This document shows, one piece after another, positions 1 through 64,000 of a DNA stretch of 64,000 bases. Every line of letters starts with the position of its first letter. The first letter of the stretch is position 1. The stretch is from Elusimicrobiota bacterium (GTDB lineage: Bacteria; Elusimicrobiota; Elusimicrobia; UBA1565; UBA9628), in contig JAPLKL010000014.1 in NCBI GenBank assembly GCA_026388095.1, positions 62,001-126,000 of the forward strand. Direction: 5' to 3'. The position numbers were made by a program, and so were the translations under genes. Below the pieces are notes generated by a model. It saw only the letters and a program-made list of their open reading frames with translations. It was not told the origin of the DNA and made no database searches.

Positions 1-1804
1 AGTCTCCGCTCAAAGGGTCCGGGGTGCCGTGGCCGGCGTAGTAGACCACCACCTCGGCCCCGCCGCCCGCCGCCTTGACCATGCGCGGCAGCCAACTCTC
101 GAAGACTTCCTTGAAATCAGTCATCAAAGCGTTCTCGTCGACGAGCACCTTGAGGTGTTCCTTGCTGACGCCCCCGGCCTCCTGCAGGTAGCGGGCCACG
201 GTCTCGGCGTCGTGGCGCGCATTGGCCAGCGGAGCTATCCCGGCGTCGCGATGCTTGCCCACGCCGATGACCACGGCGAAGCGCTCCGGCGCCCGGAAGG
301 CGCTGCTCGGCACCAGGTCCACGTCGACCACTCGCTGCACCGAGGTCGCGGCGCTCTTGAAGGAGAAGGAGAGCCGTTTGATCTGCGCCGGGGCGTAGCC
401 CAGCATCTCGGAGACCCGGATATCCAGGCTCGCCTTGGCCGGCAGGACACTCGGCAATGTGCCTTTGAGGACTATCGTCTCCTCCTGTCCGGGCGCCATG
501 TCGCCCACGGCCCGCCCGTTGCCCAGCAGTTCCACGAGAGGCTTGCTGCCGGCAAGGGCCAGGGCCACGCCCCGGGCCACGCCCGTCCCGGAGTTCTTGA
601 GGCGGACTTTCAAGGCGAGCTCCTTGCCGCCTTCGAGTATGCCGCTGCCGTCGCTGTCCTGGCGGGAGATGTCGTATTCCAGTCTGGGCGGCTGGCGGGG
701 ACCGGCGGAGACGGTGCGCAGGGTCGCCAGCTTGGCGCCCAGGCGCAAGGGCAGGCGCACCGCCGGCTTGCTGAAGAGCGGGTGCTTCTCGCTCAACACG
801 GCGAAGACCGGCAGGTCCAGCGAACCCTTGTAGTGCTTGCTCAACGAAAGCTGGAATGCCGCTTCGCGCGAGCCGAAGGGCGCCAAGTCGCCGAGATCCA
901 CCTGTTCGGGCGCCGCCAGGTTGATGTCCTGGTCCTGGGCCATGAGGCGGACTTTGACCTCGCGGGCTAGGCCTTCCCCTTTGTTGGCCACGCGCAGGCG
1001 CAGGCTGATGGGAACGCCCAGAGCCAGTTCCTGGGCTCCCCTGCCCAGACCGGTGTCCGAGACCTCCAGGTCCGGCGCGGGCAAGGCGGCGGTGGGGATG
1101 ACCAAAAGTATGGGGTCCGCGTCGTAGCCGAGCTCTTCCTTGGCTTCGACGCGCAGAATGAGGTTTCCCCCTGACAAAGCTTCCGCCGCGGAGACCGGCA
1201 CCCGCACGGAGCGCGTCCGGCCGGCGGGAAGGTCGCCGAGCTCCGGGGCCTCGCCCAATTCGACATCGAAGGGGCCGCTCTCCCTCTCCACGAAGAGCGA
1301 GACCGCATGCGCCGGGCCCGTGCCTTCGTTGCGCACGGTCAGGCGCAGGCCAGCGCTCTCCTCGGCGTCGAGCATGTTGTTGCGCTTGGCGCCTTTGGAG
1401 CCGCTGTCGTCGAACTCGGCCGACAAGACCAGTTTGGGCGGGGTCCCGGCCGCGACCTCCTTGAGTTTGGCCCGGCGCCGCTGGGCCTTGGCGATCTCGC
1501 TGTCCAGAGAGCGGCTGGCGGCCAGGGCCTCATCGCGCTCCGCGCAGCGCGGGCCTGCGTTGTAGACCGCCCGCAGCGGGAAAGCCAGGACGTCGAGCAC
1601 CGCGCAGCCGGCGTAGATGGGCAAGGAGATGACGGCCATGGCGGCGCGGGCCCCGCCTTCGCCGGGCGCGGGCAGCTGGGTCATCCACCAGGCCTGGGCC
1701 TTGTTGTAGGGCTTGGGTGGCCGGCACTCGGGGACCTGCACGCCCGCGGCGCGCAAAGAGGAGGCGGCCAGCAGCAGGCCCAGGACCGCGGCCGAGCGCC
1801 TCAT
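1..1804 (-). CDS. Exported caspase-like (peptidase C14) protein, C-terminus outside the window
   Basis: Reading leftward from the ATG at 1804, the frame stays open for 601 codons to the window edge, so the C-terminus is missing. Residues 1-21 form a signal peptide and a hydrophobic stretch follows near residue 45. Then come about three CARDB-like beta domains, recognisable by repeated 'N-x-G-x-G-x-A' turns, which are typical adhesive or ligand-binding modules outside the cytoplasm. The last 110 residues start a C14 caspase fold: the strand 'VVIGVGKHR', the 'NARHDAETV' helix, and the catalytic-histidine segment 'VVYYAGHG'. The catalytic cysteine would lie beyond the window. The ATG overlaps the stop of the upstream adenine deaminase gene (ATGA), so the two are translationally coupled. 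Domain calls rest on motif recognition. Substrate and role are unknown. Confidence 0.8.
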   Translation of the reverse strand, partial: MRRSAAVLGLLLAASSLRAAGVQVPECRPPKPYNKAQAWWMTQLPAPGEGGARAAMAVISLPIYAGCAVLDVLAFPLRAVYNAGPRCAERDEALAASRSLDSEIAKAQRRRAKLKEVAAGTPPKLVLSAEFDDSGSKGAKRNNMLDAEESAGLRLTVRNEGTGPAHAVSLFVERESGPFDVELGEAPELGDLPAGRTRSVRVPVSAAEALSGGNLILRVEAKEELGYDADPILLVIPTAALPAPDLEVSDTGLGRGAQELALGVPISLRLRVANKGEGLAREVKVRLMAQDQDINLAAPEQVDLGDLAPFGSREAAFQLSLSKHYKGSLDLPVFAVLSEKHPLFSKPAVRLPLRLGAKLATLRTVSAGPRQPPRLEYDISRQDSDGSGILEGGKELALKVRLKNSGTGVARGVALALAGSKPLVELLGNGRAVGDMAPGQEETIVLKGTLPSVLPAKASLDIRVSEMLGYAPAQIKRLSFSFKSAATSVQRVVDVDLVPSSAFRAPERFAVVIGVGKHRDAGIAPLANARHDAETVARYLQEAGGVSKEHLKVLVDENALMTDFKEVFESWLPRMVKAAGGGAEVVVYYAGHGTPDPLSGD

Positions 1805-3537
1805 ATAAAGAGGGACACGACCTTGAAGTTCACGGCGTCTATGATGCCGCGGTCCGTGATCTTGAGCTCGGGTATGGGCGGCAAGGTCAGGAAAGACATG
1901 GCCATGTAAGGGTCCTTGAGCCTGGAGCCCATGGAATGCGCCGCGGCGATGAGGCGGTGCAGCTTCTCGCGCACGAACTCCGAGCTGCGGTCGGACATGA
2001 GGCCGGCGATGGGCAGAGGCAGAGCCTCGATGACTTGGCCGTTGGAGGCAGCCACGATGCCGCCCTGCATCTTGACCACCTGGACCGCGGCGGTGTACAT
2101 GTCCCCGTCGTGCACCCCGATGACCACGATGTTGTGCGAGTCGTGCGAGATGGACGAGGCGATGGCGCCTTTCTTGAGGCCGAAGCCTTTGACCAGGCCC
2201 TTGGCGATGCGGCCCGAGGCCATGTGCCGCTCGATGACCGCCACCTTCAGGATGTCCCTGGCCGGGTCCGCGGTGACGAAGCCTCCGTCCGTCTTCACGG
2301 GGCAGACCAGGCTCTTGGTCACGATCTGGTCCGGCACCACGCCGATGACGCGGGCCTTCTTGCCTTCCGCCTTGATGGCGAAGTCCTCGTACTCGATCCA
2401 GCGCACGTTCATGGTGCCGCGGACCTTCCCCTTATAGTCGGTGACGGCAGAAGGCTTGAGCACGCCGTTCTCGGCCACGAGCCTGCCGTCCTTGATGACC
2501 TTGGAGATCTTGAGCTTCTTGAAGTCGTCGAACACGATGAGGTCGGCGCGGTAGCCCGGCGCCACGGCGCCGAGGTCCTTGATGCCGAAGTACTCGGCCG
2601 TGTTGATGCTGGCCATCTGGATGGCGCGGATGGGTTCCACCCCCAGGCGGATGGCGCTACGCACGAGGTGGTCCATGTGGCCTTGGGCGAAGATGTCGTC
2701 GAGGTGCCGGTCGTCCGTGACAAAGAGGCACTTGCGCGAATTCTCGGAGTTGACCAAGGGCAGCAGGGCCTTGAGGTTCTTGGCCGCCGTGCCTTCCCGG
2801 ATCATGATGAACATGCCGGCCCGGAGCTTCTCGCGGGCTTCCTCGACCGTGGTGCACTCGTGGTCGGACTTGATGCCGGCCGAGACGTAGGCGTTGAGGT
2901 CCTTGCCGCTGACCATGGGGGCGTGGCCGTCGATGCGCTTGCCGCGCGCGATGGAGATCTTCTCCAGGACGTCTATGGCGCCGTGGACCACGCCGGGGTA
3001 GTTCATCATCTCGGCCAGGCCCAGGACGCGCTCGTCGTTGAGCAGGAGGCTGAGGTCGTGGCCGGAGAGTTCCGCACCCGCGGTCTCCAGCGCGGTGGCG
3101 GGCACGCAGGAGGGCAGCATGATGTAGACGCCCAGCACCGAGTTGAGGCTGGAGGCGAGCATATAGCGGATGCCGTCTAGGCCGAGGACGTTGGCGATCT
3201 CGTGGGGGTCGGCGACCACGGTCGTGGTGCCGCGGGGGACGATGATGCGGCCGAACTCGGGCACCTTGACCATGGTGCTCTCGATGTGCACGTGGCCGTC
3301 GATGAAGCCGGGGGCCAGGTAGGCGCCGCGCAGGTCGAGGCTGCTCTTGGCCTTGTACTTGCCGAAGCCGACGATGCGGCCCATGTGGATGGCGACGTCG
3401 GTCTTGTGCACGTCGCCGGAAAAGGTGTTTATGACGCGGGCGTTGCGCAGGAGGAGGTCCACGCGGCGCTTGCCGCCGGCGATCTCGATGGTCTCACGGA
3501 TGTCCGACATGGCCTTGTCGATGATGGGATGGAGCAT
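1801..3537 (-). CDS. ade: Adenine deaminase
   Basis: Hydrolyses adenine to hypoxanthine and ammonia for purine salvage in the cytoplasm; a metal-dependent amidohydrolase. The 578-residue length fits the AdeC/YicP family. Visible hallmarks are the metal-binding 'GFIDGHVHIEST' motif, 'VADPHEIANVLG', the central 'GHAPMVSG' and 'KSDHECTT' segments, 'FVTDDRHLDD', and the C-terminal 'ISHDSHNIVVIG' block that is specific to adenine deaminases. An alternative start is the ATG at 3510 (MSDIRETIE); neither start has a strong ribosome binding site. The stop overlaps the start of the caspase-like gene, an unusual partner. Family assignment is firm. Confidence 0.95.
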   Translation of the reverse strand: MLHPIIDKAMSDIRETIEIAGGKRRVDLLLRNARVINTFSGDVHKTDVAIHMGRIVGFGKYKAKSSLDLRGAYLAPGFIDGHVHIESTMVKVPEFGRIIVPRGTTTVVADPHEIANVLGLDGIRYMLASSLNSVLGVYIMLPSCVPATALETAGAELSGHDLSLLLNDERVLGLAEMMNYPGVVHGAIDVLEKISIARGKRIDGHAPMVSGKDLNAYVSAGIKSDHECTTVEEAREKLRAGMFIMIREGTAAKNLKALLPLVNSENSRKCLFVTDDRHLDDIFAQGHMDHLVRSAIRLGVEPIRAIQMASINTAEYFGIKDLGAVAPGYRADLIVFDDFKKLKISKVIKDGRLVAENGVLKPSAVTDYKGKVRGTMNVRWIEYEDFAIKAEGKKARVIGVVPDQIVTKSLVCPVKTDGGFVTADPARDILKVAVIERHMASGRIAKGLVKGFGLKKGAIASSISHDSHNIVVIGVHDGDMYTAAVQVVKMQGGIVAASNGQVIEALPLPIAGLMSDRSSEFVREKLHRLIAAAHSMGSRLKDPYMAMSFLTLPPIPELKITDRGIIDAVNFKVVSLFI

Positions 3538-3570
3538 TATGGTTGACCCCCGCCAGTGGATTCTATCAAA

Positions 3571-3588
3571 TGAGGGGTCAGACCCTCA
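3571..3588. repeat. Short perfect inverted repeat between ade and the HAD-fusion gene
   Basis: A 6-bp perfect stem (TGAGGG/CCCTCA) encloses GTCAGA, followed by an A-rich stretch. It lies in the only gap between two minus-strand genes, 12 nt downstream of a 'TTGACCCCCG' block that also occurs at 5625. The form resembles REP-type palindromes, but two loosely similar sites do not prove a repeat family. It may also act as a weak terminator for the upstream gene. Confidence 0.35.
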
Positions 3589-3629
3589 CAAAGTTCACAA
3601 ACCCGTGCGCGACGGGCTCGATTCCCGGC

Positions 3630-5516
3630 TTAATGCGGCAGCTTCTTGACGACGGCATCCAGGAACTGGCGATGGTCATCCACCTGCACCACTTCCCCCG
3701 CCGCGCCCTGCCTCACCACATCGGCATCCCGCGTCCCAAAGAAGATCCCCTGCGCCCCCGCGCCATGCGCCGCGGCCAGGTCGCCCAGCTCGTCTCCCAC
3801 GTACCACACATTGCCGCCCGCCACGCCCATCGCCTTCATCGCCTCCACGATCGGCTGCGGCGAGGGCTTGAGCTCGCGCGCTTCCGTATGGCCTTGGACA
3901 TAGGAAAAAGCATCCTCGAGGCCCAAAGTCTTAAGCTCCCGCACCAGCTGCTCATGCGGCTTATTGCTCACCACCGCCAGCGGCACCCCTTGCCGTTTGA
4001 GCGCCGCTAAAGTCTCCTTCACGCCCGGCAGAAGCGGATTGAGCGGCTCGCCGCTGCGCTCCTTCTCCCGGCGCACCCGTTCCATGATCGCATAGTAAGT
4101 CGAGTTCACCTTGTCCCTTGAGATCCCAGGGAAGTATCCGTCATAAAAGGCGTCCCGGTCCGTGCGCCACATCCGGTTCGCCTCTTCAAGGGTAGGCGTC
4201 GGCACGCCCAGCTCGCTGAACAGCCGCATGCGGATGGCATCCACAACGCCCCGCTCGTCGACCATAGTATTGTCCCAGTCAAAGAGGACCGCATCAGGCC
4301 TGCGGCTGGTCAGCTTGGAGATAGGGTCCGAAGCCCGGACAGCCTTCTCGGCCTCCTGCAATGACTTCCCGGCGGAGACCTGTCGGTGGAAGGCCCAGGC
4401 GTCCGCCCAGCGCCCGGTCTGAAACGCCAGCTCGTAAGCCGCACCAGCCAAGAAGCCCTTCCAGTAAAGCCCATGCCCCTCGGCCCGCTGCTCGGACCGC
4501 ATCCACTTCTGCCCCTGATCGAAACCAGAGAGGACGCTCTCCGTGATGAAGCCGATCAACCCCTGCCGCAGACCCTCCAGCCCCACCAACTCGATGCCCC
4601 GCAGGATCTCCGTGCCCACAGGCGGGATCTCCATGCCCAACTTCTCGGTCACGTGACCCTCGAACTGCAGCCGGTGCGTGTACTCATGCGCGAAGAGCGC
4701 GCGGTAAAAGGCCGTGAAGGAAGGCATCTTCTCCCAGCCCTTCTTCACGTGCAGATTGATGGACAGATCCTCGCGTTGGGCCACGCCATCCGCCTCAGGA
4801 TGCACGATCCCCGGCAGGAAGTGATGGTACCAGCGCACATCCTGATACGCCGTCTTGGAGGCCACATCCTCTTTTCGGGCCGCTGAAATCGCTTGATTCC
4901 GCAAGCGCGGCTCGACCAGCTCGACCTCATCGCGCACGATCAAAGCCTGCAGAGCCTTGCGCAGATGCAGGGCCTTCGGAGCCGATTTCGCGGCGTCCTC
5001 CAGCCCGGCCAGCACCGCCCCCCTCTCGTCATGGGACATCCCATCGAAGCGGGCCGGCAGCGAAGCCAGGAAGCCGCGAGTCTCCTCGGAGTCCGGAGCG
5101 GACTTGGCGCTCGCCAGGAAAGCCGAGACTTCCGAAGGGAGCTCAGCCTGGGATTGCGGAGGACCCCGGGCGGTCGGGAAAGGCATGGCCGGAGACTGCG
5201 GGATCACTGCTGCCGGGGCCGGCGCGCCCGAGATCGGGACCAGAGGCGTAGGCAAAGCCGCCGGCGCGTTGATGGCCACCACCGGCTTGAGGTCCGGATG
5301 AACCGCCGGGACCAATCCCAAGTTGCCGGAGAGAGTCGTGTTCAGGACGAGGGAAGAGGTGATCCCCTGGCCCACTCCCGGGGTCTGCATGCCGCTGACA
5401 TTCCCGAGGCGCAACTCGCCTACGGGCTCCACAACGACCTTGCTCTGGACCCCGGCCGAGCTCGGCAAGGCCAAGGCCCACAGCAGGCCGAAGAGCATCT
5501 GTCTGCGCCAGCCCAT
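3630..5516 (-). CDS. Exported fusion: zincin-like HEYTH region plus C-terminal HAD phosphatase
   Basis: A 628-residue protein beginning MGWRRQ, with a hydrophobic signal peptide ending near ALPSSAG. The first 150 residues after it are low-complexity and Pro/Ala-rich. Around residue 277 is HEYTH, an HExxH motif as in zinc peptidases, inside a predicted helical region. From about residue 410 there is a complete HAD hydrolase: motif I 'DWDNT' (nucleophile D413, acid D415), motif II 'SNKP', motif III lysine in 'LKPSP', and motif IV 'GDELGD'. The HAD part resembles phosphoglycolate-phosphatase-like enzymes. I prefer the ATG at 5516 because a TATAAA hexamer ends 7 nt before it; ATGs at 5522 and 5582 are in frame. 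Whether the HExxH is catalytic cannot be seen. A HAD enzyme behind a signal peptide is unusual. Confidence 0.8.
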   Translation of the reverse strand: MGWRRQMLFGLLWALALPSSAGVQSKVVVEPVGELRLGNVSGMQTPGVGQGITSSLVLNTTLSGNLGLVPAVHPDLKPVVAINAPAALPTPLVPISGAPAPAAVIPQSPAMPFPTARGPPQSQAELPSEVSAFLASAKSAPDSEETRGFLASLPARFDGMSHDERGAVLAGLEDAAKSAPKALHLRKALQALIVRDEVELVEPRLRNQAISAARKEDVASKTAYQDVRWYHHFLPGIVHPEADGVAQREDLSINLHVKKGWEKMPSFTAFYRALFAHEYTHRLQFEGHVTEKLGMEIPPVGTEILRGIELVGLEGLRQGLIGFITESVLSGFDQGQKWMRSEQRAEGHGLYWKGFLAGAAYELAFQTGRWADAWAFHRQVSAGKSLQEAEKAVRASDPISKLTSRRPDAVLFDWDNTMVDERGVVDAIRMRLFSELGVPTPTLEEANRMWRTDRDAFYDGYFPGISRDKVNSTYYAIMERVRREKERSGEPLNPLLPGVKETLAALKRQGVPLAVVSNKPHEQLVRELKTLGLEDAFSYVQGHTEARELKPSPQPIVEAMKAMGVAGGNVWYVGDELGDLAAAHGAGAQGIFFGTRDADVVRQGAAGEVVQVDDHRQFLDAVVKKLPH

Positions 5517-5523
5517 GTTCATC

Positions 5524-5529
5524 TTTATA
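5524..5529 (-). promoter_or_regulatory. Predicted -10 element (TATAAA) for the HEYTH-HAD gene
   Basis: The hexamer sits 7 nt upstream of the ATG at 5516, so transcription would start at or next to the start codon. There is no Shine-Dalgarno sequence. It is one of several such arrangements in the window. Confidence 0.45.
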
Positions 5530-5729
5530 GTAAGCGTAGCCCCCTGCCCCGCTCCTCGGGAGGGGCCTAGGGCCCACGCCATCTAGGCCCGGGCCTAAGC
5601 CGAAAAGTCAAAAAGTTAAGAAAGTTGACCCCCGGCACCCAGCGGGCCTACCCGCCATAGGCCCCATGCCAAGACCCCCGTTCCCCAACGGCCCAGGCCG
5701 GACCAGCCGCCGCGTGCTACTCTAATCTC

Positions 5730-6269
5730 GTGCTCATAGCCGGATTCCTGGCCGCGGCCGTCGCCGCGGCGCCCGTTCTTGCGCAGGACGCGCTGTCCCG
5801 CGCCGGGGACGCGTCCGCCGTCAGCGTGGCAGCGGCATCGGCGCGTTCGCCGGCTGACGCCAAGGAGCTTGGAGGCACAGCCTTCCAAGGCGGCCAGGTC
5901 GCGCAGACCACGGTCAGCGCCGACGGCCGCGGCCTGCAGCGCTCCAACCTCACTCTCCAGAAGTCCGCTCCCGACACCAGGGCCAAGGCCGCCTCGGTCC
6001 CCGGGCCAATGAAGCTCGCCTCGGCCGGGCCGCCCCTGCCCGGCCCCTTGAGCTTCCTGAGCAAGACCGCGCTCGGGATCGCGGCGGGCGCGGTCACGGG
6101 CTTCGCCGCGGCCTGGCTCTTCACCAAGAAGCATTACGCGGCCGGCGCGGGCGTCGCCGTGGGCAGCATCGTGGGCGCCCTGGTCGCAGGCCCCATCGGC
6201 GCCCTCATCGGCGGGCTCCTGGGCGGCCTGCTCGGACACTCCGCGGCCCCGCTCTTCAAGAAAGGCTAG
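5730..6269 (+). CDS. Exported glycine-zipper membrane protein
   Basis: A 179-residue protein with a GTG start. The N-terminus is a signal peptide (AAAVAAAPVLAQ). A polar, Ala/Ser-rich stretch of about 90 residues follows. The last 60 residues are a membrane-type glycine zipper with repeated G-x3-G spacing ('GAGVAVGSIVGALVAG', 'GALIGGLLGGLLG') and a basic end 'FKKG'. Such zippers pack helices in the membrane of small outer- or inner-membrane proteins. It stands alone between divergent and downstream genes. Specific function is unknown. The start is uncertain: a TCTAAT hexamer lies just upstream of the GTG and there is no ribosome binding site. Confidence 0.75.
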   Translation: MLIAGFLAAAVAAAPVLAQDALSRAGDASAVSVAAASARSPADAKELGGTAFQGGQVAQTTVSADGRGLQRSNLTLQKSAPDTRAKAASVPGPMKLASAGPPLPGPLSFLSKTALGIAAGAVTGFAAAWLFTKKHYAAGAGVAVGSIVGALVAGPIGALIGGLLGGLLGHSAAPLFKKG

Positions 6270-6314
6270 GACGGCTCGGCTTCCCCCCGATATCCCGCCA
6301 GTTCCCTTCTTTGC

Positions 6315-6320
6315 TATACT
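6315..6320 (+). promoter_or_regulatory. Extended -10 promoter (TGC-TATACT) of the ornithine gene cluster
   Basis: TATACT preceded by TGC lies 40 nt before the ATG at 6360. The leader then carries CGGAGG as ribosome binding site. It is the only visible promoter before the run of plus-strand genes from 6360. Confidence 0.5.
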
Positions 6321-6359
6321 GCGTCCTCGATAGGATCATCTCTTTTCGGAGGACATCAC

Positions 6360-7712
6360 ATGCCTGCCAAGAGCCACAAAAAGAACATCATCATCATGGG
6401 CGCCGCCGGGCGCGACTTCCACGACTTCAACGTGTACTGGAAGCACCAATCGGATTATCGGGTCGTCGCCTTCACCGCGGCCCAGATCCCGGACATCGCC
6501 GGCCGGGTCTATCCTAAGGAGCTCACCGGCCCCGACTACCCCAAGGGCATCCCGATCGAGAACGAGAGCGACATCATCGAGCTCATCAAGAAGCACAAGG
6601 TCGACGAGGTGACCTTGGCCTACTCCGACCTCAACCACCTCGACGTCATGCACAAGGTCTCCATCGTGAACGCCGCGGGCGCGGACTTCCGCCTCATGGG
6701 CTGGAAGCAGACCATGATCAAGAGCCGGAAGCCCGTCATCGCGGTCTGCGCCGTGCGCACCGGCTGCGGCAAGAGCCAGACCACCCGCAAGGTCTGCGAG
6801 TACCTCAAGGCCCTGGGCAAGAAGGTCGCGGTCATCCGCCACCCCATGCCCTACGGCGACCTCACCAAGCAGATCTGCCAGCGCTTCGAGAAGCTTTCCG
6901 ACATGGACCTGCACAAGTGCACCATCGAGGAGCGCGAGGAGTACGAACCGCACATCGCCGCGGGCAACATCCTCTACGCGGGCGTGGACTACGGCGAGAT
7001 CCTGCGCCACGCCGAGGCCGAGGCGGACGTCATCCTCTGGGACGGCGGCAACAACGACCTGCCCTTCTATAAGCCCGACCTGCACATCGTGGTCACGGAC
7101 CCGCACCGGCCCGGACACGAGCTGGCCTACTACCCCGGCGAGACCAACCTGCGCATGGCCGACGTGGTCATCATCAACAAGGTCGACACCGCAGAGGCCG
7201 CCAAGGTGGAGCTCGTGGAGAAGAACATCCGCGCCGCCAACCCCCAAGCCAAGATCATCCGCGCCGACTCCCCGGTCACCGTGACCGACCCCGCCTTAGT
7301 CAAGGGCAAGCGCGTGCTCGTCGTCGAGGACGGCCCGACGCTCACCCACGGCGAGATGCGCTACGGCGCCGGACATGTGGCCGCGCGCGCCGCGGGCGCC
7401 AAGGAGATCGTGGACGCCCGGCCCTACGCCGTGGGCTCGATCAAGACCACGTTCGAGAAGTACACCCACCTCACGGACATCCTGCCGGCCATGGGCTATG
7501 GGGACAGACAGATGGATGAGCTGCGCCAGACCATCGACGCCACCCCCTGCGACCTGGTCATCATCGGCACGCCCATCGACCTGACCAAGCTGCTGAAGAT
7601 CAACAAGCCCTCGGTCCGGGTCACCTACGACCTCAAGGAGACCGGCGCGGGGCTGCGCGACAGCGTCGCCAAAGCCGTGCGCGCCAGCGTGGCCAAGGCC
7701 ATGGCCGCCTGA
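6360..7712 (+). CDS. P-loop enzyme of the cyclic 2,3-diphosphoglycerate synthetase family
   Basis: A 450-residue cytosolic protein. An N-terminal Rossmann-like part ('NIIIMGAAGRDFHDFN') precedes a P-loop 'AVRTGCGKSQTTR' near residue 135. A 'DGGNND' segment follows, then the GTPase-like 'VIINKVD' (NKxD). The family is named after the archaeal cyclic 2,3-diphosphoglycerate synthetase, but bacterial members are widespread and their reaction is not established. Here it sits 7 nt before ornithine aminotransferase and near ornithine carbamoyltransferase, so a role tied to ornithine or carbamoyl-phosphate metabolism is plausible (inference). The start is fixed by CGGAGG 10 nt upstream. Confidence 0.85.
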   Translation: MPAKSHKKNIIIMGAAGRDFHDFNVYWKHQSDYRVVAFTAAQIPDIAGRVYPKELTGPDYPKGIPIENESDIIELIKKHKVDEVTLAYSDLNHLDVMHKVSIVNAAGADFRLMGWKQTMIKSRKPVIAVCAVRTGCGKSQTTRKVCEYLKALGKKVAVIRHPMPYGDLTKQICQRFEKLSDMDLHKCTIEEREEYEPHIAAGNILYAGVDYGEILRHAEAEADVILWDGGNNDLPFYKPDLHIVVTDPHRPGHELAYYPGETNLRMADVVIINKVDTAEAAKVELVEKNIRAANPQAKIIRADSPVTVTDPALVKGKRVLVVEDGPTLTHGEMRYGAGHVAARAAGAKEIVDARPYAVGSIKTTFEKYTHLTDILPAMGYGDRQMDELRQTIDATPCDLVIIGTPIDLTKLLKINKPSVRVTYDLKETGAGLRDSVAKAVRASVAKAMAA

Positions 7713-7719
7713 ACCCCCA

Positions 7720-8973
<1,254 letters not shown>

Positions 8974-9004
8974 ACGCCGGCAAAGCCATCATCGGAGGAA
9001 TTCC

Positions 9005-9955
9005 ATGACCAAGAGCAAGCATATGACCAAGACCCGCAAGGACCTCGCCAGCCTCTCCGACGTGACCAAGGCCGAGCTGGAAGCCTGGTTCGACCTGGCG
9101 CTCAAGCTCAAGGCGGAGCAGAAGTCGGGCAAGGCCCACCACATCCTCGCCGGCAAGAACCTGGCCATGATCTTCCAGAAGTCCTCCACCCGCACGCGGG
9201 TCTCCTTCGAGATCGCCATGCGCCAGCTGGGCGGCGGCGGGCTCTACCTTTCCGGCAACGACATGCAGTTGGGCCGCGGTGAGACCATCGCGGACACCGC
9301 CCAGGTGCTCTCGCGCTACTGCGACGGGATCATGGCCCGCGTCTTCGCCCACTCCGACATCACCACGCTCGCCAAGTACGCCAGCGTCCCGGTCATCAAC
9401 GGGCTCTCCGACTACTCGCACCCCTGCCAAGCCGTGGCCGACTACCTGACCGTCCTGGAGCACAAAGGACGGCTCAGGGGCCTGACCTTAGCCTACGTGG
9501 GCGACGGCAACAACGTGGCGCACAGCCTGCTCTTCGGCGGCGCCAAGCTGGGCGTCAACGTGACCATCGTCTGCCCCAAAGGCTACGAGCCGCAGAAGTC
9601 CGTGGTGGACCAGTGCATCGTGGACGGGAGAGAGTCGGGCGCGCGCATCCTGGTCACAGATGACACCGCCGCGGTGAAGGGCGCCGACGTCGTCTACACG
9701 GACGTCTGGGCCAGCATGGGCCAGGAGAAGGAGCACGCGGACCGCGTGCGCCTGTTCAAGGATTATCAGATCAACGCCGGGCTCATGGCCAAGACCGGCA
9801 AGAAGGACACCTTGTTCATGCACTGCCTGCCCGCGCACCGCGGCGAGGAGGTGACCGACGAGGTGGTGGACAGCCCGAACTCCGTGGTCTTCGACGAGGC
9901 GGAGAACCGGCTGCACGCGCAGAAGGCCATCCTGGTCAGCCTGATGGCGAGATAG
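9005..9955 (+). CDS. argF: Ornithine carbamoyltransferase
   Basis: Catalyses ornithine plus carbamoyl phosphate to citrulline, or the reverse in catabolism. It has 316 residues, the usual length. The carbamoyl-phosphate loop 'SSTRTR', '[14 protein letters not shown]' and the ornithine-binding '[11 protein letters not shown]' are all intact. GGAGG 7 nt upstream sets the start. It is third in the run with the P-loop enzyme and RocD. No other arginine gene is adjacent, so the biosynthetic or catabolic direction cannot be decided from the window. Confidence 0.95.
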
Positions 9956-9967
9956 GAGGGAGGGCCC

Positions 9968-10813
9968 TTGAAGACCTCTCGGCTCCTTCCCGGTTTCGCT
10001 GCTGCGGCATTCCTGGGCTTGACCGGCTGCGCCGGCCTGCGCTACCAGCCCGAGGTCCCGGTCCTGCCCCGCTCTGCCGGCGAACCGGTCCCGCTCAAGG
10101 TGGGGCTGGTGGTGGAGAACACCAACCCGCAAATGGACGCGAGCGGCTTTGCGGCCATGTATGTGGCCAACCAGAGCCAGGTAGACTTCGGCCGGCTCCT
10201 AGCCGACGGCATACGCGGATCGCATCTCTTCGAGGATGTGCGCTATCCCATGCCGCACACCATGGAATCCCTGCAGAACGCGGACCTGGTCTTCAACGCG
10301 AGCTTCACGCGTTCATTCAACGCCGACCCGGCCAAGGGCCCCAAGGCCTTCCTGACTGGGTTCCTGCTCTTCCTGCCGGTGTGCTTCATCGAATACGACG
10401 ACCACTACGGCGCCACAGGCCGCGTCACGGTGGATGACACGCACGGCAAATGGGTCAAGGAGTATTCCCAGACCCTGGACCTGACCGCTTCCTGGAAGCT
10501 CTTCAGCGAGGGTCGTTCCTACAAAGAAGGCCCCCCCACCGCGGCCAGCGGCCTCGTGGCCCAGCTGGTGCAGGCCATGATCGCGGACCGGACGCTGTTC
10601 GAGAAGCTGGCGCGCGACAAGACCTCGCGCCCGGCCCGCAAGGCCGCGCCGGTTCCGGCCCCGGAAGAGGCCGCGGCGCCAGCCCAGGCCGAAGCCCCGG
10701 CGCAGACCGCTCCGTCCGAGGGCCCGGCCGCCGAGCCGGCGCCGGAGCCTGTCCAACCGGCCGAGAAGCCCAAGCCGAAGAAGCCCATCACCAGCAACGA
10801 CGACCAGCTCTGA
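9968..10813 (+). CDS. Lipoprotein with Pro/Ala-rich tail, unknown function
   Basis: A 281-residue protein from a TTG start with a strong GGAGGGAGGG site just upstream. The signal peptide ends in the lipobox 'LTGC' (Cys about residue 21). The middle 180 residues form one soluble domain; 'LFEDVRYPM' and 'FLLFLPVCFIEY' are recognisable segments of an envelope lipoprotein type with a hydrophobic patch. The last 75 residues are almost pure Ala/Pro/Glu/Lys, like a wall-spanning linker. It starts 12 nt after argF and ends 4 nt before the CDF exporter gene, so it is probably cotranscribed. No function is assigned. Confidence 0.75.
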   Translation: MKTSRLLPGFAAAAFLGLTGCAGLRYQPEVPVLPRSAGEPVPLKVGLVVENTNPQMDASGFAAMYVANQSQVDFGRLLADGIRGSHLFEDVRYPMPHTMESLQNADLVFNASFTRSFNADPAKGPKAFLTGFLLFLPVCFIEYDDHYGATGRVTVDDTHGKWVKEYSQTLDLTASWKLFSEGRSYKEGPPTAASGLVAQLVQAMIADRTLFEKLARDKTSRPARKAAPVPAPEEAAAPAQAEAPAQTAPSEGPAAEPAPEPVQPAEKPKPKKPITSNDDQL

Positions 10814-10817
10814 GCGG

Positions 10818-12212
10818 ATGAGATCCGAAGCCGAGCGCGAGAAGCGCGCCGTAGCCTTCCTCTCGGTGAGCGCCGCCATCCTGCTCACCGCGACCAAGCT
10901 CGCGGTCGGGCTCTGGACCAACAGCCTGGGCATACTCTCCGAAGCCGCCCATTCCGGCCTCGACCTCCTGGCCGCGGGCATGACCTTCTGGGCCGTCTCG
11001 GTCTCGGGCCGGCCCGCGGACGAGGACCATGCCTACGGACACGGCAAGGTCGAGAACCTCTCCGCGCTCTTCGAGACGCTGCTGCTGCTGCTCACCACCG
11101 TCTGGATCGTCTGGGAGGCCCTGGAGCGACTCTTCTTCCTGGACGCGCGCGTGGAGGTCAACGTCTGGTCGTTTTTGGTCATCGGACTCTCCCTCGTGGT
11201 CAACACCGTGAGCTCCCGGGCCCTCAAGCGCGCCGCGGTCAAGCACTCCAGCCAGGCCCTGGAAGCCGACGCCCTGCATTTCTCCACGGACGTCTGGTCT
11301 TCCTGGGTGGTCATCGTGGGCCTGGCCGGCGTGCTCGCGGCCCAGCGCCTCGGCCTGCCCGTCCTGGCCAAGGCGGACGCGGTGGCGGCTATGGGGGTGG
11401 CCCTCATCGTCCTGTGGGTCTGCTGGCAGTTGGGCAAGAAGTCCGTCGACGACCTGCTCGACGCCACCCCCAAGGAGCTGCATGACAAGGTGTCGGCCGC
11501 GGCCCGGGTGGAGGGCGTCTCCCAGGTCCGCCAGGTGCGCGTGCGCCGCAGCGGCCCCGCGGTCTTCGCGGACGTCATCATCACCGTGAGCCACGACACG
11601 CCCCTGGAGCGCGCCCACGAGACCGCGGACCGCTCCGAGGCGGCGGTGCGCGCCGCCCTGCCCGGCGCGGACGTGCTGGTGCACGTGGAGCCCAGCGCCG
11701 ATGACGACGGTCCCCTCACCATGGCCCGGGTCCTGGCCGCGCGCCACGGCCTGGGAGCCCACGGCATCCGCGTCATCGAAGAGGACGGCCAGCTCGGCAT
11801 GGAGCTCCACCTCGAGGTCCGCGACGACCTTTCCCTCGACCAGGCCCACGCGCTGGCCAGCCGCTTCGAAGCCGACCTGCGCGGCCGCGTGCCGCGGCTC
11901 TCATCCGTGGTCACCCACATCGAGCCGGCCGGCGAGTGCCGTCTCAGCCAGCCCGACCCGGAAGGGGAGAAGCGAGTGGTCGCCAGCCTGGAGCGCTTCG
12001 CGGCATCCGAAAAGTCCCCCTTCATCCCCCACGAGCTCAAGGTGAGCGTCTCGGGCGAGGAGCTCTCCCTCTCCCTGCACTGCATCATGGCCCCGCAGAC
12101 CGCGATCAAGGAAGCCCACGACTTCACCGTGCGCCTGGAGAAGCACCTGCGCGCCGCGGTCCCGGAGCTGGGCCGCGTGGTCATCCACGCCGAGCCGCCC
12201 GAGGCGCCCTAG
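10818..12212 (+). CDS. Cation diffusion facilitator (metal exporter) with three C-terminal dimerisation repeats
   Basis: A proton-coupled divalent metal exporter (zinc, iron, manganese or cobalt) in the inner membrane. The first 220 residues carry six membrane helices with metal-site motifs 'SLGILSEAAHSGLDLLAA' (helix 2) and 'ALEADALHFSTDVWSS' (helix 5), and the 'DEDHAYGHGKVE' loop. Ordinary CDF proteins have one cytosolic ZT-dimer domain of about 80 residues. This 464-residue protein has three in tandem, each ending in a similar strand ('VLVHVEP', 'VVTHIEP', 'VVIHAEP'). It lies 4 nt after the lipoprotein gene. Metal specificity cannot be read with confidence. Confidence 0.9.
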   Translation: MRSEAEREKRAVAFLSVSAAILLTATKLAVGLWTNSLGILSEAAHSGLDLLAAGMTFWAVSVSGRPADEDHAYGHGKVENLSALFETLLLLLTTVWIVWEALERLFFLDARVEVNVWSFLVIGLSLVVNTVSSRALKRAAVKHSSQALEADALHFSTDVWSSWVVIVGLAGVLAAQRLGLPVLAKADAVAAMGVALIVLWVCWQLGKKSVDDLLDATPKELHDKVSAAARVEGVSQVRQVRVRRSGPAVFADVIITVSHDTPLERAHETADRSEAAVRAALPGADVLVHVEPSADDDGPLTMARVLAARHGLGAHGIRVIEEDGQLGMELHLEVRDDLSLDQAHALASRFEADLRGRVPRLSSVVTHIEPAGECRLSQPDPEGEKRVVASLERFAASEKSPFIPHELKVSVSGEELSLSLHCIMAPQTAIKEAHDFTVRLEKHLRAAVPELGRVVIHAEPPEAP

Positions 12213-12242
12213 CCCTTATCCCAGGAACGACTCAACACTGGA

Positions 12243-13310
12243 TTGATACAACGATACGTCGAGCGGCTGTCCCGGTCAACTGCACTCCTGGTGGGCTTCG
12301 CATTGGTGGGGCTGCTTTGGGTTTTTGAGTATGCCACCGGCCTGGAGATGAGCACTTCTTTCTTCTGCATCATCCCGATCGGCCTGGTGGTCTGGCGGGT
12401 CGGGGGCAGATGGACCCTTGGCATGCCTGTGGTCGCCACCATCGCTTGGTACTCAGCCGAATTCGTCGAGGGGAGGGTCTACTCTCATTTCTGGATCGAA
12501 GGCTTCACCGCGCTGACCCGGCTGGCCTTCTTTCTCATATTCGCCTACCTGCTCACCACCCTGCGCAAGAACTTCGCCATAGAGGAATCATCTCGGCGAC
12601 AGGCAGAGGAGATCTCCCGCCTCAAATCGAGCATGATGGGCCTCGTCAGCCACGAATACGGCAATATGCTGACCCACTTGAAGTTGGCGACGTTCCTGCT
12701 TCAGCAATCGGAGCTGGCCCCTGTGCCGGAATCCCGAGCGGACTCTTATGAGATGATCGAGAGAGCCATCGAACATTTGAGACTTACGACCCGGAACTTC
12801 CTAAGCCTCAATCGTCTCGAATCCGGGCAGCTCCAGCTTGACCTGCGCGCCACTCCCATGGGCTCCGTGGCTTCCGAGACGCTGAGGTTCATGCAGCCGC
12901 TCATCAAAGCCAAGAAGCTGAAACTTGAGATGGACTTCCCTGCGGCCCCGGTTTCCGTAAAAGCCGATCCCGAGGCGCTCTCGATCATCGTGAGCAACCT
13001 CATGACCAACGCCATCAAGTACACGAATGCGGGCACCATCACCGTCCGGATCGCTCGGGACGAGGGGCCGCCGCCGCGAGCCTTGTTCTCGGTCCAGGAT
13101 ACGGGCATCGGGATCTCCGCCCAGGATCGGGAGAAGGTATTCAACGGCTTCCGTACGGATGAGGGTCAGAAGGTCGCCAAGGGCTTTGGATTAGGCCTGA
13201 GGCTCATCAAGGAGCTCGTCGAACGGCATGGCTCCCATCTGGAGGTCGAGAGCGAATCAGGAAAGGGCTCACGGTTCTTCTTCTACCTCCCCCTCGAGTC
13301 GGAGCCATGA
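12243..13310 (+). CDS. Membrane sensor histidine kinase
   Basis: A 355-residue protein with a TTG start. Four hydrophobic segments fill residues 14-105, a small membrane sensor region. A coiled linker leads to the H-box 'LVSHEYGNMLTHL'. The catalytic half has the N-box 'NLMTNAIKYT', G1 'DTGIGIS' and G2 'GFGLGLRLI'. The H-box is unusual: the common R-T-P-L after the phospho-accepting His-Glu is replaced by Y-G-N-M-L. No response regulator is adjacent. The TGA overlaps the ATG of the next gene (ATGA), coupling it to the permease. The signal sensed is unknown. Confidence 0.85.
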   Translation: MIQRYVERLSRSTALLVGFALVGLLWVFEYATGLEMSTSFFCIIPIGLVVWRVGGRWTLGMPVVATIAWYSAEFVEGRVYSHFWIEGFTALTRLAFFLIFAYLLTTLRKNFAIEESSRRQAEEISRLKSSMMGLVSHEYGNMLTHLKLATFLLQQSELAPVPESRADSYEMIERAIEHLRLTTRNFLSLNRLESGQLQLDLRATPMGSVASETLRFMQPLIKAKKLKLEMDFPAAPVSVKADPEALSIIVSNLMTNAIKYTNAGTITVRIARDEGPPPRALFSVQDTGIGISAQDREKVFNGFRTDEGQKVAKGFGLGLRLIKELVERHGSHLEVESESGKGSRFFFYLPLESEP

Positions 13311-14281
13311 AGACACCCGCGCCCCGCGCCGTCTCCTGGCTGCTCTTCGCGGTCCTGGCCCTGCTGGTCGTGGCCTTCCGGCTCGGGCCGGCCGTGGTGG
13401 CCGGCTTCTTCGCCTACACCATGCTCGACGTCGTCCACCGCCGGTTGGCGGCGCGCACGGGCCCGGTCCGGTCGCGCTGGCTGTCTTTGCTGGCCTTCCT
13501 CGCCGCCGCCGCCGTGATGACCTGGCTGTCCGGACGCCTGCTGCGCGAGAGCCTCACCTCCATCCCCGACATCCTGGACCGGGCCCTGCCCCGCATCAGC
13601 GAGCTGTCCCTGCGCTACGGCATAGAGCTCCCGTTCGACACCACGGAGGAACTGCACCAGTCGGCGGTCAAGTCCCTCTTCGAGAACGCCCACGCCCTCA
13701 CCCGCGGCACCGGCTTGCTCACCAAGAAGGTGTTCCGTATCCTCATGGCCCTGCTCATCGCGGTCTTCTGTTTCATGAACTCCGAGGGGAACGGGGACCG
13801 GGAGAGCCTCTACGACGCCTGGGGCCTAGAGTTCAAAGAGAGGATCGCGAGTTTCGTGCGGAGCTTCGAGCTCATCCTCAAGGCGCAAGTCGTCATCTCC
13901 GCCATCAACACCTGCTTCACGGCCGTCTTCCTCGTCGTCCTGGATTTCCCGCATGCGGCCTTCCTGGTGCCGATCACCTTCGTACTCGGGATATTGCCCA
14001 TCGTCGGCAACCTCTTGAGCAACACGATCATCATCGGGGCCGCGCTGGCCATTTCTCTGCGCCACGCGGCCCTGGCCCTCGCATTCCTGGTCCTCGTCCA
14101 CAAAGGGGAATACTTCCTGAACAGCCGGATCGTCGGTTCGACCATCCAGGCCCCCATGTGGCAGACCTTGTTGGGCATCCTCATGGGGGAGGCCCTCCTG
14201 GGTGTGCCCGGCATCATCCTGGCCCCGGCAGTCCTGCACTACGTCCGGGTCGACATGCAGGAGATTGCCGCCGGGGGCTGA
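13307..14281 (+). CDS. AI-2E family (YdiK/PerM-type) permease
   Basis: A 324-residue polytopic inner-membrane protein. It shows the layout of the AI-2E transporter family: N-terminal helices, an amphipathic extracytoplasmic region ('LPRISELSLRYGIELPFDTTEEL'-like, residues 85-125), then the conserved C-terminal helices with 'LPIVGNLLSNTIIIGAAL', 'SRIVGSTIQAP' and 'LGILMGEALLGVPGIILAPAVL'. Members export small molecules or ions, and the substrate is uncertain even in studied cases. It is coupled to the histidine kinase by a 4-nt ATGA overlap, so the kinase may control or sense the same process (inference). Confidence 0.85.
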   Translation: MKTPAPRAVSWLLFAVLALLVVAFRLGPAVVAGFFAYTMLDVVHRRLAARTGPVRSRWLSLLAFLAAAAVMTWLSGRLLRESLTSIPDILDRALPRISELSLRYGIELPFDTTEELHQSAVKSLFENAHALTRGTGLLTKKVFRILMALLIAVFCFMNSEGNGDRESLYDAWGLEFKERIASFVRSFELILKAQVVISAINTCFTAVFLVVLDFPHAAFLVPITFVLGILPIVGNLLSNTIIIGAALAISLRHAALALAFLVLVHKGEYFLNSRIVGSTIQAPMWQTLLGILMGEALLGVPGIILAPAVLHYVRVDMQEIAAGG

Positions 14282-14288
14282 GGCCGGC

Positions 14289-15878
14289 TCAGTACCGGGC
14301 CTTGGCGGCGTGCGCCAGGAGGCGCACCACCGTGAAGAGCTCCTCCGGGTCAACCGGCTTGGGCAGGAATATCTGGTAGCCCGCGGTCAGGGCCCGGGCC
14401 CGGTCCTCCGCCGTGGCGTAGGCGGTCACGGCCGCGGCCGGGACCAGCCCCCCCTCCTGGGGCCGCAGGGCCCGGATGCGGCGGATGAAGGCATAGCCGT
14501 CCTCGTCGGCCATGGCGATGTCCGAGATGACCACGTCCGGCCGCGCCTGATTGAAGGCCGCGAAGCCTTCCAAGGCGGAGGCCGCGCCGCGGGCTTCGGC
14601 CCCGCCGTGCGTCAGCACCGCGGTGAGCATCTGGCGCGTGTCATCGTCGTCCTCCACCACCAGGATGCTCACCCCCTTGAGAAGCTGCAGCGGCTCATCC
14701 TCGGTCTCCGCTCCGCGCGCCGGCGCCGCGGCTGGGCGCGCGCCCGGCGGCGGCGCGGCCAGGGGCAGGACCACGGTCAGCCTCGCTCCCTTCCCGGGCG
14801 TCGGCGGGTCCACGGTGACGGAGCCGCCGTGCAGGTCGAGCAGGCGCTTGACGATGGTCAGACCCAGGCCCAGGCCCCGGTGCTCGCGCGTGAAGGTCTC
14901 CTCGTGCTGGCGGAACACGTCGAAAAGATGGGGATAGAACTCGGGGCAGATGCCCGGGCCCGTGTCCTCCACGGTCACCACGGCGCGCTCGCCTTCCCGG
15001 CGCATGAGCACCGTCACCTTGCCCCCGGCCGGGGTGAACTTGAGCGCGTTGGCGATGAGGTTCCAGAAGACCTGGCTCAGCCGCAGCGGGTCGCCCTCCA
15101 CCCAAAGACCGGCCGCGGGCTGGCAGACCAAGCGCTGGTTCTTGGCCTGGGCCGGGGACAGGAAGTGGGCCACCGCGTCCGAGACCGCGCCGGCCAGGTC
15201 CACGATCTGCTTCTTGAGGGCCAGCTTGCGGCGCATGAGGCCGGAGATGTCGAGGAGTTCCTCGATGATCTGCCGTTCCGACTCCATGTTGCGCGCGATC
15301 ACCTTGAGGGCGTAGTCGCGTTGGCCGGAGTTCATCTCCCCGGAGCGCAGCAGCCAAGTCCACCCCAGGACCGCGGTCAGGGGCGTGCGCAGCTCGTGAG
15401 AGACCAAAGCCAGGAACCGGTCCCGCGCCTGGTTGGCCTCCTCGGCTTCGGCCCGCGCGGCCTTCTCCATGTCCAGGCTGGCGGCGTTGCGCTGGAGGGC
15501 CTCGCGCAGGGCGTCGTCGAGGCGCTGGTGCTCGGTGATGTCCCGGCCCGCGGCGTAGATGAGCTTCTCTCCCGGCGCCGACCGGGCTTCCCACATGAGC
15601 CACCGGTAGGAGCCGTCCCGGCAGCGCCAGCGGCTCTTAAAGGACAGGGCGGCCTCGCCGTCCGCCAGTTTGCGCGCCGCGGCCATCGTGGCTTCCCGGT
15701 CCTCGGGATGAACGTACTCTATGTAGGGGGTCGCCAGGAGATCCTGGCGGGCGTGGCCCAAAGTCTCCTCCCAGGCCGGGTTGAGCTCCTTGAGATAGCC
15801 GTCGAACCCCGCGATGCAGAGCAAGTCCAGCGACAAATCGAAGAACTTCGCGTAGCGCGCCGCAGCGCCCCCCTTCAT
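14289..15878 (-). CDS. PAS-domain hybrid histidine kinase with C-terminal receiver
   Basis: A 529-residue cytosolic protein without membrane segments. Order: PAS domain (residues about 12-130, 'FDLSLDLLCIAGFDGYLKELNPAW' through the PAC motif 'AAGRDITEHQRLDDAL'), coiled linker, HisKA with canonical 'SHELRTPLTAVLGW', HATPase_c ('NLIANALKFT', 'DTGPGI', 'GLGLGLTIVKRL'), a Pro/Ala linker, and a receiver domain ('ILVVEDDDDTRQML', phospho-Asp in 'VVISDIAMADEDGY', Lys in 'FLPKPVD'). The start at 15878 is chosen for GGGAGG 5 nt upstream; a longer frame begins at 15995 without a site. It converges on the AI-2E gene. A phosphorelay partner is not nearby. Confidence 0.9.
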   Translation of the reverse strand: MKGGAAARYAKFFDLSLDLLCIAGFDGYLKELNPAWEETLGHARQDLLATPYIEYVHPEDREATMAAARKLADGEAALSFKSRWRCRDGSYRWLMWEARSAPGEKLIYAAGRDITEHQRLDDALREALQRNAASLDMEKAARAEAEEANQARDRFLALVSHELRTPLTAVLGWTWLLRSGEMNSGQRDYALKVIARNMESERQIIEELLDISGLMRRKLALKKQIVDLAGAVSDAVAHFLSPAQAKNQRLVCQPAAGLWVEGDPLRLSQVFWNLIANALKFTPAGGKVTVLMRREGERAVVTVEDTGPGICPEFYPHLFDVFRQHEETFTREHRGLGLGLTIVKRLLDLHGGSVTVDPPTPGKGARLTVVLPLAAPPPGARPAAAPARGAETEDEPLQLLKGVSILVVEDDDDTRQMLTAVLTHGGAEARGAASALEGFAAFNQARPDVVISDIAMADEDGYAFIRRIRALRPQEGGLVPAAAVTAYATAEDRARALTAGYQIFLPKPVDPEELFTVVRLLAHAAKARY

Positions 15879-16029
15879 GAAACCTCCCGCTGCCTCATTG
15901 TACCCTCGCGCGGTCAACTTTGTGTCAAATCCCCCGGGCCCGGCCGGTTTGACGGGCCTTTGACAACCAGGGCGTAAAATGTTCTCCTGAAGCAAGGATC
16001 CGGAGACCCACCCAGCCCAAGGAGGCCGA

Positions 16030-16632
16030 ATGACCTACCTACTGCCCGAACTGCCCTACGCCAAGGACGCCCTGACCCCGCACATCTCAGCCGAGACCAT
16101 CGATTTCCACTACGGCAAGCACCACAAGACCTACGTGGACAACCTCAACAAATTCCTGGCTGGAAATCCCCTGGAGAAGGAGACCGCCCTGGAAGACGTG
16201 GTCCGCAAGGCGCCGCAGGGGCCGCTCTTCAACAACGCGGCCCAGGTCTGGAACCACACCTTCTACTGGAACAGCCTCAGGCCGCAGGGAGGCGGCGAGC
16301 CCAAGGGCAGGCTGGCCGAGGCCGTGGCCAAGGCCTACGGCTCATTGGCCAAGCTCCAGGAGGAGTTCACGGCCAAGGCCGTCGGCCATTTCGGCTCCGG
16401 CTGGGCCTGGCTGGTCCTCAAGGAGGGCAAGCTCTCCGTGGAGACCACGGCAAACGCGGGCACGCCTCTGACCTACGGCTGCACCCCGCTGCTGACCTGC
16501 GACGTCTGGGAGCACGCCTACTACATCGACTACCGCAACGCGCGGGCCAAGTACGTGGAGAGCTTCTGGAAGATCGCGAACTGGGAGTTCGCTGAGAAGA
16601 ATCTCGAGGCCGCCTCGGTTAAGAACGGCTAG
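16030..16632 (+). CDS. sodB: Superoxide dismutase, Fe/Mn family (iron-type features)
   Basis: Dismutates superoxide to oxygen and hydrogen peroxide. The 200-residue protein has the metal ligands: His in 'FHYGKHHKTYVDNLN', His in 'QVWNHTFYWNSL', and the Asp/His pair in 'CDVWEHAYYIDY'. The 'NNAAQVWNH' segment and the rest are closer to iron SODs, but metal choice cannot be settled by sequence alone. There is no signal peptide, so it is cytosolic. AAGGAGG 6 nt before the ATG sets the start. A paired-hairpin structure follows the gene. It indicates exposure to oxygen despite the low-potential enzymes elsewhere in the window. Confidence 0.95.
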   Translation: MTYLLPELPYAKDALTPHISAETIDFHYGKHHKTYVDNLNKFLAGNPLEKETALEDVVRKAPQGPLFNNAAQVWNHTFYWNSLRPQGGGEPKGRLAEAVAKAYGSLAKLQEEFTAKAVGHFGSGWAWLVLKEGKLSVETTANAGTPLTYGCTPLLTCDVWEHAYYIDYRNARAKYVESFWKIANWEFAEKNLEAASVKNG

Positions 16633-16638
16633 CAGCTT

Positions 16639-16720
16639 GCCGTCCAATGGACTTCCGGGCCCGTAGGGCCCGGAAGTCGACTCCCGAGCCGCTGCGCGGC
16701 TCGGGAGTCCATTCTACGGC
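16639..16720. terminator. Paired-hairpin (three-way junction) inverted repeat between sodB and fabF
   Basis: Two perfect hairpins lie back to back: 16651-16677 (12-bp stem, 3-nt loop) and 16679-16709 (14-bp stem, 3-nt loop). The sequences outside them also pair: 16646-16653 with 16706-16713 and, after a 2-nt mismatch, 16639-16643 with 16716-16720. The outer and inner pairings overlap slightly, so a three-armed junction or alternative folds are possible. It lies between convergent genes, which fits a bidirectional terminator, but neither side has a clear U-tract. Confidence 0.6.
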
Positions 16721-16726
16721 AGGCAG

Positions 16727-17971
<1,245 letters not shown>

Positions 17972-18047
17972 GATGTTGTTTCCTCCAAGATCAGGATGAC
18001 GGCGGTCAGGAGATGATACCAAAATACCTCCCGGTCGCCCACCATGC

Positions 18048-18053
18048 TATCAT
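18048..18053 (+). promoter_or_regulatory. Extended -10 (TGC-TATCAT) for the DUF421 gene
   Basis: TATCAT preceded by TGC lies 27 nt before the ATG at 18081, with AGGAGG in the leader. It sits in the gap divergent from fabF. Confidence 0.45.
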
Positions 18054-18080
18054 TACGGCACCCCTTTCTCAGGAGGAACC

Positions 18081-18551
18081 ATGTGGCATCTCTTCATCCC
18101 CGACATATCGCTGGCCGAGAAGCTCCTGCGCTCGTTCGTCATCTACATCGTCCTCTACCTCATCATCCGCCTGACCGGCAAGCGCCAGGTGGCGCAGATG
18201 ACCCCCTTCGACCTGGTGGTCCTGCTGGTCCTGGCCAACGTGGTGCAGAACGCGGTCATCGGCCCGGACAACTCGCTGGGCGGCGGCATCATTGGCGCGG
18301 TGGCCATCGTAGGGCTCAACTGGCTCATGGCCGAGGCCGCCTTCCGCAGCAAGAAGGCCCGCCGCCTCATCGAAGGCGAGCCCGTCCTGCTCATCCACGA
18401 CGGCCGCATCCTGCGCCGCAGCCTGGACGGCCAGCGCATCACCGTCGACGAGCTCATGGCGGCCCTGCGCGAGAACGGCGTGGCCGACCCCCTGCGCGTG
18501 CGCTTCGCGGTCCTGGAGGACAACGGCAAGATCAGCGTCATGGCCAAGTGA
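18081..18551 (+). CDS. DUF421 (YetF-type) membrane protein
   Basis: A 156-residue protein with three N-terminal membrane helices and a small cytosolic C-terminal domain. Family marks are 'RLTGKRQVAQMTPFDLVVLLVLANVVQNAV' (conserved G-K-R and T-P-F-D), and 'GEPVLLIHDGRI' starting the soluble domain. The family is widespread and its molecular role is not established; in Bacillus related proteins are spore or membrane-stress associated. AGGAGG upstream supports the start. It ends 34 nt before the next gene, which has its own -10. Confidence 0.85.
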   Translation: MWHLFIPDISLAEKLLRSFVIYIVLYLIIRLTGKRQVAQMTPFDLVVLLVLANVVQNAVIGPDNSLGGGIIGAVAIVGLNWLMAEAAFRSKKARRLIEGEPVLLIHDGRILRRSLDGQRITVDELMAALRENGVADPLRVRFAVLEDNGKISVMAK

Positions 18552-18572
18552 GGCGGCAGGCCCCAAAATTGG

Positions 18573-18578
18573 TATAAA
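18573..18578 (+). promoter_or_regulatory. Extended -10 (TGG-TATAAA) 7 nt before the ATG at 18586
   Basis: TATAAA with an upstream TGG lies so close to the start codon that the transcript would begin at or one base before ATG. No Shine-Dalgarno sequence fits in the gap. Predicted leaderless mRNA. Confidence 0.5.
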
Positions 18579-18585
18579 AAAACAC

Positions 18586-20475
18586 ATGCCCCTGGCCTCC
18601 CTGCTGCTCCTGCTGGAATCGCTCGCCTTCGGACGGGCCGGCGGGGGCGGGCACTATTCCGGAGGCCACAGCTTCTCCGGTGGATCGAGTTATTCCGGCG
18701 GGCACAGCTATTCCGGCGGCAGTTCCTACAGCGGCGGCCACTACCGCTCCGGCGGGGGCGATTTCCTCTTCGACCTGCTCACGGCCTACGTCAGATGGGC
18801 CGAAGCCCATCCCCTCATCGGCATCCCCCTCACCCTCGCCATCGTGTATGTCATCTTCCGCCTCTATACCGCGGGCAACGACCGCTACGTCTCGGTCACG
18901 ATAGGCCGGGGCATCGAGGCCCAGGCGGACTCCCGCCTGCAGTCCAAGCTCGCCGGCCTGCGCGCGCGCGACCCGGGCTTCAGCCCGGAGGAGTTCCTGG
19001 CCCGGGCCCAGGCCGCCTTCCTTAAGATCCAAGGGGCTTGGTGCGGCCTGGACATGGCCCCGGCGCGCGCCTTCATCTCGGACGGGGTCATGGAGCGCTT
19101 CAGCATCCAACTGGCGATGCAGAAGGCCGAAGGCAAGCACGACCGCATGGACGGCCTATCGGTCCGCGAGGCACGCCTGCTGGAGGTCGAGTCCGACCCC
19201 CAGTTCGACACCTTGCACGTCAGCCTGCGCGCTTCGGCCGTGGATGTGGAGGTCTCGCTCCAAGACGGTTCGGTGGCGGCCGGCGACGCGGAGGCGGAAG
19301 AGTTCACCGAGGTCTGGTCCTTCCTGCGGCGGCCGGGCGCCAAGACTTTGGACAAGCCGGGCCTCATCGAGGGGCAGTGCCCCAACTGCGGCTCGGCCCT
19401 GGAGATCAAGGACGCGGCCCTGTGCTCCTCCTGCAAGTCCTGGGTCAACTCCGGCCAGTACGACTGGGTGCTCGCCGAGATCACCCAGGCCTGCGAATGG
19501 TCGGTGCGCGAGGCGGGCCGCGAGGTGCCGGGCTGGGGGCTGCTGAGCGCCGACGACCCCGGCCTCAACACCCAGTTCCTGGAGGACCGCGCCTCCGTGG
19601 TGTTTTGGCGCTGGCAGTACGCCCTGCGGCGCTCCGACGCCGGGCTCATGCGCAGCGTGGCCTGCGACCGGTTCTGCGCGGAGCTGGCCGAGCAAATCCG
19701 GGCCAAGCCCGTCCGCCACGAGGACGCGGCGGTCGGGAGGGTCACGGTCCTGGCCGTGGAGCCGGGCGGGGACTTCGACCGGGCGCATGTCGGGGTCAAA
19801 TGGTCCGCCGAAGGCTCCGTGCTCCAGCATGTCCTCATCCTGGGCCGCCGCAAGGGCGTCCAGACCGACGAGCGCTCCGGCCTGGTCTCCGCACGCTGCC
19901 CGGCCTGCGGCGCGCCGGCCGAGAGCCGGGAAGCGGCGGCGTGCGCCTACTGCGCGCACGCCTTCAACGACGGCAGCCGCAACTGGGTCCTGCTGGAGAT
20001 GGTGCCGGCAGGCCTCTGGCAGAGACCATCCTGGCCCGAAAGCGGCGCGGCCCCGGCGCCGGCGGCTGCGGCGGATCCCGACTGGGGAGCAGCCCTGGCC
20101 CCGGCCGACGCCCTGGCCGTGCTGGTCTCGACCATCACCGCGGACGGCCGGGTCGCCGACCAGGAGATGGCCTACCTGCAGTCCTACGCCAAGTCGCGGG
20201 CGATTCCCCCGGAGGTGGCCGACCGGGTCATCGCCGCGGCCAACGCCGGGACCCTGCACGTCCCCGAACCCAAGGACCCGGCCCAGGTCCGGGCCGTTCT
20301 GCGCGGGCTCATCCGCATGAGCCTGGCCGACGGCTCCATCGCCGACGCTGAGCTCAAGCTCATCAACTCCTTCGCGGGCAGCCACGGCTTGAGCCTGGAG
20401 GATGTGCGCGCCGACATCGCGGAGCAGCGCGCCGCGATGTATCGGGAAGCCAAGAAGGCCCTGGCCGCCCGCTGA
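18586..20475 (+). CDS. Membrane protein with Tim44-like domain, two zinc ribbons and a TerB-like domain
   Basis: A 629-residue protein. The signal or anchor segment is followed by a Gly/Ser/His/Tyr repeat region (residues 18-58, repeats of the type 'YSGGHS'), and a membrane helix near residues 80-100. A Tim44-like domain follows ('FLARAQAAFLKIQGAWCGLD', then a second similar module). There are two CxxC-x(n)-CxxC zinc ribbons ('CPNCGSAL...CSSCKSW' and 'CPACGAPA...CAYCAHAF'). The C-terminal 130 residues resemble TerB ('DALAVLVSTITADGRVADQE', 'LIRMSLADGSIADAELKLI'). Such composites occur as uncharacterised bacterial proteins. The gene ends 2 nt before the Pls-type synthetase, so the pair is likely cotranscribed. 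Function unknown. Confidence 0.8.
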   Translation: MPLASLLLLLESLAFGRAGGGGHYSGGHSFSGGSSYSGGHSYSGGSSYSGGHYRSGGGDFLFDLLTAYVRWAEAHPLIGIPLTLAIVYVIFRLYTAGNDRYVSVTIGRGIEAQADSRLQSKLAGLRARDPGFSPEEFLARAQAAFLKIQGAWCGLDMAPARAFISDGVMERFSIQLAMQKAEGKHDRMDGLSVREARLLEVESDPQFDTLHVSLRASAVDVEVSLQDGSVAAGDAEAEEFTEVWSFLRRPGAKTLDKPGLIEGQCPNCGSALEIKDAALCSSCKSWVNSGQYDWVLAEITQACEWSVREAGREVPGWGLLSADDPGLNTQFLEDRASVVFWRWQYALRRSDAGLMRSVACDRFCAELAEQIRAKPVRHEDAAVGRVTVLAVEPGGDFDRAHVGVKWSAEGSVLQHVLILGRRKGVQTDERSGLVSARCPACGAPAESREAAACAYCAHAFNDGSRNWVLLEMVPAGLWQRPSWPESGAAPAPAAAADPDWGAALAPADALAVLVSTITADGRVADQEMAYLQSYAKSRAIPPEVADRVIAAANAGTLHVPEPKDPAQVRAVLRGLIRMSLADGSIADAELKLINSFAGSHGLSLEDVRADIAEQRAAMYREAKKALAAR

Positions 20476-20477
20476 CC

Positions 20478-23400
20478 ATGCCGGCACCGGCGGTTTTCTC
20501 GTTCCTGGACAATCCCGACCCCGCGCTGGCCGCCGACGGCCTGCTCCACCAAATCTTCGCGGACAGCGCGCGGCGCCACGGCCAGCGGACGGCCCTGGAA
20601 TGCGAGGGCCGCAGGCTCTCCTATGAGGAGCTCGACGCCGCCTCCAACCAGTTCGCGCGCCAACTGCGCGCCCGGGGAGTCGTTGCCGGAGACCGGGTCT
20701 GCCTCCTGCTCAACAAGTCCCCGGAGCTCTACACGGCCCTGCTGGGCATCCTCAAGGCCGGCGCGGCCTATGTCCCGCTCGACCCCTCCTATCCGCCGGA
20801 GCGGGCGCGCTTCATCGCCGCGGACTGCGGCGCCGTTCTGCTGGTCACGAGCCTGGAGTTCTTGCCCGTGGCCGGGAAGGTGGCCTGTCCGAAACTGTAC
20901 TGGAACGAGGCGCGCCACGAGATCGCAGGTCAGAGTCCCTCGTCCCTGCCCTGCGCTGGCGGGCCGCAAGACGAGGCCTACGTCATCTACACCTCCGGCA
21001 CCACGGGCAACCCCAAGGGCGTGGCCGTGTCCCACGGCAGCGCTTCCCATCTGGCGCGGGCCGAGGCCAAGGTCTATCAGGTCCGCGCCGAGGACCGGGT
21101 GCTGCAGGGCTTCTCCGCGGCCTTCGACGCCTCGGTGGAGGAGATGTGGGCGGCCTGGAGCGCGGGCGCGGCCTTGGTGGCGGGCACCGCGGCCGTCATG
21201 CACTCGGGGCCGGACCTGGGCCGCCGCCTCTGCGAGCTGGGAATCACCGTGTTCTCGACCGTGCCCACCTTGCTGGCCTTGCTCCCGGAGCCGGCGGCCT
21301 GCGTGCGCCTGCTCATCCTCGGCGGCGAAGCCCTGCCCGCGGAGCTGGTCCGGCCCTGGCTCTCGCCCGAGCGGCGCGTCTACAACACCTACGGACCCAC
21401 GGAGACGACCGTGGTCGCCACGCTCGCCCTGTGCCGGCCGGGGGCCCCCGTCACCATCGGGCGGCCCCTGGCCAACTACACGGCCTACATCTGCGACCAG
21501 CGGGGCGGGATCGTGGAGCGGGGCCGGGAAGGCGAGCTCCTCATCGGGGGCCCCGGAGTGGCCAAGGGCTACCTCAACCGTGAGGAGCTTACGGCCGCCA
21601 AGTTCATCGGCAACCCGCACCAGGCGCTCACCGGCGATGCCAGCCCGGTCCTCTACCGCACCGGCGACCTGGCCCGCATCAACGCGGACGGAGACATCGA
21701 GTTCCTCGGCCGTGTCGACACCCAAGTCAAGATCCGCGGCTACCGCGTGGAGCTCGCCGAGATCGAATCATTGCTGCGCGAGCTTCCCGGGGTCCGCAAC
21801 GCGGCCGCGCTGGTGCAGGAGAGCCCGGGCGGCAGCGTTCTGGGCGCCTACGTGGAGCTCGCGGCCGGGGCGGCCTTCGACGAGGGCGAGGCGCTCGCGG
21901 GCCTCAAGCGGCGCCTGCCGCCCTACAGCGTCCCCCTCTTCGTCGAGCCCCTCCGCGAGTTCCCGACTTTGGCCAGCGGCAAGGTGGACCGCAAGTCGTT
22001 CCCCCCGCCCAAACGGAAGGTCGTCGCCGGCCGCAGGCCGGACTTCGGCTCGCCGCTCAAGAACGCCGTATACGAGGCCTGGTCCCGGCTCTTCGAGAAC
22101 GAGCAGATCTTGGAGACGGACAATTTCTTCACGGACCTCGGGGGCCATTCCCTGCTGGCCGCGCGATTCGTCTCGGAGATGAGGCGGGAACAGCGCTTCG
22201 CGGGGCTCGCGCTCAGCGACCTCTATGCCAATCCCTCCATCCGGGAACTGGGCCTCTATCTGGAGCGCCAGCCGGCGGCACGGCCCGCAGCCGCCCCCGC
22301 CGCCTTCCGCAGCCTGCCGATGTGGCAGTACCGCCTGAGCGCCGCAGCCCAAGCCGTCATGCTCTATTTCAGCAACGGCTTCTTCGCCCTGCAATGGATC
22401 ACGCCCTTCATGGCCTACAGCTTTATGAGGGCCTATGAGCGGCCTTACTGGGAATCTTTGCTCATCGCCTTCCTGAGCCTGTGCTTCGTCTACCCCCTCA
22501 TGCTGCTGCTGGGCATCGGCGCCAAGTGGCTCATTCTGGGCCGCGTGCGGGAAGGCGACTACCCCATCTGGGGGGCCTATTATCTCAGATGGCTCATGGT
22601 CCAGCGCCTGCTGGCCGCGGTGCCCCTGCATTTCCTGGCCGGCACGCCGCTGATGGCGCGCTACCTCAGGCTGCTCGGTTCGAAGGTAGGGAAAGACGCG
22701 TACATCGATTCCTACCTCGTCTCCGGGCTCGACCTGCTGGCCATCGGCGACCAGGCCAGCATCAACGCGGAGGCCAACATCTCGACCTACAGCCTGGAAG
22801 ACGGCCTCCTCAAGCTCCGCCGCGTCGAGATCGGCGCGGGCGTCTCGGTGGGCGCGCGCTCCGTGGTGGGCCCGGACACGATGATCGGAGCCGGCACGGC
22901 CATAGGCGACCTCAGCTGCATCCGCAGCGGGGCGCGGGTCGGCCCCGGGCAGTACTGGTCAGGCTCCCCTGCCGTCCCAGGCGAGAAACCGCCCGCCCCC
23001 GGGGCCTCGCCGGCGGCCGGCCAGGGGAGCGTCCCGGACGCGTTGGCCGCGGCCTTTTACGTGGCGAGCTTCTTCCTCCTGCCCGCTCTGGGGTTGCTGC
23101 CCATCTTCCCGGGCATCATGCTGATGTATCACATGGACCTCAGGACCGAGCACTACGCCTACCTTCTGCTGGCGCCCTTGGTCGCGGTCGTCTTCGTCGC
23201 GCTCTCGGCCCTGCAGATCCTGGCCTTGAAATGGCTCATCCTGGGGCGGCTGAAGGAAGGCGTCTACCGGATCAAGAGTTTCTTCTACATGCGCAAATGG
23301 GTCCTGGACAAGCTCATGGAGAACAGCCGGGAGCTCCTGCAGACGCTCTACGCCACGCTCTACCTCAATCCCTGGTACCGCGCTTTGGGCGCAAACGTCG

Positions 23401-24425
23401 GCGCGGACGCCGAGATCTCCACGGCCTCCTTCATCCTGCCCGACCTCCTGCACATCGGCGCGGGGAGCTTCATTGCCGACGGCGCGGGGCTGGGCCCGGC
23501 CAAGGTCGTCGGCGGGGAGATCATCCTGCGGAAGACCGAAGTGGGAACGCGGACCTTCATCGGCAACAGCGCTTTCGTGCCGGTGGGCTCGCGGCTGGGC
23601 AGCAACTGCCTGCTGGGCTGCCAGTCCATCCCGCCCGGGGAGGACACTCCGGACGGGACCTCCTGGCTGGGATCTCCGGCCGTCAACCTCCCCCAGCGCC
23701 AGAAGCCCGCCAAGCAGTTCGCCGAGGAGAGGACCTACCATCCCACCCGGAAGCTCTATGCCCAGCGCCTGGGCATCGAGTTCTTCCGGGTGATCCTCCC
23801 CGCCACGGCCTTCGTGGTCTTCACCACTTTGATGCTATCCTTCGCCGTCCAGATGGAGGACCTGCATGGGCCCGTGCCGACCGTCCTGGCGTTCCCCGCC
23901 GTCTATATGGCCTTCGGGGTCGTCGCGATGCTGCTCACCGCGCTCATGAAGCACGCGATCGTGGGCCGCCACGTTCCGGACGAGCAGCCGCTCTGGAGCC
24001 CCTTCGTCTGGCGCACGGAGCTCATGACCGGTTTCTGCGAGAACTTCACCAACGAGTTCTTCGTCAGCCAGCTGGAGGGCACGGTGTTTTTGCCCTGGTA
24101 CTACCGGCTCCTGGGCATGACCGTCGGCCGGCGCGCCTGCCTGCTGACCACGGACTTCACGGAGTTCGACCTCGTCGCCCTCGGCGACGACGTGGCGCTC
24201 AACGAGGACTGCACCATCCAGACCCACCTCTTCGAGGACCGGGTCATGAAGCTGGGCAAGGTCGAGATCGGCTCGCGCGTCTCAATCGGCAGCAACACGG
24301 TGGTCCTCTACGACAGCGCCATCGAGGACGACGTGAAGGTGGGAGACCTCTCTCTGCTGATGAAAGGCGAACGCCTGCGCGCCGGCTCGCGCTGGGCCGG
24401 CTCCCCCCTCCAGAGCGGCCTCTAG
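20478..24425 (+). CDS. Pls/PosA-type non-ribosomal peptide synthetase with membrane and hexapeptide-repeat C-terminus
   Basis: A 1315-residue single-module synthetase. Residues about 25-510 are an adenylation domain: A3 'YTSGTTGNPKG', A5 'YNTYGPTET', A7/A8 'YRTGDLARIN' and 'GRVDTQVKIRGYRVE', A10 'SGKVDR'. The carrier domain has 'DLGGHSLL' (phosphopantetheine Ser about 558). Condensation and thioesterase domains are absent. The last 700 residues alternate membrane helices with three left-handed beta-helix acyltransferase-like blocks, as in the terminal domain of epsilon-poly-lysine synthetase Pls. Members make homopolymers or single amino-acid conjugates; the substrate here is not readable. 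It overlaps the stop of the convergent small gene by 4 nt. Confidence 0.9.
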   Translation: MPAPAVFSFLDNPDPALAADGLLHQIFADSARRHGQRTALECEGRRLSYEELDAASNQFARQLRARGVVAGDRVCLLLNKSPELYTALLGILKAGAAYVPLDPSYPPERARFIAADCGAVLLVTSLEFLPVAGKVACPKLYWNEARHEIAGQSPSSLPCAGGPQDEAYVIYTSGTTGNPKGVAVSHGSASHLARAEAKVYQVRAEDRVLQGFSAAFDASVEEMWAAWSAGAALVAGTAAVMHSGPDLGRRLCELGITVFSTVPTLLALLPEPAACVRLLILGGEALPAELVRPWLSPERRVYNTYGPTETTVVATLALCRPGAPVTIGRPLANYTAYICDQRGGIVERGREGELLIGGPGVAKGYLNREELTAAKFIGNPHQALTGDASPVLYRTGDLARINADGDIEFLGRVDTQVKIRGYRVELAEIESLLRELPGVRNAAALVQESPGGSVLGAYVELAAGAAFDEGEALAGLKRRLPPYSVPLFVEPLREFPTLASGKVDRKSFPPPKRKVVAGRRPDFGSPLKNAVYEAWSRLFENEQILETDNFFTDLGGHSLLAARFVSEMRREQRFAGLALSDLYANPSIRELGLYLERQPAARPAAAPAAFRSLPMWQYRLSAAAQAVMLYFSNGFFALQWITPFMAYSFMRAYERPYWESLLIAFLSLCFVYPLMLLLGIGAKWLILGRVREGDYPIWGAYYLRWLMVQRLLAAVPLHFLAGTPLMARYLRLLGSKVGKDAYIDSYLVSGLDLLAIGDQASINAEANISTYSLEDGLLKLRRVEIGAGVSVGARSVVGPDTMIGAGTAIGDLSCIRSGARVGPGQYWSGSPAVPGEKPPAPGASPAAGQGSVPDALAAAFYVASFFLLPALGLLPIFPGIMLMYHMDLRTEHYAYLLLAPLVAVVFVALSALQILALKWLILGRLKEGVYRIKSFFYMRKWVLDKLMENSRELLQTLYATLYLNPWYRALGANVGADAEISTASFILPDLLHIGAGSFIADGAGLGPAKVVGGEIILRKTEVGTRTFIGNSAFVPVGSRLGSNCLLGCQSIPPGEDTPDGTSWLGSPAVNLPQRQKPAKQFAEERTYHPTRKLYAQRLGIEFFRVILPATAFVVFTTLMLSFAVQMEDLHGPVPTVLAFPAVYMAFGVVAMLLTALMKHAIVGRHVPDEQPLWSPFVWRTELMTGFCENFTNEFFVSQLEGTVFLPWYYRLLGMTVGRRACLLTTDFTEFDLVALGDDVALNEDCTIQTHLFEDRVMKLGKVEIGSRVSIGSNTVVLYDSAIEDDVKVGDLSLLMKGERLRAGSRWAGSPLQSGL

Positions 24426-24664
24426 GCTCCCGAGGAGCGGCCGCCCAGCAGCTGGCCGCAGACCGCGCAGGCGATGAACGCGGGTATGGCCCAGAGGCTG
24501 ACATGGTTATCGATGCGCAGGAGGATGATCAAGGGGACTGAGAAGTGGACGTAGATGAACCAGGGCACGGACCAAGTGCGGCTCCGGGAGCGCAGATAGC
24601 CCAGAGGCACGTTCAAGAGCAGAGCCGTCGCGCCGATTGCCGCGGCCGTCCAGCCGGGAGCCAT
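24422..24664 (-). CDS. Small conserved-type membrane protein, unknown function
   Basis: An 80-residue protein with two or three membrane helices and a short basic loop 'LRSRSRTWS' between the first two. It ends in 'GRSSGA'. It resembles short uncharacterised bacterial membrane proteins with an 'LNVPLGYLR' start. Its stop shares the palindrome CTAG with the stop of the synthetase gene on the other strand. A TATACT hexamer 6 nt before the ATG supports real, leaderless expression. No function is proposed. Confidence 0.65.
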   Translation of the reverse strand: MAPGWTAAAIGATALLLNVPLGYLRSRSRTWSVPWFIYVHFSVPLIILLRIDNHVSLWAIPAFIACAVCGQLLGGRSSGA

Positions 24665-24670
24665 GCCTAC

Positions 24671-24676
24671 AGTATA
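24671..24676 (-). promoter_or_regulatory. Extended -10 (TGC-TATACT) for the small membrane gene
   Basis: It lies 6 nt before the ATG at 24664, so the first transcribed base would be the A of ATG. It sits back to back with the moeB -10 only 7 nt away. Confidence 0.5.
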
Positions 24677-24683
24677 GCAATGG

Positions 24684-24689
24684 TATGAT
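24684..24689 (+). promoter_or_regulatory. Extended -10 (TGG-TATGAT) for moeB
   Basis: The hexamer ends directly before the first in-frame ATG (24690), so transcription must begin beyond that codon. Translation therefore most likely starts at the next ATG, 24702. Confidence 0.5.
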
Positions 24690-24701
24690 ATGTTTTCAGA
24701 A

Positions 24702-25826
24702 ATGGAACTCCCCGGCCTCAGCCCCGACGAGTTGCGCCGCTACGGCCGGCAGATCGTGCTGCCCGAGCTCGGCGTCGAGGGACAGAAGAAGCTCAAGGCC
24801 GCGCGCGTGCTGGTGGTGGGTGTGGGCGGCTTGGGCGCGCCCTTGAGCCTGTACCTGACCGCGGCCGGAGTGGGGACCATCGGCCTGGCGGACCACGACG
24901 AGGTGGAACTGGCCAACCTGCAGCGCCAGGTCCTGTACTCAGGCGCCTCCGTGGGCCGTTCCAAGCTGGCCGAGGCCGAGGCCCGGCTAAAGGCCCTCAA
25001 CCCCGGCGTGGCCATTCTCCGCCACGACGAGCGCCTGACTTCGCGCAACGCTCTGGACATCATCAGGGGCTACGACGTGGTGGCCGACGGCACGGACAAT
25101 TTCCCGACCCGTTATCTGGTCAACGATGCCTGCGTCCTGGCCGGCAAGCCCAACGTGCACGCGGCGGTGTTCCGCTTCGAGGGCCGCCTCTCCGTCTTCG
25201 ACGCTCGCAAGGGTCCCTGCTACCGCTGTCTCTTCCCCCAGCCGCCCGCGCCCGGCACGGTGCCGGACTGCGCCGCGGGCGGGGTGCTGGGCGCCCTGCC
25301 CGGGGTGATGGGCTCCTTGCAGGCCGTGGAGGTCATGAAGCTCATCCTGGGCGCGGGCGAGCCGGCCATCGGCAAGCTCGTGGTCTTCGACGCTCTGGCC
25401 TTGGAGTGGCAGAGCATCATCGTGCGCAAGGACCCGCGCTGCCCGCTCTGCGGCGAGAAGCCCTCCATCCGGGCGCTGGCGGACTACGAAGACTCCTGCA
25501 GGGTCCCCGAGGTCTCGGTCGAGGAGCTCAAGGCCAGGCTGGAGCGCCGGGACGACTTCCTGCTGCTGGACGTGCGCGAGCCGGGAGAGCGCGCCCTGGC
25601 GAGCATCCCGGGCTCCCAGCTCATCCCTCTGGGAGAGCTGCCCAGCCGCCTCAGCGAGATCGACGCCTACCGCGGCCGGCCCGTCCTGGTGCTTTGCCGC
25701 AGCGGCAACCGCTCCGCCCAGGCTGTCCGGCTGCTGCGCGAGAAGGGCTTCTCCGGCGTCCTTAACGTGGCGGGCGGAATCGCGGCCTGGTCCGAGCGCA
25801 TCGACCCGTCGGTGCCCAAGTACTAG
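24702..25826 (+). CDS. moeB: MoeB/ThiF-type adenylyltransferase with C-terminal rhodanese domain
   Basis: Activates the C-terminus of a sulfur-carrier protein (MoaD, ThiS or a CysO type) and, through the rhodanese part, can load sulfur on it. It has 374 residues from the ATG at 24702. Visible: 'RYGRQIVLPELGVEGQ', nucleotide loop 'GVGGLGAP', 'VADGTDNFPTRYLVND', zinc pairs 'CYRC' and 'CPLC', crossover-loop Cys in 'PDCAAGGVLG', and rhodanese active-site 'LCRSGNRSAQ'. The fusion matches MoeZ/MoeBR proteins. No molybdopterin or thiamine gene is adjacent, so the carrier partner is unknown. Confidence 0.9.
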   Translation: MELPGLSPDELRRYGRQIVLPELGVEGQKKLKAARVLVVGVGGLGAPLSLYLTAAGVGTIGLADHDEVELANLQRQVLYSGASVGRSKLAEAEARLKALNPGVAILRHDERLTSRNALDIIRGYDVVADGTDNFPTRYLVNDACVLAGKPNVHAAVFRFEGRLSVFDARKGPCYRCLFPQPPAPGTVPDCAAGGVLGALPGVMGSLQAVEVMKLILGAGEPAIGKLVVFDALALEWQSIIVRKDPRCPLCGEKPSIRALADYEDSCRVPEVSVEELKARLERRDDFLLLDVREPGERALASIPGSQLIPLGELPSRLSEIDAYRGRPVLVLCRSGNRSAQAVRLLREKGFSGVLNVAGGIAAWSERIDPSVPKY

Positions 25827-25840
25827 CGCGGCCGGGGGTC

Positions 25841-26314
25841 TTAGGGCCGGTCTTTGGGCAGCTCGTCGAGCATGTCGTGATGGTCGGCGGTCTCGTCGAG
25901 GAGCTGCCGCATCAGCTCCAGGAACTCCTGGTCCTCGGTCTGGACGATCCCGCTGAAGCGGCTCTCTATGATGGAGCTCTCGATGTCCCGAGCCACGCCG
26001 ATCAATTGCCGTTGCTGGAGCTCCCCCTTGAGGGCGCGCTCCTGGCTGCACTTGACCCCTTTGATGAAGGTCCGGATGGCCACGGCGTTGAAAGGCCGGC
26101 CGGGCTGAAAGTCCTCCGGCCGGGACGCGAAGATCTCCCCCATCCTGGCCGCGATCCGCGCGTGGCGCTGCTCCTGCTGGGCCAGGTCCAGCCAGAGATC
26201 CCCGTTCCCAGGGCAGAACTTGGCGCAGGCCGTGTAGAAATCCGCCACCGCCTGCTCGGCTTCCTTCATGGCCGCCAAGGCCTCGGCAATCTGCGCCTCC
26301 TGTCTGGTATCCAT
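25841..26314 (-). CDS. Ferritin-like (rubrerythrin-type) helical protein
   Basis: A 157-residue all-helical cytosolic protein. The N-terminal helix 'EAEQAVADFYTACAKFCPGNGDLWLDLAQQEQRHARI' contains the E...ExxH pattern of a ferritin-like di-iron site. The later helix 'ARDIESSIIESRF' and the 'DETADHHDML' end could supply the second half. There is no rubredoxin domain. The start is placed at MDTRQE (26314), with AGGAAG about 11 nt upstream; the longer frame starts at 26368. It may serve in peroxide or iron handling (inference). It is convergent with moeB. Confidence 0.7.
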   Translation of the reverse strand: MDTRQEAQIAEALAAMKEAEQAVADFYTACAKFCPGNGDLWLDLAQQEQRHARIAARMGEIFASRPEDFQPGRPFNAVAIRTFIKGVKCSQERALKGELQQRQLIGVARDIESSIIESRFSGIVQTEDQEFLELMRQLLDETADHHDMLDELPKDRP

Positions 26315-26401
26315 AGAGCTGGGCTTCCTGGATTCTAGCGGTTTTCCGACGCTATGGCAAAGCCGCAATTTTCCAAGGATATTCTTAAGTTTTCGGTGCT
26401 A

Positions 26402-26430
26402 TTGACTCCGCAAGCCCCGTGTGCTATCAT
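26402..26430 (+). promoter_or_regulatory. Sigma70-type promoter of the initiator tRNA
   Basis: -35 TTGACT and extended -10 TGC-TATCAT are separated by exactly 17 nt. The mature tRNA 5' end is at 26436, only 5 nt after the -10, so the transcript should start at or within a base or two of the mature tRNA end. Confidence 0.75.
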
Positions 26431-26435
26431 ATTTC

Positions 26436-26512
26436 TGCGGGGTAGAGCAGCCCGGTAGCTCGCAAGGCTCATAACCTTGAGGTCGCTGGTTCAAATCCAG
26501 CCCCCGCAACCA
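26436..26512 (+). tRNA. Initiator tRNA-Met (CAU)
   Basis: A complete 77-nt cloverleaf with encoded CCA. Acceptor 26436-26442 pairs with 26502-26508. The anticodon CAT is at 26470-26472 in loop CTCATAA, and the T-arm is a normal TTCAAAT loop. It is the initiator rather than an elongator because the D-arm has the A11:U24 purine-pyrimidine pair and the body closely follows the bacterial fMet sequence. Two features differ from the E. coli type: base 1 is U and can pair with A72, and the anticodon stem has A29:U41 in place of the outermost of three G:C pairs. A copy of the repeated small-RNA element follows after 4 nt. Confidence 0.93.
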
Positions 26513-26516
26513 ATTT

Positions 26517-26578
26517 CAGTTTCGAACCTGTAACGAGAAATGTCAGGACCTTGACCCCCGAAAGGGGGTTTCGTGTTT
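26517..26578 (+). ncRNA. Repeated small-RNA element, copy A (downstream of tRNA-fMet)
   Basis: A 62-nt block nearly identical to 38017-38078 and closely related to 39497-39556. Parts: a CCTG/CAGG hairpin with a large loop (26527-26547), then a stem A-C5/G5-U closed by GAAA (26554-26569), followed by TTTCGTGTTT. No separate promoter is visible, so it should be made as the 3' part of the tRNA transcript and also end that transcript. The 3' tail TCGT can pair with ACGA in the first hairpin's loop. No known Rfam class is recognised. Confidence 0.6.
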
Positions 26579-26592
26579 CTGGGGAGAACCAC

Positions 26593-26745
26593 ATGAAGAT
26601 GCACCTCTTCGAGTTTCATTCCGAGAAGAAGAAGCTGAAGTGCCTCTGCGGTTGGGAGCGCACCCTCAAGACCGCCGACGTCCGCGTGGCCCATGCGAAG
26701 TTCAAGGAGCATTGCGCCGAGCACATACGCCCCACTGCCAATTAG
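26593..26745 (+). CDS. Small protein with Cys/His zinc-finger-like spacing
   Basis: A 50-residue protein beginning MKMHLFEF, with GGGGAG 7 nt before the ATG. The arrangement 'C-L-C-G-W' followed 15-20 residues later by 'AHAKFKEHC' gives Cys-x-Cys and His/His/Cys candidates for a single zinc site. It lies 14 nt after the terminator hairpin of RNA copy A, so it is expressed only if that terminator is passed or an unseen promoter exists. No homologue is recalled. It is called a gene because of its ribosome binding site and patterned cysteines. Confidence 0.55.
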   Translation: MKMHLFEFHSEKKKLKCLCGWERTLKTADVRVAHAKFKEHCAEHIRPTAN

Positions 26746-26890
26746 GGCAGTCGGAATCCCGCGCAGCCGTTGACTCCCTGCGTGCTTTTGCGCTACCTTG
26801 TCCTATGAGGCGTCGCCATCTTCGCAAATGGCGGCGGGAGTCGGATGTCCGGGGTCCCGCAGCCCACAACTCGGATCGGAGGTCTGTGCG

Positions 26891-27727
26891 ATGAAGCTCT
26901 GGACTCAAGCCGCTGCCGTTTCCATACTGGGGATGTCCGTTCTGACGGGGATCGCGACCCCCGCTGCCGCCGTGCAGACGGAAGTCAGGAAAGAGATCAG
27001 GAACGACCTGCGCAAGGCCTTGGCGGCGATGGCGAAGGAAAGCCCGGAGAAGCATCTGTTCCTGGATCAGCTCAAGAAGGCCGGGGCCTCTTATTTCGGG
27101 GAGCTCACGGCGCCCGCGGACCAGGTCTCGCGCTATCAGGACTCCGACAAGCGCCGCCAGATGGTCGGGGTCTATCTGGTCGACATGTCCTACGCCATGG
27201 TCTTCGACAAGAACAAGGACAGCCTGAGGTACGCGCAGGACATGGACGGCCTCTTGACGGAGCTCGGGTTCAACGACAAGAAGGTCGTCAAGCAATATCA
27301 GAAGGCCGTCAAGGATTTCAACGGCCCCGAGTCCAAGAAGATCTTCAAGGACCTCGACCGGCTCATCGTGAAATCCTGGTCCGACATCCTCGGCCGGCCG
27401 GGAGGGCTCCAGCTGGCCGTCGACGCGTCTTACGGATGGTGGATCGAGATGCTGTATCTGACGGGAGAGATCGCCGCCCAGAAGAACTACGACCCGAAAT
27501 TCCTCGGGTTCCTATCGCAACAGAGCGACACGACCCGGACCTTCATCGGCATCCTCGACGTCTTCAAGAACGAGCCGACCCTCGCGCAGCTGGTGGGACG
27601 CGACGAGCGCCTGCTGGTCTTGCAGGAGGTCGCCGGCAAGCTGAAGAACCCCGCGCAGGTCACCCAGCAGACCGTCGACGAGATCAGGGCCATCGTGACC
27701 AAGGCCCGGACCGAAATGATGAAGTAA
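26891..27727 (+). CDS. Exported protein of unknown function
   Basis: A 278-residue protein with a clear signal peptide ending 'GIATPAAA'. The mature part is helical, charged and without cysteines; it has no motif I can name. CGGAGG about 9 nt upstream sets the ATG. It is followed, after a 111-nt gap containing a GC-rich hairpin, by the large ABC transporter gene, so a periplasmic partner role is conceivable. That is inference from position only. Confidence 0.7.
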   Translation: MKLWTQAAAVSILGMSVLTGIATPAAAVQTEVRKEIRNDLRKALAAMAKESPEKHLFLDQLKKAGASYFGELTAPADQVSRYQDSDKRRQMVGVYLVDMSYAMVFDKNKDSLRYAQDMDGLLTELGFNDKKVVKQYQKAVKDFNGPESKKIFKDLDRLIVKSWSDILGRPGGLQLAVDASYGWWIEMLYLTGEIAAQKNYDPKFLGFLSQQSDTTRTFIGILDVFKNEPTLAQLVGRDERLLVLQEVAGKLKNPAQVTQQTVDEIRAIVTKARTEMMK

Positions 27728-27738
27728 GGCCCGGGAGC

Positions 27739-27777
27739 GGCGCCCAGGCCGGGGCCGCAGCCTCGGCCTGGGGCGCC
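27739..27777. repeat. GC-rich hairpin between the exported protein and ABC transporter genes
   Basis: GGCGCCCAGGCCG (27739-27751) pairs with CGGCCTGGGGCGCC (27764-27777) with one bulged base and a 12-nt loop. There is no U-tract, so intrinsic termination is doubtful. It may partly separate expression of the two genes or stabilise mRNA ends. Confidence 0.45.
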
Positions 27778-27838
27778 GGCCGCCCAGGCCTACGCGCCCG
27801 CTCTTGCCCGAAGGATTCCGGCTCCCCGCCCAAAGACG

Positions 27839-30800
27839 ATGTACGAGATAATCCTCAACGGCATACTGCATTTCTTCGCGATATTCTCCGCGCTGAACCA
27901 GGAGCGGCGGGCGCAGGCCCGGGATGTCGTTGAGAAGTATCTCAGGGCCCATCTGGGACTCTCCAAGCCCGAAGTCTATCTGGACCTTTTCGACAGCTTG
28001 CTCGATCGGTACGATGGCCCCCAGATATTCGAGATCCTGGGAGGGAACATCAAGGAGCTGTGCCGGAACCTCGGCGCCAGGCTGTCCCGCTCCGAGCAGT
28101 ACATCGTCATGCTGCGGGTCACGGAACTGATCCTGATATTGGAGGCCGATAGCGCGCAGTCGCGGGCGCTGATGGACCTGGCCGCGCGGTCGTTCTCCAT
28201 TCCCGAGGCCGTCCTGGAGGACATCTACCGTTTCGTCTTCGAGCTCGACGAGCTTGACGAGCTCGGCAAGCTGGGCGGGAATTTCCTGGTCGTCTCCTCG
28301 TCGGCTCCCGGGGCGGCTTCTTGCCGGCGCCTGGTCAAGGCGCATTTCCAGGCGCGCTTCGTGGTGCTGCGGATCTCCGAGATCGATTCCTTCTTCATGT
28401 CGGCGCTCACCGAGGGCGTGACCCTCGACGATAATCCCGTCATATCGCGCAGCGTCCAGTGCCTCGAGTCGGGCAGCCTCATCCGGGATATCTACTCCAA
28501 CGTCGTCTACTTCGCCGAGATCGAAGGGGCTTTCAGCGACCGGCCGGCGCAGCAGGCGCCCATCCTCTTCCAGGGCACGCGCCTGAACTACCGCTTCCCG
28601 CGCAGCGATGCGGGCCTGCACGATTTCAGCTTCGCGGCCCGCTCCGGGAGCCTCATCGGGGTCATGGGGGGCAGCGGCGTGGGCAAGTCCACGCTGCTCT
28701 CCATCCTCAACGGCACGCTGCCGCCCGGCTCCGGCACGGTCACGGTCAACGGCATAGACCTCTACCGGGAGCCGGAGAAGCTGGAGGGGGTCATCGGCTA
28801 CGTGCCCCAGGACGATCTGCTCTTCGACGACCTCACCGTGCGCCAGAACTTGTCTTTCAGCGCGCAGCTGTGCTTGGCCCACTTGAGCGCGGGGCAGTTG
28901 CGGGAGCGCGTGGACAGGATCCTGGCCCAGCTCAACGCGCAGGAGATCCAGGACCTCAAGGTCGGCAGCCCCGTGGACAAGGTCATCAGCGGCGGGCAGC
29001 GCAAGCGCCTCAACATCGCGCTGGAGCTGATCCGAGGCCCGGAGATCCTTTTCTTGGACGAGCCCACCTCGGGGCTCTCGTCCACGGATTCCGAGAACGT
29101 GATGACCCTGCTCCGGTCCCAGGCCGCGATGGGCAAGCTCGTGATCGTCATCATCCATCAGCCCTCCTCGAACATCTTCAAGATGTTCGACGACCTGTGG
29201 ATCCTCGACCAGGGCGGCTATCCCGTCTACGCGGGCAACCCCGTCGAGGCGGTCCGCTATTTCAGGGCCGCGATCGACTTGGCCGGGGCCGAGCAGAGCG
29301 GGTGTCCGAGCTGCGGGATCGTGTCCCCGGGACAGGTCTTCAGCATCATCGAGACCAAGCGCATCGACGCGGCCGGGCGCTTCACCCGCGAGCGCCGGTA
29401 CTCCTCGAGGTTCTGGCATGACCTCTATCTGGAGCAGGAGCGCGCGCGGCCGCAGCCGGCCGCTCCGGAGAGCCTCGCGGCGCCGGCCCCGTCCCTGCAC
29501 AAGCCCGGCCTCTGGGCCCAGTTGCGCATCTTCCTCAAGCGCAACGTCCTGGCCAAGCTCTCCAACCGGCAGTACCTGGCCATCAATTTGCTGGAAGCGC
29601 CGCTCCTGGGCCTGATCGTGGCGGGCATCGCCAGGCTGTCCCACTACGGCCCTTACAGCTTCGGGACCGGGAAATATCTCCCCATCTTCTTCTTCATGAG
29701 CGTCATCGTGGCCCTGTTCCTGGGCCTGAGCGTCAGCGCGGAGGAGATCGTGCGGGACCGGACGGCGCTCAAGCGCGAGGGCTTCCTGCGCCTGAGTTGG
29801 CTGAGCTACTGGTCGTCCAAATGCCTCTATCTGGCCGGCGTCTGCGGCCTGCAGATGCTCAGCTACGTCCTGGTGGGCGCCGCGCTCCTCCAGATCCCGG
29901 ACCTGACCATCAAGATGTTCGGGGTCCTGTTCTCCTGCGCGATGTTCGCCTGCGTCTTGGGGCTCAACCTCTCCGCGTCCTTCAAGACCGCCGTGACGAT
30001 CTACATCCTGATCCCCCTGCTGCTGATCCCTCAGATCCTCCTGTGCGGGCTGGTCATCCGCTTCGATGACTTGAAGTCCGCCGACGCCGGGGACAACTAC
30101 GTCCCGTTCGTGGGCGAGTTGATGGCTTCGCGGTGGGGACTGGAGGCCCTGGTCACGGAGCAATACCTGTCCAACCGCTATCAGAGCCGCCTGGACGCCC
30201 CCGAACGGGAGCTCAGCCGCTGCGGCTACGCCGTAGACGAGCTCATCCCCGAGATCCAGGCCAAGCTGGATTTCCTCTTCCTCAAGACGGATCTGCCGGA
30301 CAAGGAGAAGACGCGGGCCCGCTACGCCGCGATCGTGCGCAACGAGATCCGCGGCCTGGAGGAGCTCACGGGGCTGCGGCTGGGCTGGGATGACGGGCGG
30401 TTCTCGGAGAAGACCATGACGCTGCCGAGGGCGGAGGAGCTCAGAGCCTATCTGCAGAAGGCCGCCGCCTATTTCAACGAGCGCCAGGCCGCGGCCGCTG
30501 CGCAGCGGCAGAAGGCCGCCGCCGAACTCCTGGCGCAATACGGCGAGCGGGGTCTGACCGAGCTGAAGAGGAGGAACTCCAACGCGAGCGTCGCGGACCT
30601 CGTCCACAACCGCGCCGAGCTCGACGCCCTGCGCGTCTCGGGCGAGCGCCTGGTGCAGCTGTCCGACCCCATCTACCAGCCCGCCCGGTCCCGCTGGGGG
30701 CGTTCGGTCTTCCTGGCCTCGGAGAAACGGCTGGGCGGGCTGCCCCTGGGCGCCTACGTTTTCGACCTCCTGGTCATCTGGGCCATGACGGCGTTCTGCG

Positions 30801-30853
30801 CGCTGGCCCTGCATCTCCAGCTGCTCAAGCGGGCCTTGGACGGCTCGCGCTGA
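27839..30853 (+). CDS. Large ABCG-type ABC transporter with N-terminal helical (TerB-like) domain
   Basis: A 1004-residue half-transporter. Residues about 1-150 are helical and TerB-like ('FFAIFSALNQERRAQARDVV', 'RSEQYIVMLRVTELILI'-type). A second soluble segment leads to an ATPase with Walker A 'GGSGVGKST', Q-loop 'YVPQDDLLFDD', signature 'ISGGQRKRLN', Walker B 'ILFLDEPTSGLSS' and H-loop 'IIHQPSS'. ATPase before membrane domain is the ABCG/White order. The membrane part ('LKRNVLAKLSNRQYLAINLLEAPLLG' onward) has about six helices, with a 200-residue soluble insertion before the last one. Similar uncharacterised proteins occur in Bacteroidota. Substrate unknown. Confidence 0.8.
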   Translation: MYEIILNGILHFFAIFSALNQERRAQARDVVEKYLRAHLGLSKPEVYLDLFDSLLDRYDGPQIFEILGGNIKELCRNLGARLSRSEQYIVMLRVTELILILEADSAQSRALMDLAARSFSIPEAVLEDIYRFVFELDELDELGKLGGNFLVVSSSAPGAASCRRLVKAHFQARFVVLRISEIDSFFMSALTEGVTLDDNPVISRSVQCLESGSLIRDIYSNVVYFAEIEGAFSDRPAQQAPILFQGTRLNYRFPRSDAGLHDFSFAARSGSLIGVMGGSGVGKSTLLSILNGTLPPGSGTVTVNGIDLYREPEKLEGVIGYVPQDDLLFDDLTVRQNLSFSAQLCLAHLSAGQLRERVDRILAQLNAQEIQDLKVGSPVDKVISGGQRKRLNIALELIRGPEILFLDEPTSGLSSTDSENVMTLLRSQAAMGKLVIVIIHQPSSNIFKMFDDLWILDQGGYPVYAGNPVEAVRYFRAAIDLAGAEQSGCPSCGIVSPGQVFSIIETKRIDAAGRFTRERRYSSRFWHDLYLEQERARPQPAAPESLAAPAPSLHKPGLWAQLRIFLKRNVLAKLSNRQYLAINLLEAPLLGLIVAGIARLSHYGPYSFGTGKYLPIFFFMSVIVALFLGLSVSAEEIVRDRTALKREGFLRLSWLSYWSSKCLYLAGVCGLQMLSYVLVGAALLQIPDLTIKMFGVLFSCAMFACVLGLNLSASFKTAVTIYILIPLLLIPQILLCGLVIRFDDLKSADAGDNYVPFVGELMASRWGLEALVTEQYLSNRYQSRLDAPERELSRCGYAVDELIPEIQAKLDFLFLKTDLPDKEKTRARYAAIVRNEIRGLEELTGLRLGWDDGRFSEKTMTLPRAEELRAYLQKAAAYFNERQAAAAAQRQKAAAELLAQYGERGLTELKRRNSNASVADLVHNRAELDALRVSGERLVQLSDPIYQPARSRWGRSVFLASEKRLGGLPLGAYVFDLLVIWAMTAFCALALHLQLLKRALDGSR

Positions 30854-30942
30854 CCGCAGGCCCCCTCCGCTGAGCGTGGCGGCGGACGCGTCAGCCCCTC
30901 AAAATACTAGAATGCCGTTGCCGTGAGCCCAAGGAGGTTCTT

Positions 30943-32610
30943 GTGACAGATGCCCAGACCACCACGATATCCAGCTATCTGCTCTACCGCCTGAAAGAGG
31001 CCGGCGTCGACCATCTCTTCGGCGTCCCGGGCGACTACGTCCTCGATTTCCTCGACGAGGTGGTCGCCAGCCAGATCCGATGGGTCGGGACCTGCAACGA
31101 GCTCAACGCCGGCTACGCCGCCGACGGCTACGCCCGGATGAAGGGCGCCGGCGCGGCCGTGGTGACCTATGGGGTCGGCGGCCTGAGCATCCTCAACGCC
31201 GTGGCCGGCGCGTATGCCGAGAGGGTCCCCCTCATCGTCATCAGCGGCGCCCCGGCGAGCCGGCGCCGCGAAGCGGGAGCCCTCGTCCACCACCTCGTGG
31301 CCGACTACTACCTCCAGCTGGAGGTCTTCAGGAAAGTCACCACCGACGCCGCCATCCTCCTGCGGCCCGAAACGGCCCCCGACGAGATCGACCGGGTGAT
31401 CCGCAACGCGATCGTACGCAAGCTGCCCGTGTACCTCGAGCTGCCCGCCGACCTGGCCCACGCCCCTTGCCGCGCCCCGGCCCCGCTCTCCGCGGCCCCG
31501 GCGGTGCGCTCCGATGAGGAGAGCCTGAAGGATTGCGTCGCGGAAGCCGCCGGGCTCATCGACCGGGCGGCCGCGCCGGTCCTGCTGGCGGGAGTGGAGC
31601 TCTCGCGCTTCGGCCTGGGCCCCGACGCTCTGCGGCTGGTGGAAGGAGTGGAGCTCCCCTTCGCCACCATGCTCAGCAGCAAGAGCGTGCTTCCCGAGCT
31701 GCATCCCCAGTTCGTGGGCCTCTACCAGGGAGCGTGGAGCCGGGAAACCGTCCGCCGGCAGGTGGAATCCTCCGACTGCCTCCTGTCGCTGGGCGTGTGG
31801 ATGACCGACCTCGACACCGGCCTGTTCAGCGTCAAGCTGGACAGCCGCCGGATGATCGCCGCCGCGGGCGACCGCGTCCGCGTCCAGAACCACTACTACG
31901 ACAATATCCAGCTCGGCGATTTCGTCCGGGCGCTGGCTCCGGCCATACGTCCGCGGTCCTTCCTGGCTTCCCACCCGGCCGTGGCGGACCATGTCAAAAA
32001 GCCGTTCGCCACGGATCCGGACCGCCCCCTGACCGCCCCGCGGGCCTACGAGCGCCTGAACACCTTCCTCGACGACCGGATGATCCTGCTGGCCGAGCCG
32101 GGCGACGCTTTCTGCGCGGCGCCGGATTTCCAGATCGAGGAGGCGCGCAACTTCATCGTGCAGTGCTATTACTGCTCGATCGGCTACTGCACCCCCGCCG
32201 CGCTGGGGGTCGGCCTCGCGGAGCCCGGCAAGAGGCCCGTGGTGCTGACCGGCGACGGCGCTTTCCAGATGACGGCCCAGGAGCTCTCCACCTTGATCCG
32301 GGAGAAATGCCCCGCCATCGTGCTGGTGGTCAACAATGACGGCTACCTCATCGAGCGCGTCCTGCACGAGGACGGGCCGTACAACGACATCCAGAGGTGG
32401 GACTACGCGAAGCTTCCCGCGGCCTTCGGCGGCGGCCAGGCCATCGGGATCAAGGTCTCCACGGAAGGCGAGTTGGAGCGCGCCCTCGCAGTGGCGGCGA
32501 AGGAGACCGGTAAGCTGGTCCTCATCGACCTCTGCCTGGCCGGCCGCGACTGCTCCCAGGGATTGGCGCGCCTGGGCGAGTCCTTCCGCCAGGCGCAGCG
32601 CAAGGGGTGA
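30943..32610 (+). CDS. Thiamine-diphosphate 2-oxoacid decarboxylase (pyruvate/indolepyruvate decarboxylase family)
   Basis: Non-oxidative decarboxylation of a 2-oxoacid to an aldehyde. The 555-residue protein has the family's N-terminal 'HLFGVPGDYVLDFLD' and the catalytic Glu in 'WVGTCNELNAGYAADGYAR'. The His pair 'LVHHL' marks this branch of decarboxylases rather than acetolactate synthases. The diphosphate site is 'GDGAFQMTAQELSTL...NNDGY'. GTG start with AAGGAGG 7 nt upstream; TAGAAT is a possible -10. Substrate (pyruvate, indolepyruvate or branched) cannot be told apart here. It overlaps or abuts the next gene. Confidence 0.9.
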   Translation: MTDAQTTTISSYLLYRLKEAGVDHLFGVPGDYVLDFLDEVVASQIRWVGTCNELNAGYAADGYARMKGAGAAVVTYGVGGLSILNAVAGAYAERVPLIVISGAPASRRREAGALVHHLVADYYLQLEVFRKVTTDAAILLRPETAPDEIDRVIRNAIVRKLPVYLELPADLAHAPCRAPAPLSAAPAVRSDEESLKDCVAEAAGLIDRAAAPVLLAGVELSRFGLGPDALRLVEGVELPFATMLSSKSVLPELHPQFVGLYQGAWSRETVRRQVESSDCLLSLGVWMTDLDTGLFSVKLDSRRMIAAAGDRVRVQNHYYDNIQLGDFVRALAPAIRPRSFLASHPAVADHVKKPFATDPDRPLTAPRAYERLNTFLDDRMILLAEPGDAFCAAPDFQIEEARNFIVQCYYCSIGYCTPAALGVGLAEPGKRPVVLTGDGAFQMTAQELSTLIREKCPAIVLVVNNDGYLIERVLHEDGPYNDIQRWDYAKLPAAFGGGQAIGIKVSTEGELERALAVAAKETGKLVLIDLCLAGRDCSQGLARLGESFRQAQRKG

Positions 32611-32612
32611 CC

Positions 32613-34541
32613 ATGGACCGCACGATGAGCGCCCTCGCCCTCCCGGTCTGCCTCCTCCTGGCCGCCCCCCCCGCGCGCAGCGCTGCGGCCTTCAAGCCGG
32701 ACTCCAACGCGCCGCGCTCCGCGGTGCCGGAGAAGTTCCGCTGGGACCTCTCCGCCTTGGTGCCCGGCGACGAAGCTTGGGAGCCCGCCTTCGCCCAGGC
32801 CACGGCCGCGCTCTCCGCTTTGGCCCCGCACAAAGGCCAGCTCAGCGCCGCCCCTGCGGTCAAGACCTGCCTGGAAGACTATTTCACGGCCCGCCAGCGC
32901 GTGGAGCACGTGGCCTCCTACGCCAACCTCAAAGCCGACGAGGACGACGGCGTGGCCAAGTACCAGGAATGGCACCAGCGCGCCTTGGACCTCGGCAATC
33001 GGCTGCGCTCCGAGTCCGCCTTCATCCGCCTGGAACTGCTGCGCCTCGACGACGCCGCGGCCCTCGCCATCCTTGCAGACCCGTCTTTGGCTCCCTACCG
33101 CGCCTACGTCACGGACCTGCGCCGACGCCGGACGCATCTGCTGGGCGACGAGGCCGAGAAGGTCCTGAGCTTGGCCGGAGACAACCTCTGGTCCGAGACC
33201 GACCTCAACGAGATCCCTTCGGACATCGAGCTCGCCTTCAAGGCCATGCAGAAGGACATCCAGCTCCCCAAGATCAAGGACGAGGCCGGCAAGCCCGTGC
33301 AGCTGACCTTGGCCAACTACGGCAAGTACCGGGCCTCCAAGGACCGCCGGGTGCGCCGAGACACGGTCGAAGGCTTCTTCGCGGCGCTCAAGAAGAACGA
33401 GGACGTGCTGGCCGCGGTTCTGGGCGGCGAGACCAAACGAGACGTGTTCCTGGCCCGGGCCCGGGGCTACCCGACCTCGGTCGCGGCCTACCTCGACCGC
33501 CAGGACGTGCCCACCGAGGTGGTGGACAAGCTGATCGCCGCGGTCCACGACAACCTCCAGCCCCTGCGCCGATACGTTGAGCTGCGCAAGAAGCTCCTGG
33601 GCCTCAAGGACCTGCACATCTACGACCTCTACCCGCCCATCGTGCCCGCGGCCAAGGCGGAGATCCCCTACGAGGACGGGCTGCGCGACGTGCTGGAGGC
33701 CCTCAAGCCCCTGGGCCCGGACTACGTCTCCGAGCTCTCGGGCCCGTCCATGCTCGGCCGGCGCATGGCGGACGTCTACCCCAACAAAGGCAAGGATTCG
33801 GGCGCCTTCTCCCACTCCATCTGGGACGCGCCGCCTTTGGTCCTGCTCAACTACCAGGACGATATCGAGGACGTCTCCACCACGGCGCACGAGCTGGGCC
33901 ATGCCATGCACAGCCTCATCAACTCCAAGGCCCAGCCCTACCCGGACGCGGGCTACTCCTCGCTCACCGCCGAGATCGCCTCGACCTTCAACGAGATGCT
34001 TTTGGCCAAGCACCTGCTGGCCAAGTCCCTTTCCGACGATAAGATGCGGCTCTACCTCCTGGGCCGCCTGGTGGAGAGCATCCGCACCACCATCTACCGC
34101 CAGACCCTGTTCACGGAGTTCGAGCTCAAGCTCCACGGCTTCGCGGAGAGCGGCACGCCCATCACTCCCGAACTGCTGGACCGCACCTACGCCGACTTGG
34201 TGCGGCTCTACTACGGCCCGGGCTTCGCGCTGGGCCCCAACGACGGTGTGGAGTGGTCCTACATCCCGCACTTCTACTGGAAGCACTACGTGTTCAGCTA
34301 CGCCTGCGGCCTGGCCAGCGGCATCGCGCTTTCCGAGCGGGTCGCGACCGGCGACGTCGAGGCGCGCGGCCGCTACCTGGCCATGCTGGCCCAGCCCCGG
34401 GAAGCCCACCCGGTCGAGATACTCAAGGACGCCGGCGTGGACCTGCTCAAGCCCGAGGCCGTGCAGGCCGCGGCCCGGCTCCTCGACGAGACCATCACCG
34501 AGATGGAGAGGCTGGCGGCCAGCCCGGGCCGGGTTCAGTAA
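32613..34541 (+). CDS. pepF: Exported M3-family oligoendopeptidase (PepF type)
   Basis: A zinc endopeptidase cutting short peptides. It has 642 residues from the ATG at 32613 (a GTG at 32607 is also in frame). A signal peptide 'ALALPVCLLLAAPPARSAAA' is present, whereas most PepF enzymes are cytosolic. HELGH is at residues 426-430 with the downstream Glu in 'TAEIASTFNEML' as third ligand, and the family's substrate loops 'FYWKHYVFSYACGLASGIAL' are present. It starts 2 nt after the decarboxylase stop, likely cotranscribed. The exported form suggests peptide scavenging in the periplasm (inference). Confidence 0.9.
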   Translation: MDRTMSALALPVCLLLAAPPARSAAAFKPDSNAPRSAVPEKFRWDLSALVPGDEAWEPAFAQATAALSALAPHKGQLSAAPAVKTCLEDYFTARQRVEHVASYANLKADEDDGVAKYQEWHQRALDLGNRLRSESAFIRLELLRLDDAAALAILADPSLAPYRAYVTDLRRRRTHLLGDEAEKVLSLAGDNLWSETDLNEIPSDIELAFKAMQKDIQLPKIKDEAGKPVQLTLANYGKYRASKDRRVRRDTVEGFFAALKKNEDVLAAVLGGETKRDVFLARARGYPTSVAAYLDRQDVPTEVVDKLIAAVHDNLQPLRRYVELRKKLLGLKDLHIYDLYPPIVPAAKAEIPYEDGLRDVLEALKPLGPDYVSELSGPSMLGRRMADVYPNKGKDSGAFSHSIWDAPPLVLLNYQDDIEDVSTTAHELGHAMHSLINSKAQPYPDAGYSSLTAEIASTFNEMLLAKHLLAKSLSDDKMRLYLLGRLVESIRTTIYRQTLFTEFELKLHGFAESGTPITPELLDRTYADLVRLYYGPGFALGPNDGVEWSYIPHFYWKHYVFSYACGLASGIALSERVATGDVEARGRYLAMLAQPREAHPVEILKDAGVDLLKPEAVQAAARLLDETITEMERLAASPGRVQ

Positions 34542-34595
34542 CACCGCCTCCCCGCCTCGGTATTACTCCCAATGGCGGCGATCGGGCGGCAGCGG

Positions 34596-34601
34596 TATGA
34601 T
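34596..34601 (+). promoter_or_regulatory. -10 element (TATGAT) for the lipoprotein gene at 34620
   Basis: TATGAT 18 nt before the ATG; AGGAG in the short leader serves as ribosome binding site. Confidence 0.4.
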
Positions 34602-34619
34602 GGGTCTTAGGAGCATCCC

Positions 34620-35090
34620 ATGAAAGATCTTCCCCGCTGGCTCACAGGGACCATCATCGCCGTCTTGTCCTTTCAACTGGCCGCCTGCGGCACCATCCTG
34701 TACCCGGAACGGAAAGGCCAGAGGGACGGACGCCTGGACATCGGCGTCGTACTTTTGGACGCCATAGGCTTGTTATTCTTCATCATCCCGGGGGTCATCG
34801 CCTATGCCGTTGATTTTACCAACGGGACGATCTATCTTCCCGGCACAAAAGGGAAGTCGGGGAAAGCCGGCCTCGACCGCCGGGATATCAGGACCGTCCG
34901 GTTCGACCCGAAGAGATACACGCCGGAGCTGCTCGGGGACCTGATCCGCCGGGAGACCGGCTACGACATCGACTGGCGGGATCCGCGCCTGCAGGTCGTC
35001 AAGCTCAAGACCACGGACGAGATCCCTGGCTATTTCGCTCAAGCTGGACAGACGATGCCTATCGAACCCAGCCTGCTCAGCGGCAGATAA
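34620..35090 (+). CDS. Lipoprotein with one membrane segment, unknown function
   Basis: A 156-residue protein. The signal ends at the lipobox 'LAAC' (Cys about residue 23). A hydrophobic stretch 'LLDAIGLLFFIIPGVIAYAVDFTNGTIYLP' follows. This pattern (YPERKGQ, LDxxGLLFFIIPG, VDFxxGTIYLP) is a recurring but uncharacterised small-lipoprotein type. The last 65 residues are soluble and charged. AGGAG lies 7 nt before the ATG. It is followed after 41 nt by the DUF2914 gene. Confidence 0.75.
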   Translation: MKDLPRWLTGTIIAVLSFQLAACGTILYPERKGQRDGRLDIGVVLLDAIGLLFFIIPGVIAYAVDFTNGTIYLPGTKGKSGKAGLDRRDIRTVRFDPKRYTPELLGDLIRRETGYDIDWRDPRLQVVKLKTTDEIPGYFAQAGQTMPIEPSLLSGR

Positions 35091-35131
35091 GGGAGGAGCT
35101 GTCGCTGGGCCCGCCGCCGGAGCGCCCGAAT

Positions 35132-36265
35132 ATGGATGACCCGTTGAGCGTCCCCCCTCCCCAGCCGGAGTCCTGGCCGCGGCTCGGGCGCGTCAAGAGG
35201 TTCTACCGGGAGCATGAGCCGATCTGCACGGCCGGCTTCTTCATCGCCGGCTACCTCTTCGACACGCTGGCCGTCGGCCGCATCGACCACGTCCGCAACA
35301 TCATCCATCAGGCGGTCTACCTTTTTCTCTGCGCGCTCTTCACGAGCCTGGAACTGCGGGAATTCTACGGCGATTTTTCCGCGCCTCCGCGGCTTGCGAC
35401 CGCCTGGCGCTATCACACGGTCGCCACCCATTTCATGCTGGGGACCCTGCTCAACATCTACACGCTGTTCTACTTCAAGAGCGCCTCCCTGGCCGCCTCC
35501 TTCGTCTTCCTGCTCATCCTGGCCGGGCTTCTGGCGGTCAACGAGCTCAAGCCTTTCGAGAATTCCGGCACGGCGATGCGCATGGGGCTGTTCAGCCTGT
35601 GCCTGATCTCCTACTTCACCTACCTCGTCCCCCTGCTGATCGGCTCGCTCGGGGCCCTGCCCTTCATCGGCTCGCTGGCCGCGTCCGCGGGGGTCATGGG
35701 GCTGCTGGCGTGGCGGCTGGGCCGGCGCCTGCCCGGCCATCCCCTGGCCATCCGCAGGCGCGTGCTGCTGCCATTCGCCGCCGTCCTGACGGGCTTCGCG
35801 GGGCTATATTTCGCCGGACTTATCCCGCCGGTCCCCCTCTCGATCTCCTCGATCGGGATCTACCACGACGTCCGCCGCGTCGGCGACCGATTCGCGCTGA
35901 CCATGACGCGCCCGCGCTGGAAATTCTGGCAGCGCGGGGACCAGAGCTTCCTGGCGCGGCCGGGCGACAGGATCCATTGCTTCGTCAGCGTGTTCTCCCC
36001 GGCGCGCTTCAGGGAGCGCCTGCAGTTGCGCTGGCTCTTCCTGGAACCCAAGGCCGGCTGGCAGGAATCCGACGCCTTCCCGCTCGACATCGTGGGAGGA
36101 CGCGACGGCGGCTGGCGCGCCGATACAGTGAAGAGCCGCTACCAGCCCGGGCGCTGGCGCGTGCGCGTCGAGACCTCCGATAAGAGGGAGCTGGGCCGCA
36201 TCGACCTGACGGTCATCGAGGACAGCTCCGCCCAGGCTCCGCAAGCATGGACCGTTCTGCGTTGA
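35132..36265 (+). CDS. Membrane protein with C-terminal DUF2914 domain
   Basis: A 377-residue protein. Residues 30-235 hold about seven membrane helices starting with 'TAGFFIAGYLFDTLAVGRID'. The C-terminal 130 residues are a beta-rich DUF2914 domain with 'LRWLFLEPKAGWQESDAFPLDI' and the family's ending 'SRYQPGRWRVRVETSDKRELGRIDLTV'. DUF2914 proteins are envelope proteins of unknown role. No ribosome binding site is obvious at the ATG. Confidence 0.82.
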   Translation: MDDPLSVPPPQPESWPRLGRVKRFYREHEPICTAGFFIAGYLFDTLAVGRIDHVRNIIHQAVYLFLCALFTSLELREFYGDFSAPPRLATAWRYHTVATHFMLGTLLNIYTLFYFKSASLAASFVFLLILAGLLAVNELKPFENSGTAMRMGLFSLCLISYFTYLVPLLIGSLGALPFIGSLAASAGVMGLLAWRLGRRLPGHPLAIRRRVLLPFAAVLTGFAGLYFAGLIPPVPLSISSIGIYHDVRRVGDRFALTMTRPRWKFWQRGDQSFLARPGDRIHCFVSVFSPARFRERLQLRWLFLEPKAGWQESDAFPLDIVGGRDGGWRADTVKSRYQPGRWRVRVETSDKRELGRIDLTVIEDSSAQAPQAWTVLR

Positions 36266-36307
36266 GCGCGGAAGCCTGACCGCTGGCCGGCCGGACCCTG
36301 AAACAGC

Positions 36308-36313
36308 TACACT
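36308..36313 (+). promoter_or_regulatory. -10 (TACACT) 6 nt before the ATG at 36320
   Basis: The spacing places the first transcribed base on the A of ATG, a predicted leaderless start. No Shine-Dalgarno sequence is present. Confidence 0.4.
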
Positions 36314-36319
36314 AGCTCC

Positions 36320-36865
36320 ATGCTCCCGGTGCTGATGCTTTTCCTCATCCCCATCGGCGGCGGCATCCCGGCCGGCGTGCTGTTGGCGCGCAGCCATGCC
36401 ATCGCCTGGCCCGTCACCATGGGGCTCTACTTCGTCTCGGACGTGATCCTGGCCTTCCTCTTCGAGCCGGTGCTCCGGCTTCTGATCGCGGCGAGCCGCA
36501 GGATCCCCCCCTTGGCCCGCTTCACCGAAGTGCTCCGGCAGGCCATGACCCGCACCGCGGCGCAGTACGGAGGAGGAGGCGCAGGGCCCTTCGCCCTCAT
36601 CATGATCGCCTTCGGCGTGGACCCCATGACGGGCCGCGCCGCCGCGGCCGCCGCCGGCCACGGCTTCCTGTCGGGCTGGACCATCGCCATCACCGGCGAC
36701 ATGATCTACTTCACCGTCATCATGGTCGCGACTTTGAGGCTGAACTCGGTGCTCGGCGACCCCAACCGGACCATGGCTTTGATATTGGCCGCGATGTTCT
36801 TCCTGCCCATGCTGGTGCGCCGCCTGAAATCGGCCTACGCCAGCCGCGGCCTCCAGGCCCCTTAG
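36320..36865 (+). CDS. Polytopic membrane protein, unknown function
   Basis: A 181-residue protein with about four membrane helices: 'LMLFLIPIGGGIPAGVLLA', 'MGLYFVSDVILAFLFEPVL', a Gly-rich helix 'GAGPFALIMIAFGVDPMTG', and 'ALILAAMFFLPMLVRRL'. The pattern of Pro-Ile-Gly-Gly-Gly and the repeated Gly-Pro resembles small exporter-like proteins, but no family is assigned. Its TAG overlaps the TAA of convergent rsmH. Confidence 0.65.
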   Translation: MLPVLMLFLIPIGGGIPAGVLLARSHAIAWPVTMGLYFVSDVILAFLFEPVLRLLIAASRRIPPLARFTEVLRQAMTRTAAQYGGGGAGPFALIMIAFGVDPMTGRAAAAAAGHGFLSGWTIAITGDMIYFTVIMVATLRLNSVLGDPNRTMALILAAMFFLPMLVRRLKSAYASRGLQAP

Positions 36866-37923
36866 GCCCGGGCCACGCGCCAGAGCCGCGCCGAGCGAGC
36901 GCGCGGGTTGAGGCGGACCTCTTCGGGGGACGGCCGCAGCGGCTCAGCGGGAGGCTCGCGCCAGAGCCCCGCGGCCGCCTGGGCGCGCAAAGCCTCGCCC
37001 ACCAGGGCCTCCTCGCCGGAGTGGAAGGTGAGCAGGGCCGCCCGGCCGCCGCAGCGCAGCAGCCAGGGCAGGTCGCGCAGCAGCTGGGCCAGGGCTTCGT
37101 GCTCGGAGTTCACCACGATGCGCAGGGCCTGGAAGGTCCGCGCCGCGGGATGGGCGCTGAACGCATCCTTTTTGACGAAGCGCCCCGCGCCCAGCCCTTT
37201 GGCCGCGCCGACCGCGGCGGCCAGCTCGCGCGTGGTCCTGGGAGAACGGCCCTTGGCTGAGAGAGCCGCCAACGCGGCCGCGATGGCAGCGGCGTCCGGC
37301 TCGTCGCCGAAGCGGGCCAAAGCGTCCGCGATCTCGGCCTCGTCGGCGCGGGCCAGCCAGTCCGCGGCGGTCTGCCCTCGCGAGCGGTCCATGCGCATGT
37401 CCAGAGGCCCGTCCGTCTTGAAAGACATCCCGCGCTCCGGCCGGTCGAGCTGCATGGACGAGACCCCGAGGTCCGCCAGCAGGGCGTCCACACCGGCGAG
37501 CTTCAGCTCGCGCAGGACCTTGGCCGCGCCCGCGTAGTTGCCGCGGCGGACCACGACCGCCGCGCCGAGGCGGCGCAGGCGTTGCTCGGTGCGCGCCACC
37601 TCCTCGCCGTCGCGGTCGAGCCCGATGACGGTCCCAGCCGGCCCCGCGGCGCGCGCCAGCCGCTCCGCGTGCCCGCCCCAACCCAAGGTGCAGTCGAGGA
37701 CCGTGGCCCCCGCCAGAGGCTCCAGAGCCGCGAGCACTTCGCCGAGCATGACCGGCAGGTGCGCGCCGGCCGGAGTCGAGCCCCGGGCCGCAGCCTTGGC
37801 CGCCTCCTCCGGGAAGCGCTCGACGTCGAGCTCCTTGTATTTCTGCTCGAAGCGGCGCGGGTGCGTGCCCGGGTAGCGCTTGCGCCTGCGGTGCGGCGGC
37901 CCTGCTGGGATCTCGGGTGGCAT
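36862..37923 (-). CDS. rsmH: 16S rRNA (cytosine-1402-N4)-methyltransferase
   Basis: S-adenosylmethionine-dependent methylation of C1402 in the ribosomal P site. The 353-residue protein has 'HLPVMLGEVLAAL', the SAM loop 'DCTLGWGGHAERLA', 'GLDRDGEEV', 'LADLGVSSMQLDRPERGMSFK', 'LDMRMDRSRG' and the C-terminal 'ALRIVVNSEHEAL' and 'LLTFHSGEE'. The N-terminal 45 residues (basic, Arg/Lys-rich) are an extra tail. The start at 37923 has GGAAGG 6 nt upstream and TATACT just before it; the longer frame starts at 37992. It is isolated from the usual mraZ-ftsL cluster. Confidence 0.92.
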   Translation of the reverse strand: MPPEIPAGPPHRRRKRYPGTHPRRFEQKYKELDVERFPEEAAKAAARGSTPAGAHLPVMLGEVLAALEPLAGATVLDCTLGWGGHAERLARAAGPAGTVIGLDRDGEEVARTEQRLRRLGAAVVVRRGNYAGAAKVLRELKLAGVDALLADLGVSSMQLDRPERGMSFKTDGPLDMRMDRSRGQTAADWLARADEAEIADALARFGDEPDAAAIAAALAALSAKGRSPRTTRELAAAVGAAKGLGAGRFVKKDAFSAHPAARTFQALRIVVNSEHEALAQLLRDLPWLLRCGGRAALLTFHSGEEALVGEALRAQAAAGLWREPPAEPLRPSPEEVRLNPRARSARLWRVARA

Positions 37924-37975
37924 CGGACCTTCCGGGCAGTATATCAAAGAGGCCCGGGGATAAAGAAAATAGCGC

Positions 37976-38004
37976 TTGCATTCCAGAACCACTTGTGGTA
38001 TTAT
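37976..38004 (+). promoter_or_regulatory. Sigma70-type promoter of small-RNA copy B
   Basis: -35 TTGCAT and -10 TATTAT with exactly 17 nt between, and TGG before the -10. The expected start is near 38011, the first base of the GCCGCA that opens the element. It is divergent from rsmH. Confidence 0.7.
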
Positions 38005-38010
38005 TTTGTT

Positions 38011-38078
38011 GCCGCAGTTTTCGAACCTGTAACGAGAAATGTCAGGACCTTGACCCCCGAAAGGGGGTTTCGTGTTTT
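38011..38078 (+). ncRNA. Repeated small-RNA element, copy B (own promoter)
   Basis: About 68 nt from GCCGCA to the terminal T-run. It carries the same 60-nt core as the copy at 26517, changed only near its 5' end. First hairpin CCTG/CAGG at 38026-38046; terminator stem 38053-38068 with a GAAA loop, then TTTCGTGTTTT. It has a 17-nt-spaced promoter directly before and a terminator at the end, with no open reading frame or ribosome binding site inside, so it reads as a free-standing small RNA. The next gene has its own -10 (38097). Confidence 0.7.
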
Positions 38079-38096
38079 AGGGCCCGCCGCGCTTGG

Positions 38097-38102
38097 TATA
38101 AT
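38097..38102 (+). promoter_or_regulatory. Extended -10 (TGG-TATAAT) 7 nt before the ATG at 38110
   Basis: A perfect consensus hexamer with upstream TGG. The transcript would begin at or one base before the ATG: leaderless. It shows that the downstream gene does not depend on reading through RNA copy B. Confidence 0.55.
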
Positions 38103-38109
38103 CCTCCCT

Positions 38110-38352
38110 ATGAAGCCCCCCCTGAGCGACCGCCGCGCCGTGGAAGCGGCCGTGGCCTCCCTGCAGGAGCGGCTGGCCGACGGCGACCCCGGCGACGCGG
38201 CCTTGCGCAAGGACTGCGCGGCCGCCCTCTCGGACCTGCGCGCCGCCTACCGCGCCGACCGGGCCCTGTTCTCGCCGGAGACCATCGCGGCCCTGCAGGA
38301 GCTGCGCGAGGTGCTCAGCGAGGCCGGCCCCGCTTCGGAGCCGGCTCCGTGA
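38110..38352 (+). CDS. Small helical protein, unknown function
   Basis: An 80-residue, fully helical protein rich in Ala, Arg, Asp and Glu with no cysteine. It has no named domain. Its stop overlaps the GTG of the next gene (GTGA), so it is translationally coupled to the spermidine-synthase-like protein. A perfect TATAAT 7 nt upstream supports expression. Confidence 0.65.
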   Translation: MKPPLSDRRAVEAAVASLQERLADGDPGDAALRKDCAAALSDLRAAYRADRALFSPETIAALQELREVLSEAGPASEPAP

Positions 38353-39044
38353 GCTTGCCGGACCTGGAGATCCTGGCCTACGAGCCCACGCCCTTGGGCG
38401 CGCTCTGCCTGCGGCGGCGCCGGCTCCCCTCCGAGCCGGAGACCGCGGTGACGGAGGTCACCCTCGGAGGCGAGTTCCTCATGAGCAGCGTCAACACGGC
38501 CTCCGAGCGGGCCCTGGCCGAGACCGCCCTCAAGCTGCATCCGGGCCGAGAGCTCAAGGTCCTGGTCGGCGGGCTCGGCCTGGGCTGCACCGCGAGCGCG
38601 GCCCTGGCCTCGCCGCGCGTCAAGAGCCTGGAAGCCGTGGAGCTCCTGCCCCAGGTCATCGCCTGGCTGGAGCGCCGGCTCGTGCCGCTGGCCGACGAGC
38701 TCAAGGCCGACGCGCGCTTCCGGGCGGTCCAGGGAGATATCTTCGCGATGCTGGCCCGGCCGCCGAAGCGGCTCTGGGACCTCATCCTCATCGATGTCGA
38801 CCACTCGCCCGAGGAGCGCCTGGACGAAGCCAGCGGACCTTTCTACACCGCGCAGGGCCTGGCGCGGGCCCGCAGGCACCTGGCGCCCGGCGGCGTCCTC
38901 GGGGTCTGGTCGTATTCCGAGTGCGCCCCTTTCGGCGAGGCGCTGCGCAGGACGTTCGCGGCGGTCCGCGTCGAGCCGGTGCCCTTCAAGAACAGGCTCG
39001 CGGGCACGGCCCGCACGGATTGGCTCTACTTCGGTCTCTCCTGA
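38349..39044 (+). CDS. Spermidine-synthase-like methyltransferase-fold protein
   Basis: A 231-residue protein from a GTG start overlapping the previous stop. It has the Rossmann fold of spermidine synthases: 'VLVGGLGLGCTASAAL' (SAM-type loop), acidic end 'AVELLPQVIAWLER', 'RAVQGDIFAML', and 'DLILIDVDHSPEERL' where the active-site region lies, then 'GGVLGVWSYSE'. It is shorter than true SpeE (about 280) and lacks the N-terminal beta domain, so it may act on another substrate. Such stand-alone forms are often annotated only as spermidine-synthase-like. Confidence 0.8.
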   Translation: MSLPDLEILAYEPTPLGALCLRRRRLPSEPETAVTEVTLGGEFLMSSVNTASERALAETALKLHPGRELKVLVGGLGLGCTASAALASPRVKSLEAVELLPQVIAWLERRLVPLADELKADARFRAVQGDIFAMLARPPKRLWDLILIDVDHSPEERLDEASGPFYTAQGLARARRHLAPGGVLGVWSYSECAPFGEALRRTFAAVRVEPVPFKNRLAGTARTDWLYFGLS

Positions 39045-39112
39045 TATCGCAGGCGGCCGTTGATGTTTCCTTGACCCCGCCGGGCTAGGCTATGGGCAAG
39101 GAGGACAGGATC

Positions 39113-39397
39113 ATGGCGATAGAGGAGAAGAAGTACAAGACGGGATTCGTCATCGCCGCAGCGGGTTTCGGCGCCGCTCTTTGCGTCGTCACCGGCATTG
39201 TCATGGGCGTGCTCTTCGCGCCGAAATCGGGCAAGGAGACTCGGGCCCGACTCGACGAGTGGCTCAAGGAGAAGCGCGACCAGGGCTCGGACCTCCTGGC
39301 CAAGATCAAGGAGGAGAGCCTGCGCCGCAAGGAGCAGCTGGCGGCCACGATCAAGGCCGGCCGGCAAGCCTACGTCGAAACCTCCAAGCACGGCTGA
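39113..39397 (+). CDS. YtxH-domain membrane-anchored protein
   Basis: A 94-residue protein. One N-terminal membrane helix ('GFVIAAAGFGAALCVVTGIVMGVLFAP') is followed by the YtxH signature 'LFAPKSGKETR' and a charged amphipathic helix. The family is stress-associated in Gram-positives. AAGGAGG 8 nt before the ATG at 39113 selects this start over 39092. Confidence 0.8.
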   Translation: MAIEEKKYKTGFVIAAAGFGAALCVVTGIVMGVLFAPKSGKETRARLDEWLKEKRDQGSDLLAKIKEESLRRKEQLAATIKAGRQAYVETSKHG

Positions 39398-39452
39398 GAC
39401 GGCGGGCCGGGGAGCCCTGTTGCGCAATTGTGAACGGCGGCCCCCCGGCCTA

Positions 39453-39481
39453 TTGACGCAGGCGGCGCCCGGGGGTATACT
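39453..39481 (+). promoter_or_regulatory. Sigma70-type promoter of small-RNA copy C
   Basis: -35 TTGACG and -10 TATACT with exactly 17 nt between. Transcription should begin near 39488-39491, where the element's GCCGCA starts. Confidence 0.72.
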
Positions 39482-39490
39482 CATCGAGTA

Positions 39491-39556
39491 GCCGCACTTT
39501 CCGAACCTGAGACGAGCAATGTCAGGACCGAGCCCCCGAGAGGGGGTTTCGTGTTT
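39491..39556 (+). ncRNA. Repeated small-RNA element, copy C (own promoter, diverged)
   Basis: About 66 nt, roughly 85 percent like copies A and B. The changes keep the structure: the first hairpin becomes CCTGA/TCAGG (one pair longer), the terminator loop changes GAAA to GAGA (both GNRA), and the C5/G5 stem (39533-39546) is unchanged. ACGAG in the first loop, GTCAGGACC and TTTCGTGTTT are invariant in all three. Downstream is only the 3' end of a minus-strand gene, so the element cannot be a leader of a coding mRNA here. Confidence 0.7.
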
Positions 39557-39575
39557 CCGGCCGGATCGGGGACTC

Positions 39576-39905
39576 TCACTCCGTCGGCAGCTTGGACTCC
39601 ACCCACTCCTGGATCCCGCCCTCGTAGGCTTTCACGTCGAAGCCCGCGGCGGAGAGCTTCTCCGCTGCCATGCGCGAAGCGGTGCACTTGGTGTTGGCGC
39701 AGTAGGTCACGACCTCGCGCTTCTGGTCAAGCTCGGAGAGCCTCTGGCCGAGCTGGTCCAACGGGATCTTCTTGGACCCCTTGATGAAGCCCAGCTTGTA
39801 GTACTCAGGGTCGAGCACGTTGACGATCTGCACCGACTCGCCCTTGCGCATCTTCCGGGACAACTCCTCTTTGCTGATGGTCCGCACGGTCGTGTTGGTC
39901 GCCAT
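39576..39905 (-). CDS. Single-domain rhodanese-like protein
   Basis: A 109-residue cytosolic protein with the rhodanese order 'ISKEELSRKM...VQIVNVLDPEYYKLGFIKGSKKIPLDQL' and the active-site loop 'YCANTKCTASRMAAEKL'. The usual C-R-S-G-x-R-S is replaced by C-A-N-T-K-C-T, a form seen in many single-domain sulfurtransferases. AGGAGG is 8 nt upstream of the ATG. Confidence 0.85.
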   Translation of the reverse strand: MATNTTVRTISKEELSRKMRKGESVQIVNVLDPEYYKLGFIKGSKKIPLDQLGQRLSELDQKREVVTYCANTKCTASRMAAEKLSAAGFDVKAYEGGIQEWVESKLPTE

Positions 39906-39962
39906 AGGTGATATCCTCCTGATTCTCTTAGGATAAGTGAGCCGAGAGGACGGGATGTTACA

Positions 39963-40115
39963 GCGGCCTGGCCCCCTGGGCTGCTGGCCTACGGCCTCAC
40001 GGCCGAGGCCTTTTCCAGGCTCGCCCGCCAGGCTTTGGCCGCCTCCAGCATGAAGGCCAACCCCGCGCGCCTGAGCCTGGCGGACGTGGCCGGAATCCTC
40101 TCACGCTGCCTTTAG
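39963..40115 (+). pseudogene. Remnant of an iron-type alcohol dehydrogenase C-terminus
   Basis: An open stretch with no start codon or ribosome binding site, ending in TAG. Its product reads 'LAYGLTAEAFSRLARQALA' then 'SMKANPARLSLADVAGILS' and stops four residues later. This N-P-x-x-L-x-x-x-D-x-x-x-I-L ending is how iron-containing alcohol dehydrogenases usually finish. Nothing of the remaining 330 residues is seen upstream, where the rhodanese gene lies on the other strand. A decayed or truncated copy is the simplest reading. The similarity is from memory of the family's C-terminus, so confidence is moderate. Confidence 0.45.
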
Positions 40116-40205
40116 GCCCGCCGGATCCCATTAGAATCTCTTATGGATGGCGCTTGCACTGGCCCTTATTTTGTTACCATATGGAAGTCGCCACGAGGAG
40201 GGAGC

Positions 40206-40427
40206 ATGCCGAACATCAAGGTGGATGAGGCCCGCTGCAAGGGCTGCGAGCTCTGCACCGCCGCCTGCGCCAAGAAGTGCATCGTGATGTCCACGACGTT
40301 CAGCGTCACCGGCTATTATCCCGCCGTCTGCTGCGCCCCGGAGCGCTGCACCGGCTGCGGCCTGTGCGCCCAAGTCTGTCCGGACCTGGCCATCGCGGTC
40401 TTCAAGGAAGAGAAGGCGAAAAAATAA
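40206..40427 (+). CDS. 2-oxoacid:ferredoxin oxidoreductase, ferredoxin (delta) subunit
   Basis: A 73-residue protein with two 4Fe-4S motifs: 'CKGCELCTAACAKKC' and 'CTGCGLCAQVCPDLAI'. It passes electrons from the catalytic subunits to ferredoxin. It is first in a four-gene operon; GAGGAGGGAG before the ATG sets the start. Confidence 0.9.
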   Translation: MPNIKVDEARCKGCELCTAACAKKCIVMSTTFSVTGYYPAVCCAPERCTGCGLCAQVCPDLAIAVFKEEKAKK

Positions 40428-40457
40428 GGCGTCGCAGGATTTCAGGAGGAATAGATA

Positions 40458-41533
40458 ATGGGCGAAAAGCTTCTCATGAAGGGCAACGACGCGATGGCTG
40501 AAGGGGCCGTGCGCGCCGGCTGCCGGTTCTTCGCGGGCTACCCCATCACCCCGCAGAACGAAGTGCCGGAATACATGTCCTGGCGCCTGCCCCAGGCGGG
40601 CGGGAGCTTCGTCCAGGCCGAGTCCGAGGTGGCGGCCATCAACATGCTCTACGGGGCGGCGGCCACCGGGATCCGGTGCATGACCTCGTCCTCCTCTCCC
40701 GGCATCAGCCTCAAGCAGGAGGGCATCTCCTACGCCGCGGGCGCGGACCTGCCCATCTTCTTCGCCAACGTGGTACGCGGCGGCCCGGGCCTGGGCAACA
40801 TCGCCGGCGCCCAGGGCGACTACTTCCAGTCCGTGCGCGGGGGCGGTCACGGCGACTACCGGACCTTCGTCATGGCCCCGGACTCCGTCGAGGAGATGGG
40901 GAACTTCCCCCTCCACTGCTATGAGGTCGCGGAGAAGTACCGCGTCCCGGCCATGGTCCTGGCCGACGGCGTCCTGGGGCAGATGATGGAGCCCCTGGAA
41001 TTCCGGTTCCCGCAGGTCGATCCCAAGACCCTCCAGTCGCCGGACTGGGCCCTGGGCGAATGCAAAGGCCGCAAGAACCGCCTGGTGGGCTCCTACGACC
41101 TCAGCGAAGGCAAGCTGGAGGTCATGACCCTCAACCGCGGCAAGAGATACGCCGAGATCGAGGCCAAGGAGGTCATGTTCGAATCCCGACAGTGCGAGGA
41201 CGCCCAGGTGGTCCTCATCGCCTACGGCATCGCGGCCCGCGCCTGCGGCGCCGCCCTCAAGATGGCCCGAGCCGAGGGCCTCAAGGTCGGACTGTTCCGG
41301 CCCATCACCCTCTGGCCGTTCCCGAAAAGCCAGCTGCGCGCCCTGGCCGACCGGGTGGACTCCTTCCTGGTCGTGGAGATGAGCATGGGGCAGATGGTCG
41401 ACGACGTGCGGCTGGCGACCGAATTCCGCGCGCCGGTGCACCTGCATGCCCGCCCCTCCGGCGTCACGCCGACGGGTGAGGAGATCCTCAAGAGGATCAA
41501 GGATGCGCTGAAGGCAGGCAAGGGGGAGCGCGT

Positions 41534-41546
<13 letters not shown>
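40458..41546 (+). CDS. vorB: 2-oxoacid:ferredoxin oxidoreductase, alpha subunit (VorB/KorA type)
   Basis: Part of the enzyme that oxidatively decarboxylates a 2-oxoacid to acyl-CoA with reduced ferredoxin. The 362-residue subunit shows 'GCRFFAGYPITPQNEVPEYM', 'QAESEVAAINMLYGAAATG', 'TSSSSPGISLKQEG', and 'ANVVRGGPGLGNIAGAQGDYFQ'. These favour branched-chain 2-oxoisovalerate (Vor) or 2-oxoglutarate (Kor) forms over pyruvate. AGGAGG before the ATG. The 3' end overlaps the beta gene by 13 nt. Confidence 0.9.
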
Positions 41547-42281
<735 letters not shown>

Positions 42282-42298
<17 letters not shown>

Positions 42299-42815
42299 AA
42301 TCTCCGGCTTCGGCGGGCAAGGCATCATCTCCTCGGGCGTCCTCCTGGCCTACGCCGGGATGCTCGACGGCAAGCACGTCAGCTTCTTCCCCTCCTACGG
42401 GGCCGAGATGCGCGGCGGCACGGCCAACTGCTCGGTGGTCATCTCCTCGGACGAGGTCACGACCCCCGTGGTCTCCCAGCCCGACACGGTCATCGTGATG
42501 AACGAGCCCTCCCTGGCCAAGTTCGAGCCCCTGCTCAAGGCCGGCGGGCTCATGATCATCAACGAGTCCTTGGTGAAATCCCGGCCGATGCGCAAGGACA
42601 TCAAGGTCGTGCTGGTGCCCTGCAACAAGATCGCCGATGAGCTCAAGGCCCCCAGGATCGCCAACATGGCGGCTTTGGGCGCCTTCTGCAAGCAGACCGG
42701 GGCCCTGTCCATCGAGGCGGTGGCCAAGGCCATGCCCAAGGTCTTCAAGCGCGCCAAGCCCGAGATGCTGGAGCTCAACGTCAAGGCCCTCAAGATGGGA
42801 GCCGGCCTCAACTAG
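42282..42815 (+). CDS. vorC: 2-oxoacid:ferredoxin oxidoreductase, gamma subunit
   Basis: A 177-residue subunit with the family start 'ISGFGGQGIISSGVLLAYAG' and 'SFFPSYGAEMRGGTANCSVVISS'. It completes the delta-alpha-beta-gamma operon. A GC-rich hairpin follows. Confidence 0.9.
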
Positions 42816-42832
42816 GGCCGCTGCCGTCCTGC

Positions 42833-42866
42833 ATTCCGCCCAGGCACGCATGTGTCTGGGCGGAAT
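42833..42866 (+). terminator. Hairpin after the 2-oxoacid oxidoreductase operon
   Basis: ATTCCGCCCAG-x-CAC pairs with GTG-x-CTGGGCGGAAT (one internal mismatch, 4-nt loop). There is no U-tract, so it may be a rho-type end or a processing and stability site before the Bax-inhibitor gene. Confidence 0.5.
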
Positions 42867-42890
42867 CCGAAGCGTCCCCGGAGGGACCCA

Positions 42891-43595
42891 ATGAAAGCAT
42901 CAGACATCGGATACATGCCGCCCGCCATCGGCGTCGGCGTCCAGAGCTTCGTCGCCAAGGTCTATAATTGGATGGCCATGGGCCTGGCGGTCACGGCCGG
43001 ATGCGCTTGGTATATGGTCTCCCACCCCAGCATGGTGGTCAATCTCGCGCACAATCCCATCCTCTTCTACGGCCTCCTGGGCGGCGAGCTGCTCCTGGTG
43101 ATCGGGCTTTCCGCCGCCATCAGCCGCATCTCGGCCGGCACCGCCACGGCCGGCTTCTTCTTCTACTCCGCCTTGAACGGCGTCACGCTGTCGCTCATCC
43201 TGCTCGTCTATACGCAGGCGTCGGTCGCCTCGGCCTTCTTGGTCGCCGCGGGCATGTTCGGCGGCATGGCCCTCTACGGCCATGCCACCAAGAAGGACTT
43301 GACCAGCGTGGGCAGTTTCGCCGCCATGGCCTTGTTAGGGGTCATCATCGCTTCTGTCGTGAACATGTTCGTGCGCAGCTCGGGCATGGACAAGATCCTG
43401 ACCTACCTCTCGGTGCTCGTGTTCGTGGCCCTGACCGCTTGGGACGCGCAGAAGATCCGGCGCATGGCCGAGGGCGGCTTCGGCGACTCGGAGCTGGAGA
43501 GCAAGGCCACGGTCATGGGGGCCTTGGCTCTCTACCTGGACTTCATCAACCTATTCCTGAGCCTGCTCCGCATCCTGGGCAAGCGCCGGGAGTAA
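42891..43595 (+). CDS. Bax inhibitor-1 / YccA family membrane protein
   Basis: A 234-residue protein with seven membrane helices and the family marks 'KVYNWMAMGLAVTAGCAWYMV', 'GMFGGMALYGHATKKDL' and the C-terminal 'LVFVALTAWDAQKIRRMAEGG', ending 'LYLDFINLFLSLLRILG'. Related proteins are pH-sensitive calcium-leak channels or regulators of membrane proteases. CGGAGGG before the ATG selects 42891; the longer frame starts at 42852. Confidence 0.88.
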   Translation: MKASDIGYMPPAIGVGVQSFVAKVYNWMAMGLAVTAGCAWYMVSHPSMVVNLAHNPILFYGLLGGELLLVIGLSAAISRISAGTATAGFFFYSALNGVTLSLILLVYTQASVASAFLVAAGMFGGMALYGHATKKDLTSVGSFAAMALLGVIIASVVNMFVRSSGMDKILTYLSVLVFVALTAWDAQKIRRMAEGGFGDSELESKATVMGALALYLDFINLFLSLLRILGKRRE

Positions 43596-43597
43596 GC

Positions 43598-46570
43598 TTA
43601 TCCCGGGATCAGGATCACGCCCCGGCCGGAAGAGCCGTCGATGCGGATGTCCAGGGGCTCGGCCAGCCGCACGTGGCGCAGCAGCTCGGTCTCGGAGACG
43701 GCGGGCTGCCGGTCGAGCCAATCCCAGCGCAGGGTCCCCCCTCCGTGCGCGCCGTGCACCGTGAAGTAGCCCAGCCCCAGCGAGGTCACGTTGTGGAAGA
43801 AGTGGGTCCCGTAGGAGGGGTCTATGACGAAGCCCTCCAAAGTGGTCTCCACGATGACGCGCGATTCTGAGATCTGGTTCCAGCGCACCGGGATGCCCAG
43901 CCAGGGGTCGGCCGAGCCCCAGCGCCCGGGCCCGATGAGCAGGCACTGCCGGCCCTCGCGCCTGAGGGCCTCGTTGACCTGGCCGATCTGGGCCGCGATG
44001 TCCACGGTCCGGGCCGGGTCGAAGCGCTCGGGCTTGACGTAGACCACGTCGGTGACGCCCGTCACGTAGCCGTTGCCCAAAGTGCGCGGGCTCTCGCAGA
44101 GGACGCGCTCCGCGGCCAGGCCGTCCAGCCTCACCTTCTGGGTGCTCCAGCGCGAGATCATGGGCCGCATCTGCAGGATGGAGAACTCCCGCAGGCCGTC
44201 CTCCCCGGGCTGCAGGTCCGCGGCGAACTCGATCTCCACGTGGGAGCCCATCGCCTCCATGCCGATGCGAATCAGATGGTTCAGGAGGGCGGGCAGAGGG
44301 AAGACGTCGTCCTTGAGGATGGGCGCGAAGGTCACCAGGCGCACCCCCGGCCGCGAGGTCCCGTCGTAGACGCAGTCGTTCTCCGCGGAATAGGTGGAGC
44401 CCAGCGGCCCCAGCGTGCCGTCCGCGTCGGCGGCCGCCAGGTCGTGCCAGACCATGCCGGGCTCGTGGTCGTAGCCCAGGTCCGCGGCGGAGCGCCCCGT
44501 GTCCAGGGCCAGGAAGTCGCGCTGGGAGTTGGTCAGGTAGTCGGCGACCTTGGAGAACTGGTGCAGATGCTGGGGATGGTTGGGCGAGAAGCGCAGGGCC
44601 CGGTAGCCGTCCATGATGGTCTTGCCCAGGCCCAGCGCGACGTAGGCCACGCCGTCGTCGGCCGCGATGGGCGGCACCGGGTAGTAGTTGTAGGACTGGA
44701 CCACCCCCGAGAAGCTGGGGTAGTAGCGCCGGCCGTCGCCCCGCGGCCGGCCGACCAGGTGCTGGACGATCACCGCCATCTTCTCCTCATCGGGCAGGTG
44801 CGTGGAAAAGCGCAGATAGGAGCGGGCCTCGACCGAGAAGGTCGAGGCGTAGACCAGCTTGACCGCGCGCGCCAACTGGCGCACCCGTTCCTCGGGGTCC
44901 GGATCGTTGTTGGGGAGCATGTAGGTCTTGTAGACTCCGGCGAAGGGCTGGGCCCGGGAATCCTCCAGCATGCTCGAAGAGCGCACGGCCAGCGGCCCGC
45001 GGATCTTGCCCACCATGGTGCGCAGGTCCTCGATCACGTAGGAGGGCAGGTCGGCCTTGGTGAAGGCCTCGGCCAGCTCGGCGTTGCCGCGCTCGGCGCG
45101 CACGAAGGAGCTCAGGCCGCTGTGCTCCATGAAGAAGTCGAAGACGTCCGTGGAGATGACCGACGTGTGCGGGACCGTGATGCGCACGCCCTCGAAGCGC
45201 TGCGCCATGTCGGTCTTGGAGAGCAGGAAGTTGACGAAGGCCAGGCCGCGCGCCTTGCCGCCGATGGAGCCCTTGCCGATCTTGACGAAGGGGCTCTCCT
45301 CGTCGAAGTACCGGCCGTCGAACTGGATGATGGTCCCCAGCTGGGTCTTCTGCAGGAACCGGTGCATGGTCTCGATGAGGTAGCGGCGCAGGCCGCCGAT
45401 GTCGCCGAATTCCATGGTCTTGCGCGGCCGGATGAGATAGGCGATCTCGAACTCGGTGCGGGCCATCAGCCACTTCGAGAAGTGGTTGTGGTCGGAGTGG
45501 TACTCGATGCAGGCGTCCGGAACGGTGCGCAGCCGCTCGATCATGCCGTGCAGGTCCGCGGCCCGGCCGTGCTCCCGGCCGGCGGCGTCGCGGAACACGA
45601 AGTCGCCGAAGCCGAAATAGGTGAGCATGAAGTCCTGCAACTGCCGCAGCAACGCCGGCGAGGTCTTCTGCAGGAACGAGGCGCCCACGGCCTGGGCCTC
45701 CGGGGCCTTGGACGCGTCCGAGGACTGCACCAGCACCGGCATGTCCCGGATCTGGGCCTTGATGCGCTCGGCCAGGACCAGGCCGGCGCGGGGGTCTTCC
45801 CTGCCCTCGCGCCGGAACTGGACGTCCGTGATGATGCCTAGGAGGTTCCCTCGGTACTTCTCGTAGAGGGCCCAGGCGGACTCGAAATCGTGGGCGAGCA
45901 GGATCTTGGGCCGCGCCCGCATGCGCAGCATCTTGTGGGTGAGGTTGATGCCCTCGGCCATCAGAAGCTGGGTCTGCTTCATAAGCTCCGCGTAGAGCAC
46001 GGGCAGGTAGCTGGAGTAGAAGCGCACCGAGTCCTCGATGACGATGATGGCCTGCACGCTGGAGAGGGCCAGGTCATGGTCGATGTTGCGCTGGTCCTCG
46101 ATAAGCTTGATGATGGACATGAAGATGCGCGGGTCGCCAAGCCAGACGAACACGAAGTCCACCGCGGCCCGGTCCGCTTCGGAGAGCTGGGCCACGTCCA
46201 TCATGTTGAAGCAGAGCAGGATGACCGGCAGGCCCGAGACCAGGCCCTTGGCCTCCTGGGAGAAGGCGGCCACGTCCAGGTTGCCCACCGAGGCCATGGT
46301 GATGACCAGGTCGAAGCGCTCGGAGCCCAGGCGCTTGAGCGCCTCGGCCGCCGTGGAAACCCTGGTCACGCGCGGGGCGTAGCGCAGGTTGAGGTCGAGG
46401 TACTCGCTGAAGACCAGTTCGGTCAGGGCGTCGTCGTCGGCCAAAAGGAAAGAGTCGTAGGGGGCGGCGACCAGCAGCACCTCCCGGATGCGGAAGGGCA
46501 TGAGCTTGTCGAAGCCGCCGAACTGGATGTCGTAGGTCCCGACCAGCGGTCTGGCGTGTGCCTTTTCCAT
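43598..46570 (-). CDS. PEP/pyruvate-binding domain protein with N-terminal receiver-like domain
   Basis: A 990-residue cytosolic protein. Residues about 25-170 and again about 190-330 look receiver-like ('REVLLVAAPYDSFLLADDDALTELVF'-type start, 'RFDLVITMASVG', then 'AIIVIEDSVRFYSSYLP' and 'PKILLAHDFESAWALYE'). The C-terminal two-thirds carry a PPDK/PEP-synthase nucleotide-binding domain ('GSIGGKARGLAFVNFLLS', 'AVRSSSMLEDSRAQPFAGVYKT'). The swivelling phospho-histidine and PEP-site domains of a full PEP synthase are not seen. It is likely a regulatory or atypical phosphotransferase (inference). ATG at 46570; the longer frame starts at 46615. It converges on the Bax-inhibitor gene with a 2-nt gap. 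Confidence 0.82.
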   Translation of the reverse strand: MEKAHARPLVGTYDIQFGGFDKLMPFRIREVLLVAAPYDSFLLADDDALTELVFSEYLDLNLRYAPRVTRVSTAAEALKRLGSERFDLVITMASVGNLDVAAFSQEAKGLVSGLPVILLCFNMMDVAQLSEADRAAVDFVFVWLGDPRIFMSIIKLIEDQRNIDHDLALSSVQAIIVIEDSVRFYSSYLPVLYAELMKQTQLLMAEGINLTHKMLRMRARPKILLAHDFESAWALYEKYRGNLLGIITDVQFRREGREDPRAGLVLAERIKAQIRDMPVLVQSSDASKAPEAQAVGASFLQKTSPALLRQLQDFMLTYFGFGDFVFRDAAGREHGRAADLHGMIERLRTVPDACIEYHSDHNHFSKWLMARTEFEIAYLIRPRKTMEFGDIGGLRRYLIETMHRFLQKTQLGTIIQFDGRYFDEESPFVKIGKGSIGGKARGLAFVNFLLSKTDMAQRFEGVRITVPHTSVISTDVFDFFMEHSGLSSFVRAERGNAELAEAFTKADLPSYVIEDLRTMVGKIRGPLAVRSSSMLEDSRAQPFAGVYKTYMLPNNDPDPEERVRQLARAVKLVYASTFSVEARSYLRFSTHLPDEEKMAVIVQHLVGRPRGDGRRYYPSFSGVVQSYNYYPVPPIAADDGVAYVALGLGKTIMDGYRALRFSPNHPQHLHQFSKVADYLTNSQRDFLALDTGRSAADLGYDHEPGMVWHDLAAADADGTLGPLGSTYSAENDCVYDGTSRPGVRLVTFAPILKDDVFPLPALLNHLIRIGMEAMGSHVEIEFAADLQPGEDGLREFSILQMRPMISRWSTQKVRLDGLAAERVLCESPRTLGNGYVTGVTDVVYVKPERFDPARTVDIAAQIGQVNEALRREGRQCLLIGPGRWGSADPWLGIPVRWNQISESRVIVETTLEGFVIDPSYGTHFFHNVTSLGLGYFTVHGAHGGGTLRWDWLDRQPAVSETELLRHVRLAEPLDIRIDGSSGRGVILIPG

Positions 46571-46582
46571 GCCGGTTATGGC

Positions 46583-46613
46583 GCCGGCGCAGTGCTCGAG
46601 GCACTGCGCCGGC
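46583..46613 (-). terminator. Perfect 13-bp hairpin after gdhA
   Basis: GCCGGCGCAGTGC pairs fully with GCACTGCGCCGGC across a 5-nt loop. It lies 25 nt beyond the gdhA stop and just before the next minus-strand gene. It has no U-tract. Confidence 0.5.
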
Positions 46614-46637
46614 ACCGTTACCGAATCCGTCCGCGAC

Positions 46638-48134
<1,497 letters not shown>

Positions 48135-48653
48135 CTAGATCTTCCCGGTCAAGGGAACCGGCAGGACGAACACGCGCGTCCCGGCCTCCTGGTCCAGAAG
48201 GAACAGGGCCTTGTCGCCCTCCAGGCGCTGAGCCTTGCGCAGGATGGCCTCGGCGCTGGACTCCTCCTCCACCTGCTCCTTGACGAACCAATCCAAGGCC
48301 TGCTTGGTGGCGTGGTCGCGCAGCTCCAGGGCCAGGTCAGCGATGCCGTTGATGGAGGCGGTCACGGCCTGCTCGTGCGCCAGAACGGCCTTGAAGATGT
48401 CGGTCGTGGACTTGAACTTGGCGGGCGGGGCCGCCACCGCGCCCAGCGCGGGCCGCGCGCCCTTCTCGCAGAGGTAGTTGAAGAAGATCAGGGCGTGGCA
48501 GCTCTCCTCCTGCGCCTGCACCCGCATCCACTTGGCCATCCCCGGCAGGACCTGCTCCTCGAACCAGCCCGCCATGGCCAGATACAGATAGGCCGAATAG
48601 AACTCCTTGACCACCTGCTCGTTCAACGCCTGCTCCAGCTTCTTGTCCAGCAT
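48135..48653 (-). CDS. ftnA: Ferritin (non-haem, FtnA type)
   Basis: Iron storage and detoxification: oxidises ferrous iron and stores it in a 24-mer. The 172-residue protein has the ferroxidase residues in 'NEQVVKEFYSAYLYLAMAGWFEE', 'QAQEESCHALIFFNYL' (ExxH) and 'ALDWFVKEQVEEESS'. The ATG at 48653 is preceded by GAGGAGG; the longer frame starts at 48671. With sodB and the rubrerythrin-like protein it forms the iron and oxidative defence of the window. Confidence 0.92.
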   Translation of the reverse strand: MLDKKLEQALNEQVVKEFYSAYLYLAMAGWFEEQVLPGMAKWMRVQAQEESCHALIFFNYLCEKGARPALGAVAAPPAKFKSTTDIFKAVLAHEQAVTASINGIADLALELRDHATKQALDWFVKEQVEEESSAEAILRKAQRLEGDKALFLLDQEAGTRVFVLPVPLTGKI

Positions 48654-48715
48654 CTCGGGCCTCCTCGGCATTAGAGAATCTAATGAAACAGTCCGTCCCG
48701 CGGCACAATTGTGAT

Positions 48716-48721
48716 ATAATC
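48716..48721 (+). promoter_or_regulatory. Extended -10 (TGA-TATAAT) for pntAB
   Basis: A consensus hexamer with an upstream TG. The leader of about 40 nt carries GAAAGGA as ribosome binding site. No good -35 is visible at 17 nt. Confidence 0.55.
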
Positions 48722-48768
48722 CGATTCGTTGCGCACCACTTTAATCCTAACGAAAGGATAACAAAAAA

Positions 48769-50322
48769 ATGAAGATAGGAATCCCGACTGAAATCCTGGA
48801 AGGCGAGCAGCGGGTGGCCGTCGCCCCCGGGACCGTGGCCGACCTCAAGAAGCTCGGGGTCGACTTCCTCGTCGAGTCCGGCGCCGGAGCCGGAGCGCAC
48901 TTCTCCGACGCCGACTACAAGGCGGCCGGCGCGGAGGTCACCGCGGACACCCGGGCGGTATGGTCGGCCGACGTCGTGCTGAAGGTCCGCCCCCCGGCCC
49001 TCAACGTCAAGCTCGGGACCCACGAGGTGGACCTCCTTAAAGAAGGCGGCGCCTTGGTCAGCTTCGTCTACCCGGCCCGGCACAAGGAGCTCCTGGACCA
49101 GTTCGCGGCCCGCAAGGTCTCGGTGCTGGCCATGGACATGGTGCCCCGCATCTCCCGGGCGCAGAAGATGGACGCTTTGAGCTCCATGGCCAACATCGCC
49201 GGCTACCGGGCCATGGTCGAGGCCGCCCACCAATTCGGACGCTTCTTCACCGGCCAGATCACGGCCGCAGGCCGGGTCCAGCCGGCCAAGGTCATGGTCA
49301 TCGGGGCCGGCGTGGCCGGCCTGGCCGCCCTGGGCGCGGCCAAGGGCCTGGGCGCCATCGTGCGCGCCTTCGACACCCGCCCCGACGTGAAGGACCAGGT
49401 CATCAGCATGGGCGGAGAGTTCTTGGAGGTCTCCATCAAGGAGGACGGGACCGGGTCGGGCGGCTACTCCAAGGTCATGAGCCCCGAGTTCATCAAGGCC
49501 GAGATGGAGCTGTTCATGAAGCAGGCCAAGGAGGTGGACATCATCATCACCACCGCCCTGGTCCCCGGCACCAAGGCCCCCATCCTGCTCACCAAGGAGC
49601 ACGTCCACGCGATGAAGCCGGGCTCGCTGATCGTGGACATGGCCGCGGAGCAGGGCGGCAACTGCGAGCTGACCCAGCCCGGCAAGATCGTGGACGTCAA
49701 CGGAGTCAAGATCGTGGGCTACACGGACCTGGCCTCCAGGCTGCCCAACCAGGCCAGCAAGCTCTACGGCACCAACCTGGCGCACCTGCTCAAGCACATG
49801 CAGGTCGGCAAGGGCTGGAAGATCGACATGGAAGACGAGATCGTGCGCGGCGCTTTGGTGGCCCACCAGGGCCAGATCACCTATCCTCCGCCCAAGCCCA
49901 AGACCATCATCAAGCCCGTGGCCTCGACTCCGGCCAAGCCCGCCCCCGGCGAGGCCAAGCCCGCCGAGCCCGAGTGCTCCTGCGCGCGCAACACCGTGCT
50001 CGGCGTCCTGGCGACCGCGGCCCTGACCGGCATCGGGCTCTACGCCCCGGCCGCCTTCATGCCGCACTTCACGGTGTTCGTGCTGGCCATCTTCATCGGC
50101 TACATGGTGGTCTGGAACGTCACCCCGGCCCTGCACACGCCCCTGATGAGCGTCACCAACGCCATCAGCGGCATCATCGTGATCGGGGCCATGCTGCAGA
50201 TCTCGGGCGGCTTCGACCGCTGGACCACCTGGCTGGCGGCCTGCGCGGTCCTGCTCGCGTCCATCAACATCTTCGGCGGCTTCCTCGTCACGCGGCGCAT
50301 GCTGGCGATGTTCAGGAAATAA
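48769..50322 (+). CDS. pntA: NAD(P) transhydrogenase, alpha subunit
   Basis: With PntB it moves hydride between NADH and NADP coupled to proton flow. The 517-residue protein is the fused E. coli form: soluble NAD domain ('[30 protein letters not shown]', '[18 protein letters not shown]'), a Pro/Ala linker near residue 385, and four C-terminal membrane helices. GAAAGGA upstream; pntB follows after 16 nt. Confidence 0.95.
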
Positions 50323-50338
50323 AGGGAGAACTCTCACC

Positions 50339-51757
50339 ATGGAACAAACCATCGCGCAGAACGGCCTCTTGGTCGTGCTCTACATCGTCGCCAGCGTCCT
50401 GTTCATCCTCAGCCTGGGCGGGCTGAGCAACCCCGAGTCCTCGCGGCGGGGCAACTGGTTCGGCATCATCGGCATGGCCCTGGCGGTGGCGGCCACGTTC
50501 TTCCACCCCCAGGTCAGCGCGCAGAGCTACGGCGCGCTCATCGCCATGATCGTGCTCGGCGGCGCCATCGGCTCGGTGGTCGCGGCCAAGATCGCCATGA
50601 CCGCCATGCCCCAGCTGGTGGCGGGCTTCCACAGCTTCGTGGGCCTGGCTGCGGTCTTCGAGGGCATCAACAGCTACGCGGAAGGCGCGGGCTTGCTCGG
50701 GGCGGTCCGGACCATCCACGACACGGAGGTCTTCCTGGGCGTCTTCATCGGCGCGGTGACCTTCACCGGCTCGATCGTGGCCTTCGGCAAGCTCCAGGGC
50801 ATCATCCGCAGCAAGCCGCTGCTCCTGCCGGGCCGGCACCTGCTCAACGCCGGGATGGCTTTGGTCTCGGTCTACTGCGGCTACCGATTCTTCGGCGTCG
50901 AGGACCTCATGGCCCAGGGCCTGCCCGCGCTGCTGACCATGACCGTGCTCGCCTTCCTGCTGGGCTGGCACCTGGTCATGAGCATCGGCGGGGCGGACAT
51001 GCCGGTGGTGGTCTCCATGCTCAACAGCTACTCGGGCTGGGCCGCGGCCGCCACGGGCTTCTTGCTCAACAACGACCTGCTCATCATCACGGGCGCGCTG
51101 GTCGGCTCCAGCGGCGCCATCCTGAGCTACATCATGTGCAAGGCCATGAACCGCTCGCTCATCAACGTCATCTTCGGCGGCTTCGGCGCCCAGGAGGGCA
51201 AGACCGCGGCGCCGGGCGCGGCGCCCGCCGGCGAGGTGGTGGCCATGAACGTCGACGAGGTCTCCAACCTGCTCAAGGAGGCCCGCAGCGTGGTGGTCAT
51301 CCCGGGCTACGGCATGGCGGTGGCCCGCGCCCAGCATCCCATCAAGGAGATCTCGGACAAGCTGCGCAGCCGCGGGGCCAACGTGCGCTTCGCCATCCAC
51401 CCGGTCGCGGGGCGCCTGCCCGGCCACATGAACGTGCTGCTGGCCGAGGCCAACGTCCCCTACGACATCGTGCTGGAAATGGACGAGATCAACCCGGACT
51501 TCCCCGAGACGGACGTGGCTTTGGTCATCGGCGCCAACGACATCGTCAACCCGGGCGCGCTGGAAGACCCGTCGAGCCCCATCTACGGCATGCCGGTCCT
51601 GGAGACCTGGAAGGCCAAGACCACGGTGGTCCTCAAGCGCAGCATGGCCGCGGGCTACGCCGGCGTGGACAACCCGCTGTTCTACAAGGAGAACACCCGG
51701 ATGCTCTTCGGCGACGCCAAGAAGAGCGTGGACGCCATACTCGCTCAGCTGCAGTAG
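50339..51757 (+). CDS. pntB: NAD(P) transhydrogenase, beta subunit
   Basis: A 472-residue partner of PntA. About eight to nine membrane helices ('[24 protein letters not shown]' conserved) are followed by the soluble NADP domain with '[18 protein letters not shown]', '[24 protein letters not shown]', '[16 protein letters not shown]' and '[18 protein letters not shown]'. It is followed by a strong terminator. Confidence 0.95.
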
Positions 51758-51778
51758 CGGACGCGATCGTCCGCCTAA

Positions 51779-51818
51779 GCCGGGCCTGCTGACTCTTCAG
51801 CAGGCCCGGCCTCTTTTC
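51779..51818 (+). terminator. Intrinsic terminator of pntAB
   Basis: A perfect 14-bp GC-rich stem (GCCGGGCCTGCTGA and its complement) with a 4-nt loop, followed by CTCTTTTC. It is the clearest rho-independent terminator in the window. Confidence 0.9.
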
Positions 51819-51843
51819 AGGCGCCGCAGCCCGGGAATATTCA

Positions 51844-51849
51844 TACAAT
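51844..51849 (+). promoter_or_regulatory. -10 (TACAAT) 6 nt before the ATG at 51856
   Basis: Standard spacing puts +1 on the A of ATG: leaderless. There is no ribosome binding site. Confidence 0.5.
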
Positions 51850-51855
51850 AGCGGC

Positions 51856-53868
51856 ATGTGGTCCCACCTTTCCGCCCTTCTGCCGGTCCTCCTTCTGCTC
51901 TTCCCCCGCGCGGCCTGGTGCGCCCTGCCGGACGCCGATGTGAAGAAGGTCCTGGATCGGCTCTCCAGCCGGTTCCCGGCATACGACAAGGCCCGGCTCG
52001 GGAGCGGCGTGCGTGCGGCGGCGCGGCTCTGGGAGGCGCAGGACGGCCCGGCCCAGGTCTTCGAGGATTTCTGCGCGGAGAACCTGGTCCCGGACGCGGA
52101 ACGCGACGCCCTCCTGGACCGCTTCGAATCCAAGCTCGAGGCCTTGCGCGGGCATTTCACGGCCATGGGCCTGGAGCTGCGGCGCGAGATGGACGAGGAC
52201 CGCGGCGAGCTCAAGCCCATAGACCGCAGCTTCGCGGCATTCGCTCCGGATGCGCATCTGACCGACGACCTGTTCAGGAGTCGGCTGGGCTTCGCCGCGC
52301 TGCTGAACTTCCCCCCGCGGACTCTGGAAGAAGCGGCGGCTCAAGGGGCGCGCTGGTCGCGCCGACAGTGGGCTGAGGCCCGCCTGGCCAAGGCCTTCGA
52401 ATTCCGCGTGCCAGCCGGGGTGATCCAGGAAGCCTCGGCGCGGCGCTCCACGGCTGAGGCCTATGTCAATTCCTATAACATCTACATGGATCATGTGGTG
52501 GGCGCCGACGGCAAGCCCCTGTTCCCCGCCGGCCTGAAGCTGCAATCGCACTGGGGCCTGCGCGACCATATCCGCGCGCTCTACGCCGACCCGCGGGGGC
52601 TGGACAAGCAGAAGCTGATCCTGCTCATCATGGAGCGCATCATCCGCCAGGAGATCCCGGCGCCGATGGTCAACGGGAACCAGTACTTCTGGGACCCTGT
52701 GCGCAACATCACCCTGGGCGTGGAGCCGAGCGCTCCGCGCGAGCCGGACGTCCGCTATCAGACGCTGCTGTCGCTTCTGTTCGCGGCGCGGCTGGAAGAC
52801 CCTTACTACCCGGGCTACCAGACCTTGATGGACCGCAGCTTCCGTTTGGAGCGCGAGATCCCTGAAGCGGAGGTGGAAGCTTTGCTCAAGAGCCTGCTGG
52901 AGGCCCCGGCGGGCAAGCGGGTGGCGGCGCTGGTCAAGAAGCGCCTGGGAAGAGACCTTCTGCCTTTCGACATCTGGTACGAGGGGTTCAAGCCTCCCAA
53001 GGGCATGCCGCTGGAGAAGCTCGACGCCTTGGTCCGCAGGAGATATCCGACGGCTTCGGCGTTCCAGAGGGATATCCCGAACATCCTGATGAAGCTGGGA
53101 TTCTCGCCGGAGACCTCGGCCTTCCTGGCGGCGCACATCGTGGTGGACCCTGCCCGGGGCTCGGGCCATGCGGCCGGGCCGGACATGCGCTCGGATGTGG
53201 CGCATCTGCGCACGCGGGTAGGCAAGGATGGGATGGACTATCAGGGCTTCAACGTGGCGATGCACGAGCTGGGGCATAACGTGGAGCAGACTTTCTCCCT
53301 GCATCGCGTGGGCCACTATCTTCTGCACGGGGTGCCGAACAGCGCTTTCACGGAGGGCTTTGCCTTCGTGTTCCAGGCGCGGGACCTGGAAGTGCTGGGC
53401 TTGAGCCAGCCGGATGCGCAAGCGGCGGCGCTGAAGGACCTGAACGATTTCTGGGCGGCGCGGGAGATCGCGGGCGTGGCGTTGGTGGACATGAGGGTGT
53501 GGCATTGGATGTACGAGCATCAGGGGGCGGATGCGGCGCAGTTGCGCGAGGCGATGGTGGGGATCGCTCGCGATGTGTGGAATGAGTATTATGCGCCGGC
53601 CTTCGGGGTGAAGGATTCGCCGATATTGGCGATTTATGCGCACATGTTCTACTACAGCCTCTACATCCCGAACTATCCCTTAGGGCACCTGATCGCTTTC
53701 CAGGTGGAGGATTACTTCAAGACGCACTCCTTGGGGACGGAGATGGAGCGCATGTGCCGCATCGGCAGCGTGACTCCGAAGGAATGGATGCGCCAGGCGG
53801 TGGGAGGGCCCATCTCTCCCGAGCCCATGCTCAAGGCTGCGGAGAAAGCGTTGGCGGTACTCCGCTGA
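51856..53868 (+). CDS. Exported HExxH metalloprotease, unassigned family
   Basis: A 670-residue protein with a signal peptide ('LLPVLLLLFPRAAWCALP'). HELGH lies at residues 470-474 in 'MHELGHNVEQTFSLHRVGHYLLHG', and 'AFTEGFAFVFQ' about 20 residues on gives a Glu as third zinc ligand, as in gluzincins. The rest is helical and resembles the all-alpha M3/M2-like metallopeptidases. 'NSYNIYMDHVVGADGKPLFP' near residue 205 is a distinct block. I do not recognise a named family. Its codon use near the end (53,300-53,700) is less GC-rich than its neighbours'. Confidence 0.8.
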   Translation: MWSHLSALLPVLLLLFPRAAWCALPDADVKKVLDRLSSRFPAYDKARLGSGVRAAARLWEAQDGPAQVFEDFCAENLVPDAERDALLDRFESKLEALRGHFTAMGLELRREMDEDRGELKPIDRSFAAFAPDAHLTDDLFRSRLGFAALLNFPPRTLEEAAAQGARWSRRQWAEARLAKAFEFRVPAGVIQEASARRSTAEAYVNSYNIYMDHVVGADGKPLFPAGLKLQSHWGLRDHIRALYADPRGLDKQKLILLIMERIIRQEIPAPMVNGNQYFWDPVRNITLGVEPSAPREPDVRYQTLLSLLFAARLEDPYYPGYQTLMDRSFRLEREIPEAEVEALLKSLLEAPAGKRVAALVKKRLGRDLLPFDIWYEGFKPPKGMPLEKLDALVRRRYPTASAFQRDIPNILMKLGFSPETSAFLAAHIVVDPARGSGHAAGPDMRSDVAHLRTRVGKDGMDYQGFNVAMHELGHNVEQTFSLHRVGHYLLHGVPNSAFTEGFAFVFQARDLEVLGLSQPDAQAAALKDLNDFWAAREIAGVALVDMRVWHWMYEHQGADAAQLREAMVGIARDVWNEYYAPAFGVKDSPILAIYAHMFYYSLYIPNYPLGHLIAFQVEDYFKTHSLGTEMERMCRIGSVTPKEWMRQAVGGPISPEPMLKAAEKALAVLR

Positions 53869-53870
53869 GC

Positions 53871-54542
53871 CTACATGGAAGGCAGCGTTATCTCTTCCTT
53901 CTCTAGGACCGGCGTCTGCGGCGCGGGCGCGCGGCGCGGCCGCCCGGCCGGCTTCTTCCCGCCCTGGCTGGGCTTGGGCAAGGTCACGGACGCCGGCGCG
54001 GCTTTGACGTCCTGGGGCTCGGCCTTGGCCTGCGACTGGACCAGGCCCGCGTAAAGCCGGCCCGTCACGCCGCTCTGGAAGGAGAACCGGTCTTCGATGA
54101 GCGCGCCGCCCAAGGACTTCTCGATGCGCGTCCGGTGCGGAGCCCAGGCCGCCTCGTTCAGGTCCCCGAAAGGGTAGACCGCGAAGAACAGAGCGGCCCG
54201 GCGCTTGCCCCGGCCCTTGCGCAGGCGCTTGATCAGCTTGCGCAGGTCCTTGACGTCTTCCGCCAGATCGCCCGAGGCGGCCTTGGTGTCCGCGAAAGCG
54301 TAATCCGTGGGCAGGCTCGCCGCCTCGACGAGCCAATCGCCGGCGCGGACCGCGGCGCGGCCCTTGGGGAGCCTGAAGGCCGGCTCCACCTCCCCCTTTT
54401 CCGCCAGGATGGCCGTCAACTCCACCTTGAGCCAGCCGTCGATGCGGACTCGTCCTCGCGACAGCCCCGGCATCGCCTTGTGCTCCCAGAACCGGCGCTT
54501 GAGTTCGTTTCCGACATGCGTGCGCAGTTCGTCGAATTCCAT
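53871..54542 (-). CDS. Protein of unknown function at the end of the malQ-glgB operon
   Basis: A 223-residue cytosolic protein beginning MEFDELRTHVGNELKRRFWEH. It has a mixed alpha/beta N-terminal 150 residues ('GRVRIDGWLKVELTAIL', 'DWLVEAASLPTDYAFAD', 'RRAALFFAVYPFGD') and a Pro/Lys/Ala tail. It starts 2 nt after the glgB stop. Alternating Glu/Asp-bearing strands recall nuclease-like folds, but no catalytic signature is complete. Unknown. Confidence 0.7.
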   Translation of the reverse strand: MEFDELRTHVGNELKRRFWEHKAMPGLSRGRVRIDGWLKVELTAILAEKGEVEPAFRLPKGRAAVRAGDWLVEAASLPTDYAFADTKAASGDLAEDVKDLRKLIKRLRKGRGKRRAALFFAVYPFGDLNEAAWAPHRTRIEKSLGGALIEDRFSFQSGVTGRLYAGLVQSQAKAEPQDVKAAPASVTLPKPSQGGKKPAGRPRRAPAPQTPVLEKEEITLPSM

Positions 54543-54544
54543 GG

Positions 54545-56476
54545 CTATTTCCCCTCGCTCTTGAAATATAGGACCGCCAAGGGCGGCAGGCAGATCTCCA
54601 AAGACTGCCCGTGCCCGTGCCAGCCCACGCCCTGGGCGGTCACGCCGCCCAGGTTGCCCAGGCCCGTGCCGCCGTACTCGGCCGCGTCGGAGTTGAGGAT
54701 CTCGGCCCACCAGCCGCCGCGGGGCACGCCCACCCGGTAGCTCTTGCGCGGCACCGGCGTGCAGTTCATGACCACCAGGACCAAGTCGTTGGTGGACTGG
54801 CCCTTGCGCATGAAGCTCAAGACCGAGTTGTCCGCGTCGTTGCAGTCGATCCAGGAGAAGCCCGACGGGTCGAAGTCGCGCTCGTAGAGGGCCGGCTCGG
54901 CCCGGTAGACCCGGTTGCAGCGCTCCACCAGCCGGCGCACGCCTTCGTGCGGCGCGTAGTCCAGCTGGTGCCAGTCCAGGCTCGAGTTGCTGTCCCACTC
55001 CCGCCACTGGCCCCACTCGCTGCCCATGAACAGGAGCTTCTTGCCCGGCTGGGACCACATGTAGCCGTACATGAGGCGCAGGTTGGCGAACTTCTGCCAG
55101 TCGTCCCCGGACATCTGAGAGATGAGCGAGCACTTCCCGTGCACCACCTCGTCGTGGGACAGGGGCAGGATGAAATTCTCGTGGAAGGCGTAGAGCATGC
55201 GGAAGGTGATCACGTTCTGGTGGTACTTGCGGTGGATGGCGTCCTTGCGCATGTAGTTCAAGGTGTCGTGCATCCAGCCCATGTCCCACTTGAAGCCGAA
55301 GCCCAGCCCGCCCACGTAGGTCGGCTTGGACACCATGCCCCAGGACGTGGATTCCTCGGCGTAGGTCTGCACGTCCGGGAACTGCTTGTAGATCTCCTCG
55401 TTCATGCGGCGCAGGAACCAGATGGCATCGATGTTCTCGCGGCCGCCGTACTCGTTGGGAATCCACTCCCCGTTCTTGCGCGAGTAGTCCAGGTAGAGCA
55501 TGGAGGCCACGGCGTCGACGCGGATGCCGTCGGCGTGGTACTTGTCGAGCCAGTACAGCGCGCTGGAGATGAGGAAGGAGCGCACCTCGTTGCGGCCGTA
55601 GTTGAAGATGAAGCTGCCCCAATCCGGATGGAAGCCCTTGCGCCGGTCGGCGTGCTCATAGAGGGACGAGCCGTCGAACTGCCCGAGGCCGTGGCCGTCG
55701 GTGGCGAAGTGTGAAGGCACCCAGTCCAGGATCACGCCGATGCCCTCCTGGTGCAGGTGATCCACCAAGTACATGAAATCCTGCGGCGTGCCGAAGCGCG
55801 AGGTGGGCGCGAAATAACCGATGGACTGATAGCCCCAGGAGCCGGAGAAGGGATATTCCATGACCGGGAGGAACTCGACGTGCGTGAAGCCCATGCGCCG
55901 CATGTGGGCCGAGAGCTTGGGCGCCAGTTCCCTGTAGGTGAGGGACCGGTTGCCTTCCTCGGGCACGCGCATCCAGGACTCCAGGTGCATCTCGTAGATG
56001 GAGACCGGCGCGTCGTGCGCGTTGCGCTTCTTGCGGTCCTTCATCCAGGCCGCGTCGTTCCATTGGTAGTCCAGGTCCCAGACCACGGAGGCGGACTTGG
56101 GCGGGACCTCGGCATGGAAGCCCACGGGGTCGGCCTTCTCGGCCTTGTGCCCGTGCAGGTGCGAGGTGATGTGGTACTTGTAGGGCATGCCTTTCTCCAC
56201 GCCCGCGACGAAGCCCTCCCAGATGCCGGAGGAGCCGCGCTGATGCAGGGGGTTCTTGGTCTTGTTCCACTGGTTGAAGTCGCCGATGACCGTCACCTTC
56301 TTGGCGTTGGGCGCCCAGACCGCGAAGTAGACGCCCTTCTGGCCGTCGTACTCCATGAGATGGGCCCCGAGCTTGTCGTAGATGCGGAAGTGCGAGCCCT
56401 CGTTGTAAAGGTAGAGGTCCTGCTCGCTGAGCAGAGTCGCCGTCGGGTGATGCGTGCCTTTATCGGTGGTGTTCAT
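54545..56476 (-). CDS. glgB: 1,4-alpha-glucan branching enzyme
   Basis: Makes alpha-1,6 branches in glycogen. It has 643 residues: N-terminal CBM48 ('GVYFAVWAPNAKKVTVIGDFNQW'), then the GH13 barrel with 'FLPVMEYPFSGSWGYQSIGYFAPTSRFG', the nucleophile Asp in 'DGIRVDAVASMLYLDYS', the acid Glu in 'YAEESTSW', and 'LPLSHDEVVHGK', plus the C-terminal beta domain. The start at 56476 (MNTTDKG) overlaps the malQ stop as ATGA, with AAGGAG upstream. Confidence 0.95.
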   Translation of the reverse strand: MNTTDKGTHHPTATLLSEQDLYLYNEGSHFRIYDKLGAHLMEYDGQKGVYFAVWAPNAKKVTVIGDFNQWNKTKNPLHQRGSSGIWEGFVAGVEKGMPYKYHITSHLHGHKAEKADPVGFHAEVPPKSASVVWDLDYQWNDAAWMKDRKKRNAHDAPVSIYEMHLESWMRVPEEGNRSLTYRELAPKLSAHMRRMGFTHVEFLPVMEYPFSGSWGYQSIGYFAPTSRFGTPQDFMYLVDHLHQEGIGVILDWVPSHFATDGHGLGQFDGSSLYEHADRRKGFHPDWGSFIFNYGRNEVRSFLISSALYWLDKYHADGIRVDAVASMLYLDYSRKNGEWIPNEYGGRENIDAIWFLRRMNEEIYKQFPDVQTYAEESTSWGMVSKPTYVGGLGFGFKWDMGWMHDTLNYMRKDAIHRKYHQNVITFRMLYAFHENFILPLSHDEVVHGKCSLISQMSGDDWQKFANLRLMYGYMWSQPGKKLLFMGSEWGQWREWDSNSSLDWHQLDYAPHEGVRRLVERCNRVYRAEPALYERDFDPSGFSWIDCNDADNSVLSFMRKGQSTNDLVLVVMNCTPVPRKSYRVGVPRGGWWAEILNSDAAEYGGTGLGNLGGVTAQGVGWHGHGQSLEICLPPLAVLYFKSEGK

Positions 56477-58119
56477 TTCGTCCATCTCCTTGGGCCCCGT
56501 CCGTAAGCCCCGGTCATCAAAGCCAGCCGTCCCGCCACTTCGGCGGTGAGCGCCCCGGGAGTCAGGCGCCACTGCCAGTTGTTCTCCAGCGTCCCGGGCA
56601 GGTTCATGCGCGCCTCGGAGCCCAGCCCCAGCAGGTCCTGGGCCAGCAGGATCGCGGTGTCCGCCGGGCTCTTGAGTGCCGCGCGGACCATGTCCCAGTG
56701 TATCTCGACTCCGTTGGACTCCAGGTAGCGCAGGGCGTTCTCCCGCTCCAGCCGCGCCTGCTCCACGGTCCGGGTGCCCGGCTTCTCGCTGAGGTTGCGG
56801 AACCAGCCCGCCACCGTGTCGTTGTCGTGTGTGCCCGTGTAGGCCACGCAGCGCTTCGGGAACTTGTGCGGCTGCTGCTTCTCGTCCCAGTCCCAGAAGG
56901 AGAACTGCAGGACCCGCATGCCGGGGAACTGGAAGCGGTCGCGCAGGGCCTCCACCTCCTTGGTGAGCGTGCCCAGGTCCTCCGCGATGATCTCGATGCC
57001 CGGCGGGTCCTGTCGCCCCGGTATCCCGTCGGCGCCGACGTGCGCCGCCGGGACGCCCTCCGGGGCGCCACCCGCCTGGCCTGCCCGAGGGTCATGGAAG
57101 GCGCGCAGGACGGAGCGGAAGAGGTCCTCCCCGGGCGCCAGGACCCAGCGGCCGCGCACCGCGTCCTTGTCGCCGGCCGGGATCTCCCAGTAGTTATGGA
57201 AGCCGATGAAGTGGTCCAGGCGCACGGCGTCGAAGCGCGCCAGCGTAGCGCGGAACCGGGCTATCCACCAGGAGTAGCCGTCCGCCTTCATGGCCTCCCA
57301 GCGGTAGATGGGGTTGCCCCAGAGCTGGCCTTTCTGGCTGAAGTAGTCGGGCGGTACCCCCGCCACGACCGTGGGCCGCCCGTCCGGCCCGAGGCAGAAG
57401 AGCTCCGGATGAGACCAGACGTCCGCGCTGTCTCCCGCCACGAAGATCGGGATGTCGCCGATGAGCCCCAAACCGATTTTGGCGCAGTAGGCCTTGAGCT
57501 CGGTCCATTGCCTATGGAAGAGGTACTGCAGGAACTGATGATAGCGGATGCGCGGGGCCAGGTCCTGCCGGGCGCGCTCCAAAGCCGCCGGATGCCGGCC
57601 GCGCAGGCCCGGCTCCCACTCGACCCAGGGCAGGCCTTGGTGGACCTCTTTGGCCGCGCAGAACAGCGCGTAATCGCCGAGCCAGGCCTTCTGGCCCTCG
57701 CAGAAATCGGCGAAAGCGGCCTTGGCCCCGAAGTCGGTTCCCCGCTCGAATGCGTCGAAGGCCTTGGCGAAGCGAGATTCCTTGAAGCGCTCGACCGATG
57801 CGTAGTGGACATGGTCCCTGGCCTGGCCCCGGGCGGCCTTGAGGTCGGCCGGCTCCAGCAGCCCTTCCTGGCAGAGCCTGTCCAAAGACAGGAGCAGGGG
57901 GTTGCCGGCGAAGGCCGATGAGGAAAAATACGGGGAATGCCCGTGCCCGGTGGGGCCGATGGGGAGCATCTGCCACCAGGTCTGGCCGCAGGCGGCCAGG
58001 AAGTCCGCGAAGGCGTAGGCCTCGTGGCCGATGTCGCCGATGCCGTGGGGGCCGGGCAAGGAGGTCGGGTGCAGGAGCACGCCGGAGGACCGCCTGTGCA
58101 GCGTGGGCTTCTCAGTCAT
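56473..58119 (-). CDS. malQ: 4-alpha-glucanotransferase (amylomaltase)
   Basis: Transfers glucan segments between maltooligosaccharides. The 548-residue GH77 enzyme has 'SSGVLLHPTSLPGPHGIGDIG', 'FVAGDSADVWSHPELF', 'VRLDHFIGFHNYWEIPAGD', the Glu in 'IEIIAEDLG' and 'AYTGTHDNDTVAGW'. There is an extra insertion of about 40 residues, Gly/Pro/Ala-rich, just before 'IIAEDLG', not usual for bacterial MalQ. TAGAAT lies 13 nt before the ATG. First gene of the malQ-glgB operon. Confidence 0.93.
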   Translation of the reverse strand: MTEKPTLHRRSSGVLLHPTSLPGPHGIGDIGHEAYAFADFLAACGQTWWQMLPIGPTGHGHSPYFSSSAFAGNPLLLSLDRLCQEGLLEPADLKAARGQARDHVHYASVERFKESRFAKAFDAFERGTDFGAKAAFADFCEGQKAWLGDYALFCAAKEVHQGLPWVEWEPGLRGRHPAALERARQDLAPRIRYHQFLQYLFHRQWTELKAYCAKIGLGLIGDIPIFVAGDSADVWSHPELFCLGPDGRPTVVAGVPPDYFSQKGQLWGNPIYRWEAMKADGYSWWIARFRATLARFDAVRLDHFIGFHNYWEIPAGDKDAVRGRWVLAPGEDLFRSVLRAFHDPRAGQAGGAPEGVPAAHVGADGIPGRQDPPGIEIIAEDLGTLTKEVEALRDRFQFPGMRVLQFSFWDWDEKQQPHKFPKRCVAYTGTHDNDTVAGWFRNLSEKPGTRTVEQARLERENALRYLESNGVEIHWDMVRAALKSPADTAILLAQDLLGLGSEARMNLPGTLENNWQWRLTPGALTAEVAGRLALMTGAYGRGPRRWTK

Positions 58120-58150
58120 CGTTGAAGGCTTGATTCTAGCAAATGGCAGG

Positions 58151-58861
58151 CTAGGCCAAGCCCCATTTTTTCAGCGCCGCGGACTCCTCCTCAGGGGAGG
58201 TTACTTTCTTGAAAAGCGCGGGCTTGCCATGGACGCGGGCCTGGCACTCCGGCCAGGTCCGATGCTTTTCCAGCCTGCCGTCGAGGAGGCTCAGATACCA
58301 GCCCGCCTTCTTGAGCCCGGAGGGCCGGCTGGGAGCCACGGGAAGGGCTTCGGGCTCCGGCGGGAAGAGGTCCACGGAGTAGCCGAGCAACGGCCCGTCG
58401 TAGAGGTCAGGATGTTTCCCGCGGGAGAATGCCACCGCGACCTCGTCGCAGCGGGAGTTGGCCGGATGCCCTCGGTGTCCCCGGACATAGTTCCAGGAGA
58501 GCTTCTCCCGGCGCCGGGAGACCAGGCGGTCCAGCTCCTCCCAGAGGTCGCGGTTGAGGGTCTCGGCGCCGTCCACCCGGGTCCAGCCCCTGCGCTTCCA
58601 GATGTGCAGCCAGCGCGTGATTCCGGAGATGAGGTAGGTGGAATCCGTGTAGACGGCGACCGGGCCGGGAAGGGCTTCCAAGCAGCGCAAGGCCGCGATG
58701 GCGGCGCCCAGCTCCATGCGGTTGTTCGTGGTCCGCGGCTGGCGCCCCCCGAGCTCCCGGACCTTCCCTTCCGGAAGGAGCACGATCGCGCCCCAGCCGC
58801 CCGGGCCCGGATTGCCGGAGCACGCCCCGTCCGTATAAACGAGCAGGCCACCTTCCTTCAT
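58151..58861 (-). CDS. rnhA: Ribonuclease HI with C-terminal hybrid-binding domain
   Basis: Cleaves RNA in RNA-DNA hybrids. It has 236 residues. The catalytic domain is N-terminal: 'VYTDGACSGNPGPGGWGAI' (first Asp), Glu in 'NNRMELGAAIAAL', Asp in 'VAVYTDSTYLISGI', and 'RGHRGHPANSRCDEVAV'. The last 55 residues ('AGWYLSLLDGRLEKHRTWPECQARVHG') match the hybrid-binding (viroplasmin) module that sits at the N-terminus in eukaryotic RNase H1. The ATG at 58861 has TATACT 7 nt upstream and no ribosome binding site. Confidence 0.9.
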   Translation of the reverse strand: MKEGGLLVYTDGACSGNPGPGGWGAIVLLPEGKVRELGGRQPRTTNNRMELGAAIAALRCLEALPGPVAVYTDSTYLISGITRWLHIWKRRGWTRVDGAETLNRDLWEELDRLVSRRREKLSWNYVRGHRGHPANSRCDEVAVAFSRGKHPDLYDGPLLGYSVDLFPPEPEALPVAPSRPSGLKKAGWYLSLLDGRLEKHRTWPECQARVHGKPALFKKVTSPEEESAALKKWGLA

Positions 58862-58868
58862 CCCGGAG

Positions 58869-58874
58869 AGTATA
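58869..58874 (-). promoter_or_regulatory. -10 (TATACT) 7 nt before the rnhA ATG
   Basis: The minus-strand hexamer is followed by CTCCGGG and then ATG. Predicted leaderless start. Confidence 0.5.
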
Positions 58875-58887
58875 GCGACTTGCGGGG

Positions 58888-59604
58888 CTAGTCTTCCAGA
58901 CGCGGGCCGGTCTGGAAGACGATGGGGTTGAGCATCAGGTAGCGCAAGGCGAAGAACTTGGACTGCCATTGACCGATGGTGAAAGTCATCTTCTTGGGGA
59001 CAGCCGACTGGTTGGGCCAGCCGTCCAGGACCATGCCGGCTCTCTTCCAGTCCGCCCCCTTGGGGTAGACGATGACCGCGTGGTGCTCCATGCCCTTGCC
59101 GATCATGAGCTTCTTGACCTCCAGGGCGGAGCGGAGGCCGGCCAAAGCGGCGATGGTCTCGCTCTGGTGGGAGATGCAGCCCCTCTCAAGGTTACCCCCG
59201 GCGAAAAGCTTGAAGGAGTCCTCGATGTTGGTCATGGTGCCGCTGCCGTAGGCGTCGGCCACCGCGCTGGGGTGCTGGGCGTGGAGCTTCTGGACCGCCA
59301 GGCTGGCCAAGCGGACGGCCTCGGCCAGCGCCGGAAGGTCGCGGTCCTGCCAGCCGTGGTCCCGGAGGTCCGAGGGCGCGAGATCGGCCTCGAGGAGGGA
59401 GGAGAGGGCTCGGCGGTAGGCCTGCTCCTGGGCCAGTTGCGCCGTCCGCGCGGTCTGGGCCTGGCCTTGCTGGGATTGTTTGAGCTGGTCGGCGCCTTGA
59501 CGGATGCCGGATAGGTCGGGCGCCGTGAATTCATCGGCCGCCAGGGCCGGCCCGGCGGCCGACAGAAGCAGCCACAGCGCGGTCTCAGCGGTCCTGCGGG
59601 CCAT
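58888..59604 (-). CDS. Exported protein with possible Cys-His-type catalytic domain
   Basis: A 238-residue protein with a signal peptide ('WLLLSAAGPALAAD') and a helical Gln-rich segment (residues 35-75). The C-terminal 120 residues have 'GGNLERGCISHQSETIAAL', then 'MEHHAVIVYPKGADW' and 'VLDGWPNQS'. A Cys at a helix start, a His at a strand start and an Asp on the next strand is the order of NlpC or transglutaminase-like cysteine enzymes. That is inference from spacing only. GAGG lies before the ATG. Confidence 0.65.
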   Translation of the reverse strand: MARRTAETALWLLLSAAGPALAADEFTAPDLSGIRQGADQLKQSQQGQAQTARTAQLAQEQAYRRALSSLLEADLAPSDLRDHGWQDRDLPALAEAVRLASLAVQKLHAQHPSAVADAYGSGTMTNIEDSFKLFAGGNLERGCISHQSETIAALAGLRSALEVKKLMIGKGMEHHAVIVYPKGADWKRAGMVLDGWPNQSAVPKKMTFTIGQWQSKFFALRYLMLNPIVFQTGPRLED

Positions 59605-59739
59605 GGGCTTGCCTCAGCGACGACAACTTCAGCATAGCCCCGGCTCCTGGCCTTGTCAAGGGGAGGTGTAGGGCGTGTAGGGCGGCTTGACGATGGCCGC
59701 ATTGACCTGCCTCCATGAAATACCAGACAATATGGACGT

Positions 59740-60663
59740 ATGCCGGGTGAAACCGCCCTCTGGCTCATCTTCGGGACCGTGATCGCCGCGGCCTTGGCGG
59801 TGGATCTTGGCGTCCTGCACCGCAGGGCCCACGCCGTCTCCTTCAAGGAAGCCGCCTTCTGGAGCGCGGCATGGTTCTCCTTGGCCGCGGCCTTCGCCGG
59901 GCTCATCGCCCTGTCCAGCGGCCGGGAGAGGGCCCTGCAGTTCGCGGCGGGCTATCTGCTGGAGGAATCGTTGAGCGCGGACAACATGTTCGTGTTCCTG
60001 GTCATCTTCCATTACTTCGGCCTGCCCCCGGCCCACCAGTCCCGCGTCCTGCATTGGGGAATCCTGGGCGCTATCGTCATGCGCTTCCTCTTCATCTTCG
60101 CGGGGGTGACGCTGGTCAATACCTTCCACTGGATGATCTACATCTTCGGGGCCGTGGTGATATACACGGGCGCGAAGATGGCTCTGACCGAGGGCGCGGA
60201 GGTCCGGCCGGAGCACAATATCGCTCTCAAGGCTCTGCGGCGGGTGATGCCGTTGGCCGGGCTTGAGCACGGGCAGAGCTTCTTCGTGCGTCTGGGCGGA
60301 GTCCTGCAGGCGACGCCGCTGTTCGCCGCGCTGTTGGTGGTGGAGTTCTCAGACCTGCTTTTCGCGATGGACTCGATTCCGGCGGTGATCGCCATCACCA
60401 CGGACACCTTCGTGGTCTACACCTCGAACGTCTTCGCGATCCTGGGCCTGCGCGCCCTGTTCTTCCTGCTCGCCAACCTGATGGGGATGTTCCGGTTCAT
60501 GAAGGCCGGGATCTCCCTCATCCTGATCTTCGTGGGCCTGAAGATGCTGGGCGGGCACTTCTACCACGTGCCCACGGGCGTGTCCCTCTGCGTCATCGGC
60601 GGGATACTGACCGCATCGATCGCGGCGTCCCTCCTGGCCCGGCGGCAGGCCGAGCTCCCCTAG
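59740..60663 (+). CDS. TerC-family (Alx-type) membrane protein
   Basis: A 307-residue protein with about eight membrane helices. Marks: 'LSADNMFVFLVIFHYFGLP' and 'LLVVEFSDLLFAMDSIPAVIAITTDTFVVYTSNVFAILGLRALFFLL', the acidic metal-site helices of TerC. Members export manganese or calcium, or help load metal on exported proteins. No ribosome binding site; CAATAT lies 6 nt before the ATG. The TAG overlaps the stop of the next gene on the other strand. Confidence 0.9.
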   Translation: MPGETALWLIFGTVIAAALAVDLGVLHRRAHAVSFKEAAFWSAAWFSLAAAFAGLIALSSGRERALQFAAGYLLEESLSADNMFVFLVIFHYFGLPPAHQSRVLHWGILGAIVMRFLFIFAGVTLVNTFHWMIYIFGAVVIYTGAKMALTEGAEVRPEHNIALKALRRVMPLAGLEHGQSFFVRLGGVLQATPLFAALLVVEFSDLLFAMDSIPAVIAITTDTFVVYTSNVFAILGLRALFFLLANLMGMFRFMKAGISLILIFVGLKMLGGHFYHVPTGVSLCVIGGILTASIAASLLARRQAELP

Positions 60664-61916
60664 GCCCGGTTCCTCCGGAATCCCGACGGCTTGAACCCGC
60701 ACTCGGCCTCGTAGTCCCGGGCGCAGCCCAGGGCCTGGGCCGCGATGTGCCCCACCTCGCAGAGGCTGCGGCCCGGGCCGACCTGGAGGCCGCCCAGGTC
60801 CGCCCCAAAGCCGATGCGCTCCACGATCAGGGGCAGCGCCTCCTTGTTGTGGTAGCCGTAGTCCTCGCGGTGCTGCATGCCGTGGTCCGCGGTGATGATT
60901 AGGAGGTCGCCTTTGCGCAGCCTGGCTTCGAAGAGCGGCAGGGCGCCGTCCACGCCTTCCAGGCAGCGGACGGCGCCGGCCACGTCCCGGGTATGCCCGT
61001 AGAGGCTGTCCGCGTCCACCAGGTTCGTGAACACGAAGGTCCCGCCCGGGCGGTACACCGCGGCCGCCTCGGCCAGGACGTTGACCGTGCCCTGGATGGT
61101 GTAGGGGTTGGTGTCCTTCTTCTTGGGATGCATGAAGCGCAGGCTCAGTCCGGGGTCCAGGAAAGCCGGCTTGGTCAGCTTGATGCGCTCATGGTAGACC
61201 GTATTGACCAGGTCGCTCGTCTTGCCCACGGCCGCGGTCCACACATCCCGGGCGTAGAGCACGTCCACCAAGGTCTTCCCGCGCATGGGCAGGACCGTGT
61301 CGTGGCGATTGGCCGTGCGCACGATCTCCCCCTCGGGCGACCGGACATAGGCCCGCGCGATCACCCGCGTGATCGGGATGCCCATCTCCCGGGCCAGCTC
61401 GAAAGCCTGGTCCGCGATGGCATGCTGTTCCTTGACCAGGATGACCGCTTCGTTCATCGCGATCTGCACCAGAGGGTCGCACTTGCTCGCGTAAACGATG
61501 GGACGGCCGGTCTTCTCGTGCTCGACGGCGTTGAGCTCGATGGCCTCCATGCCCCCCGCCATCTTGTTAAAGATCGTCTTGCGGCCGATGCGCTCTTCCA
61601 GGGCCGCGATGAAGTCAGCCCGGAAGCCGTCCGGGAAGAGCTCGTAGGTGCTGGGGTCCACGATGCCCACCATCTCCCGGTGTCCGATGACCGAGTCCGC
61701 CGAGGCCGAGGCCTGGTTCAGGCGCATGGCGCAGGTCCTCCCGCCGTCGCGGCCCAGGCGGCCGCGGTGGCGCGGGGCCACGATACGGCCCAGGCCCAGG
61801 CGCGAGAAGTTGGGCAGCTTCAGCCGGCCTGGATGGCGGTCGAGCAGGAAGTCCAGGGTCTCCGCGCCCACGGCATCCACGACCAGGAGCAGGACCGTCG
61901 CTTTGGGTTTGGCCAT
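60660..61916 (-). CDS. Phosphopentomutase-like enzyme of the alkaline phosphatase superfamily
   Basis: A 418-residue protein with the DeoB layout: 'LLLVVDAVGAETLDFL' (first metal Asp), a middle cap domain, then 'TNLVDADSLYGHTRD', 'ITADHGMQHREDYGYHNKEALPLIV' carrying the remaining metal ligands. Phosphopentomutase moves phosphate between C1 and C5 of ribose. The nucleophile region is 'ASADSVIGHREMVG'; in DeoB it is normally D-T-x-T-G-H-W-E, so Thr is replaced by Ser/Val here. It may be a divergent mutase or a related phosphatase. It starts 3 nt after the oleD stop. Confidence 0.8.
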   Translation of the reverse strand: MAKPKATVLLLVVDAVGAETLDFLLDRHPGRLKLPNFSRLGLGRIVAPRHRGRLGRDGGRTCAMRLNQASASADSVIGHREMVGIVDPSTYELFPDGFRADFIAALEERIGRKTIFNKMAGGMEAIELNAVEHEKTGRPIVYASKCDPLVQIAMNEAVILVKEQHAIADQAFELAREMGIPITRVIARAYVRSPEGEIVRTANRHDTVLPMRGKTLVDVLYARDVWTAAVGKTSDLVNTVYHERIKLTKPAFLDPGLSLRFMHPKKKDTNPYTIQGTVNVLAEAAAVYRPGGTFVFTNLVDADSLYGHTRDVAGAVRCLEGVDGALPLFEARLRKGDLLIITADHGMQHREDYGYHNKEALPLIVERIGFGADLGGLQVGPGRSLCEVGHIAAQALGCARDYEAECGFKPSGFRRNRA

Positions 61917-61919
61917 GTC

Positions 61920-62924
61920 TCAGACCTCCGAGGGCTCGGCCCTCTGCGAGAACCACGTGCGCATCCGGTCCAGGGCCGCGGCGAACGAGACCTGCGGCGC
62001 GTACCCCAGATCCTGGCGGGCCGCCGTGATGTCGAACCAATGCGCCGTGGTCAGCTGCTGGACCAAAAAGCGGGTCAGCCTCGGCTCCGCGCCCCGCTTG
62101 GCCGGATGCAGGGTCTCGCAGCCCCACGCCGCGAGCTTGGCGGCCAGGGGGCTCACCGTCTTGGTGACCGGCGGCAATCCCGCGGCGTTGAGGATGGCGT
62201 TGATGACGTCCCATACCGGCAGCGGCTCGCCTCCGGTGATGAAATAGGCCCGGCCCGAGATCAGGCCGCCCGGCGCCAGCTTCTCCAACGCCAGCCGGTG
62301 CGCCTCGGCCGCGTCCTCCAGGAAGGTCGTATCCACCTTCTTGTTGAAGCCGCCGATGCGGCGGAGCTCGCCGCTGCGGGCCTTCTCGATGAGCCGGGAG
62401 ATGAGCTTGTCCTCGCCCGGCCCCCAGACCAGATGCGGCCGCAAAGCCACGGTGGCGAGGCTGGCCGTGTTGCTGGAGAGCACCATCTCCTCGGCCGTGG
62501 CCTTGGTCCGGGAATAATAGGAATCGAAGGACCGGGCATAGGACGCGGACTCGTCCCAGCCCTCCACGTCCGCTCCGGTGAACACCACGCTGGGGGAGCT
62601 GGTGTAGACCAGCCTCTGGATGCCCAGCTCCTGGCAGGCCCGCAGCACGTTGTTGGTGCCGGTGACGTTGACCTTGTAGAACTCCTCCAAAGGCCCCCAA
62701 ATGCCCACCTTGGCCGCGCAATGCACCACGGCCTCGGCGCCCCGGCAGGCGGCCCGCACCGAATCCAGGTCGAGCAGGTCTCCGGGAAACTCCACCACGC
62801 CTTCCTTGGCCAGCTCCGGGTGGTCGGTGCGCGAGAGGCTGCGCACCTCATGGCCGTGGTAGCGCAGGAGCCGCGCCACCGCCCCGCCTATGAACCCGCT
62901 GCCGCCCGTCACCAGGACCTTCAT
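61920..62924 (-). CDS. oleD: OleD-type NAD-dependent 2-alkyl-3-oxoalkanoate reductase
   Basis: Reduces the beta-keto acid made by OleA in long-chain olefin synthesis. The 334-residue short-chain dehydrogenase of the 3-beta-HSD type has 'VLVTGGSGFIGGAVARLL', 'VHCAAKVGIWGPLEEFYKVNVTGT', catalytic 'YYSRTK' and 'RPHLVWGPGEDKLISR'. GAGGAGG is 7 nt before the ATG. The ATG overlaps the stop of the OleC-like gene (ATGA), the same pairing as in ole clusters. This neighbour is the main reason for choosing OleD over a generic epimerase. Confidence 0.85.
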   Translation of the reverse strand: MKVLVTGGSGFIGGAVARLLRYHGHEVRSLSRTDHPELAKEGVVEFPGDLLDLDSVRAACRGAEAVVHCAAKVGIWGPLEEFYKVNVTGTNNVLRACQELGIQRLVYTSSPSVVFTGADVEGWDESASYARSFDSYYSRTKATAEEMVLSSNTASLATVALRPHLVWGPGEDKLISRLIEKARSGELRRIGGFNKKVDTTFLEDAAEAHRLALEKLAPGGLISGRAYFITGGEPLPVWDVINAILNAAGLPPVTKTVSPLAAKLAAWGCETLHPAKRGAEPRLTRFLVQQLTTAHWFDITAARQDLGYAPQVSFAAALDRMRTWFSQRAEPSEV

Positions 62925-64000
62925 GTGATCCTCCTCTTGGCCCAGACCGCCAGCTTCTCCCGGAATATCTTGGCGTTGTGCCGCACGTCCACCGGGAAGC
63001 CCGGATGGAACAGCACCGTGCGGATGCTCCTGGTGTGCGCGAAGCGTTGCGCCGTCTCCAGGAGCTCGCGGCGCACCAGGTCCCGGTCCGCGCCGGGTTC
63101 CAGCTCCACGCAGAGCACCGGGGTCTGCCCTGCGGCGGCGGCCACTCCCACCAGGGCGCTGCGCCGCACCTGGGGGTGCTGGTTGAAGACCCCCTCGCAA
63201 GGGATGGTGAAGAGGGCCTCGGGCGGGGAGCCGACGCGGTGGCTCTTGCGGCCGCAGAACCACAGCCGGCCCGCTTCGTCGAGATAGCCCAAGTCGCCCA
63301 TGCGGTGGCGCAGGGAGTCCCCGTCCGGGATCTTGGCCAGGGCCGTGGCCTCGGGCCGGCGGAAATACTCTCGGGTCACCACCGGCCCCTTGACCACGAT
63401 CTCTCCGATCTGCCCGGCCGGCAGGCAAAGGGAGCCGGACCAGGCGGAGATCGGCTCGTCGCTGATGCGGATGACCTTGACCTCCATCCCGGGCCAGGGG
63501 CGGCCTACGCACACGCCGCGCCCCTGCGCGGTCAGCCCCGCCGTCTCTCCGAGGACCTCCGCAGCCGTGATGCAGGCCACGGGCAGAGCTTCCGTGGCCC
63601 CGTACGGGGTGTGGATATCCGCTCCCGGCGAGAGCATGCGCGCCAGACGCTCCAGGACCTTGGCCGGCACCGGAGCTCCGGCGGAAAGGACGCGCTTGAG
63701 GCTGGGCAGGCAGACCCCGTGCCGCTCGCCGTAGCGTCCCACCGCGTCGAGCAAGGCCGGCGAGCCGAAGAGCTGGACCGCGCCGTGCTTCTGGATGGGC
63801 AGGACGATCTCCAGGGGATCGACCTTGGCCGGCCGGGTGGGGTCCATGCGCGGGATGATGGCGCTCTGCCCCAGCGCCACGTCGAAGAGCGCGAAGAGCG
63901 GGAAGGTGGCCACCGAGAAGCCTCCGGGCTCGATTCCGAAGTGCGACTGGAGCATGGCCGCCTGGTGCGCGAATATGCCGTGCGTGTAGACCGCGCCCTT
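62921..64000 (-). CDS. oleC: OleC-type beta-lactone synthetase (AMP-binding family), N-terminus outside window
   Basis: Converts 2-alkyl-3-hydroxyalkanoate to a beta-lactone in olefin synthesis. The 359 residues present read from the window edge through 'KGAVYTHGIFAHQAAM', so the A3-type loop lies just outside. Marks: 'VATFPLFALFDVALGQSAIIPRMDPTRPAKVDP', 'VLSAGAPVPAKVLERL', 'THTPYGATEALPVA'-like core, 'GEIVVKGPVVTREYFRRPEATALAKI', and 'MGDLGYLDEAGRLWFCGRKSHRV'. These blocks are characteristic of OleC rather than generic acyl-CoA ligases. It is coupled to oleD. Confidence 0.88.
   Translation of the reverse strand, partial: KGAVYTHGIFAHQAAMLQSHFGIEPGGFSVATFPLFALFDVALGQSAIIPRMDPTRPAKVDPLEIVLPIQKHGAVQLFGSPALLDAVGRYGERHGVCLPSLKRVLSAGAPVPAKVLERLARMLSPGADIHTPYGATEALPVACITAAEVLGETAGLTAQGRGVCVGRPWPGMEVKVIRISDEPISAWSGSLCLPAGQIGEIVVKGPVVTREYFRRPEATALAKIPDGDSLRHRMGDLGYLDEAGRLWFCGRKSHRVGSPPEALFTIPCEGVFNQHPQVRRSALVGVAAAAGQTPVLCVELEPGADRDLVRRELLETAQRFAHTRSIRTVLFHPGFPVDVRHNAKIFREKLAVWAKRRIT

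Follow-up and report, generated by a model that had tools for sequence, protein, structure and literature searches.

A candidate family of trans-acting small RNAs associated with the initiator tRNA gene in Elusimicrobiota

We describe a short two-hairpin RNA that, judged from its sequences, most plausibly (probability about 0.6) represents a new small RNA family of the Elusimicrobiota, structured, acting in trans and ancestrally co-transcribed with the initiator tRNA gene (tRNA-fMet). If this is true, it would give the Elusimicrobiota a first small RNA family specific to the phylum, in hosts nearly devoid of detectable Hfq, ProQ and CsrA. Dispersed multi-copy small RNAs are a known kind; the coupling to initiator tRNA, which ties the RNA gene to tRNA-fMet across several families, is the unusual trait. 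The single 60-nt core also provides a simple handle for metatranscriptome searches.

The window, i.e., the whole stretch of DNA analysed, comprises 64,000 nt of an Elusimicrobiota bacterium (GCA_026388095.1, contig JAPLKL010000014.1, positions 62,001-126,000, forward strand). The 28-nt core CGAACCTGNNACGAGNAATGTCAGGACC matches it exactly at 26523, 38022 and 39502, in plus-strand orientation each time. Allowing up to 3 mismatches adds no site in the window and yields none in 100 shuffles; the three copies are real and far above chance expectation. Copy A lies only a few bases (about 7 nt) 3′ of the initiator tRNA gene, a neighbourhood absent from the preliminary description, and the tRNA-fMet pattern has a single match in this genome, namely that tRNA. 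The promoter-like site in front of it would transcribe the tRNA together with copy A. The features are as follows:

26402-26430, plus strand: promoter-like site of tRNA-fMet, read from the sequence (TTGACT-17-TATCAT)
26436-26512, plus strand: initiator tRNA, anticodon CAT, ending in CCA (Rfam tRNA, 67.8 bits; ARAGORN tRNA-Met)
26517-26578, plus strand: copy A, tRNA-linked type, consisting of leader, CGAA, hairpin 1 (26527-26547), ACC, hairpin 2 (26554-26569) and tail UUCGUGUUU
26593-26745, plus strand: 50-aa ORF (MKMHLFEF...CLCGW...) just 3′ of copy A
37976-38004, plus strand: sigma-70-like promoter of copy B (TTGCAT 37976-37981, 17 nt, TATTAT 37999-38004; extended −10, TG)
38011-38078, plus strand: copy B, stand-alone type (hairpin 1 38026-38046; hairpin 2 38053-38068; tail 38069-38077)
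39453-39481, plus strand: sigma-70-like promoter of copy C (TTGACG 39453-39458, 17 nt, TATACT 39476-39481)
39491-39556, plus strand: copy C, stand-alone type (hairpin 1 39506-39526; hairpin 2 39532-39547; tail 39548-39556)
G000:C16:8476-8503, minus strand: copy D, the fourth in the same genome, on another contig

The preliminary description had placed three plus-strand copies at these boundaries, which the exact core matches and a reading of the sequence bear out. The variation it reported, a tetraloop changed from GAAA to GAGA and a T-T in hairpin 1 changed to A-T, is present in the sequences, as is the GCCGCA start shared by copies B and C, and both of its promoters with a 17-nt spacer were located. 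The 50-aa ORF, noted in the window and in L055, contains Cys/His and matched no Pfam family. A near copy lies just 3′ of copy D in this genome and also occurs in a relative; the ORF and copies A and D were duplicated jointly.

In what follows, positions labelled c are those of the core, numbered from the C of CGAA onward, and t marks a position in the tail. A total of 101 copies was collected from several families; the core is near-invariant across them and the neighbouring genes differ. The consensus reads CGAACCYGN-RACNAGNAAUR-N'CRGGACC, then a GC hairpin and UUYGUGUUU. From 5′ to 3′ the order is UUU, CGAA, CCYGN, RACN, A-[GNAA]-U, R, N'CRGG, ACC, 0-5 nt, hairpin 2 (typically RCCC...GGGY) and UUYGUGUUU, often followed by two or three G. 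The conserved two-hairpin element spans about 60 nt and the gene roughly 65-70 nt.

Hairpin 1 shows covariation at two base pairs. The c7:c23 pair is UA in 60 copies, CG in 39 and AU in 2, and is unbroken in 85 distinct sequences; c9:c21 is paired in all nine distinct sequences carrying a base other than U at c21 (permutation about 1e-4), U-U being tolerated otherwise. The covariation score of the whole structure exceeded 500 of 500 shuffles, in tests that leave relatedness in. Hairpin 2 is present in all gene types with 46 distinct stems and is less conserved than hairpin 1. Its earlier designation as a GNRA-capped terminator holds for many relatives, whose loops are GNRA, but not for all of them. 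The A-GNAA-U of hairpin 1 is invariant and can be read as a GNRA-like tetraloop, in which c16 is the free N. Of 90 sequences, 83 have hairpin 1 supported by RNAfold, but for copies A and B the minimum-energy fold that it gives is a different one; as z-scores of the window copies are only about −1.2 to −1.3, the case for structure rests on comparison, not on energy. We hypothesize that CGAA and UUYG form a closing helix, giving a compact three-way junction. Both elements are nearly invariant, with pair exchange at one position only (G-C, G-U and a single A-U), and RNAfold does not predict this helix.

At up to 3 mismatches, 31 of 57 relatives contain the core. A covariance model retrieved it from 77 of 341 genomes of the phylum; roughly a dozen of these hits are weak and were judged to be chance. 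Strong matches fall in families f1, f2, f3, f13 and f14, with 1-5 copies per genome; weak f12 matches (E about 0.002-0.009) were discarded, the five inspected being coding sequence or ordinary terminators. Among 84,980 species scanned the RNA occurs essentially only in Elusimicrobiota: 70 stretches were found, in bins titled Elusimicrobiota or untitled, plus one titled Bacteroidetes, and in several untitled genomes the matches lie at contig positions identical to those of genomes of the phylum. What the Bacteroidetes-titled contig has in common with the Elusimicrobiota loci compared is limited to 87 nt, covering a tRNA end and the RNA; misbinning or transfer of an island may explain it. No copies were present in IMG/VR viral contigs, and phage records gave nothing beyond 20-nt chance matches. 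The RNA is not universally needed, since other families of the phylum lack it, as do some genera of the family to which the window's genome belongs.

The covariance models of Rfam 15 (including SRP RNA, guanidine-III and 6S) detect only tRNA in the window when the gathering threshold is applied; relaxing the cut-off to E<=5 for the surroundings of copies B and C adds nothing but a match to MAT2A_B at 38872, which is unrelated. This agrees with the earlier statement that no known class is recognised. A resemblance to the tRNA T-arm (TTCGAACC) was rejected, as most copies have no closing stem. The RNA belongs to no Rfam family, Yfr2 included, and is a new family; in the literature searched we found neither an earlier description of it nor a paper on Elusimicrobiota small RNAs. 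The preliminary description had made its proposal depend on further copies with covariation in related genomes, and many were found, with compensatory changes.

The copies differ in how they are transcribed. In type T (33 of 101) the RNA lies directly 3′ of an intact tRNA-fMet, and none of these has its own promoter at a score of at least 10; in type t (7 copies) it follows a 3′ fragment of tRNA-fMet only. L181 (4397) and L034 (4470) carry second, 5′-damaged copies, with no promoters, shortly 3′ of the tRNA-linked one. Among the 55 stand-alone copies (type P), 33 (60%) have a strong sigma-70-like promoter, scoring at least 10, vs. 1.6% of shuffles; the spacer is 17 nt in 28 of these 33, and 25 have an extended −10. 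In stand-alone promoters the −10 box ends about 14-28 nt upstream of the core. Together with hairpin 2, which is intrinsic-terminator-like and present throughout, such promoters give the make-up of an autonomous RNA gene. Six copies of one genus (type Q; L040, L043, L080, L084, L114, L176) have a conserved TTTGTTA block and a conserved palindrome near TGACGCGNNCGTCA upstream, probably a regulator site. As T copies occur in all five families with strong matches, amid otherwise differing contexts, this arrangement is suggested to be ancestral.

Genes 3′ of the T copies belong to 28 families for 32 copies, about half of them on the opposite strand, and those 3′ of stand-alone copies to 43 families for 53 copies, many convergent. 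Neighbour conservation ends at the genus or family level; synteny of copies B and C is kept within the genus. A cspA neighbour in one genus was set aside: the locus is orthologous, has its own terminator and promoter in between, and is not general. With own promoters, a terminator and no fixed downstream gene, action in trans appears most likely, as the preliminary description had proposed in preference to a leader, also noting the lack of a consistent downstream gene.

For the tRNA-linked copies, RNA polymerase would read through tRNA-fMet and stop at hairpin 2, and tRNA 3′-end processing would then free the small RNA, so that its level would follow initiator-tRNA transcription. Extra copies would supply further doses of the RNA under other control. 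In hairpin 1, A-[GNAA]-U would cap an asymmetric RACN/R internal loop, and the free positions c13 and c16 break up the conserved loop letters. Because fixed letters are mixed with free ones, hairpin 1 looks less like an antisense seed than like a surface recognised in three dimensions; it is probably a recognition module, with a protein somewhat more likely than an mRNA as partner. Profile searches of 39 related genomes, partly incomplete, detected Hfq in none, ProQ in one and CsrA in two, with none of the three in the genome of the window; 6S RNA was undetected in the 39. The loop pattern and the near absence of these proteins make a protein-binding or three-dimensionally recognised RNA somewhat likelier than chaperone-dependent antisense. 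The RNA would more likely bind a protein, to titrate or load it, than work by Hfq-type pairing, and this step is the weakest part of the proposed mechanism.

It is possible, though not what we would expect, that the family acts by antisense pairing, independently of Hfq and in the manner of Yfr2, with mRNAs or other RNAs as targets. The conserved UUU/GAAC, ACC and UGUUU stretches could pair. However, the interruptions at c13 and c16 are unlike a seed, Hfq and ProQ are undetected or nearly so, the longest match to 16S/23S rRNA, as mimicry or antisense, is 8 nt, equal to the shuffle mean, and complementarity to tRNA-fMet was not found. Yfr2 is a cyanobacterial small RNA family with several copies at unconserved loci and a common motif, in the first stem-loop, that pairs with RNAs without Hfq (PMC6778093). 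It is the closest system in way of working, not by membership. The traits in common are the copy number per genome, the unrelated neighbours and the fixed hairpin 1 loop; on the other side, no Rfam match indicates homology, the motif and the phylum differ, and the RNA described here is linked to initiator tRNA.

Other systems resemble the proposed trans-acting RNA in part. CsrB/RsmZ-type RNAs titrate a protein through repeated GGA motifs in loops, and one structured RNA binding a protein in trans is a possible mode here by analogy; yet the family has a single conserved GGA, paired in the hairpin 1 stem, and CsrA was detected in only two of the 39 genomes. RNAs of the 3′-ETS type, e.g., 3′ETS-leuZ, are cut from Escherichia coli tRNA precursors and serve with Hfq as sponges of small RNAs. 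They likewise form the tail of a tRNA transcript, whereas the tail here is a conserved structured gene that also occurs with its own promoters. Like 6S RNA (RF00013), the RNA is small, structured and possibly growth-linked, but it measures about 60-70 nt (6S about 187) and has no long hairpin resembling an open promoter. It would not fall in the Hfq-/ProQ-dependent class, as its own genome yielded neither chaperone by profile search. We consider it rather unlikely that it is a global regulator coupled to initiator-tRNA production, reporting translation-initiation capacity and replacing Hfq-dependent small RNAs, CsrB and 6S.

The next feature after the tRNA-fMet loci examined is usually the RNA or an integrase, the latter being either a tyrosine-type enzyme preceded by a leader of its own or a large serine recombinase in convergent orientation. 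G230 and G031 have integrase genes adjoining the intact tRNA, and the RNA copy downstream in the same orientation. In G003 the intact tRNA-fMet with integrase and the displaced copy are on different contigs, the latter behind a tRNA fragment and with the synteny of copy A kept, and in G210 the RNA is found at both island ends, the outer one decayed. As read from these arrangements, islands insert between tRNA-fMet and the RNA gene and displace the RNA, which detaches it from its promoter. The family thereby exemplifies how tRNA-targeting islands may separate an RNA gene from its promoter, and stand-alone copies could derive from such displacement followed by promoter gain. That the RNA is instead an attachment or boundary part of integrative elements using tRNA-fMet, spread by them, seems improbable. 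Fragments of the tRNA end with the RNA at island borders, the two ends of the G210 island and the 87 nt of the Bacteroidetes-titled contig would fit; against this, in most island cases the integrase and not the RNA follows tRNA-fMet, copies B and C are syntenic within the genus, viral contigs are free of the RNA, and f14 copies with shared neighbours suggest vertical inheritance of the tRNA-linked copies across genomes that have no islands.

Slightly less probable still is a conserved terminator or processing element of the tRNA-fMet transcript, copied elsewhere and functionless as a separate RNA. The 33 copies directly behind tRNA-fMet and the terminator-like hairpin with its U-rich tail agree with it, but stand-alone copies have promoters of their own, hairpin 1 is better conserved than the hairpin that would terminate, and unrelated terminators end other tRNA-fMet genes. 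A cis-acting leader, riboswitch or attenuator, as a short aptamer-like hairpin before a terminator and the same 50-aa ORF after copies A and D might imply, is largely refuted, since downstream genes are unrelated or convergent, no Rfam riboswitch matched, and no conserved antiterminator pairing is visible, hairpin 1 being fixed and hairpin 2 free to vary.

The islands behind tRNA-fMet showed further features. L260 881-16546 (G210) is a defence island with type I restriction and CBASS (patatin, DncV-like/SMODS synthase, E2-ThiF), flanked by tRNA plus RNA on one side and tRNA end plus decayed RNA on the other. In L262 5550-7268 (G003) the final 15 codons of the serine recombinase gene overlap the 3′ half of tRNA-fMet in antisense orientation; the corresponding stretch of the window is 26472-26516. 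Integrases at tRNA-fMet in L222, L230, L233, L243 and L257 have in common a TTTCTCGACGAGAAA-like leader motif with a terminator before the start codon, a possible attenuator.
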